Shown here: positions 1 to 64,000 of the stretch, piece by piece
Layout of the letters: each line of letters opens with the position of its first letter
How positions within the stretch are numbered: the first letter of the stretch is position 1
NCBI RefSeq assembly: GCF_037975245.1
Contig: NC_092570.1
Location: 203,501 to 267,500 of the forward strand
DNA length: 64,000 nt
From: Apostichopus japonicus
Taxonomy: Eukaryota; Echinodermata; Holothuroidea; Aspidochirotida; Stichopodidae
Direction: 5' to 3'
Position numbers and translations under genes: made by a program
The notes under the pieces: model-generated
Database searches by the model: none
Seen by the model: the letters and a program-made list of their open reading frames with translations, nothing else
Told to the model about the DNA's origin: nothing

Positions 1-1172
1 GAGTCTTGCCATAAAGCCATCAAAGCATAAAACCATGAGTCTTGCCATAAAGCCATCAGAGCATAAAACCATGAGTCTTGCCATAAAGCCATCAGAGCAT
101 AAAACCATGAGTCTTGCCACCATCAGAGCATAAAACCATGAGTCTTGCCATTAAACCATCAGAGCATGAAACAATGAGTCTTGCCACCAACAGAGCATAA
201 AACCATGAGTCTTGCCATAAAGCCATCAGAGCATAAAACCATGAGTCTTGCCATAAAACCAACAGAGCATAAAACCATGAGTCTTGCCATAAAGCCATTA
301 GAGCATAAAACCATGAGTCTTGCCATAAAACCATCAAAGCATGAAACAATGAGTCTTGCCATGAAACCATCAGAGCATGAAACCATGAATCTTGCCATAA
401 AACCATCAGAGCATAAAACCATAGGTCTTGCCATTAAACCATCAGAGCATAAAACCATGAGTCTTGCCATAAAACCATCAAAGCATGAAACAATGAGTCT
501 TGCCATAAAACCATCAGAGCATGAAACAATGAGTCTTGCCATTAAACCATCAGAGCATAAAACCATGAGTCTTGCCATAACACCATCAGAGCATAAAACC
601 ACAAGTCTTGCCATAAAACCATCAGAGCATGAAACAATGAGTCTTGCCATAAAACCATCAGAGCATAAAACCATAGGTCTTGCCATAAAACCATCAGAGC
701 ATAAAACCACAAGTCTTGCCATAAAACCATCAGAGCATGAAACAATGAGTCTTGCCATTAAACCATCAGAGCATAAAACCATGAGTCTTGCCATAAAACC
801 ATCAGAGCATAAAACCATGAGTCTTGCCATAAAACCATCAGAGCATAAAACCATGAGTCTTGCCATAAAACCATCAGAGCATAAAACCATGAGTCTTTCC
901 ATAAAATCATCAGAGCATAAAACCATGAGTCTTGCCATAAAACCATCAGAGCATAAAACCATGAGTCTTGCCATAAAACCATCAGAGCATAAAACCATGA
1001 GTCTTGCCATAAAACCATCAGAGCATAAAACCATGAGTCTTGCCATTAAACCATTAAAGCATGAAACAATGAGTCTTGCCATAAAACCATCAGAGCATAA
1101 AACCATGAGTCTTGCCATAAAACCATCAGAGCATAAAACCATGAGTCTTGCCATAAAACCATCAGAGCAAAA
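1..1172. repeat. 36-bp minisatellite in TAF6 intron
   Basis: About 32 direct copies of a 36-bp unit (core CATGAGTCTTGCCATAAAAC) run in from the left edge. Copies differ by a few substitutions (TAAA/TGAA, GAGTC/TAGGTC). Because 36 is divisible by three, both strands stay open for hundreds of codons; I read this as a by-product, not a gene. It ends about 100 bases before a TAF6 acceptor. Confidence 0.97.
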
Positions 1173-1269
1173 AAGAGACAGAAGAGGGCAATGAGGAGGG
1201 TAAAAGAACATTTTCATACATACATTATAATTTATAATGTGTAATATCAGAGCCTTTGTGTTTTCACAG

Positions 1270-1394
1270 CTTCATGAGATCATTCCAGCTGTGGTGACCT
1301 GCATCGTCAGCAAACAGCTCTGTCTTCGACCAGATATCGATAACCACTGGGCCTTGAGAGACTTTGCTGCCAGACTTATGGCCAGTATTTGCAA
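1270..1394 (+). CDS. TAF6: TAF6 exon, HEAT domain ([13 protein letters not shown])
   Basis: The acceptor is ttttcacag and the donor GCAA|GTAAGG. It encodes 41 codons plus two bases (from [11 protein letters not shown] to LMASIC). This is the first coding exon seen after the 36-bp array that fills the preceding intron. The frame entering the exon cannot be checked because the upstream exon is outside the window. Confidence 0.93.
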
Positions 1395-4300
1395 GTAAGG
1401 ACCAAACCAAACATCAACAAATCTCATACATAGGAAGAACAAATTTACAGAAATTTGTTGTTAGGGTTATTTAAATCGTAATGCAAATCTGTGACATATC
1501 AAATCCATTTTGGATGTTTGGTTATTTTGTTACATCAGGATAACAACAGAGTGTTTGTTTGGAAGCAAAAGTCTCTACTGATGTCTATTTATGTTTTAAA
1601 TCTTCTTCCAATAGAAAATTTAGCACATCTACTAACAACATTCAAGCCAGAGTATCTAAAACCTTTGACAAGTCTCTCAGTGTTGATCTTGCTCCCCTTC
1701 CTACCCTCTACGGTGCTTTTGCTGGCCTTTCTGAGCTCGGACCAGAGGTAAGTGTTAATTGTGTTACGGTAGTAATTGCTCCCCATATCCCCTCATTTTC
1801 TTTACACTTCCATAAACAATCGAAACTCAATCGGTGATTTGGTTTTCATGTCACCAGCTGTAAGTTGTAAAAAATGTACACTATCTACAAAGTTCAAAAT
1901 GAAATTATTTTGACAACTGATATGTAAGGTAAAGCACAAGGGAAGTATAGAGAAATATGGTAGGAAACCCAAACTGGGCAGAGAACCCAAATTGGGCAGG
2001 GGTAGGAAGTCTTAACTGTGCATGTAACTTAATGAGGCAGGGGTAGGAAGTCTTAACGGTGCATGGTTCCTAAATGAGGCAGGGGTAGGAAGTCTTAACT
2101 GTGCATGTAACTTAATGAGGCAGGGGTTTGAAGTCTTAACTGTGCATGTAACTTAATGAGGTAGGGGTTTGAAGTCTTAACGGTGCATGGTATCTAAATG
2201 AGGCGGGGGTAGGAAGTCTTAACTGTGCATGTAACTTAATGAGGCAGGGGGTTGAAGTCTTAATGGTGCATGGTACCTTAATGAGGCAGGGGTAGGAAGT
2301 CTTAACTGTGCATGTAACTTAATGAGGCAGGGGTAGGAAGTCTTAACTGTGCATGTAACTTAATGAGGCAGGGGTTTGAAGTCTTAACGGTGCATGGTAT
2401 CTAAATGAGGCAGGGTAGGAAGTCCTAACGGTGCATGTTACCTAAATGAGGCAGGGGTAGGAAGTCTTTACGATGCATGGTACCTAAATGAGGCAGGGGT
2501 AGGAAGTCCTAAAGGTGCATGGTATCTAAATGAGGCGGGGGTAGGAAGTCTTAACTGTGCATGTAACTTAATGAGGCAGGGGGTTGAAGTCTTAATGGTG
2601 CATGGTACCTTAATGAGGCAGGGGTAGGAAGTCTTAACTGTGCATGTAACTTAATGAGGCAGGGGTAGGAAGTCTTAACTGTGCATGTAACTTAATGAGG
2701 CAGGGGTTTGAAGTCTTAACGGTGCATGGTATCTAAATGAGGCAGGGTAGGAAGTCCTAACGGTGCATGTTACCTAAATGAGGCAGGGGTAGGAAGTCTT
2801 TACGATGCATGGTACCTAAATGAGGCAGGGGTAGGAAGTCCTAAAGGTGCATGGTATCTAAATGAGGCAGGGGTACCTAAATGAGGCAGGGGTAGGAAGT
2901 CTTAACGGTGCATGGTACCTAAATGAGGCAGGGGTAGGAAGTCTTAACGGTGCATGGTATATAAATGAGGCAGGGGTAGGAAGTCTTAGCGGTGCATGTT
3001 ACCTAACTGAGGCAGGGGTAGGAAGACTTAACGGTGCATGGAGCCTAAATGAGGCAGGGGTAGGAAGTCTTAACGGTGCATGTTACCTAACTGAGGCAGG
3101 GGTAGGAAGTCTTTACGGTGCATGGAGCCTAAATGAGGCAGAGGTAGGGAGTCCTAACTGTGCATGTTACCTAACTGAGGCAGGGGTAGGAAGTCTTAAC
3201 GGTGCATGGAGCCTAAATGAGGCAGGGGTAGGAAGTCCTAACGGTGCATGTTACCTAACTCAGGCAGGGGTAGGAAGTCTTAACGGTGCATGGTACCTTA
3301 ATGAGGCAGGGGTAGGAAGTCCTAACTGTGCATGTTACCTAACTGAGGCAGGGGTAGGAAGTCTTAACGGTGCATGGTACCTTAATGAGGCAGGGTAGGA
3401 AGTCCTAACGGTGCATGTTACCTAACTGAGGCAGGGGTAGGAAGTCTTAAAGAGAGCATTGAAGAATTCTACTCAATTTGTGTTCACCTCATGACAAGTT
3501 GTTGGATATCCCTGCAATCTGTGCAATGGCTTGTACAATACATATATATATATGTGTGTAAATTTTTCTCTCTTATCTTGTCTCATAGGTTATCAAAGTC
3601 ATTGTCATGCCCAAGTTAAAACCTTTAAGTGAAAGGATCAAGAGCGTGAGAGACAGCAGCCTCAGCAGTAACTTTGATAAAATTGCAGCAGAGCACCTGA
3701 AATCTCTTGTCCTGGTGAGTATCACAAATTTGTATGGAATTTAAAGGAGCTATGTTACCTTGAACAAAATACAACAAAGTTAAGCAGTCTTTGTATTTGG
3801 CAGATGTAATTTTCCAATTCTGTATGGTTTAAAAGAAGTCAGTTCAGAAAGAATTGACAGTGTTTGACTATTTGAGTGGTATCATCAATGTAGACGCTCA
3901 AGCATGATGAATGGAAGGGTATGAGCTACTGTCCGAGTTCTTGGGATCAATAAGGCACCCCAGAAATATGGATAAAAAATAATGTATTCTTAATTTTGAA
4001 ATGTATGTAGGAAAAACAAAACTTTTAAGGAGGCTTGGTGACAATTGCCCTGGGGCTTGGCTGGCTCTTCCCGTACTTTACATACAAAATATATATTGCT
4101 TCTACAAATTGCTTTGTACAACAAACATGTAGCAAAGTCATTCATGACAATGTTCTGAGAAGTACAGATCAGCTAAATCATCTGAAGTAGGAATTTGAAG
4201 ATGGGAAAGCTTATTATGAATATTTACCAAAGTCAAATGACTGACATGTGGCTTTACTCTACCAGTATGTTTCAGCTCATGAAATTGTTCAAGTGGTCTA

Positions 4301-6297
4301 ATGCTTCTTATTACAGTAGTATCTAGCAGTGAATGTTTCTACATCATTTTTTCATGCCATGTTTCTTTTGGGTTCTCAAGATCATTTTTCGAAAGCTGTT
4401 TGTCAACCTTCAGAGTCAGACCTGCCAAACTTGGGAATCTAGGTGCAGTGGAAACTTGATTAGAATATATTGAATCTAGTATCTACCTGTAATGAATTTT
4501 GGATGCAAAATGTTCATGATTATGAGTGAAGACAAATAACAATGTTTACAGGTACCAGCAAGCTAGTGAGAGCTTCTCTTTCTCTCATCATTACAGAAAC
4601 AATGCAGCCCCTACCTGAAGCAAGTCCGGACTGGTCCTGACACACCAGATGCCTATATTGAGGATTTTGGCCCAATTGGGAGTGCCCTCTGCAATCAAGT
4701 ACAAAAGCTGAGAGCTCAGCCTGGTTTAGCTGTAAATAAACCAACTATCCAAATACCTCCGGTAGGCTGATAAATGCTCATCTTTACTCTGTGAAAAAAC
4801 ATGCTCAGTTACTTGGGGCAAAACCAAATATGATTACAGCCTGATAAATTCATTATTATTGCTCCTTCTACAGAAACTAATAAATAAAGAACTGTAACAG
4901 CCAAGGTTGTAGATGAAATTAGTATGGACAGATATCATAAAATAAAGAACTGTAACAGCCAAGGTTGTAGATGAAATTAGTATGGACAGATATCATAAAA
5001 TAAAGAACTGTAACAGCCAAGGTTGTACTGTAGATGAAATTAGTATGGACAGATATCATAAAATAAAGAACTGTAACAGCCAAGGTTGTAGATGAAATTA
5101 GTATGGACAGATATCATAAAATAAAGAACTGTAACAGCCAAGGTTGTAGATAAAATTAGTATGGACAGATATCATAAAATAAAGAACTGTAACAGCCAAG
5201 GTTGTTAGTAGTAATTAGTATGGACAGATATCATAAAATAAAGAACTGTAACAGCCAAGGTTGTAGATGAAATTAGTATGGACAGATATCATAAAATTAG
5301 AAGTTTGTCATTAGCGAGATGTGAAAAGGGACATATTTATGACAAGCTAGAGTTAGTTCCATAATAGTTGTGGCTGATAAAAAAATCACAGGCTGCATAA
5401 GTATTTCAAATTAATAACTGATATGTGTAATGGGCCTTACTTATGACTGACATGGCTACTAATTACAAATATATATTTGTGACAGATACAAGTAGAGGCT
5501 GATCACAGACACACCCACCTGGAGATAAGTGCAAAGGATATTACTGTATCCTCACAAGTACTTATGCAAGGTGCCTATTGAGCTCAATATTCACATTTAT
5601 GTTTTACTTCAGGAACAGTTACCCGAGCATTATCCAAAATAAGATATAAATGCATCTCTTTGATTTCTGATTACTTTACAGCCCAGGCAGTCTCCACTTG
5701 GTTCTGGGCCAAGAACCCCAACCTCTGGTTTATCAATGTCAAGGTCTCCTGGCTTTCCTCTGATGGGAGACATCAAAGGGCCAATCCCTAGGTCCATATC
5801 AGTCCCAGGGGGACCTTTGACCCCTACGGGGAAACAGTCCAAGTTCTCCCCAATGTCGTCGAGCATGGCACAGAAGTCAAAGTCCAGTGGGTCCTCAGTA
5901 AGTATTAGAGACAATATCTTCCTCAAGTTAACATTACTGTCTCTGACAGATGCCATTTGTCTTCTGAACCCACTGCCTCCACCCCTTTGCTAACCTGTAA
6001 CAAGAAAGAAAATGACATTTATTCTTTATTATCCAGGTTCTAATTGGTGGGATCAGTTCCAAACCAGGATCTGGCAAAGGTGGCTCCTCCTCCTCTTTGT
6101 CACCCAGCGGGCTCAGTAAAAGTGCTGCATTTACCTTCACCGGGTCCATGAGAGATGAATCTGGTCTTTCACAGAGTATGTCATCAGCTGAGGGAAGGAG
6201 ACGATCTGGTGAGGAAGGGGGTAACAATGGTGCTAGCATGCTGATGTCCCTGGCCCATGCAGCTACCATGCAAGCACCCTATAAAACAAAGGAATGA
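1270..6297 (+). CDS. TAF6: TAF6, TFIID subunit 6 (3' part, six exons)
   Basis: TAF6 is a core subunit of the general transcription factor TFIID. Its histone fold pairs with TAF9, and a HEAT-repeat domain follows. Visible here are exons 1270-1394, 1615-1747, 3589-3714, 4597-4761, 5682-5897 and 6037-6297. All have AG acceptors and GT donors, and phases agree throughout (about 341 residues plus TGA). The HEAT part is recognised by [35 protein letters not shown] and the stretch ending AEHLKSLVL, all close to the animal TAF6 HEAT domain. The last two exons form a Ser/Pro/Gly-rich low-complexity tail, as in other TAF6 proteins. The histone-fold exons lie left of the window, so the gene is partial. 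It converges on the angiomotin gene. The alternative is the paralogue TAF6L; the close HEAT match favours TAF6. Confidence 0.93.
1615..1747 (+). CDS. TAF6: TAF6 exon, HEAT domain (FSTSTNNIQ)
   Basis: The acceptor is cttccaatag and the donor GAG|GTAAGT. The first base completes the split Lys codon, then 44 codons run to [14 protein letters not shown] and the [12 protein letters not shown] stretch align with the conserved TAF6 HEAT core. Confidence 0.93.
2000..3450. repeat. 42-bp minisatellite in TAF6 intron
   Basis: About 34 copies of a 42-bp unit (core AATGAGGCAGGGGTAGGAAG followed by TCTTAACGGTGCATGGTACC). Variants include CTGAGG/ATGAGG and GGTACC/GTTACC/GAGCCT. A 332-bp block of eight units is duplicated head to tail (about 2190-2520 and 2522-2855). 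The array fills most of the intron between two HEAT-domain exons. Confidence 0.96.
3589..3714 (+). CDS. TAF6: TAF6 exon, HEAT domain ([10 protein letters not shown])
   Basis: The acceptor is gtctcatag and the donor CTG|GTGAGT. It has 42 codons in phase 0 at both ends. It follows an intron almost filled by the 42-bp array. The order [27 protein letters not shown] matches the family. Confidence 0.92.
4597..4761 (+). CDS. TAF6: TAF6 exon, end of HEAT domain
   Basis: The acceptor is cattacag and the donor CCG|GTAGGC. It has 55 codons, phase 0 at both ends. The string [18 protein letters not shown] corresponds to the conserved end of the TAF6 HEAT region. The following intron carries a 58-bp array. 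Confidence 0.92.
4882..5298. repeat. 58-bp tandem repeat in TAF6 intron
   Basis: Seven copies of a unit starting ATAAAGAACTGTAACAGCCA and ending GGACAGATATCATAAA. One copy has a 5-bp expansion (gtactgtag). Copies are nearly identical, implying recent amplification. Confidence 0.95.
5682..5897 (+). CDS. TAF6: TAF6 exon, Ser/Pro/Gly-rich tail
   Basis: The acceptor is ctttacag and the donor TCA|GTAAGT. It has 72 codons rich in Ser, Pro and Gly ([17 protein letters not shown]). No conserved domain is visible. Assignment rests on splice phase, strand and position between the HEAT exons and the stop exon. Confidence 0.88.
6037..6297 (+). CDS. TAF6: TAF6 terminal coding exon
   Basis: The acceptor is attatccag. 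It has 86 codons and a TGA, ending APYKTKE. Content is again Ser/Gly-rich. The stop-proximal sequence tataaaacaaaggaatg is repeated about 30 bases later in the 3' UTR, a small tandem duplication across the end of the reading frame. Confidence 0.88.
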   Translation, partial: VLIGGISSKPGSGKGGSSSSLSPSGLSKSAAFTFTGSMRDESGLSQSMSSAEGRRRSGEEGGNNGASMLMSLAHAATMQAPYKTKE

Positions 6298-6445
6298 GTC
6301 ATTGATGTTATAAAACAAAGGAATGTGCCAGAGGGTGGTATCAACAACTCAGTTGACAGTGTGGATTGATCAAATGTGGTGATGATGTTAGCAAACACTG
6401 TTAAAAGGAATATAGTGGAAACTGAATGACCAAAAGTAGCCAATG

Positions 6446-7487
6446 GGACATTCACAGGATGCACTATAAGGATTGATGTGGGTGTGTCAACTATCTCACC
6501 CTATGTGACCCTCAGTTACCATGGGAAACAGAACTATTGAGACATTCACAGGATCCACTATAGGGATTGATGTGGGTGTGTCAACTATCTCACCCTATGT
6601 GACCCTCAGTTACCATGGGAAACAGAACTATTGGGACATTCACAGGATCCACTATAGGGATTGACGTGGGTGTGTCAACTATCTCACCCTATGTGACCCT
6701 CAGTTACCATGGGAAACAGAACTATTGGGACATTCACAGGATCCACTATAGGGATTGACGTGGGTGTGTCAACTATCTCACCCTATGTGACCCTCAGTTA
6801 CCATGGGAAACAGAACTATTGGGACATTCACAGGATCCACTATAGGGATTGATGGGGATGTGTCAACTATCTCACCCTATGTGACCCTCAGTTACCATGG
6901 GAAACAGAACTATTGGGACATTCACAGGATCCACTATAGGGATTGATGGGGGTGTGTCAACAATCTCACCCTATGTGACCCTCAGTTACCATGGGAAACA
7001 GAACTATTGGGACATTCACAGGATCCACTATAGGGATTGACGTGGGTGTGTCAACTATCTCACCCTATGTGACCCTCAGTTACCATGGGAAACAGAACTA
7101 TTGGGACATTCACAGGATCCACTATAGGGATTGATGGGGATGTGTCAACTATCTCACCCTATGTGACCCTCAGTTACCATGGGAAACAGAACTATTGGGA
7201 CATTCACAGGATCCACTATAGGGATTGACGTGGGTGTGTCAACTATCTCACCCTATGTGACCCTCAGTTACCATGGGAAACAGAACTATTGGGACATTCA
7301 CAGGATCCACTATAGGGATTGATGGGGGTGTGTCAACAATCTCACCCTACGTGACCCTCAGTTACCATGGGAAACAGAACTATTGGGACATTCACAGGAT
7401 CCACTATAGGGATTGATGGGGGTGTGTCAACTATCTCACCCTATGTGACCGTCAGTTACCATGGGAAACAGAACTATTGTGTTCTAT
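6446..7487. repeat. 94-bp repeat downstream of TAF6 stop
   Basis: Eleven copies of a 94-bp unit beginning GACATTCACAGGATCCACTA and containing CACCCTATGTGACCCTCAGT. The array starts about 150 bases after the TAF6 stop codon, so it probably lies in the 3' UTR or just past the poly(A) site. The nearest plausible poly(A) hexamers are ATTAAA at about 7589 and 7600, beyond the array; that would make it transcribed. Confidence 0.95.
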
Positions 7488-9304
7488 GGCTATTCAAGGT
7501 TTTTAGCAAAGAGAATGTCTCAAGACACCACCTTGAAAGTCCTACAAACTAAGAAATATAAGAGCCAACCTTTGATAGTGAGACCATTGATTAAATCACC
7601 ATTAAAAGGATGGATTAGTCCTGCAGCATCCTCTGATAACACTTTTATTTTCTTGTTATCCATGCATTTGCAGAGCATAATATTTGAAGTGTACCAATGT
7701 GAACTTGTTTGTAAAATAAGTATTGAAAACTTTTATAGCACTAATTAACCTTCTATTATGATTATAAATGCTAAAAGCAAAGCTGCATGTGATTGGTATC
7801 ACCTAACCAAAGCATTGATTGCTGTATGTTCCAATATAAAATACCACTATATTGTATGGACAAGACTCAAGCTTCAATAGCAAACATGTAATTTCACATT
7901 ATTGGAGGGGATCTATATTAATGCTCACATGCTCCACAGCTTACTGTGGCAAATGTAACCTTCTTACAAGGTCTAACAGCATTCCTCCATGAAGACATTC
8001 AAAGTCGCTATTTGAAGTGCAAGTTTAGCAGGTGAGTGGCTACAGTGATGGCATGACCATGTACCTTTAGTTCTTTGTTAAAGAAAATATATGAAAGAAA
8101 ACATCTAAACAAATGTACAGTAAACTTCTGTTGAATTTGTCTCTTTGTAAGCAATTCTTATTTCTTCAATCAAGAGTCCTGTTCCGAGTCACACACTATG
8201 CAAATGATACAAACTTTGACATATTAAGTCACTCTTTACTAGTTGTTCATTTCTGACATAAGCCAAAAGTTTACAAACAAATTATGTACATTAATAACAA
8301 TCATTCTTCAGAGTAAACAACTTGTTTGTGCTAACATATGTACTTCTAAGAAAATGTTAGGAAATCACTTGCAGTTTACTTCCTCACAATCATACAAATA
8401 TTTGAAATAATATTCATGAATACATATATCACTTGAATACATAATTAATAATAAGTGGCTGTGAGGCTTCAGTTAATGCTACCATTACCCTCCCTAACCC
8501 CCATAGAATACACACACAGCATCATGAAATATATATTTTTACCTAAGGCCTTAGACACATCCATGAAAGTATGAATAGGGAGCCTTTATTACCCGTCTTC
8601 ACTCTTCCCTATACCCCCCCCCACACCCCCCCAAGCCATTCCAACCCTCCTGTTTTCTGGTGCTGCACCAACGGCCAAAATTTGGACCCTGATTCTTATG
8701 CACATTACAGCTAAGTTAATAGGCTGCTGAAGTGTGTGATTTTCAAAATGTAGCAGAAGTTCCAGAGCAAAAATAAGTATTAGATGGGTTAACCTCTGAT
8801 TGACCTTTGACCAAGAGAGACATGAAACTGCAACCACTGCTGCTTTAATCCTTAAACCTTTCCAAGTGTAAAGGAATTTGAGATGTTCAACATGCTTTAT
8901 ATTCAGTCCCACTGGGATTAAAATGTGACTATTATTCATCACAGACCAAACATGTAGGTTTGGTACAGATTTTATTTCAACTGTAGAAATGCTTCAGAAA
9001 TGCAATGCAAACAACTTAAAGGTCATCAGTATTGCCGCATATTATGCTAGAAATCCATGTTATGGTCACTGAAGCTCAGATTGCAACACACATTTGACTG
9101 GGATCCTCATGCAATCTGTCTGAGACATTTAAATGCTAATTGATTCCTCCTGTCTGAAAGTAATGTGGAAGATCAGAGCCTCCCAGCAATAATTAGCAGC
9201 AAAGATTTGGGCAAATACTAGTGACCATTAAAAGAAATTATCTGCTTTCATCAGCATGTCAAATAATTCAGCTACTTGAGATTATGCCATCATTGACCGC
9301 TATT
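7488..9304. other. TAF6 3' UTR/intergenic, no gene seen
   Basis: Unique AT-rich sequence between the 94-bp and 67-bp arrays. It holds ATTAAA hexamers near 7590, a C-run near 8609-8632 and one DR1-like motif at 8801-8813. No open frame with coding character was found on either strand. Confidence 0.6.
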
Positions 9305-10501
9305 GCATACCTGCCAACCCTCTAGGCTTGACCATGAGACTAATGGTTGGATGAATAGTCTCACAGCTATCACATACTTGCCAACCCTCTAGGCTTGACC
9401 ATGAGACTAATGGTTGGATGAATAGTCTCACAGCTATCACATACCTGCCAACCCTCTAGGCTTGACCATGAGACTAATGGTGGGATGAATAGTCTCACAG
9501 CTATCACATACCTGCCAACCCTCTAGGCTTGACCATGAGACTAATGGTTGGATGAATAGTCTCACAGCTATCACATACCTGCCACCCTCTAGACTTGACC
9601 ATGAGACTAATGGTTGGATGAATAGTCTCACAGCTATCACATACCTGCCAACCCTCTAGGCTTGACCATGAGACTAATGGTGGGATGAATAGTCTCACAG
9701 CTATCGCATACCTGCCACCCTCTAGGCTTGACCATGAGACTAATGGTTGGATGAATAGTCTCACAGCTATCACATACCTGCCAACCCTCTAGGCTTGACC
9801 ATGAGACTAATGGTTGGATGAATAGTCTCACAGCTATCACATACCTGCCCACCCTCTAGGCTTGACCATGAGACTAATGGTTGGATGAATAGTCTCACAG
9901 CTATCACATACCTGCCAACCCTCTAGGCTTGACCATGAGACTAATGGTGGGATGAATAGTCTCACAGCTATCGCATACCTGCCACCCTCTAGGCTTGACC
10001 ATGAGACTAATGGTTGGATGAATAGTCTCACAGCTATCACATACCTGCCAACCCTCTTAGGCTTGACCATGAGACTAATGGTTGGATGAATAGTCTCACA
10101 GCTATCGCATACCTGCAACCCTCTAGGCTTGACCATGAGACTAATGGTTGGATGAATAGTCTCACAGCTATCGCATACCTGCCAACCCTCTAGGCTTGAC
10201 CATGAGACTAATGGTTGGATGAATAGTCTCACAGCTATCACATACCTGCCACCCTCTAGGCTTGACCATGAGACTAATGGTTGGATGAATAGTCTCACAG
10301 CTTTCACATACCTGCCAACCCTCTAGGCTTGACCATGAGACTAATGGTTGGATGAATAGTCTCACAGCTATCACATACCTGCCAACCCTCTTAGGCTTGA
10401 CCATGAGACTAATGCTTGGATGAATAGTCTCACAGCTATCGCATACCTGCCACCCTCTAGGCTTGACCATGAGACTAATGGTTGGATGAATAGTCTCACA
10501 C
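9305..10501. repeat. 67-bp minisatellite between TAF6 and AMOT
   Basis: About 18 copies of a 67-bp unit (CATACCTGCCAACCCTCTAG ... GGATGAATAGTCTCACAGCT). Each unit contains the inverted repeat TGAGACTA / TAGTCTCA with a 13-base loop. On the minus strand each also shows GGCAG|GTATGTG, a good 5' splice-site match. Small indels (AACC/ACC, CTCTAGG/CTCTTAGG) break the frame, so the open frames are not genes. Confidence 0.96.
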
Positions 10502-10505
10502 AGGA

Positions 10506-12791
10506 TCTCACATGCAATTGGTAGAGCACGGTCAAGCAAATTTACATGGAGTTGTGGATATGTTGGTATAATAAATGATAAAACAATGAGTTCCATTTTG
10601 GAAAAGTTTCTAGATTTAAGTGACCAGAATTTTTAATTTGGAAATCTTAAGTTCACACCATTGTCAGGTTGGCAGTTCTGCTGTCAATCAAAGCAAACAC
10701 TTTGACCTTAACTTCTGCAAAAACAGAATATTCTTAGTAATTCACCATTTCTCCTTTATTTGATGTTTTGCCCATTCTATTAATCTTTTAAAGATATCAT
10801 GCATTAAATAATTGAAGCTTATAATCTGTTCAAATATAAGTTTGCTCCACCCATAGTAAACAGGGAAAAAATATGCAAAGAAAAGTACTGCAGTACTACT
10901 ACCTCTTAAAACACTGGCAAGGTTAAAAGGTCAAATATCCTATGTATATAAAAAATAATTGTGGCAACTAAGTTTTGAGGTCTGTTCATATACTAACTTA
11001 TCTTGCATTACTGTGTGATATTTACAAATGAATACAAAATGCTAAAGGTTTGGCATGACAAATTCTTTCCATCATACTATCAAATTCTTACTTACATTAT
11101 CCAATTAAATAGAAACAAGAAACACCCATTCAATGAAACCGTTACCCTCATAGACAGATAGACCGACAATATACAACATAATGCTAACATGAATCTTGTG
11201 AACTGGATAAGATGGAGTATGTCAATGGGTTGTTTGCTATCAAGATCAGTTTCCACCCTTACCACCATAACCTTTCTATATTTGCACTTTCACCAAATAA
11301 GTCTTTGTATCTCTTAGCAAAGCTGTAAATGTACAAATTGATATATAAATGCAAAATGGATGTAAATGAGGGAGAAAGAACTGTAATATAATGATTTAAC
11401 ATTCTAGCTGAAAAATGTATATGACACATCAAGTAATATTTCCTTTTTATACGAAGCCACAAATTCACATATTTTTCTACGATTTTGGGCATTAATTTGC
11501 CAAAGATATCAAGTTTGCAATTTCTTTCATAACATAATATAGATGATAAACTCCAAGCTATGTACTGCTATTAAGCCAATGTACCAATTGGAGAGAATGG
11601 GTAGTTACGATTTACATTAACAATGTATCCTACTGTGTATCGCAAAGCAACTATCAGGGTAACAGACTCATAGCCTGTTGGTCTGTTTCTAAAGAAAACA
11701 AATAAATAAACATGAAACAAAAGTGTTACATGTACTTCTTTGTGAAACCTTGGGATAGGTTTTGTATATAAATCATGTATATGTATTACTTGATTGAAAA
11801 GCAAGAGGGTAACAATGTCTCTTATATAGAGACACTTGGCACTGTCCCCTCTTTGTGACCTTAAAAATACCATTTCAGATTAAGAGGCTTCACATCCCTC
11901 TACCAAGGAACTCATTCATAATGTATTTGTTCAGGCTCATGCATTCCTTTTAAGTAAATGAGTCTATTTCAGTAAATATAGCATTATCTTTTGACATTCT
12001 GTAGCTGATAAGTGATGTGTATGGATATCTGTTAAATGCAGGGTAACATGTCTAAAGTAAATCTCCTTCATAACCTCAATATTCCATCCTCTTGCCCAAC
12101 CTGCTCACCCTCCCTGCACTGCTATTCCCTCCCTTCATACTACTCACAGCGATTCCCTCACCGCGCTCTCCTCAATGCCCTTCCTTCATTGCCTTCAATC
12201 ACTGCCCTCCCCACCCTCACTCCCCTGCCCTCCCCACCCTCACTCCCCTGCCCTCCTCTACACTCACTCACTCCCCTGCCCTCCCCTACCCTCACTCCCC
12301 TACCCTGACTGCCCTCCCCTTGTCACCCTCCCCTCATCACCCACTTCTCCACCATTGCTCTTCCCTGCCCCCCCCCCCCTTTACCTTGTCAACCATATTC
12401 TCACCAAGCACTGTAAATGTACATATAATGCCTTTAAGTAAACATGTCAAAACTATGTAATGTACAGATTTGAAAATTTTACATATTGCAACATCAGTTG
12501 AATTTTCCATCACCATGGTGACCAAAAGTACAAAACAGTTGACTCTCAAAGAGATATCTAACATGTCTTAAATTTGCTTGGTACTCCGAGTCGAAAATTG
12601 CAAGCACTGTTTCTTACAACAATTTCATTCAAGCAAAACTTTGCTTTTAACCATCCTCTTGAAAGAGATCCTCTGCAAAAAGCAAATTAATTTTCAAACA
12701 AGAAACCTTAATTTGCTAACTTCTTTTCTTTCCAAATGGTAATAATACTGGCAAGGTGTACTGACAGAAAACTGAGTTTCTCCCAAAGTCA
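10506..12791. other. AMOT 3' UTR/intergenic, C-rich tract
   Basis: This is downstream of the proposed angiomotin stop codon on the minus strand. It is AT-rich without coding exons, except for a pyrimidine-rich, CCCT-dominated low-complexity tract at about 12083-12384. No AATAAA is seen close to the stop on the minus strand; a candidate lies near 10756 (TTTATT on +). Confidence 0.5.
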
Positions 12792-12824
12792 TTAAGACAT
12801 CCACATCTTTCCCAATATTTTGTC
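12792..12824 (-). CDS. AMOT: AMOT putative terminal coding exon
   Basis: A strong pyrimidine tract and acceptor (tttctcttttcaacag) precede ten codons, [10 protein letters not shown], and TAA, in the phase left by exon 10. The ILG recalls the ILGQ near the end of human AMOT, but the human EYLI PDZ ligand is missing. A different last exon remains possible. Confidence 0.45.
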   Translation of the reverse strand, partial: DKILGKMWMS

Positions 12825-15800
12825 CTGTTGAAAAGAGAAAAAGTGGTGCTTTTATATAACTAGAAAGACCAGAACAAACCTAAAGAACATACACAGATGA
12901 TGAAACGGAACAATGCAATAATATTATAATAATGCAATCATATAACTGAAGTAAAATAAGCCCAAAATTATCTTGGTCACACAACAATTCAGGTATTTGA
13001 CCTAACTATAGACACAAACCTACCACACTTATAAAAAGTATGATTCTCTTTAAAATAAAATCACATTTGGGAGAGGATAGTAGGGGGGTACCATAAAAAC
13101 TGCAATTGCAAACCAATTTTCAAAAAATGATGCAAGAGTTCTGTTACCTAAATGCAGCAACAGTGTTAGGAAGAAAAAGAAAGTAAGGATAAAATGGGAA
13201 AAAGAGAAGCACAAATAGGAATGTAGGAACAAAAACATACAAGCTTTGCTTAATGTAGCGTGGTCTTGTCAGAGATGACAGGCAATGCCAAGACTCAACT
13301 GTTAGAGCTTACCCTTTCTTCAATTTCCTGGTCTAACTGCCTCAGTTTCTCATCCAGGGCTGTTCTCTCCTTGGACAAATCAGATTCGCTTCCACCTGGA
13401 GAGGCAGAGGAGACCAGAATGATATTTATTTTGCCAGATGAGGGAGATTGATACCATTTATCCTACTAACAGAATGACCTCCAAAAAATGCATTGGGGTT
13501 TCTGCACTTCATGAGGTGGATCTACACACATGCAGTTTACTTAACATTTCCATGAGGAATAATTGTGCTTACAAGGCTTTTAGACTGGTGTGATCTCAAA
13601 TGCTGTTTGACCTACTTATGAAGCAAAATTCTTTTAAGGGTGATCTGCATGCAACACAGAAAGTTCATTCAATCTTTACTTTGAAGTTTTGGATTTAAAA
13701 AGTTTGGGACTTTGATAGCTGCTGACTTCACATGACATTTGACCTCCACAATATATGCACCAAGTTTCTTACATTTACTAAGACAGATCTAGTACATACA
13801 AGGTCACAAGTTCAAGCAGGCTTTGTTTTTGGACTGTTTGTGTTACCATATCTCTACCACTGTTGGCCCTAAACGACTTTGGCCTAAAACAAAAAGATTC
13901 TTTTACTCACTAAGACGGATCTCTAGACATATCATGCAGCTGAATCAAATTTGAATACTGGAGTTGTGACTTTGACCTCAGATGACCATAACCTCTACAT
14001 AACACAAAAGGTTTCTTGCACTCACTAAGGTTATCTTTTACCTCCACAGCCAAAAAACACACGGTTCTAGCACTCAAAAAGATGAATCCACATACTATGA
14101 ACTACATACAAGACTTTAACCTATGTTGACCTTTGACCTCCACATAAGTAATAGGTGTATTGCATTAAGGTGTATCTATATATCATATCAAGTAGGAAGT
14201 CAATCCAAGCTTGGCTTTGGCTCTTTGACTTCCACCAATATCACTAGGGCTCTGAAACATACCAAGGAGATTTATTGCGTTTACGATGTTATCAGACTTT
14301 GACCTCTTTTGACGTTCGACCTCCACCAAATTCAATGGGCTTCTTGTACTCATCAAGTTGGATATATGTACCAATATGAAGCTCAACTATGATATCCTTC
14401 TTGAGTTATGGTGTTTACAATGAGTGTCACATACACACAAACATGCACTTACACATGACTGCATGGACTACTGTTGCCTTCCGGAATCAAAAATCAAAAA
14501 TACTTTTCAAAAACAATTGTAAATAGTTTCCCTCAAACTACAAGATTGTGAAAAGAAATGTACACATAGACATCTTTAACCCCAAACTTGGGACAGAAAA
14601 TGCTAAACACGGAACAGTTGATCAGCAAATTATTACAGTTTTAGTGGAAGAGAAGAGGGGAGGGGAGAACTTACTAGGATTTGTGTGTATGCGGATATGC
14701 TTGGAGGTTGAACATTGTAATATCAGTGTAGTAATGAAACCAAATTAGAAAAATAAATTCCAGAATTTTCAAGGATTGAATACATCCCAAGGTTTAAAGA
14801 AGTTTTGAACTTTCTCTTTTGTAAATTTCTTGATTGTATTAAACTCACTTGCACCCAGTGAGACTCCTGATGTTGTTACAGATGAGGGGTAGGAAGATAC
14901 CCCTGATTCCACCAAGCCTGGTATTCTTTCTTGTGAACCCGTCGGGGCAGCAGTGTGGCGGGCAAGGATAAGGTTCTGTTGTGAGCCAACAGGAGATAGT
15001 GACATCAAGCTTAAATTTTGCATAGAGACCACCGGTGACCTTGAAATGTTTTGATTAGATGAGTGAGGTGACCTCTGAGTTATATTGTGAAGAGAAGTGA
15101 CACTATTACCAGGAGAAGTCCTGTTGTTGAGGGAATCGGAAGAGTTTCTCCTAATATTTTGGACAGAAGAATTTGGGGAAATGGACGTGGGTCTAGATGA
15201 CGTGGATGAGAGTGATGAATCTCGTTCTTGAATTTGCTGGCGTAAGATTTGGATGAGCACTTCTTTCTGGTCAAGTTGAGCTTTGAGTTTGTTTAAACTG
15301 ATGGACAAAGGAAAAAGACTTTGACTGCCTCAGGATACTATTAAAGCAGCTGAAGCAAAACCAGTGATAACAGAATGACATGTAATGTGCTGCAAAAACA
15401 TTGCCATTCCACCTTACATTTCTACAGCAATAAATAAAAGACTGCCTTAAATTGTTCACAACATTTTAATGCAGGAAATATTTTTAACATGACACAGGTC
15501 TGAAACCAGTACCCTCAGGATAAGAAGTTCTGTGAGCCTTTAACTGATCTATCCTGAGCTAAATTACGGCAACTTCCTACAATTCCTTCTTTTGAATATA
15601 GTGTGGATGTAAACCAGACATATATATGATCAAGGAACCTTTAAATTTCTTACTTGGCATCCATGTCAGTCATTCTGTGTGGATTTGAATGGTCATTAGA
15701 CAGGTTTGAACGGTCACTGCTACCTTCAGCGGTTTCTCTGATGTGGAGGTCAGGAGAAACTCTTGGAATTTCTAAAGACTGGCGAAGAGTACATTCTTCT

Positions 15801-18800
15801 AAGTACTTTTGCTCCCACTGTGATGAAAACAGAAACAACAGTGAGTAAAGTTGATGTCTCTAGTTCCATTCACCCCCCTTCAACACCCTCTCCTCCCAAA
15901 AGTAGCTCAACAGACCCACAATTACTATATGCTATATTTTGATTTCCAAACTCTATATACACCTAAAGGTATTCAAGAGAGGAACACTTTATGTTCAATC
16001 TCTTTTACGATGAATTCTTCTGCATGACAGGAAAACTTACAATTAACCCATTACGCATATGTTACCTTGCTAACTTCAGCCTCCAGTCTTAATATGGTTG
16101 AATATTTTCCATTACATATACGTCACCATGCTAACTTCAGCCTCCAGTCTTAATATGGTTGAATATTTTCCATTACGCATACGTTACCTTGCTAACTTCA
16201 GCCTCCAGTCTTAACATGGTTGAATCTTTTCCATTATGCATACGTTACCTTGCTAACTTCAGCCTCCAGTCTTAACATGGTTGCATCTTTTCCATTACGC
16301 ATACGTTACCTTGTTAACTTCAGCCTCCAGTCTTAACATGGTTGCATCTTTTCCATTACGCATACGTTACCTTGTTAACTTCAGCCTCCAGTCTTAACAT
16401 GGTTGCATCTTTTCCATTACGCATACGTTACCTTGTTAACTTCAGCCTCCAGTCTCAACATGGTTGCATCTTTTCCATTACGCATACGTTACCTTGTTAA
16501 CTTCAGCCTCCAGTCTCAACATGGTTGCATCTTTTCCATTACGCATACGTTACCTTGCTAACTTCAGCCTCCAGTCTCAACATGGTTGCATCTTTTCCAT
16601 TACGCATACGTTACCTTGCTAACTTCAGCCTCCAGTCTTAACATGGTTGCATCTTTTCCATTACGCATACGTTACCTTGTTAACTTCAGCCTCCAGTCTT
16701 AACATGGTTGCATCTTTTCCATTACGCATACGTTACCTTGTTAACTTCAGCCTCCAGTCTTAACATGGTTGCATCTTTTCCATTACGCATACGTTACCTT
16801 GTTAACTTCAGCCTCCAGTCTTAACATGGTTGCATCTTTTCCATTACGCATACGTTACCTTGCTAACTTCAGCCTCCAGTCTTAACATGGTTGCATCTTT
16901 TCCATTACGCATACGTTACCTTGCTAACTTCAGCCTCCAGTCTTAACATGGTTGCATCTTTTCCATTACGCATACGTTACCTTGCTAACTTCAGCCTCCA
17001 GTCTTAACATGGTTGCATCTTTTCCATTACGCATACGTTACCTTGCTAACTTCAGCCTCCAGTCTTAACATGGTTGCATCTTTTCCATTACGCATACGTT
17101 ACCTTGCTAACTTCAGCCTCCAGTCTTAACATGGTTGCATCTTTTCCATTACGCATACGTTACCTTGCTAACTTCAGCCTCCAGTCTCAACATGGTTGCA
17201 TCTTTTCCATTACGCATACGTTACCTTGCTAACTTCAGCCTCCAGTCTCAACATGGTTGCATCTTTTCCATTACGCATACGTTACCTTGCTAACTTCAGC
17301 CTCCAGTCTCAACATGGTTGCATCTTTTCCATTACGCATACGTTACCTTGCTAACTTCAGCCTCCAGTCTCAACATGGTTGCATCTTTTCCATTACGCAT
17401 ACGTTACCTTGCTAACTTCAGCCTCCAGTCTCAACATGGTTGCATCTTTTCCATTACGCATACGTTACCTTGCTAACTTCAGCCTCCAGTCTCAACATGG
17501 TTGCATCTTTTCCATTACGCATACGTTACCTTGCTAACTTCAGCCTCCAGTCTCAACATGGTTGCATCTTTTCCATTACGCATACGTTACCTTGCTAACT
17601 TCAGCCTCCAGTCTCAACATGGTTGCATCTTTTCCATTACGCATACGTTACCTTGCTAACTTCAGCCTCCAGTCTCAACATGGTTGCATCTTTTCCATTA
17701 CGCATACGTTACCTTGTTAACTTCAGCCTCCAGTCTCAACATGGTTGCATCTTTTCCATTACATATACGTTACCTTGCTAACTTCAGCCTCCAGTCTCAA
17801 CATGGTTGCATCTTTTCCATTACATATACGTTACCTTGCTAACTTCAGCCTCCAGTCTCAACATGGTTGCATCTTTTCCATTACATATACGTTACCTTGC
17901 TAACTTCAGCCTCCAGTCTCAACATGGTTGCATCTTTTCCATTACATATACGTTACCTTGCTAACTTCAGCCTCCAGTCTCAACATGGTTGCATCTTTTC
18001 CATTACGCATACGTTACCTTGCTAACTTCAGCCTCCAGTCTCAACATGGTTGCATCTTTTCCATTACATATACGTTACCTTGCTAACTTCAGCCTCCAGT
18101 CTCAACATGGTTGCATCTTTTCCATTACATATACGTTACCTTGCTAACTTCAGCCTCCAGTCTCAACATGGTTGCATCTTTTCCATTACATATACGTTAC
18201 CTTGCTAACTTCAGCCTCCAGTCTCAACATGGTTGCATCTTTTCCATTACATATACGTTACCTTGCTAACTTCAGCCTCCAGTCTCAACATGGTTGCATC
18301 TTTTCCATTACATATACGTTACCTTGCTAACTTCAGCCTCCAGTCTCAACATGGTTGCATCTTTTCCATTACGCATACGTTACCATGCTAACTTCAGCCT
18401 CCAGTCTTAACATGGTTGCATCTTTTCCATTACGCATACGTTACCTTGCTAACTTCAGCCTCCAGTCTTAACATGGTTGCATCTTTTCCATTACGCATAC
18501 GTTACCTTGCTAACTTCAGCCTCCAGTCTTAACATGGTTGCATCTTTTCCATTACATATACAATACCTTGCTAACTTCAGCCTCCAGTCTCAATATGGTT
18601 GCATCCTTTTCTCGAATAAGATCAGCTAAAGACGTACTTTCATTATCTTCGAGTCCTGACACCCCTTCGTCAGGAGGAGTGTTCCTCTAAAGATAGACGA
18701 GAGAATGAAACCGTTTAGTGGTTTCGATGCCTTAATCTATTCATAGTCTGGTAGGTCATACATGTTAATATTCCTGAACTTGTGCAAAGCAAAATATATT

Positions 18801-21800
18801 GGCTAATGTGACAAAATATAAATGGAGGTACCACCAATTGGTTATCATGACAGTTTAGTGACATAGTATAACAAGAGCCCAATGGGCAATATGGTTCCTT
18901 GCTTAAAGAAAAATAAAATTTGTTGTATATATGTCAGTCATTACATTCGTTAATTAAACGCTAACACCAGTAACAACAAGTGTATTCCAAGTATGGATAC
19001 ATTCTGATTTAAAAGTTTTGGAGTTATTTCAAAATTACAGATTGGCCTCTCCCCAAGGAAATTGGGGCCAATAAAAGTTGTGCCTACATGGTCCCAAAAT
19101 ATTTGGCACAAACAAACTGGCTCTAAAATGTATATGCCCTCCCCCCAAATGGTCCCACAAATTTGATATCCCAAATGCATTTGAGGTGGCAATAAAATTT
19201 GAGCCTGTCTGGCCCAAAGATGCATCAGGAATTGTTTTGGGGCCCAGATGGTCCAGAAAATGTGGGCCTAATTGTTGTGGCAAAGAACAGGTACATGGCC
19301 ATACCAAGTAAATCATTAATAATCATGAGGCTGGAACCAAAACCAATAGCATACATCTACACATTATCTACCTACCAAGTATAGCATTGATTCAACCTTT
19401 AATTGTTGTTGTTGTTGGAAATTACTTACTATTTATTTACATCACCACACCAAAATGAACTAAATCAGACATAAAGATAAAGAGCTATTGACACTTTTAT
19501 GTTTTTATGTTAAGTCCTGCCCACTCATTAATATTCAAGTGATGTAACAGTGAACATACCAATTGAAAAACAAATAGCAAAACATGAAGCAAATTGTAGA
19601 AAAACTTGCATATTGTTGTCAAAGCGAGTAATCATGGAGATATGTAAACTATGACATGACAGCAACCTATAACAGCATACCCTTATTCTCTAAGAGCAAA
19701 CTGTGACATGACAGCAACCTATTACAGCATACCCATATATGCTCTCAGAGCAAACTGTGACATGACAGCAACCTATAACAGCATACCCATATATGCTCTA
19801 AGAGCAAACTGTGACATGACAGCAACCTATTACAGCATACCCATATATGCTCTCAGAGCAAACTGTGACATGACAGCATCCTATTACAGCATACCCATAT
19901 GCTCTAAGAGCAAACTATGACATGACAGCAACCTATTACAGCATACCCATATATGCTCTCAGAGCAAACTGTGACATGACAGCAACCTATAACAGCATAC
20001 CCATATGCTCTAAGAGCAAACTATGACATGACAGCAACCTATTACAGCATACCCATATATGCTCTCAGAGCAAACTGTGACATGACAGCATCCTATTACA
20101 GCATACCCATATATGCTCTCAGAGCAAACTGTGACATGACAGCAACCTATAACAGCATACCCTTATTCTCTAAGAGCACCTATTGCAGCATACCCATATG
20201 CTCTAAGCGCAAACTGTGACATGACAGCAACCTATTACAGCATACCCATATATGCTCTAAGAGCAAACTGTGACATGACAGCAACCTATAACAGCATACC
20301 CATATATGCTCTAAGAGCAAACTGTGACATGACAGCAACCTATAACAGCATACCCTTATTCTCTAAGAGCACCTATTGCAGCATACCCATATGCTCTCAG
20401 AGCAAACTGTGACATGACAGCATCCTATTACAGCATACCCATATATGCTCTAAGCGCAAACTGTGACATGACAGCAACCTATTACAGCATACCCATATGC
20501 TCTAAGCGCAAACTGTGACATGACAGCAACCTATAACAGCATACCCATATATGCTCTCCAGAGCAAACTGTGACATGACAGCAACCTATAACAGCATACC
20601 CATATATGCTCTAAGAGCAAACTGTGACATGACAGCAACCTATAACAGCATACCCTTATTCTCTAAGAGCACCTATTGCAGCATACCCATATGCTCTAAG
20701 CGCAAACTGTGACATGACAGCAACCTATAACAGCATACCCATATATGCTCTAAGAGCAAACTGTGACATGACAGCAACCTATAACAGCATACCCTTATTC
20801 TCTAAGAGCACCTATTGCAGCATACCCATATATGCTCTAAGAGCAAACTGTGACATGACAGCAACCTATTACAGCATACCTATATGCTCTAAGAGCAAAC
20901 TGTGACATGACAGCAACCTATTACAGCATACCTATATGCTCTAAGAGCAAACTGTGACATGACAGCAACCTATTACAGCATACCCATATGCTCTAAGCGC
21001 AAACTGTGACATGACAGCAACCTATTACAGCATACCTATATGCTCTAAGAGCAAACTGTGACATGACAGCAACCTATTACAGCATACCTATATGCTCTAA
21101 GAGCAAACTGTGACATGACAGCAACCTATTACAGCATACCTATATGCTCTAAGAGCAAACTGTGACATGACAGCAACCTATTACAGCATACCCATATGCT
21201 CTAAGCGCAAACTGTGACATGACAGCAACCTATAACAGCATACCCATATATGCTCTAAGAGCAAACTGTGACATGACAGCAACCTATTACAGCATACCTA
21301 TATGCTCTAAGAGCAAACTGTGACATGACAGCAACCTATTACAGCATACCCATATGCTCTAAGCGCAAACTGTGACATGACAGCAACCTATTACAGCATA
21401 CCTATATGCTCTAAGAGCAAACTGTGACATGACAGCAACCTATTACAGCATACCTATATGCTCTAAGAGCAAACTGTGACATGACAGCAACCTATTACAG
21501 CATACCTATATGCTCTAAGAGCAAACTGTGACATGACAGCAACCTATTACAGCATACCCATATGCTCTAAGCGCAAACTGTGACATGACAGCAACCTATT
21601 ACAGCATACCTATATGCTCTAAGAGCAAACTGTGACATGACAGCAACCTATTACAGCATACCTATATGCTCTAAGAGCAAACTGTGACATGACAGCAACC
21701 TATTACAGCATACCCATATGCTCTAAGCGCAAACTGTGACATGACAGCAACCTATTACAGCATACCCATATGCTCTAAGCGCAAACTGTGACATGACAGC

Positions 21801-24800
21801 AACCTATAACAGCATACCCATATATGCTCTCCAGAGCAAACTGTGACATGACAGCAACCTATAACAGCATACCCATATATGCTCTAAGAGCAAACTGTGA
21901 CATGACAGCAACCTATAACAGCATACCCTTATTCTCTAAGAGCACCTATTGCAGCATACCCATATGCTCTAAGCGCAAACTGTGACATGACAGCAACCTA
22001 TAACAGCATACCCATATATGCTCTAAGAGCAAACTGTGACATGACAGCAACCTATTACAGCATACCTATATGCTCTAAGAGCAAACTGTGACATGACAGC
22101 AACCTATTACAGCATACCCATATGCTCTAAGCGCAAACTGTGACATGACAGCAACCTATTACAGCATACCTATATGCTCTAAGAGCAAACTGTGACATGA
22201 CAGCAACCTATTACAGCATACCTATATGCTCTAAGAGCAAACTGTGACATGACAGCAACCTATTACAGCATACCTATATGCTCTAAGAGCAAACTGTGAC
22301 ATGACAGCAACCTATTACAGCATACCCATATGCTCTAAGCGCAAACTGTGACATGACAGCAACCTATTACAGCATACCTATATGCTCTAAGAGCAAACTG
22401 TGACATGACAGCAACCTATAACAGCATACCCATATATGCTCTAAGAGCAAACTGTGACATGACAGCAACCTATTACAGCATACCTATATGCTCTAAGAGC
22501 AAACTGTGACATGACAGCAACCTATTACAGCATACCCATATGCTCTAAGCGCAAACTGTGACATGACAGCAACCTATTACAGCATACCTATATGCTCTAA
22601 GAGCAAACTGTGACATGACAGCAACCTATTACAGCATACCTATATGCTCTAAGAGCAAACTGTGACATGACAGCAACCTATAACAGCATACCCTTATTCT
22701 CTAAGAGCACCTATTACAGCATACCCATATGCTCTAAGCGCAAACTGTGACATGACAGCAACCTATTACAGCATACCCATATGCTCTAAGCGCAAACTGT
22801 GACATGACAGCAACCTATTACAGCATACCTATATGCTCTCAGAGCAAACTGTGACATGACAGCAACCTATTACAGCATACCCTTATTCTCTAAGAGCACC
22901 TATTACAGCATACCTATATGCTCTAAGCGCAAACTGTGACATGACAGCAACCTATAACAGCATACCCATATATGCTCTAAGAGCAAACTATGACATGACA
23001 GCAACCTATTACAGCATACCCATATATGCTCTCAGAGCAAACTGTGACATGACAGCAACCTATAACAGCATACCCATATATGCTCTAAGAGCAAACTATG
23101 ACATGACAGCAACCTATTACAGCATACCCATATATGCTCTCCAGAGCAAACTGTGACATGACAGCATCCTATTACAGCATACCCATATATGCTTTCAGAG
23201 CAAACTGTGACATGACAGCAACCTATTATCAATATTAGCAAAACTGTTGGGTGCTCCACAATAAAACAAACTTAATTCTCATGACAAGGGATTGCATTTT
23301 TGTTTTCTCTCAATGAGCAAACAAAAGCTAGTAACTTTGTCCAAACATCCGGTGATGAAGCATTTTTTTAAATGCTTGCATACAAGAATGAAAATATAAG
23401 AACACTATTTTTGTGAAATGAGATGTTTCAGATTTCCTGGATGAGAGAAGCTGATGAAAGCTCCTTGCAATATATCTGTTTGCCAAAAGAAGAAAATTGC
23501 ATAGTAATACATCTTGATACACTGTTTAAAAACATAGAAACATAGAGCTGGTTGTCACGGAAACCAAGAAACACTCCCTATTGGCATGGCATTTTCTTTC
23601 AACATACCTTTTCAATTTTTAACCTCTCTATTTCTTTCTCCAAATGTTCCCTTACTTGCTGTTCCTTGATTTCTCTCTTCTGAATGGCTTTTTGCAGTGA
23701 TTCGACCAGACTCTCAAGTGCATTGGCCTTCTCCAGGTAACCTTGTCTTCGCTTGCACTGAAAACAAAATAGTAACGTCAAAAAAAAAAACAGATAAAAG
23801 AAAGAGAAAGACAAATGAAGCAAGGACAAGTTACTGAACAAACTTCATATCCACAGGTTGGTCCTGCTGCAGAAATGAAATGTTCAGAGGACTGACAGGT
23901 GTAATGCAGCAAAGAGACGTTTGCTTCGAATCCAAGGAAAAATGTTGAATAGACATGCAGCCTTCAGAAATTAAGTTTATTCAAATTATATATTTAAAAT
24001 GGGGACTGGGGTCAAAGGAAAACTGTTCTGTTCACAAGTGAAAGATATGAAATTGATTATCTAGCCCGTAAGCTATTGTTTCCAAAGGGTTCTTGTGCTG
24101 ATATATGCAAATTTAAGGATGGCAATCTTGTTTTCTGTTTTGTCCTGGCAGGCAGGACTTGGTTTTATCCTAACAAGATCATCCTTTATGGAATATGTTG
24201 ATATATTTATTCTTTACATCCCAGCAGAATCTCAATTGTTTGATCCTAACAGTGTCTTTGTTTTGATGATAGTATCACTGCTTTGATCCTAGCAGGATCT
24301 TCATGGTTTTTATACCTATTAGTCTATTTCATGATGCTGATCATAGAACAACCTTCACTGTGGCAGAATCTTAATTGTTTGATCCTAACAGTGTCTTTGT
24401 TTTGATGATAGTATCACTGCTTTGATCCTAGCAGGATCTTCATGGTTTTTACACCTATTAGTCTATTTCATGATGCTGATCATACAACAACCTTCACTGT
24501 AGCAGAATCTTTATTGTTTGATCCTAACAGTGTCTTTGTTTTGATGATAGTATCACTGCTTTGATCCTAGCAGGATCTTCATGGTTCTTATACCTATTAG
24601 TCTATTTCATGATGCTGATCATAGAACAACCTTCACTGTAGCAGAATCTTAATTGTTTGATCCTAACAGTGTCTTTGTTTTGATGATAGTATCACTGCTT
24701 TGATCCTAGCAGGATCTTCATGGTTTTTATACCTATTAGTCTATTTCATGATGCTGATCATAGAACAACCTTCACTGTAGCAGAATCTTAATTGTTTTGG

Positions 24801-27800
24801 AAGCAATAGCGATGGTTTGGTCCTTAGGGGACATATCTTGGAGTTAGTTAAGAATATCCATACTTGATCCTATCATTAATATCCATACTTGATCCTATCA
24901 TTAATATCCATATTTGATCCTATCATTAATATCCATACTTGATCCTATCATTAATATCCATACTTGATCCTATCATTAATATCCATACTTGATCCTATCA
25001 TTAATATCCATACTTGATCCTATCATTAAAATCCATACTTGATCCTATCATTAATATCCATACTTGATCCTATCATTAATATCCATACTTGATCCTATCA
25101 TTAATATCCATACTTGATCCTATCATTAATATCCATACTTGATCCTATCATTAATATCCATACTTGATCCTATCATTAATATCCATACTTGATCCTATCA
25201 TTAATATCCATACTTGATCCTATCATTAATATCCATACTTGATCCTATCATTAATATATTTATACCATCAGGAAATATTAGCATCCAAGTGCATTATTAT
25301 TAAGGTGAAGAAGGTAAGGTAGCCCCACCAATGACAAACTATTGTAACTTTATTAACATTCTGTTTAATCCAACACAAACTGATTTGAGACTTCAGGTAG
25401 ACCAACAACTCAAGAAACAATTGAACTTTTTGCAGTAAACTGCTAGCACTAAAACAAAACAACTTTCAGTTAATTCTCACCTCTTCCTGAAGTTTAACAA
25501 CATTAGCCTGAGCGTTTGAGAGAGCGTTGTCAAGGACGTCTATGTGTAGCCTTTGTTCGTCTAATGTAACACGTTGTGCAATCATTTCCTCTTCCATTCT
25601 TACATAGCTCATGTCGCATTCTTGTCCTTTAAAAAGAATCAAGGATTAAAACAACTTCAGTAAACATGTTTAAAACTTTGGGAGTACATTTTCATTCCAG
25701 CAGGGTCTTTTCAGAAGCAAGTGAAAGGGAACAAATGCAAATAACAGTTCACACAAAGTCTTTGCTTACACAATTTAACTATCAAAATTCAATCAAATAC
25801 TTTGATTAAAAGGGATCTTCCGAAGACAAAAACCGATTTCCCTATACAAATGGCAAAAGAGAAAGAGTTAAAGAAAATGAATGCTAAAGGGCATCATAGG
25901 AATTAAAGGAATATTGGAAGGTAATAAGAAGGTAATATAGCTGAGTTTATGGGATGCAAGCAAATCTGATTTTCTTACTTTGAGCTGTGAGTTCAGCAAT
26001 CATGGCCCCTCTCTTGTGCAGCTCAGAGTGCAGTTCTCCGGTCTCTACCTTCTGTTGTGCTGTTACGCTCTCCTTGTTGGTGTAATGCGCATGTAGATGT
26101 TCCAATTTGGCTGGAAAAGTTTGAATGCAACATTTTCAACGGACCATTCACAAAACATGCTACACATCTTTGGATTAGGCCAGATCTTTAATTATTCATC
26201 ACTGGGCATAGATTCTATTGTTATGGCTCCAGAACAACACATACACTGTAAGCTTAGCAGAATGAAGTACAGTAAGCACTGTTATGGAAGATATGACAAA
26301 CATCCCACATGAACAACTACTGCATACATGTCAGGGTTTCAATTAAGGACTTAGAGAGCCAATGCAACATTTTAGAGGCAAGTTTGAAATTGCCTACAAT
26401 TTTCTTTGAAATGTCAGGTTACTGTAGCACAGTAATTTTCAGCTTTCACAATGGTACCAAGGCAAGTTTCCAAAATCTAGGCTATTAACTGTTTGATATA
26501 GAACAGAGTAAAACTGTAAGTTACAGTTTGACTGACATGCACTCACCCATGAGTTGTCCATTGTGTGACTGCAGTCGTTTAATTTCATTTTCCAGTTTCC
26601 ATTTATACACTGTCTCTAGTTGTTCCCTTTTCCTGGATGTTTCAACAAGCATCTCATGATCAGCTTGGACCCTCATAATGTCTTGTTCAAACTATAATTG
26701 GAACAAAAGAAAGTTGGTTCCAAAATTTTGTTTATGAAATATATAAAGGTGGCAGGCACAAGACAATGTACATAATATGACCCATGATAAGAGGTTTCTA
26801 CAAGTTGAAAAGGGAGCAAAGGCCAATGAATTATGAAGTCTGTATGTTACATAATTATTGCACCCTTATGGGAACATATAATTGAGCAAATGTTGCTAAA
26901 ATGTTCTATTCTTGTCTCTGTAATGTGGGACTTTACCCTGTGCTAGTTTAGGTATTATTTTGGATTATACTGTACCCCAACAGATTCAACAAGCAAAAGT
27001 CAACAAAGGTAATTGGAAGAAATGTTCAAAAGATGCAGGAAAAATGCTCATTATTGATAGTATAGTACTAGTGTAGGGTGAAGATATACTGTAGCACCAG
27101 GGCACTAGATGTTAGTGACCATATACTGTACATGTACACAGTATGAATGGCTACATAAGCGTTCCTGATAATCCAGGGCACTAGATGTATCATGTTAGTG
27201 ACCATATACTGTACATGTAGGCACTATGTTAGTGACCATATACTGTACATGTACACAGTATGAATGGTTACTGTACATAATGGTTCCTGATAATCCAGGG
27301 CACTAGATGTTAGTGACCATATACTGTACATATAGGCACTATATGTTAGTGACCATATACTGTACATGTACACAGTATGAATGGTTACATAAGGGTTCCT
27401 GATAATCCAGGGCACTAAATGTATCATGTTAGTGACCATATACTGTACATGTAGGCACTATATGTTAGTGACCATATACTGTACATGTACACAGTATGAA
27501 TGGTTAATGTACATAAGGGTTCCTGATAATCCAGGGCACTAGATGTTAGTGACCATATACTGTACATATAGGCACTATATGTTGGTGACCATATACTGTA
27601 CATGTACACAGTATGAATGGTTACATAAGGGTTCCTGATAATCCAGGGCACTAGATGTATCATGTTAGTGACCATATACTGTACATGTAGGCACTATATG
27701 TTAGTGACCATATACTGTACATGTACACAGTATGAATGGTTACATAAGGGTTCCGGATATTAAGTTAGGGTGGCTACTTTGGATGGATTAAATGTGCTGT

Positions 27801-30800
27801 TCTGTGACTTGCCTCTGTAGTCAACAAAATGTAGAGAGACAGCTTTTGACTTCAAAAGCTATCAACGGTTAAAGTATATTAAATCATTTAAATGAATAAT
27901 TAACCATGTTGCTATTCTTAACTGTCCTGGAAAATATGCCCTTGAATTTGTGTTGCACTTCCAAGTCTTAGCCTAATAGTCTGTCATTATTTAACCTTTA
28001 ATTTGATGAAAGTTGAACTGGAGAAACAAATAAACCAACTAAATAAATTCTTTTTCACATAAATCCTGTGATTTTGCTCAGAAACAAGGAATTAAAGCGT
28101 GGAGTGATACAGTATAAATCTGTCAAACTTTGAAATCATGTGTGAGTTGAATCTTTAGGTAAAATATCTGGATGATTTCGATGCTCATTCTCCTTCTGTT
28201 TTTATTTTCTTAATGTTACACAGTATTTGCTTGTAACTTCTGTTGTGGAAACTGGGCAGACTGACTTCCAAATTAAAACATACTGTAGGTTTAAGAAATC
28301 TACATGTTTAACAGAAGAAAATAAATAACACTTAGGTCTTTGACTAGCAATGTCTAACTAGAAGTAAATGCAGACATTTAAGTGTTAGAGATGCAACTTG
28401 CAAGCAGCCATCTTCACTTTAAATTATGCATAAGAAAGACAAATAAACAACGGCCCAAGTTTCATTATTAAAACTACAAAAGCATTGGCACTGGAGTGTC
28501 AAAACTGTTACATGATTGATATTTTTGATGTCTATTACCTTTTGAAGCTTTGCAACTTTTTCGTACATCTTATCCAATTCTCTCCGTAAGGATTTGTTTT
28601 CTCCAGAGAGTATTTCCACCATTTGTGTTGCTCTGGCGGCGAGTGTCTCATGGTCGATTTTGACTGTGTTGGAAGCCGAAGATGGTGCGCTCATGCTGGT
28701 GTTGGGTAGGGTAGGCCTGAAAAGAAAAACAACAGACTACTTGAAGAGCTGTTTAATACCGATAGTTTATTGAACTTATTTGGGAGGTTCTGTCTTTTAG
28801 GCAAAACAATGATTTATAGAGCTTGAAATGATTCAGCTACCGCAAGTTGTCATAATATCTTATAGGTTTGTTGTCATGGCAACAAGTAATTAACTGTTTT
28901 ACACAAAAGGCCAAATAATGCCATTTACAATCCACAACAAATTCAATTTGCAGTCTTTTCAAGTAATACTTACATCAATGGTCCCTTTTCACACACTTTC
29001 ATTTTGCTTTCTTTCTAGCATAGGCATGCAATGAACAAAAAAGGTCACGTTTGGTCATCTGAGCACACATGTACAGTACAGAGGTTAAAATAGTTTATGT
29101 TTGGTAAGTTTATCAAAACCTACAATAAATAGTATTACATTTTTAAATAATCAAACATCTTATTTTTACCCTAAATAATGGATATTCAGCAAAGTATTTT
29201 CATTAGATTCTCAACATTTCATAGCCCAGATACTTCTCATAGAAGTATCAATCACATATGAAATAATATTGTCCAGGGAATGATTTATCTGGTACTGTAG
29301 CACATAAATGGGAAACTTGCTATGTTGCTATGCACCCAGAAATCATACAACTTAAAAAAGACAAATCTAGAGCCTTCAAAGCTGCTGAGATAGCAAAGTT
29401 GAACACTTATTCCCTGAATGTCTATTACACTGTAGCTCTAGATAGCAAAGTTTAACACTTATTCCCTGAATGTCTGCTACACTGTAGCTCTAGCAAAGTT
29501 GAACACTTTTTCCATGAATGTCTGCTACACTGTACAGTAGCTCTAGCAAAGTTGAACACTTATTCCCTGAATGTCTGCTACACTGTAGCTCTAGATAGCA
29601 AAGTTTAACACTTATTCCCTGAATGTCTGCTACACTGTACAGTAGCTCTAGCAAAGTTTAACACTTTTTCCATGAATGTCTGCTACACTGTAGCTCTAGC
29701 AAAGTTTAACACTTATTCCCTGAATGTTTGCTACACTGTAGCTCTAGCAAAGTTTAACACTTATTCCCTGAATGTCTGCTACACTGTAGCTCTAGCAAAG
29801 TTTAACACTTTTTCCATGAATGTCTGCTACACTGTAGCTCTAGCAAAGTTGAACACTTATTCCCTGAATGTCTGCTACACTATAGCTCTAGATAGCAAAG
29901 TTTAACACTTATTCCATGAATGTCTGCTACACTGTAGCTCTAGCAAAGTTTAACACTTTTTCCATGAATGTCTGCTACACTGTAGCTCTAACAAAGTTGA
30001 ACACTTATTCCCTGAATGTCTGCTACACTGTAGCTTCTTGGAATCTTACTGACAGAAATACAACTAGTTTTGATTGCTTGTCATTTTTAATTAACAGTAA
30101 ACCAGAAGTTCTTCATACAGGGTGTAGCATTTAAATTCACACAACCTGGTGAAGTACAATACTTTAGATCAATGATGACAATGAATATAAACATAGTTGT
30201 GGTTTTTTAAGTTTGGAAGTGAGAGAAATTTGGTTTTGAAAGATGGCAAATTAACCCTGTGGAATGTTACACCAGGGTCCCTAAAAGACAAAGGTTTTGA
30301 AATAAAGCATTGTTGTGACTTTGACACCAACACAAACATTTACAAACCTACAGCACACTACAGTATAGTACTGTTAGTACAGTCAATATGTACTGTGGAA
30401 TGTTACACCAGGGTCCCTAAAAGACAAAACATTTTGAAATGAAGCATTGCTGTGACTTTGCCTTTGATACCAACACAAATATTAACAAACCAACACAAAC
30501 ATTTACAAACCTACAGACTACAGTGCTCCCACAACAGTATGGTACTGTTAGTATCAGCGTCAATATGTTCAGTTGTGCAGCACTTCAGGTCAAATCTTAT
30601 CAGTTTTTATTCCAACCATAGACTAACCATAGACTAAACAATTCATCTGTTAAACTCAAAACAGGGAGAAAATTAGTTACAAACCATGCAGCAATGATCA
30701 TGTTAGAGGCTTTTTGTAATGCATATAAAGAAAAATATCGCTTATTTCAATTGTTAGAGATAAACTAACATTTGGTGAACTTTGCACTACAAAAAAGGTG

Positions 30801-31034
30801 CCGTAACTACACAGTTCAGATAAACGGTGGTGTTGTGCAGCAGTACTACACCAGCACCAGCAGTACTACACCAGCAGTACTACACCAGCAGTACTACACC
30901 AGCACCAGCAGTACTACACCAGCACCAGCAGTACTACACCAGCACCAGCAGTACTACACCAGCACCAGCAGTACTACACCAGTACCAGCAGTACTACACC
31001 AGCACTACTACACCAGCACCAGCAGTACTACACC

Positions 31035-31067
<33 letters not shown>

Positions 31068-34000
31068 TTTATTTCGTCCATAAGATATGGAAATTTGTCG
31101 CCCTGCAGCAAAACACATAAAAATCAAAGTTTTAAAGTTACAATCAGAATACAGTAAAATATTAGTATAAACAAAACACAGAGAAGTTGAATAAAAAGGT
31201 AAGAATATCAACAGCAACAATATCCATACATGTGAGAAAAATATACACATATATACATATATAAACAAGATTATAAAACAAAAGAAACCTATCTAACAGC
31301 CCTCAGGTTGAAAAGAGAAACAGAATTGGGTACAAAAGAAAACCTGAATCTGTTATGCTTAGACCGTGGCATGCGAAGTCTGCTGCCTGAACGGCAGAAT
31401 ACATAGTTTTCGAAAAAGAGGATGTGTATGGTCTTTTAATATTCCATGGGTTTTCTGGTGCACCAGAAAACCCATGGAATATATATACCAGCACCAGCAG
31501 TACTACACCAGCACCAGCAGTACTACACCAGCACCAGCAGTACTACACCAGCACCAGCACTGGTACTACACAAGTAGTACTACACCAGCACCAGCAGTAC
31601 TACACCAGCACCAGCACCAGCACCAGCAGTACTATACCAGCACCAGCAGTACTATACCAGCACCAGCAGTACTACACCAGCACCAGCAGTACTACACCAG
31701 CACCAGTACTACACCAGCACCAGCAGTACTACACCAGCAGTACTACACCAGCACCAGCAGTACTACACCAGCACTTGATTTTAGTTAATATAGTAGTTTT
31801 ACCAAGTTGAAATGAACTGGTCTTTGCAAGCCACCACCTGGTAGCCTTCCACAGTAGTGATATCCTTCATTTGTAAGCTGACTTCCATCACAGGCTGGTC
31901 ATGGTATCTATCCCGTCTAGATAATGATAGTTCCTTACCCCAGAGAAATAAACTTAACAAGCCAATTTCCAGCCCTGCAATTTAACTAACTACCATTCTT
32001 GGTATGTAAGCTTTCATTAATATTTTTTATCAATATTTTTTAACTATTTGGAATGTATGAAATTTAGGACACTGAGGGGAGAGTTAGTGGTTTTGAAGGA
32101 ATGTTAAGTAGGTGAATTGTTTGTTAATTTAAGAGACTTCTAGTCAGAAGCAGAGAGGCATGCTTCTCTCCTGATAAACATCTCAATGACGACGTACAGA
32201 CTGCTTCACAGCTAAAATGAATTATAACAGTTTGGTGACATTGTAGACCTACATTTTTTCTGGCCTCTTTTGTTTTGTGGGCAACCAACATAGCGTTCTA
32301 TTCAAAAGAGTAATTTAGTATTATGGAACAAAATACCCAACTCTCCTTTAGCTAAATTTATATTAAAACCAGAAAGCATGAAGGCTTTGAGATTCCTTGT
32401 CATATAGTTTGCTCAAATTTCCACTTAACTGTCTGACTAATGTAGAGCAAGTGAGTTAAATTTGTCCAAGAATTAAATGAGAACCAGAAATGATCAGAGA
32501 TTTCTAGAGCTCTATTATTTTTAGCATCTATACTTGTGGGCATCAACCAATTAATTCCCTGGATAGAAATATTTCAATATCTTTGTGAAATATAAACACA
32601 CTGATATTCTATGTATGAGCAAATGGACATTTCCTGTTATCAATTTTGAGCTCTATCACCAATCACTCCTTTGATAATGGTTATCAATGAATGAGAGTTA
32701 CATGACATTGTTTAATCACTGTAAAATATATTCAACACTTATTGCCAATACCAGAGTCATCTAGTATAAATCACAGCTCTAGAATAAGGCCAATTTAGGG
32801 ACAATTTGAAATTTATAACCTGCTGGTCCTTGAGACAATTTTGAGACCAATTGAGATAACTGTTGAACATTTGAAGTTGAAGGACCACTTGAATGTGATT
32901 AAATCCCCCAACCCAAGAGTATCAGATTTCATTTTATGGATGACTGTACCTAGATTGTTGAAGACATATATTGAATCCATTCACAAAACTAAACTGAAGT
33001 TGAGCTCAACCATTTCAATAGTGTTCTTGCACTCACCAAGCTGGATCTACGTACCAAGTATGAAGTTCAGCAAATATGTACTTCTTGAGTTACTGTGTTT
33101 ACAAGGTTCTTAGACTTTGACTTTGTTGACCCTTAGGCCTCCACAGAAAATATATGATAAGAGCATCAAACATGAACTTAATCCACTATGAACTTGTTTG
33201 AGTGACCTTGTTTACAGCAGGTGTCACATACACCCCCCCCCCCCCACACACACACAGATTCAGTTTGCCTCCAGCATGGAATCAACAAGTGCACAAACAC
33301 ACATGCTATTACCATTGCAGAGATTCCTCTGCCTCCAGCAAGGAATTTAAATCTAAATGACACATTCATAAAGATTTTACAAAGTTTAAATATACTTGTT
33401 TAGTAACTTTAAAAATCATTTGTTGATCCCAAATATGCTAAAAAGTCAAACAATGGCCTCAAGCTCCAAAGTCCCAACTTTAAGAACATATTTTAATTAC
33501 CACCCTCAAGTACAGTATTTTTCCTTCCTGAAAATTTAGTTGTCTAATTAACACTCCTCAATGCCTTGATGTAATTTGGAAGTACTTTTGAAAACTTCTA
33601 AAAAAAATTAGCATGCTAAACTTGGTGAATAATGCCGATGATCTTTATAACTGCTCATATGGTTGTGTGGCATCTTCTGCTATGCAAATGCACTAGAGGA
33701 TAATAACAATGTTGCATGTGTGACAATAGGTTTCCATGACAACTATCTGCATCTACAGACTTCTCAACTCATATTTGTTACTGTATGTTCAACTTTTGAT
33801 GTTATCCATAATCTACTGTGTATTCCAGATAACACAGATCAGAAACAGAGAATATTTCTGGGATATAACAATCTGAGTGCATTTTGGAAGGAAACTAAGA
33901 CAAAGTACTTATCAAGTGCCCTTCCTCACCAGTCACCACAGAGACAGGTGTAGGGCAGGAAGAACAGGATAAAGCATGAGGCTTACAAACCTGATATCAC

Positions 34001-37000
34001 AGGTTCAACATTTATTCTAGCCATTTATTTTCTTTTTAATTTTAAAATAAGCTCCAATTCATTTAACAAAAAAGTTTTGAGACATATATAGCTACGTAAT
34101 ATTCAAATTGCGGATTGTTCCTGACTTTGTTGAGCTGTATTCTTTATTTGGTCATATTTCTAATTCTATTCTATTTGAAATTTCCCATTTTATGATGAAA
34201 TTGAAAGCAGTGCTCATTCTCTTCTGGCATTGTTTCTTTGCATTCCTCGGAGTAGACTAACTTGCATGATGGGAGGACGAGGAATTACTGTAGTCCACTA
34301 AAACTTTCTTCATCACAGGAGGAGGGGAAGATACACAGAAGTGCACCTCTGATACAATCCCTGCATTCCATGCATGCTATTCTTGACAAGTGAGATGAAG
34401 GGATCCGGAATCCTGGAATGTGTCAAGGAACACCTGCATATTACACAGTACTAAAGTAAAGACAACTACAACAGTGGAAGACAAGCTGGTATATCAGATA
34501 TATATCTATGTTTGTGATGTAGAGCTACTAACTCTGATACATCAGACAAACACCATTGTAGAGAGATTCAAACAATAATGTACAGTAGGTAATTTCTTAT
34601 TCTTGGTCACAGCCTATGATCCTAACAAAATAGCTCAAAGACATCTACCATAGAAGGCATGCTTGAAATTCTGCTGCTTGGAATGTAAGTGTTCTAACTG
34701 TGATACATATTAAGATGGACGATGACAGAAAAATCTCTGTTTTTCATATATATTGTAGTTTATTACCAAGCAACACATTGTTTGAATTTTTCAAATAGCA
34801 CACCAGGAAGTGATCAAAAAGGGGAATTGAAACGTTGTTTCTTCCATCTCCGTAATTGATACAAATTAGGAATATTGCAAACACTGCAACAACTCAGGTC
34901 AGTGAATTCATGACATCACTGTGATGATCTTATCTGTAGTGTACTTAATAGCACTCAGGTCAGTGAATGACATCACTGTGATGATCTTATCTGTAGTGCA
35001 CTGTTCAGCACTCAGGTCAGTGAATGACATCACTGTGATGATCTTATCTGAAGTGTACTGTTCAGCACTCAGGTCAGTGAATGACATCACTGTGATGATC
35101 TTATCTGTAGTGTACTGTGCAGCACTCAGGTCAGTGAATGACATCACTGTGATGATCTTATCTGTAGTGTACTTTTCAGCACTCAGGTCAGTGAATGACA
35201 TCACTGTGCTGATCTTATCTGTAGTGCACTGTTCAGCACTCAGGTCAGTGAATGACATCACTGTGATGATCTTATCTGTAGTGTACTGTTCAGCACTCAG
35301 GTCAGTGAATGACATCACTGTGATGCTCTTATCTGAAGTGCACTGTTCAGCACTCAGGTCAGTGAATGACATCAATGTGAAGATCTTATCTGTAGTGTAC
35401 TGTGCAGCACTCAGGTCAGTGAATAACATCACTGTGATGATCTTATCTGTAGTGCACTTTTCAGCACTCAGGTCAGTGAATGACGTCACTGTGATGATCT
35501 TACCTGTAGTTTACTGTTCAGTACTAAGGTCAGTGAATGACATCACTGTGATGATTTTATCTGTAGTGTACTGTTCAGCACTCAGGTCAGTGAATGACAT
35601 CACTGTGATGATCTTATCTGTAGTGCCCTGTTCAGCACTCAGGTCAGTGAATGACATCACTGTGATGATCTTATCTGTAGTTTACTGTTCAGCACTCAGG
35701 TCAGTGAATGACATCACTGTGATGATCTTATCTGAAGTGCACTGTTCAGCACTCAGGTCAGTGAATGACATCACTGTGATGATCTTATCTGTAGTGTACT
35801 TTTCAGCACTCAGGTCAGTGAATGATATCACTGTGCTGATCATATCTGAAGTTCACTGTTCAGCACTCAGGTCAGTGAATGACATCACTGTGATGATCTT
35901 ATCTGTAGTGTACTGTTCAGCACTCAGGTCAGTGAATGACATCACTGTGATGATCCTATCTGTAGTGTACTGTTCAGCACTCAGGTCAGTGAATGACATC
36001 ACTGTGATGATCTTATCTGTAGTGTACTGTTCAGCACTCAGGTCAGTGAATGGCATCACTGTGATGATCCTATCTGTAGTGTACTGTACAGTATGGAGCT
36101 GTGCGTGCATTTCATGTCAGCATAACTGTTATTTTAGTTTAATTTTACGGCGCAATGTTCAAGATAAATAGATAATTAATGTCATTATCGTTTTTTATGA
36201 CATTTGCAATGATTTCCCAATATGAATGTGCTCACCTTAGTTGTCATGGCACAATAATAATCATGATAGTCTCAAACATAGGTTAATATAACATCCATTA
36301 GAAACATCCAAACAAAGTAGAAGTGCTTGTATGCACTACTGTTGAGTCAGATATAAACATTACTTGTTCCGTTCATCATAAATCCAACAGAAAGGTCACA
36401 ATGAGTTTGAAATTCAACCCCATTTGAACTCAATCAAGTGGTCAGTCTACAGTAGCTTCCACAATTTCTTAACTACATTTAATGCCTATTGTGATTATTC
36501 ACATATACAACTCAAGGTTTGGGATTCAGGAGGAATCATTCTAGCCCAACTTCACGGCGGTCCGCAAACGGTACTTCCACACTGTGCCAACACAAGTAGC
36601 AGTGTGTGCGCTACTGGAAGTAATACTCACACAAAGTTTTTCACTCAAGCATACACGCATTTCCTATTCGTACCACACATTTACTGTAAATGCTACATGG
36701 ACGGTATCAAGACATTTCCGCCCAAAAACTCGCCCTAAGCGACGTCCATGCCCCAATTGTAATTTGCATGTGGATTCTTTCCTCATGTAGACATTAGGTC
36801 ATTCATGTCTGACATGTCTTCCAGTTCCAACACTTACTGTACTGTTGCATTTATCAGCTTATATAATATATATAAATAATGCATGCATTCAAACATGTTT
36901 TACTAATCTTTTATCTTCTTTTTAGAGCTTCCGAACTCTATGATGGAGGACTATAAAAGTCATGAAACATTTCTTTGAACTGGGTCAACACTTACACCAC

Positions 37001-40000
37001 TGTACTCAGGCGCGTATCCAGGATTTTCTAACCCGGGGGGCGCGAATTACTATCTAAGCGGAGCGCCACCATCAGTTGGCGCGGAGCGTACAAGAAAATT
37101 TCTGGTTTTGATACCCCCCCAGATCACCGGAAATGGCACTTCTCGGGCTTGAAAATGACCAACCAGATGAACACTTTTGCCTGAGAACCAAGTATTTCCC
37201 AAAAGTTTTTTTTTCCATCCATAACCTTTTTGGAGATTGTCACCAGTTACACATCATGTTCGACCTCATTGCATGTCCATTGCATGGATCATTGCTTTTG
37301 TAGGTGATTCTACGTCACGGCCCACAATATCTGAAAACCCCACTTTTGAAGGTTTTAAGCCCATTTGTGGTTGAGAATTTAAAATTCACATTTCTCGTGA
37401 ATAAAAATCCCTTCAAAACATACCCATAATGTTGCACAAAATTCAATATGTGGACAACTAATATAGAAAAAAACCCTTCAACCCCTAATAGACAGGTCAA
37501 AATTGCACGAGTAGAGGAAAGTATGATGGAGAATGTTGATCAGGAAATTTTCGAAAATTCAGACACAGTTAATTTATTGGTGTACAAATATTAAAACCTC
37601 TTATAATGGCTATTATAAAACTTGATTGAAGGAAATGAAAAATACCAAATATTTCCGATATCAGGTATATCGAAACCGAACACTACACACATAGGCGTAG
37701 GTCCCGTAGGAGGCGGGGGCTGCAGCCCCCCCCCCCCCCCGCAACCAAAATTTTTCCCATTTTTTCGGGCACCTACTGAAAGAAAAATAAATAGCAATGA
37801 ATAGCTTAAAAATGATCTCCTTGGTAATTAAAATAAAGTTCTAAGCTTGGCCGACATTACTACTGTAAAAGAGAGTTTTGACATAAATGGATCAGTGTGC
37901 TTTTTCTCCATCTACACAAGACATTTCGTTGTTTACATTAACATCCGGCGGTATACTGTGCAACTTTCACGGACCGTAAGGTACACGATGCCATGCAATG
38001 TAATGGCCGATGCTTGCTTATATGATACTGGCATCGATATGTTGAACGCGCGCGAAAAATTTTGGCTTTTTTTTCGGGCAAGTCGTTACAGCCCCAAATC
38101 CAATTGGGCTCCTACGTCTTTGACTACACACATAAACAGTTTTTGAGGCTGTTCATCGTGGAACATGCATTTCAATGCTCACTGATATGATGTTATATCT
38201 GTTATTTGCTTTACAAATTCGAACAGGCGTGTAGCGAGTAATTGCCAAGGGAGAGGCGAAGCCTGTATGCAAACTATCTAAGCGAAGCGCCACCATGAGT
38301 TGGCGCGAAGCGTACAAGAACAAGTTTGGCCGAAATTGCCTCCCAGATCGCTGGAAATGACACTTCCCAGGCCTTGTAAGTTGCACCTAAGCATTGTCTA
38401 TTTTGAAATTACTAGCGATGTCATAAAGAAAATTTGCTCGGGGGGGGGGGCGGTCGCCCCCTTCCCGAAATGCGTCATGTTCCCCGATGACTCGGTCGAG
38501 TTCAAGACCAGCCACAGTTGGTTCCATATAGCACAATTGTACAATTGTTTAAGGCGTTCATAAACACACAAGCGTTATGATAGACCATATATAGCATTTA
38601 TATAGATACATTAGTGAGAGAGGAAAAATGGAAACGTCAAAAATGGAGTTGTCGGTGTAAGGGGTAGGGTGAGGCGCACACCCCCTCTGTAATCCTTGAT
38701 CTGTCACTGGCTACCCTGTGTATATAATAGGGATCAGCGCTTTAACTATGACTGTTCCTCCGTTTCTCTTCCCGAGGTCTTGGCTATCTTCTACTCCCTC
38801 CTTTTCTCCCTTTTCTCTCTTTCTTCTTTTTCTTTTCCCTTCCTTTCTCTCCTCCTTTTCTTTTTTCCCTCCTTTTCCCTTTTTTCTTCTCTTTTTTTCT
38901 CTCCTCTTTTTCTTACCCGGGGGGCGCGCGCCCCCAACGCCCCCCCCCTGGATACGCACCTGGTACTATATGTCTGTCTCTGTCTCTAAGATCAAAGATT
39001 TTCTGAGGAATAATTATTTCAGGAAATAAGTATCATCTTGTGTACAAAAGTTGTCTTTAATATTTCAAGGGAGATGAAAGTTTGGCAGGCATCTTGCTTC
39101 ATCTACATATCAAACAAACTATACATGATAGGACAAAGCCAATCCTGCCCTCATTATGCCTTCAACTACTCTTAAAAGTACAGTTGCAATTTCAAATTCA
39201 GATACATTTTACTATCAAAGATTTGCAATCTTGAGATGAAACCAGATATTTGCACACTAAATCACACTTCAAAATGCATCACTAAAATAGTATTTGGCTT
39301 TCTGCAAATGTCAACAACATTAACTGGTGGGCAGATGACATGAAAATTGGCGTATTTGCGTGTTTAAATTTCCAATGGAAAAGTGTGTTAAGGAAATTTT
39401 TGCAGGGCTACAAGAGAAACGCATGAGTTTAATATGACGCATGCTATACAAGAAAAGAAAAACCTGTATATGGCCAAAGTGAAAGAACACACCATGCAGT
39501 TAGTGATAAAAAAGATGAATTGACTCTAGACCAGCAACAGTCATGCGGGTTGGTCGTAACATCAGTACATGCCCAAGGACAAAGTACCCTACCTCTCATA
39601 GGTCGGATAGGATGGAATCACTTCTGTGATACCAATGGTTCCTATTGGCTGTACCCTCTTTTTACTGTGCACAAGCCTATTGTGCTCCCCGCCAATGGTG
39701 TTGTATCCTATATCTTTCCCTGTCATCAGCTGTTTATATTTTGTAGCTGGAAGTTCCTTCTGATGGGCAAATGAAGCCGGAAGGGAGGATTGGACATAAA
39801 TACTTGGCGTTGTGATTTCCGTGGAGGTCACCTTTGATACAGGCTGGAATTCCTTCATCAGTTGGGAGAGGATGCTACTGCTAGACGAGGATGTAGAGGA
39901 ATAATTATCGCCTTGTAGGAGGGCATCTTGCATGTACTGGGCAGGTGCAACGTGCACGTGAGCTATGTTGCCCCCTTTGGAGTCTTTATTAAGGTAAACC

Positions 40001-40464
40001 ACAGGTGTCGCTGTGTACCCAACAGTGGAGGGCAACCTACTATTCATGTGACTCTTCTGGTGGCCATCATGATTATCATTACTTCTGAACATTTGAGTCC
40101 TTGAGTTGACAGCACACTGACTCACTGGTTTGGTATTCACATACCCACCAGTATTTGTCTCCAATGAAGTTACATAAGACTTGTCACCTCGCATTGATTG
40201 TCTCCCAATCATGTAGTATGTTGATGCAGGAGGTTGCAAACAACTAAATTCTTCACTTTTGGTCTGTCTATGTGTTCGCACCTCTGTGGTGTTTGATGGA
40301 ACTGTAACTATAAACTGTTTGTCATCACTTTTACTCTGGCTATGTAATGCAATCTGCTTGGGAAAACCAGGTCCAGAGGAGAGTGACAAAGTGATGGAAG
40401 TTTCAGAGCGATGGGCTTTATGCCCAGAAGATGGTTGTAAAGAAGAAGATGGGGTCTGCATCAT
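12792..40464 (-). CDS. AMOT: Angiomotin-family protein, eleven coding exons
   Basis: Angiomotins are scaffold proteins at cell junctions and on actin. They bind YAP/TAZ and LATS in the Hippo pathway and have an N-terminal L/PPxY region, a central AMOT coiled coil and often a C-terminal PDZ ligand. Exons in coding order: 40464-39593, 28716-28539, 26691-26547, 26110-25979, 25626-25481, 23757-23608, 18686-18567, 15817-15654, 15297-14849, 13395-13313, 12824-12792. All junctions have GT-AG sites and matching phases, giving about 823 residues. Diagnostic strings are [53 protein letters not shown] and WEQKYLEE, each very close to vertebrate AMOT proteins. Intron 1 is about 10.9 kb. The 5' UTR exons and promoter were not located. 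AMOT, AMOTL1 and AMOTL2 cannot be told apart; an invertebrate would have one pro-orthologue. Confidence 0.93.
13313..13395 (-). CDS. AMOT: AMOT exon 10, short C-terminal helix
   Basis: The acceptor is ctgcctctccag and the donor GAAAGG|GTAAGC. The first two bases complete a Ser codon with the single base left by exon 9; 27 codons follow ([20 protein letters not shown]). It is too short for an ORF scan; found by splice sites and exact phase fit. It predicts a charged amphipathic helix. Confidence 0.8.
13483..14490. repeat. Degenerate TTTGACCTCCAC repeat in AMOT intron 9
   Basis: Loose repeats of roughly 100-150 bases share TTTGACCTCCAC, then a TTCTTGCACTCA-like box, then a GTGGATCTACATACC-like box. 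The same family recurs in intron 1 (about 32985-33320). It contains a perfect DR1 motif at 14127-14139. No coding frame was seen. Confidence 0.55.
14849..15297 (-). CDS. AMOT: AMOT exon 9, Ser-rich C-terminal region
   Basis: The acceptor is tttgtccatcag and the donor [32 protein letters not shown] aligns with the last AMOT helix ([20 protein letters not shown]). About 120 Ser/Asn-rich residues follow. If the donor is ignored, the frame runs 25 codons further and ends DVFNP; that would need intron retention. Confidence 0.92.
15654..15817 (-). CDS. AMOT: AMOT exon 8 (WEQKYLEE)
   Basis: The acceptor is tttcatcacag and the donor GCCAA|GTAAGA. It has 54 codons plus two bases. [13 protein letters not shown] matches the conserved vertebrate [12 protein letters not shown]; the remainder is Ser-rich and polar. 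Confidence 0.95.
16049..18613. repeat. 61-bp array of exon-7 end plus splice donor
   Basis: About 42 direct copies with a strict 61-bp period. Read on the minus strand, each unit is GAAAAGATGCAACCATGTTG, then AGACTGGAGGCTGAAGTTAG, then CAAG|GTAACGTATGCGTAATG. The first 45 or so bases reproduce the 3' end of AMOT exon 7, and the rest reproduces its donor and intron start. Copies cluster into subtypes (GCATACG versus ATATACG; TTAAC versus CTAAC; CTTAAC versus CTCAAC), showing local homogenisation. The copy nearest the exon is the exon end itself. Confidence 0.97.
18567..18686 (-). CDS. AMOT: AMOT exon 7, source of the 61-bp array
   Basis: The acceptor is tatctttag and the donor AGCAAG|GTATTG. 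It has exactly 40 codons. [20 protein letters not shown] corresponds to the vertebrate [20 protein letters not shown] stretch. The last 45 or so exon bases, the donor and the first intron bases are the template of the tandem array that follows in intron 7. Confidence 0.94.
19040..19310. other. Unassigned intronic stretch, no gene seen
   Basis: This is intron 6 sequence with loosely recurring GGTCC and TTTGGG words, between the 61-bp and 52-bp arrays. Short open frames exist on both strands but lack splice support or family resemblance. Confidence 0.3.
19655..23227. repeat. 52/54-bp minisatellite in AMOT intron 6
   Basis: About 67 units (GCAAACTGTGACATGACAGC ... CATATGCTCTAAGA). The 52- and 54-bp variants differ by CATATG versus CATATATG. 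Longer units carry an extra ACCCTTATTCTCTAAGAGCAC block. Many units contain the inverted repeat TGCTCT-A-AGAGCA. AAGCGC-type units recur every 208 bp in places, a four-unit higher-order repeat. Confidence 0.97.
23608..23757 (-). CDS. AMOT: AMOT exon 6, coiled coil
   Basis: The acceptor is tgttttcag and the donor GAAAAG|GTATGT. It has exactly 50 codons, phase 0. [20 protein letters not shown] and [12 protein letters not shown] match the family segment that ends LERELESLRIQQ. Confidence 0.95.
24215..24795. repeat. 139-bp tandem repeat in AMOT intron 5
   Basis: Four full copies and part of a fifth, 139 bp apart (GCAGAATCTTAATTGTTTGA at 24224, 24363, 24502, 24641 and 24780). Near identity suggests recent amplification. 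Confidence 0.95.
24862..25255. repeat. 25-bp minisatellite in AMOT intron 5
   Basis: About 16 copies of a 25-bp unit (TACTTGATCCTATCATTAAT plus ATCCA), almost invariant. It ends about 225 bases from the exon 5 donor. The GATCCTA word is shared with the neighbouring 139-bp array, so the two may be related. Confidence 0.96.
25481..25626 (-). CDS. AMOT: AMOT exon 5, coiled coil ([15 protein letters not shown])
   Basis: The acceptor is ttttaaag and the donor GAGGAAGAG|GTGAGA. It has 48 full codons. [20 protein letters not shown] is one of the strongest family matches in the window. Confidence 0.95.
25979..26110 (-). CDS. AMOT: AMOT exon 4, coiled coil
   Basis: The acceptor is cttttccag and the donor TCAAA|GTAAGA. 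Two bases complete an Ala codon; 43 codons and one base follow ([19 protein letters not shown]...). It is more divergent than its neighbours but is phase-matched and heptad-like. Confidence 0.9.
26111..26546. other. AMOT intron 3, nothing further seen
   Basis: Unique AT-rich intron between exons 3 and 4. No repeat array or coding exon was found. Confidence 0.6.
26547..26691 (-). CDS. AMOT: AMOT exon 3, coiled coil
   Basis: The acceptor is ccaattatag and the donor CATGG|GTGAGT. It has 48 codons plus one base. [19 protein letters not shown] then [16 protein letters not shown] matches the family's FE...EAYE.LV...KLEGEIRRLHDFNRDL pattern. Confidence 0.94.
27100..27756. repeat. Complex tandem repeat in AMOT intron 2
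   Basis: Compound units built from GTTAGTGACCATATACTGTA, then either CATGTAGGCACTATAT or CATGTACACAGTATGAATGG, then TTCCTGATAATCCAGGGCAC. The perfect 12-bp palindrome TGTACATGTACA recurs in each long unit. About five long units. Confidence 0.93.
28539..28716 (-). CDS. AMOT: AMOT exon 2, start of coiled coil
   Basis: The acceptor is tttcttttcag and the donor AAAAG|GTAATA. The first base completes the Arg codon, then 59 codons follow. [19 protein letters not shown] and YEKVAKLQK align directly with vertebrate AMOT at the start of the AMOT coiled-coil domain. Confidence 0.95.
29392..30033. repeat. 48-bp minisatellite in AMOT intron 1
   Basis: About 13 units (CTCTAGCAAAGTTTAACACT ... GAATGTCTGCTACACTGTAG), some expanded by ATAG or ACAGT. 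Most units contain the inverted repeat GCTACA-C-TGTAGC. Confidence 0.95.
30838..31036. repeat. CAG-TAC-TAC-ACC minisatellite, left half
   Basis: Short units of 12-18 bp built from CAGTACTACACCAGCACC. The array is interrupted at 31037 by a LINE fragment and resumes at about 31487 with the same unit. Confidence 0.95.
31037..31484 (-). mobile_element. 5'-truncated non-LTR retrotransposon with (TATC)n tail
   Basis: On the minus strand it reads as the end of a LINE ORF2 ([20 protein letters not shown], then stop), a short AT-rich 3' UTR, GACGAAATAAATAT and a (TATC)n tail at 31037-31067. The [11 protein letters not shown] string resembles the basic C-terminal end of CR1/L2-type reverse transcriptase proteins (inferred from pattern). 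The 5' end is a perfect 44-bp palindrome (31439-31482). It is flanked on both sides by the same minisatellite, so it inserted into an existing array. It cannot be active. Confidence 0.7.
31487..31774. repeat. CAG-TAC-TAC-ACC minisatellite, right half
   Basis: Continuation of the array at 30838-31036 with the same CAGTACTACACCAGCACC unit, including shorter GCACCAGCACCAGC stretches. Open frames on the plus strand here (Thr/Ser/Gln/Tyr-rich) are by-products. Confidence 0.95.
32985..33320. repeat. TTTGACC-type repeat in AMOT intron 1
   Basis: It shares TTGCACTCACCAAGCTGGAT-like, ACCAAGTATGAAGTTCA-like and CTTCTTGAGTTACTGTGTTT-like boxes with intron 9 (13483-14490). A run of about 15 C followed by (CA)n sits at 33233-33257. 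Confidence 0.5.
34893..36090. repeat. 57-bp minisatellite in AMOT intron 1
   Basis: About 21 copies of a 57-bp unit (GTGATGATCTTATCTGTAGT ... CACTCAGGTCAGTGAATGAC). The inverted repeat CATCAC-T-GTGATG is present in nearly every unit. As 57 is divisible by three, a 416-codon plus-strand frame and a 193-codon minus-strand frame are open; neither is a gene in my view. Confidence 0.97.
37007..38962. mobile_element. Composite hAT-like non-autonomous element, copy 1
   Basis: Ends are CAGGCGCGTATCCAGG and CCTGGATACGCACCTG (imperfect terminal inverted repeats), flanked by the direct repeat GTACT. No transposase is seen. It contains a nested element (37690-38122) and an internal diverged repeat of its own subterminal region (ATCTAAGCG.AGCGCCACCAT at 37051 and 38276). 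A pyrimidine-rich stretch and a CCCGGGGGGCGCGCGCCCCC region lie before the right end. A second copy lies at 61992-63663 in the same orientation. Superfamily is inferred from the end sequence; the 5-bp flank is shorter than the 8 bp usual for hAT. Confidence 0.75.
37690..38122. mobile_element. Nested hAT-like MITE with 8-bp TSD
   Basis: Ends are CATAGGCGTAGG and CCTACGTCTTTG, flanked by perfect 8-bp ACTACACA duplications (37682-37689 and 38123-38130). An 8-bp duplication is the hAT signature. About 433 bp with a C-run near 37727-37741. No coding capacity. Confidence 0.8.
39593..40464 (-). CDS. AMOT: AMOT exon 1, N-terminal region with PTYE motif
   Basis: It starts at the first of two ATGs (MMQTPSSS). 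A possible acceptor (accaactag) lies just upstream, so a 5' UTR exon is likely. It has 290 codons, then AG before donor GTAGGG. The content is Ser/Thr-rich and disordered, with an SSSSSS run (residues 192-197) followed by [14 protein letters not shown] ends the exon (about 286-290) where vertebrate AMOT has LPTYEEAK. Joining to exon 2 makes an AG|G Arg codon in frame. Confidence 0.85.
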
Positions 40465-43400
40465 GACTATTATACAAACTAGTTGGTTGTTGGTGGATTC
40501 ATATCAAGGGCAATTTGCAGCTGTCACAAAGAATAATGTTACAGGTTATTAAGGATGCAACCTTCCCAAGCTCCTATGAGATTTATTTCAGTTGGTCAAA
40601 ATTTTCTACAGGCTCACACAAACACTTCTTAAATTTACACTAAAAGGTAGAGCTTGGTATATAAGTAAATGTACCTGTTTCAGTGCTTGAGCAACTAGTG
40701 AAATAGGCTAATTTCCATTTTGGTCCCCTTATGGGCTTCACAAAATTTCAAGTTTATGCTTAAGGATACAACACTAAGTATTATATACTGGCTTCAGTGG
40801 CTTGCATTACTATGGTAGGGCATGTGATTTGGCATGGCCTAAACTTATAAGCTAACCAAAGAAAATCTATGTCTCTCTCCTTTAAAAAATATATGAAGTA
40901 GCCTACTTACTCTAATATACTTCAGCACATTCCACATGATCAACCCCTCAGATCAGATCACATGATCAACCCTTTAGATCACATGATCAACCCCTCAGAG
41001 AAGAAACTTTTGTTTTTTCTGTACAACATGGCTTTAAATGCAGCAAAATTCTTAAAAGTTAGAGAGCAGAGAGTTCTACTTGCATTTCAGCTAAATAGCA
41101 TTTGACTTAAAGAGGATTTCCACTACTGATGTACACCTCTGAGAAAACTTGTAGGCAAGACCTTGAATAAAACTATCATCTACAGGAAATTAAGTAATTG
41201 TTTAGGAAACCACACAGATTGACAAGGTCTACAGCTGCAACTGGTACTATGTAGCCTGTTGTAACAAACACTTAGGCTTCCACTAGCCAACATACAGAAG
41301 TAGGCTTAACAGTAACACTGACACAACAATAACAATAGCCCTATGAAGTCTCTAAATTTTGTCTTTGTACTAACTTAAAAGCATGTTGTACTGTACTGTA
41401 GTTAACATTGTATGCGAAGACAGTGTTGATACTAGTGTTAGCAAAAGCGGTTAATCTACGTGATTTGATTTCGACTTTTTGTTTCACAGTTAGATAGTAT
41501 GAGAGATGGAATAAACATATTTGTTTATTCTACCGATAGGTGACATAACTAAGACGTAGTCTACAGCGCAGTAACCTTTACAAAGCTACAGAGTGCAAAC
41601 ACACTGTCTTACTCTTACTTCTTAGCCTATGCAGAGTTAGTGTACTCGTCGTAATGGGACCAACCTGTGTGACATTCCACGGGACAACATCCCAACTGAG
41701 GTCTGGGTGTGAGGTAGTCGTATCCTTTCCAAAGTACCAAGAGTGCAAGCAGCAGGTCTCCTAGGTAAACGACTGTCCCACTGAGTAATAGTATTTAGTT
41801 TAACTGTAGTCCTCGGCAGTAGAAATTACAGTAATGTTTGGCGGAGGTACGCCGCTTTCAGCACAGCCATTGTGTTGATTGGTGACTGTGACACATTCCG
41901 TGCATACTTTTCCAGTGCAGTAGTACTAATGAAGAACAGGGTACTGTTGTGGTTAGACACTATGGAACGCACTAAAGGCAAAAATACATTGAGTAAAACT
42001 CACGTTCATCGGGTAATACGAAGTATCAGTAATCTAAGGAAAGTGAAGATTGGAAAGATTAACAGGAAGCGGAGATTGGAATAGGGCGGGGAGGGGAGGG
42101 GGTGTCTAAAGAGAGGTTTTTGCGTGGTGTAAGACAATTTTTTTTAGTGGAGGGGACCTTTGTTATAAGTAATGAAATGACGTTAGTCACTATAGTAAAT
42201 AGTTGGTTAAAATCGGTTCCACTTTCCAATCTGGAAAAAGGCACAGGTAATTGTAGCATTTAGAACTTCACAATGCTATTCAAGTTACGCTTCCCTTTAG
42301 TTTTCGTCTGAATTTGTTCCTTCAAGTCCCGAACATGACATTTGGTGACGGAAGAGGAATAACTCTGTGGGAAATCGGGTGCCACTCTGTCATATGACTG
42401 CAGTTTAGTCGAAATTTGCTAGGTACATATAGGAGAGTGAACTCCCGGTTAAATTAACCAATATGCCTCCGCTCCATAAGAATCCATAGCTTTAGAAAAC
42501 ACTAAAAATATTATAAAGAAGTTTACTTAGTTTTCACGTGAACACTTTCGATGGATTTGAAAGACCGTATCAAACTTATAAACATTCTAACTTTTAAATA
42601 GCGGCAAGCTATTACCATTTTGTCGGTTGAATTAGAGCCACTTCAAATAGGTATCGGAAATATATTGCCTTTCAGCTCAAGTATCACACAGATTGCAGGA
42701 TAATTAAAGGAAATCAATTATATTTAGCTGTCAGTTTCCATTATTCCATTGACACGGCGGTCCGCAATATTTTTAAAGCATATGTCGAGATCCAGTAACT
42801 TATAAATATACAATACTTATGTAAGCGATTACTATTGATATTGGAGAATGCATCAATGATTTATGGTGGGTAATGTTGTCTCCAGGGAGATGAAACAGCG
42901 CCTGGGGTGGTGGGGGTGGGGCACAGGGGAACCTCTCACGTTGCCATGTTTTGCCAAAAGGTGCCACTTTTCATATATAAGAAGTTGACCTTTTTGGTAA
43001 CAAACAGTGCTATTTCCATTCTGTTAAAATAATAATTAAAATAATAAAAGTTTCCTTTTGGTAGAATTGAAATAAATTTGCTGAAAACACAGTTCTGTGG
43101 TTAAAAACTCAAGAAAGACATATACTTAAAATATGCCTTTATGTTGGAGGACATTCAAACACCGGTACGCATTGCTGTGCGGAATGCGAAGAGGATGCAT
43201 TTCGTCGAGAAGGTTTGATGTACCTTGTTGCCTACGTAAGTCACATGCCCCCCCCCCTCCAAGAAATATGTGACCCTTCCCCAAGATATGTTGAACCCTC
43301 TCGCATTGCCCCTACTTGTCGCTTTTGGTCAGTGGTGGAATGACGGTGAACGTAACAAAGTCAAGCACACTTTATACAATGTCCTCTTCATCTGATTTAA

Positions 43401-44428
43401 GCGCTTACCACTTTAAACTTCAGTAGTATCTACCAATAACATTCAACAGAGCGTTCAAGTGTGACATTCGCAGACAATCTCTGATTAAGAAGTTGACTGT
43501 ATATAGTGTAAACAATTAACGGAACGATGGAAGCAACATAGAATTATGAAAACCAATAATGCTTCTGCAAGTTTGTGTCATCGATATAGTCACATCATTT
43601 ACACAACCAGTAATTGCGAAGCCACGAGGGGGTTGGTGAGAGTTCGAACTAACAGCCCCAAATATTCCCTTAGCTGCCCTTATAAGCGTATCAAGCCAAA
43701 GTTTATCGATTGGACCAGGCTCCAGAAGAGATCTATCAACCTAATACTCTAACTTCCCTAAGTATAACGCATCTAGCTTGGCAACGGTTTGTTATTATTA
43801 ACACAGGCACAGCTGTAGTATACACCCATGATATTCAAAGTGGGGATAACGACCCTATTTGGAGGGTCGCCAAAAAATCGGATCAAAAAAGAAGTGGAAA
43901 AACCTTGAACATATATATCACTTAAAAATATGCAAAATATAACTCAGTTTAGTTGTAAGCACTCTTAAATATGTAAACATTTCTCAACGGGGAGTCGGCT
44001 AACTCCTCCCGTTAGACCACTTACCCAGGTTATAACATCCCGCAACTGGAGGATCGCCAATATGATGGAGAGGGGGACCAAGCACAAAATGTCAATGCCA
44101 GGGTTATACACAGATACACACGTAAGCTCAAGTTGACATGAGAATTGTTCGTTTTCGTCCGGCCAGAAGTAAACCTCTCCTTTTTCCCTTCACTCCCTCC
44201 CCGCCAAAGATTTCTCTGAGTTCAATCTGAAAGAAAACAGAAAATCTACTTTCAAATTGCATCAAAATTTCAAAACAAAAATTAAACGTCAAGGGTTTAG
44301 TTTTGGTATGAGAAGTCTGCAGACAGGTTTCCGCGAAATTTCTTTGTTGGAATTAAGTTAAATATAGATTGTAATAACACGAAGAAAGATGATGGAGGGA
44401 AAGAGATTATACTTTCTTATGAGACATG
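40465..44428. other. Upstream of AMOT, no gene seen
   Basis: It should contain the angiomotin 5' UTR exons and promoter, but I cannot place them. A three-copy repeat of CACATGATCAACCCCTCAGA type lies at 40932-41000. Short frames at 41872-42084 and 43546-43925 have no supporting features. Near 43250 there is a C-run. Confidence 0.5.
40932..41000. repeat. Three short copies of CACATGATCAACCC
   Basis: Three tandem copies of about 21-26 bp, each containing CACATGATCAACCC and ending in AGATC or AGAG. Confidence 0.8.
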
Positions 44429-46199
44429 TACACTGTAAACAATAGTTAGTCAATATGACTAAAAAAAATTAGTCACAACGATGTCTCTATCGACCAGTTT
44501 CTTCTAGTCATTTGACTATACAACCTTAGTTTTGTGACTAATTAAATCGAGTTTTCTGACTAATTAAAACTAGTCCTTCTACGATGCCTCTATCGACCAA
44601 AGCTTAGTCCAGTGACCAAAAATATTAGTCATTGCAACTGTGACTACTTATTTAAGTCACAAGACTAGTTTAAGATTAAGTACTTTTTAGTTAAGAAATG
44701 AGATAGTGACACACATTGTAAGTTTCATGGTAATTTTTATTAACATTCAGTATTAATGCAAAATGTGACAAATAAGCATTTCATTTAAAAGTCATTTCAT
44801 AAAGAACAATAACAAACACTAAAGGTTAAAGAACATTTAAAACTAAAATAAATGTTTATGGGACAATTGGGAAAACTTATTTTTACAAAATTGTCAAAAT
44901 CTTTTCTGACAAAACATCTTGAGAATACTTATGGTATTACTTTGAAATGCTCCTAAGCCATTAAGTTGGAAATGTTCAACAGTTTTCAAACAATTAGAAC
45001 CCCTGGTGACCTATACCTATAAATTTCTTAAAGACCCTCATTGTCCACTGACTATGCATCATTATGGGCTCCATCAGTTTCATCAAAATAGCAGCATGGA
45101 AGAGATGTGGACAGACAGAACAAGGGAAAAATGCAAGTACACAGCTCAAATACAAAAATAGAAGTTTAGCCAAATAAATTATCTTAATTAATATTTAAAT
45201 ATAAATATACATAACATATATTAAATATACACAAAATAATATATCATATTTATAAATTTATTTATAAAAATAATACCCCATGTCAAATCAAATGGTATAA
45301 AAAGGCCTTGAGTAGCTCTTTATGACCTTAGCTGTTAAAAAGGGCCCGAAAATATCCTTATAATCATCATCTCGAATTAGGAAGTTGGAAGTGATATTAT
45401 TATGAGTTTCTGACCATGGATGTGATGGTACAATATTAATGCAGAACATGTAAGTTGAATATGTTATTATCCTTGAAGCAACATTAAGGTGGAACAGAAA
45501 ACAAAGTAGTTAAAATATTTCTAAAAGTACTTTTTCACAAACTATAAGCTATGTCTTGAATGGTAGAAACTTACCTTTTAAGTCAATTTTTGGGGTACAT
45601 TTTAAATGAGGTCCCCACATTCAATCACACTAACCTCATTTAATGTAATGATTGTAATTTTTGCCAAGTACACTGAAGTCCATGTTAAAGACTTGCCCGA
45701 TATATCGAACATCATTTGCTGATAATCTGAACTTTGCTTGATCCCCAAGGTGTGCGCAAGTACACAAACAATGATCTTATACACTACACTTATGGGGGGG
45801 GGGTGGGGGCTTAGGCATGCAATATATATAGCATACTAGTAGTATGACCGGTGTACATTATTTAATATAACCGGTGTGCAGTATTATGTGTACGTATATG
45901 CTACAATTTCTGCTGAGAAATTATTTGTCATAAGTTTGGTTTATGACTCACCACAGTTTTTCTATAAATCAATGATGAATACTCAAGTGAACTATCTCTT
46001 TGCATTACACAAAAAAATATCCTTCCTTTTTCACTTTTGACATACAGTTGTTGCAAAGTAACAAAGGCCTAAAGACATTTGGTTAAGTATGTAACATTTG
46101 TGCTAGCCGCACTCTGTAAATGTAATGTAAATTAGCCATTTATATTGCAACATTGGCACAGTATTTACGGAACACTATCTATGGTCCTTGGTAACACAT

Positions 46200-46440
46200 A
46201 TCAGACATTATGCTCACTATGCTGAGATACATCTACATGTTCCCCAGGGGACATCCCATATCATTGCAGCCATAAAGTGGTGCAAATGTTATACCTCCCA
46301 GGGTACCCGATACACCTGGGTAAAGAGAGGCAATTGAGATTAAGTGTCTTCATTAAAGATACATACTTATGGACCAGGTTGGTACATGAACCCACGATCA
46401 TGGAATCACGTGTTCAGTGCCCTAACCATTCCGCCACAAC
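46200..46440 (-). mobile_element. Probable tRNA-derived SINE
   Basis: On the minus strand, 46440-46381 reads tRNA-like: an A-box match (TGGCGGAATGGTTAGGG) and, about 40 bases on, a degenerate B box (GGGTTCATGTACC). A body containing ACCCAGGTGTATCGGGTACC follows toward about 46200. The 3' limit and family are not established. Confidence 0.45.
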
Positions 46441-47187
46441 TTCTCTATGTCTTTACATACTGTGGTTATTTCACTGATTGCATAATGCTCACTGTATATC
46501 ACAGATTGTTCCTTATATTTAAGGTAGCATACGCCTATTAAAAGCCCCATTGACTTACACACTAAATCACAAAAGTAATGTGGTCTCTAAGTCTAGATAG
46601 AAGTTTTCACTAGCTGAATGCTACCTATCACCGGATAGCTGACAAGTTGGCCTTTCAAGGCCCTAACAATTTTCTGTATCATGACCATGTAGATATTTTG
46701 TTATTCGACACGGAAGTTTTCGTCACTTGTAAACAAACCTCTTCACTCAGTGGTAAACAATTTTCCTACGCTGCTCCTGTGAAGCCTAAAGGGGTCTAAA
46801 GGCTTAATTGACCCAATTTACCCACCACATGTACTTCCATATATGCTCTTCAACATGCAAGCCACAAAAAACCAAATTATGATTAATAACAGGTCAATAA
46901 AAGATGTTCTCCCGCTGCTTTTTGGCACTTTTCCTGAAGGAGAACAATCGAGAGAATGGATATAGACTCTAATAGGAGTATGCCACCTTAAGTGAGAGAT
47001 TAATTTTTTTTCATACCAAAATGATACTTTTCATAGTCGTTACAATATAAACCAGAACAGAATTCTATGCAATTATCATTTTTGGTCCATAAAGATGTCT
47101 TTTCAGACATTTCAGTATGCACTGTGCAGTGTGTGTGTAATACTGTGTAAGCATTAACCAGGTCTACGTCTGCAGCAACATTTCTAG

Positions 47188-47341
47188 TCACCAATTTTGA
47201 TAAGCTTGACCAAGTTGGTTGCATTTATGATTCTTGCAGGTTTTATTGGTATCCGGATCACAGTCCACTTGGTCTGGCTTGCCATACTGCAGAAACATCA
47301 TCCAGAGAAGGGTCAGCGGGAGGGCTTTTTCGTCTCTGGCT
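47188..47341 (-). CDS. Possible terminal exon in the element
   Basis: The acceptor tcacatttcag precedes a 50-codon open segment in entry phase 2. It reads ARDEKALPLTLLWMMFLQYG, then KPDQVDCDPDTNKTCKNHKC, and ends AYQNW with TGA. Three cysteines fall in the CD..(8)..CKNHKC pattern. It is more protein-like than its other frames, but no family is recognised. Confidence 0.28.
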
Positions 47342-48054
47342 CTGAAATGTGATGAAAACCATTTTTGTTTAGCTCAGCTGATTCCTCCCAAACTGACCCA
47401 CAGGACATACCCCAATGTATTCCTGATCTGTTTCGAACATGTTAAACTGATATTGCCTGTCACTCCAGTGCAACTGTTAAGTTACTCAGAATAAGAGAAT
47501 AGAATTGAAGGTGTTCTTTGCCAAAACTGGATCATTGGGATTTGTAAACCACAGCCTAACTATAACAGTATATACTTAGTCTAAAGGAAAGCTTACTGAA
47601 ATGCTATCTAGGTACACAGTTCACCTCAATACTACATATCCAGTCCATTTAAAGGTTTATGCATAGGTTGTTACACTGTATTAAAGACAGGTATAGGGGA
47701 CAAGAGATAGATAGGGGGCATAATTTGTGATAAAACATTCAAATTTGTTGCTCGTCAAATTATACCTTAATCTCCATGGGTGGCAAGCACTGGTTCCTAT
47801 AGTTACTACAGTAGATCTCCCATGGAAGTATCAGGATATCTATTTCTGCTGTCAGAGTTGTTTGGAATTTGTTGTTACCTCATCTAACCAGTTGAGTCCA
47901 TTGATACCACAGCCATTCAAAGTATATAGCTGTGAATGCTGAGGACTTGGCACATCAACTTTCTCTGCAAATAGACAAACAACAGAAAATTAATGATAGG
48001 CTGAGTAGGCTCAAACCCCCTTGATGCACATATGCAGGAGCAGAAAATGCATAC

Positions 48055-48127
48055 CTTTGTGGAATATTTGCTAAATAAGACTCAAAACATTCTCTGTTCA
48101 GGGTATTAGCACCCAGCAGCCACTCCA
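48055..48127 (-). CDS. Possible internal exon in the element
   Basis: A possible acceptor (tgtatcctaag) precedes an open segment reading EWLLGANTLNRECFESYLAN then IPQ, ending at donor CAAAG|GTATGC in phase 2. It fits the entry phase of the segment at 47341-47188. It does not join directly in phase to the start exon at 48810, so at least one exon would be missing. No family recognised. Confidence 0.25.
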
Positions 48128-48796
48128 CTTAGGATACAGAACCCTACAACATTGCTACAGCTGGTGTAGACTTGGTCTAGGAGTAGGAAGTAGGATACTA
48201 ACATAGCGCCACTATGAACCTGAGGCCTAGGCCTAAGCTAACAACATTATTGGTATTTCATGCATTGAAACTGAGTTTTTGTCCTTAGTTAAACACCAGG
48301 TTCTTCCAACTTTAGCAAAAATATCCTAAAATATGAGTACCATGTACTTTAGCCTACAAGAGCAGAAGGTAAGTCCCACTCCGAAGATCTTCAGTTCAGA
48401 GTGCACGAAATGCAGACGGGGTTGGTGGTCGACGAAGTGTCTAGAAACTTGACGTATGCTAGCCTACACCACAGACGCTCTTAACATTATACTAAGAATA
48501 TAGGCCTAGTATACTAGCTAATAATACACATTTATATAAAATATGTCAAATAAGTGTGTATTACTGCTACTATAGTACTATACATCTACGAGGGCATGTG
48601 GGCTACACCAGGTAGACTAAACTCCTAGCCTAGCTTCGTCCTAGCGTTAGCAACAGTTTTGCTTACTAAGGCCTAACGTTATAACTTTACCCATACTTTC
48701 CAGCCAAAAATATCGCGGATATTCAAACCTTCCTTGAACATTATGTCAATTGTGTCAATTATTATTTATAAGAATTTCAGTTGTGATTGAACTTAC

Positions 48797-48810
48797 GTAA
48801 CTGACGACAT
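48797..48810 (-). CDS. Possible first coding exon (MSSVT) in the element
   Basis: An ATG about 130 bases downstream of the TATA box starts four codons plus two bases before a strong donor, AC|GTAAGT. Without splicing, the next codons are ACG TAA, so splicing is needed. Product unknown. Confidence 0.35.
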
Positions 48811-48938
48811 TTTGAAACTGCTTCTGACAGTTTGCTAAATGATTAAGAATCTTCTCATTTTGTTGATAGCCCTGTTCTATCTGCAGTTAGGCAATGGCCG
48901 CAAGTACGACGTACGACGTACCACGTACGTGCATACCG

Positions 48939-49040
48939 TATATATAATCGCCGGCCGTCGTCTGAATTTTTGATCTCTGATCAGCTGAGCACACGGTATT
49001 CTACGGTACGATGATTGGATAAAAATAATGACGTCATTGG
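48939..49040 (-). promoter_or_regulatory. CRE/CCAAT/TATA promoter inside the 4.85-kb element
   Basis: Read on the minus strand: CCAAT at 49040-49036 overlapping a perfect CRE TGACGTCA (49036-49029), a second CCAAT at 49018-49014, then TATATATA at 48946-48939. Spacing suits a Pol II core promoter with a start near 48912. A CpG-containing ACGTAC-rich stretch follows (48904-48932). It points from the right end inward. Confidence 0.55.
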
Positions 49041-49599
49041 TCAAAGCTGAAGGTTAAAGAAAGTAAACAAACAGAAGACTAGAACATTCTCGTCACGCTT
49101 ACATACATGACATGCTTAGTGAGTGTCAAAAAATTTCATACAAATTTATGTGACTAATTTATGTTAGTCGAACGACCATGCAAATTGGTCTGCTACTAAC
49201 GAATTGGTAATGACTAGCTAACTCTAGTCACTGTGACTAGATTTTTGCCATTCGTGACTAACTAATGTTTACAGTGTAGGAATTGATTGTGTGAATAATT
49301 GATTCTCATGGGGAAGGGATTTTGCAAAACGTGCGGAAAAAATTTAAGTTTAAATAGGGGCTTTATTATCATGCCCATATACTTTATACTTGTTACCTTT
49401 ATTCTTGGTGGGCTTCTTGTACAAGCTACGGCTTCCAAGCCCTTCCACCATTTTTCTCTCCGTAATTTCCATTATTTTTCTTTTATTTGAATTACTACTT
49501 TTATTTTCTTTGCATGGTATTGTCTTCACAGTCCTATTATTATATAAACATTGTGAGAAAATGGAAAAATAAATGAAATAAATGAAATAAATGAAATAA

Positions 49600-50124
49600 A
49601 TACTTCCTCGATATTCTTCGAAAAATACATAATTTTGGAGTAATGTAAAATCACGCTCGTCTGGAACTATTTATGTCACCGGGTCGGCAGCTCCCATGTC
49701 ACCGGGTCAGCAGGTCCCATGTCACCGGATCGGCAGCTCCCATGTCACCGGGTCGGCAGGTCCCTAGTCACCGATCGGAAGGTTTCTGATTCTCATGGGG
49801 AAGGGATTTTGCTAAACGTGCGACAAAAATTTAAGGTGAAATACTTCCTCGACATTCTTCGAAAAATACATAATTTTGAAGTAATGTAAAACCACGCTCG
49901 TTTTGAACTATTTATGTCACCGGATCGGCAGGTCCTATGTCACCGGGTCGGCAAGTCCCATGTCACCGGGTCGGCAAGTCCAATGTCACAGGGTCAGCTG
50001 GTCCCATGTCACCGGGTCGGCAGCTCCCATGTCACCGGGTCGGCAGCTCCCATGTCACCGGGTCGGCAGGTCCTATGTCACCGGGTCGGCAGGTCCCATG
50101 TCACCGGGTCGGCAGGTCCCATGT
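49600..50124. repeat. 23-bp minisatellite in a duplicated block
   Basis: Copies of ATGTCACCGGGTCGGCAGGT/CTCCC occur in two clusters (about 49674-49780 and 49914-50124). The sequence before each cluster (ACTTCCTCGA.ATTCTTCGAA ... GAACTATTTATGTCACCGG) is itself duplicated about 240 bp apart. A third partial copy of the upstream part (TTCTCATGGGGAAGGGATTT) is at 49303, just outside the 4.85-kb element. Confidence 0.9.
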
Positions 50125-51794
50125 TTAACATCTTCAGGTTTCACTTAACGAAAATAAAAAAAATACTTCATGCCATATTTCATGCGCACCTATCCCAGAC
50201 TCCGTGCCTGACCCCATCCCATAAACGAGCTTTTTAGGAGTTGTTTATCATAAGAATCTCTATCATTAGTAAAAGATATGAAGGAGGCGGTTCGTTTAAT
50301 TGTTCCTCCTTCAAAACATTGTTAGACAAAATAATTCGATATCTTCACAATTACTAACTGCGTTGATGTGTTTTCTTTATCACCATGCAGATCAAATTTA
50401 GAACTTAGAGTACATTTTCCAGTCAGGATATATATATTAATCACGACATCTACAAAAGTTTTCTTTTTAAGTTCAAGAGACAACACAAAACTATAAAATG
50501 GTATTCATCTAAGCACTGAAATCCCGCACTTTCCCTAACTGCAAACTTTGTGTAGAAAAACACATGGCGGATAATAATGTTTATCGCCTGCTAACTATTT
50601 AGCATGCAGACACGCTAACAGATGTAAAACTCAGACGTTGTGGAAGTCATATCTAACGTATGTAGTTATTAATCAGGATATGGTTCGATATAACACACAT
50701 TAATGTATAGATAACTTGACATACTTAGAACATGTATGAGGGAAAAAATAAACAAACTAAAGCACGAAAAGAAAAGAGGACTTAATGTTGTTCTCTAACT
50801 TCGACTCGTTGCCAACACAAAAGCAACACATTGGCATGCGGGAGGCTTCGGTGAGATGGGGCCCTTGGGGAGTCCATTTAATGAAGTAAGATGATTTTAT
50901 TGGAGTGTCCCCGGACAAAATGCTTGAGAGGTCTGCGGGGAACAGCTAATCTGGGTCGCAGTTGGAGAATGCAACGAATGCATCAGAATAATGAATGCAT
51001 TCTTGGAATGCCATGAGTATGATGCGGCTAGCTATCAGAGCAGGGTCAATAGGAATTCCTGACGGGTCAATTCTTTAGCAACTCATAGTTTGTAACTGAA
51101 AAATAAGTTGAATGCGCCCTCAGTTAGTTATAGTATTTGTTGTTTGTTAAATTAAGGGATATTCAGGTGATTGACACTGATTGCTTTACATAATTGCCTG
51201 CATCTTTAGGTCAAAACCACACCTTCATAGGCTATTTATACTGAGATGAGGATCCAGGAAACAGTGTTGAATATGTAATGAAATAAGTGTTAGATTGCTT
51301 TAATTTACATATTGTAACTACGTGGTTAAAGGGATAGTCTGGTTGCAGACAATAACACACGTACAGGGAAGACAAAAATATGTATTTTTTTTTTAAATTC
51401 CTTTAGATGAACCCTTCATGTACCTTAAATCTAGATGATTTTTAAGTTGACTCGTTTTGTGCAAGAAAAAACAATGTCTCTAGGAATTGGGTAAATTTAA
51501 CTAGTTACCATTTTATTTTTTGGCGTTTGGATTTTTAAAATTGCTAATTATAGGGTTAATTTATATCTTCGTTTTGTTTTATAAAAAATGTTGTGGCCCT
51601 GCAGTTCGACATTTATTTATGTAAAACGACGTTTCCTTATTACCTGAAAATTTAAAAGCAACTCGGCCAGTCAGGCTATTAATTCGTTGCAATAAGATTT
51701 TTCATCACACAAAGTCATGCAACGTACAGACGCGTTTGCCGCATTTAGTAGGAAAAATCTAGCAAGATGAAATAAATATAAATGAGACCAATAA
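50125..51794. other. No gene seen
   Basis: Unique AT-rich sequence without long frames, arrays or recognisable element ends. Confidence 0.5.
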
Positions 51795-52730
51795 CATAAG
51801 TTTCCTTTATTCAAGTATAAATAGCATAAAATACAATTTATAAATAGGAGAGTATAAAAAGTTATGATACAAAGATTACAATAAAAGGGAAAGCGATTAA
51901 AGACATTTAAAATGTAAGAAACATAATCAACAGTTTTGAAAATTTAAGTTAAACTGGGAATGATAAGGAAATATCAAAGAGGATACATTAAATCATTTCA
52001 AATTCCATTTTGAATAAAATAGATGCTCTGTATAAATATGGATTTTTTGAAAATTTGAACCCTATGTTTTGGTTTTATTGCACGATTTCGTAAATTATAG
52101 TTAGTTTACAGACAAAGAGAGTTGAGTTCTTTATTAAGAGGTTGTTTACTATCCTTATGAATATTCATGGTGATTCTAATCAATTCACTTTTAGCTGCAC
52201 CGTTAACCAATTCAGTAATGCTCTTAACAATCCAACTTAAAAATCTTAGCACAATACTTTAAGAAAGCTCTCATACCTTGTTTATCACAAGTTAATAAGA
52301 AATGATACCAAACAGGGACAGCGTATACTAAATCAGGCAGAATCCATGTAACAAATATTTGTTTCTTCACCTCTAAACATGTGACTATATCAATAACAAG
52401 TGTTAAAATAGCATCCGTACATGATACTCCACAATACGAACTGACAATTATTCCCATGTAGACCAATAGCTATGGTAATAAATGGTAACAATGCCTTTTG
52501 CATGCAATTAAATGCAATACTAGCCACATCAATTGGTCTGTAGTTATGTACAGAAGTGGGGTTAGAAACCTTGGGTAAGGGTGCAGTTATTGTGTGCTTC
52601 CATAAGGAGGGAATTATACTCTGATTGATACTTTTATAAAATATTTCAGTAAAAATACTTGACAGTTGATTTGAAACAATACTTAAAAACCCACCAATAA
52701 TATATACGATTTGCAATCAATCAAAGTAAG
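51795..52730 (-). pseudogene. Degenerate LINE reverse transcriptase fragment
   Basis: On the minus strand, IIPSLWKHTITAPLPKVSNP then HNYRPIDVASIAFNCMQKAL is the N-terminal fingers signature of CR1/L2/Rex-like non-LTR reverse transcriptases (PxxWK..., NYRPI). A frameshift after NCQF moves to a second frame with DAILTLVIDIVTCLEVKK. That is joined directly to LPDLVYAVPVWYHFLLT, a thumb-region motif, so the catalytic palm (with its DD) is deleted. A 3' region ends near 51795 with AATAAAGG on the minus strand. It is not functional. Confidence 0.75.
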
Positions 52731-55158
52731 ACACACCCAAAACACTATCGACGAATGGAGGTTAACCGCTGAGTACCGGTAGTAGTTAATGAGTTCATTC
52801 GTTGTCAACATTTCATAGCCGAGACACTTGAGCATATGTGGAAAATGGAAACTTTCAACGGTTTCAACTTTTACGTCATTCCTTTGAAATGAAACTACAC
52901 TATCAAAGCAGTGTAGATCAATATCGTATTAACTTGTACCAAACCCAAACCGGACTGGATTTAATCATGAAGAGGTGTCACCCCTGCGGTCCTTGAAGCC
53001 TCTCATCATCTGTGGGGGAGTGAGGTTCCTCTCCCAGATTAAATAAAATATGATACCTGGGAATGTTCTGAGGAATATTAATCCCACAACCACATCGCTC
53101 TCTTAATTCTTATCCAGCTTAACTCGAAGTAGAGGAGTTTCTGGAAAGTGCTTCTGGAAACTTAGTGATTTGAATCCTGCTAAAATTCGGGGTCAATTCT
53201 GATGACCTTTAAAAGCTTCTATACCTTATTAGTAGTATACATTTCAGATTGTAAATAAGGTTATCCGTTTAACGAAATTAATCTGACCGCGTCATGGACT
53301 TTGAGACTAGTTTTTCCTTGGTAACTGATCGTTGTACACAATACAGAACGATACTCAAGTAAGTTAGTTGACGAGGACACATAAGTGTATGTTTCTATAA
53401 GTGTCTGTGTGGAAAGACGAACTTTTCATGGTCAATCCTGCTTTGAAACTCAACAAAAATTTAGGAAAAAAGTTGTTTTTTTTGTTATTCGTTGTTGAAC
53501 AATGTCGGTGCGGTATACCTGAACTGTAGAGAGACAAACAAAGGCTATGCGACGTAACTGGTGAAGGAAACCAGCAACGGTGGTTTTTACAGAGCGAAAA
53601 AAAAAAAGCTTGAAGGCCTAACAACTTTTCTGGTTCTGTCTTTGGTGGTAAGTTTGACTCATAAAATCACAGTGGATATTTGTTTAGGAATTAAAGCAGT
53701 TATTCTATTATGCCTATACATGAGTGGAATGATGCAAAATATAAATAAGCCTAAAATAAAGAGTATAGACCTTCATCACGTAAATTGGATGCCAACTTAA
53801 AGCCATTATGACACGCATGCACCAAGCGATGAAGTTGGAAGGTAGAGGCGGGGTAGACCAGGAAGAGGAGAAGGGGGTGGGGGATCGGGACTCGGGGTCA
53901 GAGCAACAGCTGCTAACGACACCCGGTGTAAGACAGCCGTCAAAGCTATCATGCTAGTAGTCGAATATACTGTTTACTATATATGGTTACTACTGTTATT
54001 CTTTGTAGTTCGTGCAAAACGGAGAGTGTCATTTTTCCGTTGAGGAGCAAACCGTAAGATCACCCGGGCCCAACAATGAATCCACTACGCAGTTCGCACC
54101 ACAAAAAAAGTTGCGATTAACTAAAACGGTACTCGAAGTCACATAGTTAGGTATATAGTTATATATTATCAGCGTTGTCCCCAAAATATGCTATAAAGTC
54201 AGATAATGGTCAACCTTGCTCAAATTTCAACAAGTATTTTCAGTACTGCCGCTCTGAAAGCATGTTATTTACTCTGAGATATTCAATTATTGTCTGTTTT
54301 AGACCTCCTCACTGACAAGGGATCAAGCCATGTAGGAAAGCAGCATTTCAAAACTTCTAACTACTTTGGGGCCAAACCGATCAATTACATAAACAAAAGA
54401 CAAAGGGATGAAAAGGAAATGGTGTGGTACTATTCATATAAACAAAGAGGCCCGCATAGTGTAGTGAGTGAATATAATAATTAGTATCTATCATTATTTC
54501 TTCTTATGTAGACAAACTCCACGTATATTACGTGCTACTTCATTCCTCCAATAACGATCTCGTTGGGTTGTCTCGTATTCGGCGGATACTGCTAAGTGAC
54601 TTGAAAGGGAAGACGATCTTGTGTCTGCTTATTTTCCGACTCGAGAAAAATTGTGGTGAGAAGGTCAAATAATGGCCAATCCAGTTCAAACCTCATGAAG
54701 CCTTTGACTGTAATCTTCAAAACGTTTTACTTGGGCAGACATTGAATTGTCTAAATGGACCCTCCTTTTTGTTTATGTTTGTCAGAAACTACTAGTTTTC
54801 CAAACTTTAGCATACTAATTTCGCAGCAATTACTGAATACCTTTACTCTTTAAAAAATCGACAGATAGGTCCATACGTTGCCATAGACGAAGGCAGCTGC
54901 AACACTTTCACAGTAGATGTTCCTATATATAGCCTCAGTTGTTTGCATATATTATTCTGTAGACGAACTATTTTGTTATGCTCATCAACTAACTAGCGTT
55001 ACTATTTAATCATACTTTCTGTTTCGAAAGCGTACAAGAAAAATTACATCCTCGGTAGATAGCTTTATGCTAATATTGTTAAATAGTATATCTGATTACA
55101 GGTGAACTAAGAATTGGTAATTATAGCAATAAACATAACCAGCTAGGGCAAAAATAAT
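52731..55158. other. No gene seen
   Basis: Upstream of the intronless gene. Short frames only (for example 53561-53800 and 54290-54484) with no recognisable content. A TAG lies 15 bases before the gene's ATG in frame. Confidence 0.5.
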
Positions 55159-56451
55159 ATGGAGCAAGAAGAGGCAATCGATTCGTCGAAAGGCAGAACA
55201 GCAAAACGTGAAACAGATGGAGCCCTTCCAAAATTGAACTACACCAAGAAAGAGATCTCTCTGCTGCACGAACGAACGACCGGGTTTCGTGATAAAGAAT
55301 CTTCAAAGTTGGATAAGAACGCTAACTATTTAGGAGGATATTCAGCGAAGAGGAAATCAGTTAACACCGAAAGCGATTCCTCCATTCAGTCCCCACGGGG
55401 AATTTCATCTAAAACAGTTGAGGAAATTTCTGCTTTCCCAATTTCCAACGAAGGAGAACATTCCGTCTATAAAGGAGATTACACTGGTTATAAAAGGACG
55501 TTATCGACAAAAACGGAAACTTCAAACCTCAACGATATAAATGTTCTCAATACTATTGGGAAACCTGGAACTACTTTAGTCGATTTTGGGTTCATGAAAG
55601 TCGATTGTTTGAAACATCTAGCAAGTACAAGTGATTGGAACCAACCGTCGCCACCTGTTGTTAATATTCACGACAAATTTGCCAAATCCAATCGTTTCTT
55701 CGCAACAAAGCTAGACGACGATGCACTGTCCAGAAGTAGTTTGATTAGTAAATATGAAAGACAAGAAGCGCTTGACGTTAAATGTGACGTCACAATTTCA
55801 GCAAAGCCTGGTGCGGCCTTTGGAATTAATGAGGATGAACCAAATTTAGAGAAGAGTGTCATTCATGAGCAAGAAATGCATGAAAAGTATAAACAATTAG
55901 CACTGAGAACCGAAGATCATCTTAAACAAGCAAAAAGAGATAAACACGTGACATTTCGTGAAGATCTAAATGAAATATTTCTTTTGAAAAGTCGGGGAAA
56001 TACTACCGAAACAGATGAAAGTTTAAAAACACATGGTGTTACTAGACTACCTACCATTGGTCAAAACTACAGAAGTAGAATTTTCTGCAAGAAAAGTCTG
56101 CACTACAATATAAGTCAACCGTGGTATGACAAACGCCCTCGGATTAAATACCGCTCTAACTATGAAGCTATAAGTAATACAGTCCCTGTTTCCAGCATAA
56201 AAGCAAAACCTTCTCAACAAATTTCCAAGAGCCGTCCGCAATATAGCAATTCATGGAAACCAAAAGTATCAATCACGTGGGCCGATGATCAGCCAATGAG
56301 AGTAGAAATATTACCTGGCTACCATGACAACCGAATTGGGGTAAGTTTACGAGAAGATGATGACCTTTGGCCTCAGATCAAACTTAGGGTCATTTTGAGA
56401 ATGCTTGATGGACAACATTATCGTCAAGAAATTAAAAGATGGAGTTTGTAA
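55159..56451 (+). CDS. Intronless 430-residue protein, unknown family
   Basis: This is the longest non-repetitive frame in the window. The ATG has a good context (A at -3, G at +4) and an in-frame TAG 15 bases upstream, so the start is well defined. The protein is hydrophilic, Ser/Lys/Glu-rich, with no signal peptide or membrane segment, and probably largely disordered. KHVTFREDLNEIF at residues 262-274 fits the PP1-docking RVxF consensus followed by an acidic/hydrophobic extension. A more ordered C-terminus contains SITWADDQPMRVEILPG (371-387) and WPQIKLRVILRML (404-416). An AATAAA lies at 56987-56992. No family was recognised. It could be a single-exon orphan gene, a retrocopy, or one large exon of a longer gene. 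PP1 binding is inference from the motif only. Confidence 0.75.
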   Translation: MEQEEAIDSSKGRTAKRETDGALPKLNYTKKEISLLHERTTGFRDKESSKLDKNANYLGGYSAKRKSVNTESDSSIQSPRGISSKTVEEISAFPISNEGEHSVYKGDYTGYKRTLSTKTETSNLNDINVLNTIGKPGTTLVDFGFMKVDCLKHLASTSDWNQPSPPVVNIHDKFAKSNRFFATKLDDDALSRSSLISKYERQEALDVKCDVTISAKPGAAFGINEDEPNLEKSVIHEQEMHEKYKQLALRTEDHLKQAKRDKHVTFREDLNEIFLLKSRGNTTETDESLKTHGVTRLPTIGQNYRSRIFCKKSLHYNISQPWYDKRPRIKYRSNYEAISNTVPVSSIKAKPSQQISKSRPQYSNSWKPKVSITWADDQPMRVEILPGYHDNRIGVSLREDDDLWPQIKLRVILRMLDGQHYRQEIKRWSL

Positions 56452-57139
56452 TAATAGGTCTAGCTGATTTGGGGAAAAGTGAATGGGAAGGTGCGTGATT
56501 TTTAATTTTGTGTAATTTTGCCATTTATTTGGCATCTTATGAGTGAATGACATCTTTCACGCTGTTACCAGATATCACAGCAGTTTGAAAATTCATATCT
56601 TCGCGATACAACATGCTATGAGGATGTGTTTTTGACCAAGCGATGAAGAAAATTTGCTGCTATTTTGCTAAGCGATCAACTCCAGCCGCCAGAGAAGCCT
56701 TTGAGCATTCTTCCTCATTTAGACATTTTATTCGCTAGTTGGAAACTTATAAATGTTTTGGAAAAACCTGGAAAATGAGAATCCAGGAAGTATTTAGAAA
56801 ACACTTGTCACTTTTTAGCACTGCTAACATTTTGGGGACAATATGATGTCCTATTAAGACGACAAATGCTTGTTGTCGTTTTAAGACATAACATACGGAA
56901 TGAACTCCCGGTAGAGAATCGGGCAGAGGCTACGGCACACAGGGGTGCTGATAATCTGTTAAACTAATGGCAATTTTAAAAGGTACAATAAAATGTCATC
57001 GTTCATTGATTCCGTTTCTCTCTCTATCTCTCTATCAATAAGTAAATAATGATCAGTGCTATATTAAAGTTGAATCTTGCGGTAGAGTATACCCTGTCCA
57101 TCAGCGTCGACTTGGGGTAAGGAGTGGACCACTATTAGT
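56452..57139. other. 3' flank of the intronless gene
   Basis: Presumed 3' UTR and downstream sequence. A (TCTC)n-like tract lies near 57010-57035. No further gene seen. Confidence 0.5.
56987..56992 (+). terminator. Candidate poly(A) signal AATAAA
   Basis: This canonical hexamer lies 536 bases after the stop codon of the intronless gene. Nearer canonical hexamers were not noticed on the plus strand. Confidence 0.4.
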
Positions 57140-57183
57140 CAGAGCCGTATATAGAGAGCCGTATATCTCTATATACGGCTCTG
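57140..57183. mobile_element. 44-bp palindromic hAT-like insertion, 8-bp TSD
   Basis: An 18-bp inverted repeat (CAGAGCCGTATATAGAGA and its complement) with an 8-base spacer. It is flanked exactly by the perfect 8-bp direct repeat CTATTAGT (57132-57139 and 57184-57191). CAGAG...CTCTG ends and 8-bp duplications are typical of hAT elements. Confidence 0.75.
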
Positions 57184-57932
57184 CTATTAGTTACTTACTA
57201 GCGCCCTCGATTTATTTTAACGCCTCCCCCCCCCCTCCTATCACGTAATCATGTTTAGAGATTGTTTAACCCCGTTGGGAAATAACATTAACTGCCACGG
57301 GCAAGACTATAATTATTCACTGTGGAAAGTGCGGAAATTCATAAATAATTCATTGGCATTCAAGTTTTCTTTACAGTTAATGCATCTCGAAAATGAATGG
57401 TGGTAAAATGGTATGAAGACATTAAGTTTGGGGTAATGATTCATTCATGCAATGAACCAGACTTGATTAGGTAGCTAATATAGCTATACGCTGGTTTGGC
57501 ACGTATTTTGTAACACATTTGCTGCTAAAATCAGTAGCAAAATCTTGACAGTAAATGAATTAGTTGTAGCAAAAGAAGTCAGAGTTGATAAACCGTATCA
57601 TAAAAATGGACTGGATTAACTGAATCGATGAAGCAAACCTATAACAAGCATAATTGGTCTTTGCGAAAGAAGTATTTGATATCAACAACTAAGAAATATA
57701 TTCTTCCGTTTGGGAGATACCACATGTATAACGCTTCTTCGGCATATAAGCAAGATCGAAGATTTGAGCAAGTCTACGTCATCGATCCACGTAGGCCTGT
57801 ATTTTTGGAGGATTTTTATATTATTACAAAGTTAAATTTTCACAGAAATGATATTGCAAATACGGATTTTGAAGTTATTAAGACGCCCTTATTGGTTTCA
57901 GTGGAGAAAATTGTTTTCTTAGTTATTTTTTG

Positions 57933-57980
57933 GGGGGAGGGGGGGGGGGGGAGGGGGGGGGAGGGGGGGGGGAGGGGGGA
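57933..57980. repeat. G-rich tract, quadruplex-prone
   Basis: Nearly pure G with isolated A (five or more runs of at least five G). It could form G-quadruplexes on the plus strand; its length is also likely to be assembly-sensitive. Confidence 0.85.
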
Positions 57981-58344
57981 GAACCGGTTTCATCAGAAAG
58001 ATCTCTGTGGTATATACGCCTATAAGCGACAATCTCCATATCATGATACTAACTATAGTTATGATAATGTATTTTAACCAGATAAACTCTTCCTTTCTAC
58101 AAGATATGAATCAAAATAGCCTCTGTGATGTCATAATGACAGGTGCTCATCAAAAGGTTTACTTTCCTACCTTAATACATAGATGTTGATATATCTTTGA
58201 AATGAAATACATTTGAAATTTTCTTAGTTATCGGTGTTCTCTTTATTTCATCAGAATTCATCTTTTTAATAGAAATATTGTTTTCCTCTGTGGATATATG
58301 ATTGAAATATTACAAAGAAAAACAAGACATTTTCAGCTTAATTC

Positions 58345-58395
58345 CCCCCCCCCGCCCCTCCCCGCCCCTCCCCGCCCCTCCCCGTCTCTCCCACC
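58345..58395. repeat. CCCCGCCCCT short tandem repeat
   Basis: A run of C followed by about four copies of CCCCGCCCCT, ending CCCCGTCTCTCCC. The complementary strand is G-rich. Confidence 0.85.
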
Positions 58396-59608
58396 AATCC
58401 CTCACCAGCTACAACTCATTTTTACAAACTGTATGTACTGTAAACCCTAAAAGGTGACGTTCAGTAAGTATTAGATAAATGGCTAAGTGGTCTCATTTCC
58501 ATAACTCTTTACGACCTCATTTTACATCCGTATTATTGACCGTATAACGAACCATTTCGGTTGCCATGAGCCTACTAATTAGGTCTGCCGTTACGTCTCA
58601 TTTCCTAATCTATGGATCATTTAGTATGATGATGCCTCATCTGACGGTAACGAATATAAAGTGCGTCTATATTTACTAAGGTATGATGCAATTAATTTTA
58701 ACCAAACTCTCAGTTCAGGTGTAAACTTAATTTGGTCAATTTGTTTACTGTTTCCACTCATGGAGATAATGTAATAATGATAAATATTGTCTATACTTCA
58801 CTTGTAGTTACCCAAACCGTAACATCAACGCGAATTAACAGACCACACAACTTACCATTTAATATTAAATACAGTGTTTTTTCTTATGATGATATCAAAT
58901 TATTGAAAATCATTCAAACACAGGCTCGAGACCACCATGTGTATAAAATAATACCGTATATATACTTTATATGGGCTGGTCCTAACGAATACCACAGAGG
59001 TAGGCTACTTAAATACCAACCCTCTTTGTGTAGGCATATCCATATATATGTATTATATCTACTATATAGACTTACCTATCATGTAAAAGATAATCATGAA
59101 ACGTGCTTAATAATAGAGTCGTCATGATAAGGAAAGTTTGCCTCCGGAATTTTATATTTCGGAGTTGTTTTACACGCCCTTGGGAGACTGGTTTGGATGT
59201 GAAAATAAACAATTCTTCCCACTGGGATTGTGGACTATAATTAACTCAAAATATGATATTTAAGGTCAACCATACTACAGCCAGGACATTCTCTCAATCA
59301 CAGATACGCAACGTTATGCACAAATCACAACGTCATTTGCAACGACATAAAATAAAAATAATGTCCAGGACTGGTGGTCGTGCTATATACTTCAGTTCCG
59401 TCCCCACGGTATAGGGCAGGGAGCTGTCACCTTAGCACCCTGGTATTTTGTTCCCCTTATAAATGGACCTGCAACGGGTGGGTGGTCTTTCTTCCCAAAC
59501 AAGGCATATAGTTAGCTATTATTAGCGAATCGGTACCCAAAACAGAATATAAATCTTTAATACACGAGAAAGATTTTGCTAATTGATATCATGGTTTTTG
59601 TAATTACA

Positions 59609-59610
<2 letters not shown>

Positions 59611-59703
<93 letters not shown>
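59611..59703. repeat. (TA)n microsatellite
   Basis: About 46 uninterrupted TA dinucleotides. Confidence 0.98.
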
Positions 59704-59707
<4 letters not shown>

Positions 59708-61991
59708 CATTAAACTTTTTACGTTAAAACATAACTCAATGCTACACTTCAAGTATAATACACTACGCTCTTAAATGATATAGGGCAACACTCAACAATT
59801 GTAAAGAATAGTACAAACTTACCTAAACACCTCTTCATTTCTATACTCGCGATTAGATTTCTCCCTTTGTGATAAATGAACCGAACCAAGACATTCCTCA
59901 AAATTAAGACGGGGAATGAACTTCGTTCACGACATAATTACGACAGATAGAACATTTCTCTTTAATTTAAGACGAATGAAACAAAACATAGTATAGCCTA
60001 TTACCTGTCCACTCCCTCTCTGTCACCACACCCCTCTTCACTCAGCAACGATCTACTCACAACAAAAGAAAATCGCAAATGCCCTTTACATCAATAAACC
60101 TTCATTAATACTTTCATTATATAAGCCTTTAACTTTATCAAGTTCAAGTTTAGAACTCAGGAAGTGTATTAACCTCTGTATATACATCATAACCTTGTTG
60201 AGTGACGAGACACTGATCTCATACGCCACACAGCTTTTTCCGTACACACGTTCACTTACCATTGAGTTTGACTTTTGTTTGAGTACCCGTAAATTCATAG
60301 CTGTTCATATTTTCCGCATCAAAGGTTCCCGTTCGTCTAAACCCCGAGGCTGAAATTAGATTCCCGATAAGCCAGCTATAAGCCTACGACGCACGTTGGA
60401 ACTAGCATCAAGATTTTACATGTGTAGAGATCTAGACATCAGCTAGCTATCTAGAGGGTTGCTCAGATGTTGTCCACTGCCATAACGATTCAGTACTTTT
60501 CACGGTAAGGAACGGAGTACGTTGTTCCCATTTAAACTATTTCCGCATACTGAACACCAGGACCTCCTTTCTAATTTGTAAGATGGAAATCGTCCATTTT
60601 GGGGATCTTGGAAATAAATAACTGATTTAAACTTGAAGCTAAAATACTTGACAGTTTTATTTGCTCGAGCGGCCATGAGAAGTGTTAATGCTTAGTCCGC
60701 CAGAATGGGATCTGGTTTAAGGTGCCAAATTATTTAGAGAAGAACAGAAGTTAAACGGCGGCTGACATGGACAAAGCATTTTGTATATGAATACACGTCG
60801 GTATTTCGCAAAGTCAACGCAGAGCTGTCAAGTATCGTATTGCAGCAGGACTAGATGTAGTTCCACGATATGTGTTGATGCGGTGAAATTTACCGAAGCC
60901 ATTTACAAGATTGTGGTCGACATTCAACGGCATTCATTGAATTAACACAAAGTTAGAGAATCGTTTGCGCAATATTGTGGTACATAGTGAATGGTAAGCT
61001 TATTTGATTGATTGATTCGTTTTCTTGATTTTATGTTTTTCTTATAGGTTCTAAACTATAGGTCTAATATCGTGGTAAGCTTTGGGATGTGAGAGGGGTG
61101 GAGGTATGGTAAGGGTTAGGTGTGGGGAGTTATGTGCAATCCATCTGTTTTGCCCTCAGTGATATAGTCTTAATTAGTGAGTGAATGATGTCATCAGGGC
61201 AATCAGCTGGAAAAAAACATGTTGCTTTTCAATATCTTAATCATGTATCCACAGAGAAGAAAAATGTTTCTGCAAAATAGCTTCATTTTGATGGAGTTCA
61301 AAAGTTATACAGAGAACATAACAGGTCAGCAAACATCCAGATGTATCAAGTTTCAATGCTGAATCAACAAGAGGAATATAAAAACCGCTTTTGAGAACGT
61401 ACACCTGGTGACGTCACAGACCACCCGCTGTGCATGATCTTCCTGGAGTTGAAATGGGGATTTCAGCTAACATTGTGAATAATTTATCATTTTCAAACAT
61501 TCTTTAACATTATCTGCCCGGAATACACATTTAGGAAAACAAGATTTATTGTAATTGTCGAAGAGTTAAGTACTAAACCTTAAGTGATTTACAGCTTTGT
61601 GCTTGATTGATACATTCGTTATTCTTCATTCTTACCAAATGACCATCTGGTTAGAAGAATTTGGCTACATTTTAGTCTCGAGCTCGTAACAGAAATAATG
61701 TGATTTGCAATTAGGCTAATTAGGCTAATTATGCTCATGTTCACTACTCGTTGTGTGATTTCTGTGTATTAATAGCAGACAAGTAGTTCGAGCACAACAT
61801 CACTGTGATAACGACTATAAGTAGAACCTTTACCTTAAATGCAGAGTATCTAGATTTCCGAAAGACCCCCCCCCCCCACCCCTCCCGAGTAGTACGACTA
61901 AACTTGTACAAATCCACGGGGCGAGAAGGCCTTCGAGCACTATATATGATAGGACACCAGGAAGAGTACGATATATATATATATATATATA

Positions 61992-63660
61992 CAGGCGCGT
62001 ATCCAGGATTTTCTAACCCGGGGGGCGCGAATTACCATCTAAGCGGAGCGCCACCATCGGTTGGCGCGGAGCGTACAAGAAAATTTTTGGTGTTGATACC
62101 CCCCAGATCACCGGAAATGGCACTTCTCGGGCTTGAAAATGGCGAACCAGATGTACACTTTTTGCCTGAGAACCAAGTATATCCCAAAAGTTTTTTTTTT
62201 CATCCATAACCTTTTTGAAGATTTTCACCAGTCACACATCATGTTCGTCCTCATTGCATGCCCTATGGATCATTGCTTTTGTAGGTGATTCTACGTCACC
62301 GCCCACAATATCCGAAAACCCCACTTTTCAAGGTTTTAAGCCGATTATTTGTTGAGAATCTGAAAATTCACATTTCTCGTGAATAAAAATCACTTGAAAA
62401 CATACCCATGATGTTGCAGAAAATTCAATCTATGGACAAGTAATATAGAAAAACCTCCTTGAACCCCTAATAGACAGGTCAAAATTGCACGAGTAGAAGA
62501 AAGTATGATGAAGAATGTTGGTGAGGAAATTTTCTAAAATTCCGACACAGTTAATTGATTGGTGTAGAAATATTGCAACCTCTTATAATGGCTATTATAA
62601 AACTTGGTTTCGGAACTGAAAAATAGGAGATATTTCCGATATCAGGTATATCGAAAGCGAACACTACACACTTAGGCGTAGGTCCCGTAGGAGGCGGGGG
62701 CTGATATTGGCATCGATATGTTGAACGCGCGCGAAGCGCGCGAAAAATTTCGGCTTTTTTTCGGGCAAGTCGTTACAGCCCCAAATCCAATTTGGCTCCT
62801 ACGCCTTTGACTACACACATAAACAGTTTTTTGAGGCTGTTCATCGTGGAACATGCATTCAATGCTCACTGATATGATCTTATATCTGCTCTTTGCTTTA
62901 CAAATTCGAACAGGCGTGTAGCGAGTAATTGCCAAGGGAGGGGCGAAGCCTGTAGGCAAACTATCTAAGCGAAGCGCCACCATAGGTTGGCGCGAAGCGT
63001 ACAAGAAAAATTTTGGCCGAAAATGCCTCCCAGATCGCTGGAAATGACACTTCCCAGGCCTTGTAAGTTGCATCTAAGCATTGTCTATTTTGAAATTACT
63101 AGCGATGTCATAAAGAAAATTTGCACGGGGGGGGGGGGCGGTCGCCCCCTTCCCGAAATGCGTCATGTTCCCCGACGACGCGGTCGAGTTCAAGACCAGC
63201 CACAGTTGGTTCCATATAGCACAATTGTACTACAATTTATACAATTGTTAAAGGCGTCCATACACACACACGCGTTATGATAGACCATATACAGTATTTA
63301 TATAGATACATTAGTGAGAGAGGAAAAATGGAAATGTCAAAAATGGAGTTGTCGGTGTAAGGGGTAGGGTGAGGCGCACACCCCCTCCGTAATCCTTGAT
63401 CTGTCACTGGCTACCCTGTGTATATAATAAGGATCAGCGCTTTAACTATGACTGTTCCTCTTTCTCTTCCCGAGGTCTTGGCTCTCTTTTACTCCCTCCT
63501 TTTCTCCTTTTTCTCTCTTTTTTCTTTTTCTTTTCCCTTCCTTTCTCTCCTCCTTTTCTTTTTTTCCCCTCTTTTTTCCCTTTTTTCTTCTCTTTTTTTG
63601 TCTCTCCTCTTTTCCTTACCCGGGGGGCGCGCGCCCCCAACGCCCCCCCTGGATACGCAC

Positions 63661-63663
<3 letters not shown>
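61992..63663. mobile_element. Composite hAT-like element, copy 2
   Basis: Same ends and interior as copy 1 (37007-38962) with scattered substitutions, inserted in a TA repeat on both flanks so a target duplication cannot be read. It carries the same nested element at the same position (62671-62809), but that element has lost about 294 internal bases. Minus-strand frames here (62672-63073) are coincidental. Confidence 0.78.
62671..62809. mobile_element. Internally deleted nested hAT-like MITE
   Basis: The ends (C.TAGGCGTAGG and CCTACGCCTTTG) and the ACTACACA duplications (62663-62670 and 62810-62817) match those in copy 1. Only 139 bp remain of 433. Confidence 0.75.

Positions 63664-63721
<58 letters not shown>
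63664..63721. repeat. (TA)n microsatellite
   Basis: It directly abuts the right end of composite element copy 2; the left flank of that element is also TA-rich (61974-61990). Confidence 0.95.
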
Positions 63722-63723
<2 letters not shown>

Positions 63724-64000
63724 CTTCGTCGACTTGACTTAAATGATATCACAGGATCATTTAGGCAAACTCATTACCGAATGCCATTGAACGTCTCTGT
63801 AACACTATTCCCGATCAGTCTGTGAGCATCAAATAACACAGACGATGTCTTAATAAAGAAAACGACCTGACCTTGTTAACTGAACTCTCACCTTGTTCAA
63901 TCACGTGAGTAATCTTATACATAACTCATCTTTCAACTTCATTAAAGGTATGGCAGATCACAGACATCGCACGAAGTTCATACATTAACTACTACAAACC
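63722..64000. other. Window end, no feature seen
   Basis: Unique AT-rich sequence without an open frame of note. Confidence 0.5.

Follow-up and report, generated by a model that had tools for sequence, protein, structure and literature searches.

Tandem copies of an exon-intron boundary in the AMOT gene of Apostichopus japonicus, a mirage minisatellite in an echinoderm

Introduction

In the holothurian Apostichopus japonicus, the intron that follows one coding exon of AMOT, a scaffold of the Hippo pathway, presents a puzzle: the true 5' splice site is followed by 41 additional donors, the majority of which pair better with U1 than the true site itself. How did such an array arise, which donor does the spliceosome take, and does the array serve the gene or is it only borne by it? 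An initial annotation, made from the DNA letters, had left two answers side by side, namely that splicing picks the first donor of a series, or that the array controls AMOT output through nonsense isoforms. Here, we analysed the locus within a window of 64,000 nucleotides (C10:203501-267500, forward strand) of a genome of 671.6 Mb in 35 contigs, and compared it with other loci of the same genome. Tandem repeats across exon-intron boundaries have been described in lancelets under the name of "mirages" (PMC3087553, PMC3902484). In our reading, which we hold to be probable, the AMOT array is such a mirage, born by chance, grown by turnover and tolerated since the first donor is used.

The array exon and its boundary

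The four AMOT exons of Table 1, when joined, give a single open frame of 320 residues that terminates at a stop codon, and the joined protein aligns with positions 1-189 of the 200 in the Pfam profile Angiomotin_C (E 6.9e-25; 88.2 bits, with a cut-off of 23.5). Since this match crosses the K/W junction at which the array exon ends, the boundary at 18567, on which the initial annotation had made its proposal depend, is sound. The intron that bears the array comprises 2749 nt, 2519 of which belong to the array; as the unique remainder amounts to only 230 nt, the unduplicated intron would have measured about 248 nt.

Table 1. Features of the AMOT locus (positions within the window) and of the two CDK11 copies (positions on contig C11). 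Slashes mark splice junctions.
Feature	Position	Strand	Remarks
AMOT exon preceding the array exon (exon 6 of the initial annotation)	23608..23757	-	donor AAAAG/GTATGT
AMOT array exon (exon 7 of the initial annotation)	18567..18686	-	120 nt, ends in phase 0
Coding exon end, exon part of the repeat unit	18567..18609	-	43 nt
True 5' splice site	18561..18566	-	GTATTG, after AAG
In-frame TAA reached on decoy use	18552..18554	-	
Array: intron start, then 41 exon-end copies with GT donors	16048..18566	-	decoys 18505 down to 16065
Unique intron remainder	15818..16047	-	230 nt, with acceptor
AMOT exon after the array exon	15654..15817	-	WEQKYLEE..., acceptor CACAG/TGGGAG
Terminal AMOT exon	14769..15297	-	with stop codon
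CDK11 copy A	C11:6325096-6327820 (near 6.33 Mb)		12 donors including the true one (11 decoys)
CDK11 copy B	C11:9611216-9613937 (near 9.61 Mb)		11 donors including the true one (10 decoys)

Structure, turnover and confinement of the array

Tandem Repeats Finder delimits the array at 16048-18611, with a period of 61, 42.0 copies, 98% matches, 0% indels and a score of 4678. On the minus strand, 42 donor positions follow one another at an exact spacing of 61 nt, the true donor at 18566 and then the decoys; the count of about 42 decoys that had been given before thus falls to 41, and the earlier range of 16049..18686 takes in the whole exon. The unit of 61 bp is composed, as had been proposed, of the exon end (43 nt) and the intron start (18 nt), with the donors in the sense orientation. 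Its consensus differs from the true exon by one G fewer in the AAAAGG run and by one A/G change. All 41 decoys have GT. The bases at their junctions read CAAG/GT in 39 and CATG/GT in two. Where the true donor has GTATTG, 39 decoys start their intron part with GTAACG; the two exceptions are a copy with GTGACG and the final copy, with GTAACA. Since the final copy, which adjoins the old intron, also starts with GTAAC, this may be the ancestral form, from which the true site would have drifted.

Eleven distinct sequences were found among the 42 units. Adjacent units are more alike than units taken in all pairs (identity of 0.984 vs 0.961), a value that none of 2000 shuffles of the unit order reached, and rare variants lie mostly in the first unit and in the last few. 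The array is thus homogenised inside, block by block, with its edge units exempt, as in mirage minisatellites, and this likeness of neighbours, together with the variants at the edges, is the pattern of ordinary minisatellite turnover.

Searching the genome with the 120-bp array exon, we obtained one full and at least 41 partial matches, all 42 of them within C10:219566-222186, i.e., the AMOT locus; the matches of a 184-bp array fragment, at least 19 in number, all fall inside the array. A dispersed repeat or mobile element is thereby rejected, and with it the dispersed occurrence of the unit that would have spoken against an origin from the exon. Eight exon regions with 40-bp flanks (six from AMOT and two from a second gene) were also searched against the window (E <= 0.01); of those from AMOT, the array exon alone is repeated.

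A second array of this kind in CDK11

We examined a sample of kinase domains at 44 loci (46 of 134 kinase matches, hand-picked as partial-domain matches; 60.5 kb in total). These loci contain eight arrays with a period of at least 20 and at least three copies, two of which cover an end of the match, both on the donor side and both in CDK11 (identified by its best match in PDB, Cyclin-dependent kinase 11B, at E 4.2e-40; an NCBIfam search found the piece to be kinase-like and nothing more specific). The two gene copies, A and B, lie 3.3 Mb apart on the same contig (Table 1). Their unit comprises 70 bp, namely 63 nt of exon end followed by GTGAGCA; GT is present in all 21 decoys, and GTGAGC is common to the true donor and 20 of the 21. 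The decoys were located by the pattern GGTG[AG]GC, their spacing of 67-70 excludes a missed unit, and the genome search with the CDK11 exon agrees, with two full and 21 partial copies (11 + 10), all in the two arrays. In copy B, joining the first donor to the following exon (EYSVKIDMWSVGCIF...) gives a phase 0 junction.

One variant with an identical 3-nt deletion occurs in both arrays, so the array is probably older than the gene duplication, unless gene conversion took place. The 77-codon exon differs between the two gene copies at six codons, all of them silently; identity amounts to 94.7% for the intron upstream and to 93.5% for the unique downstream piece. Beyond its boundary array, copy A carries a further array with a period of 41 bp and at least 22 copies, which is absent from copy B.

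The units of these arrays were also compared with their consensus. In the two first copies, four changes were seen, all silent, with no amino-acid change and no indel, whereas the 21 decoy copies show 13 amino-acid codon changes beside 12 silent ones, and four of these copies carry indels (their other changes were left out of the count). Fisher's test on silent vs amino-acid changes gives p = 0.11, or 0.044 if the indel copies are taken as disrupted, for copies that are non-independent. Copy A has 4 clean units among its 12 and copy B 5 among its 11, and a clean first unit in both would arise by luck with p of about 0.15. The codon contrast, with its small numbers, weakly favours the first donor as the one in use.

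Relation to described boundary repeats

The AMOT and CDK11 arrays share with the lancelet mirages a unit that spans the exon-intron boundary and copies that carry splice signals, and the AMOT array is accordingly a member of this described kind. In lancelets, Adh3 data and globin RT-PCR are reported to suggest that regular splicing is undisturbed (PMC3087553, PMC3902484), although the same authors describe the copies as possible cryptic splice sites (PMC3087553), and TnC and PGBD5 were added as further cases (PMC3902484). The differences are of host and of scale: the arrays described here are from an echinoderm, lie on the donor side both times and hold 41 (AMOT) and 11/10 (CDK11) extra copies, whereas the two haplotypes of the lancelet BflGb6 are reported with 6 and 3 repeat units. 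As regards length instability, a further trait of mirages, the AMOT array was seen in one haplotype, and the two CDK11 loci have 12 and 11 donors. With a boundary-spanning class already described and a second case within 44 sampled kinase loci, the view of the AMOT minisatellite as unusual has to be corrected; new, as far as we have seen, are the echinoderm host, the number of copies, the genes concerned and the pair of arrays in CDK11. Mirages in two unrelated echinoderm genes suggest a general by-product of a high birth rate of minisatellites rather than a lancelet peculiarity. Among the literature matches listed, none used "mirage" outside lancelets, though such a use may still exist, and the search for Angiomotin together with minisatellites returned nothing; published passages on intronic minisatellites of Caenorhabditis elegans (PMC4039745) and abalone (PMC6905558) do not deal with copies of a boundary.

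Three further systems come close to the AMOT array. In human genes within segmental duplications, internal tandem repeats are described at exon-intron boundaries (PMC2812944), i.e., tandem repeats crossing such a boundary outside lancelets, as in AMOT; there they alter gene structure and may form novel introns, whereas AMOT keeps its junction in frame and its intron grew. Tandem duplication that copies splice signals has also been described as a route of intron gain (PMC4974935). The AMOT array likewise repeats splice signals in tandem, but no new intron is evident between its copies, since the open frame uses the K/W junction and the Angiomotin_C match continues through it; instead, the existing intron was enlarged to 2749 bp from an original length of about 248. 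Finally, the human gene IFI6 (6-16) carries a minisatellite that gives multiple splice donors (Turri 1995, cited in PMC4526556), a donor array at an exon end like that of AMOT, and two of its downstream repeat units are reported as donors in alternative mRNAs (PMC4526556). Downstream donors are thus used in IFI6, whereas in AMOT the use of any decoy is predicted to bring a stop.

Decoy strength and the use of the first donor

The true AMOT donor has no advantage in either of the two properties that we computed. The duplex energy with the 5' end of U1 is -6.5 kcal/mol for the true donor and -7.9 kcal/mol for 38 of the 41 decoys (the three remaining decoys have -6.4, -6.5 and -6.5), so that the true donor, as had been noted, is no better than the decoys and in fact pairs more weakly than 38 of them; for reference, the donors of the neighbouring AMOT exons reach -6.8 and -4.7 and a consensus donor -14.5 kcal/mol. 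For the 9-nt site, the predicted probability of being unpaired has a median of 0.028 among the decoys (range 0.003-0.071), compared with 0.011 in the true donor, and in CDK11 the values for true donor vs decoys are 0.0010 vs 0.0019 and 0.0017 vs 0.0025. Masking of the decoys by RNA structure is thus unsupported on the median, single decoys nevertheless being less accessible than the true site. As neither measure gives the true site an edge, neither explains accurate splicing, and position remains: the true donor is transcribed first and yields an exon of 120 nt, compared with 181 to 2621 nt if a decoy were used. Long exons are disfavoured by exon definition.

We propose, as the probable course, that a stretch of about 61 bp straddling the boundary was duplicated in tandem by chance, and that the array may then have grown within the intron by unequal exchange or slippage, together with local homogenisation. 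The outermost donor, transcribed first and giving the 120-nt exon with the upstream acceptor, would be the one used, and the array would persist because the extra copies then leave with the intron; it is probably near-neutral. The first of the two earlier answers, that splicing picks the first donor, is weakly favoured by the CDK11 comparison and by the published statements on lancelet mirages. SF2 is said, in the title of a paper, to activate proximal donors. Together with the downstream donors used in IFI6, this suggests that a "first donor wins" rule is not universal. If the outermost donor is indeed taken, the AMOT and CDK11 arrays would be natural experiments on how the spliceosome does so.

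A less probable, indeed rather unlikely, course is that the first donor dominates while a steady minority of transcripts uses decoys and gives a mostly degraded nonsense isoform, in which case an array length that is itself unselected would weakly tune the AMOT dose. The stronger U1 pairing of 38 decoys and the higher median accessibility of the decoys speak for such leakage, as does the use of downstream repeat donors in IFI6 (PMC4526556). However, GT is intact in every decoy of AMOT (41/41) and CDK11 (21/21), although costly leakage could favour disabled units, and in lancelets splicing is reportedly undisturbed by mirages (PMC3087553, PMC3902484).

The second of the earlier answers, that the array is kept as a control of AMOT by nonsense isoforms, with splicing factors altering decoy use, we consider very unlikely. 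We computed the isoforms that retain 1, 2, 3, 5, 10 or 41 units, and all six stop at the same TAA, after ...EVSKVLYM. An in-frame stop on decoy use had been foreseen correctly, but the TAA that the frame reaches first is the fifth codon past the exon, in the first intron segment (AAG GTA TTG TAT ATG TAA). Since further exon junctions lie downstream of it, such isoforms are expected to be NMD targets lacking the C-terminal part, which speaks for a switch. Nevertheless, this outcome follows from the stop at the intron start, so selection is not needed to account for it, and the same arrangement is present in the unrelated gene CDK11; positive evidence for the control of AMOT output was not found here, which leaves it unsupported. 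Just as improbable is that the number of decoys sets the share of AMOT transcript lost, i.e., a nonsense-isoform control adjustable by length, in which polymorphism of the array would tune Hippo signalling between individuals. Multiplication of the copies by mis-assembly, for which no sign was found, is highly improbable in view of the exact period over 42 units, the block-structured variants and the same class of structure, with differing copy numbers, at two CDK11 loci.

Array density and boundaries hit by chance

The window is unusually rich in arrays, with unrelated ones besides that of AMOT. In it, 19 non-overlapping arrays (period of at least 20, at least three copies) were found, 17 of them within the first 36.1 kb (1-36091), and tandem repeats cover 25% of it, vs 10.6% of 14 arbitrary 10-kb pieces, or 3.7% when one wholly tandem piece is set aside. 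The window begins about 0.2 Mb from the first base of its contig. Where arrays are so abundant, a few are bound to lie across a boundary, and these may be tolerated provided that splicing takes the outer donor. With a random seed unit, 0.27 arrays would be expected to cross AMOT ends in the window and one was observed, the calculation using the 12 ends of six exon regions, some of which, for instance at the stop codon and at the two regions further upstream, are unverified as splice sites. At the 44 kinase loci, two arrays, representing one event, cross match ends, vs 0.63 expected. If arrays overlap exon ends more often than random seeding predicts, the excess is thus no more than modest.

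On the acceptor side, no array (period of at least 20 and at least three copies, or the shorter ones listed) crosses a 5' match end at the 44 kinase loci, exon ends being taken from the Pfam match and inner ends left out in two loci with two matches. Tandem exon fragments were also sought by eye, a procedure that short copies may escape: none was seen among the chaperonin matches (74 of 74 candidates scored), and the myosin matches (65 of 186 scored) gave one overlapping pair. This pair (C18:5064326-5064493 and 5065211-5065447) consists of same-strand myosin-head matches about 0.7 kb apart, at profile positions 178-232 and 188-267, which overlap by about 45 profile positions and are perhaps alternative or duplicated exons.

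Further observations

The piece C2:1000001-1010000 is tandem repeat over its entire 10 kb and satellite-like. In the window, a 57-bp (19-codon) array of 21 copies at 34892-36091 contains a plus-strand open frame of 421 residues as well as long minus-strand frames. Downstream of AMOT, two coding-like exons of a second gene occupy 5630-6278 on the minus strand, with no Pfam match at E <= 1; in this region, a 17-bp repeat occurs at 6280-6296 and 6309-6325, 29 bp apart, which lies close to the likely acceptor of a coding-like minus-strand exon and is possibly an early two-copy duplication of a boundary. A stop-to-stop open frame of 434 residues at 55147-56451 on the plus strand also has no Pfam match at E <= 1.

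Contig C35 (16,099 bp) appears to be a mitochondrial genome, whose code and gene order we take as those of an echinoderm; lancelets differ in both. With nad1 and nad2 on the plus strand, it resembles sea urchins and sea cucumbers but not sea stars. Labelled by reading the translations, its genes follow in the order cox1, nad4L, cox2, atp6, cox3, nad3, nad4, nad5, nad6 (minus strand) and cob, then nad1 and nad2 (plus strand), and cox1 has AAA codons at residues 2 and 11, the latter being the Asn of FSTNHKDIG under translation table 9.
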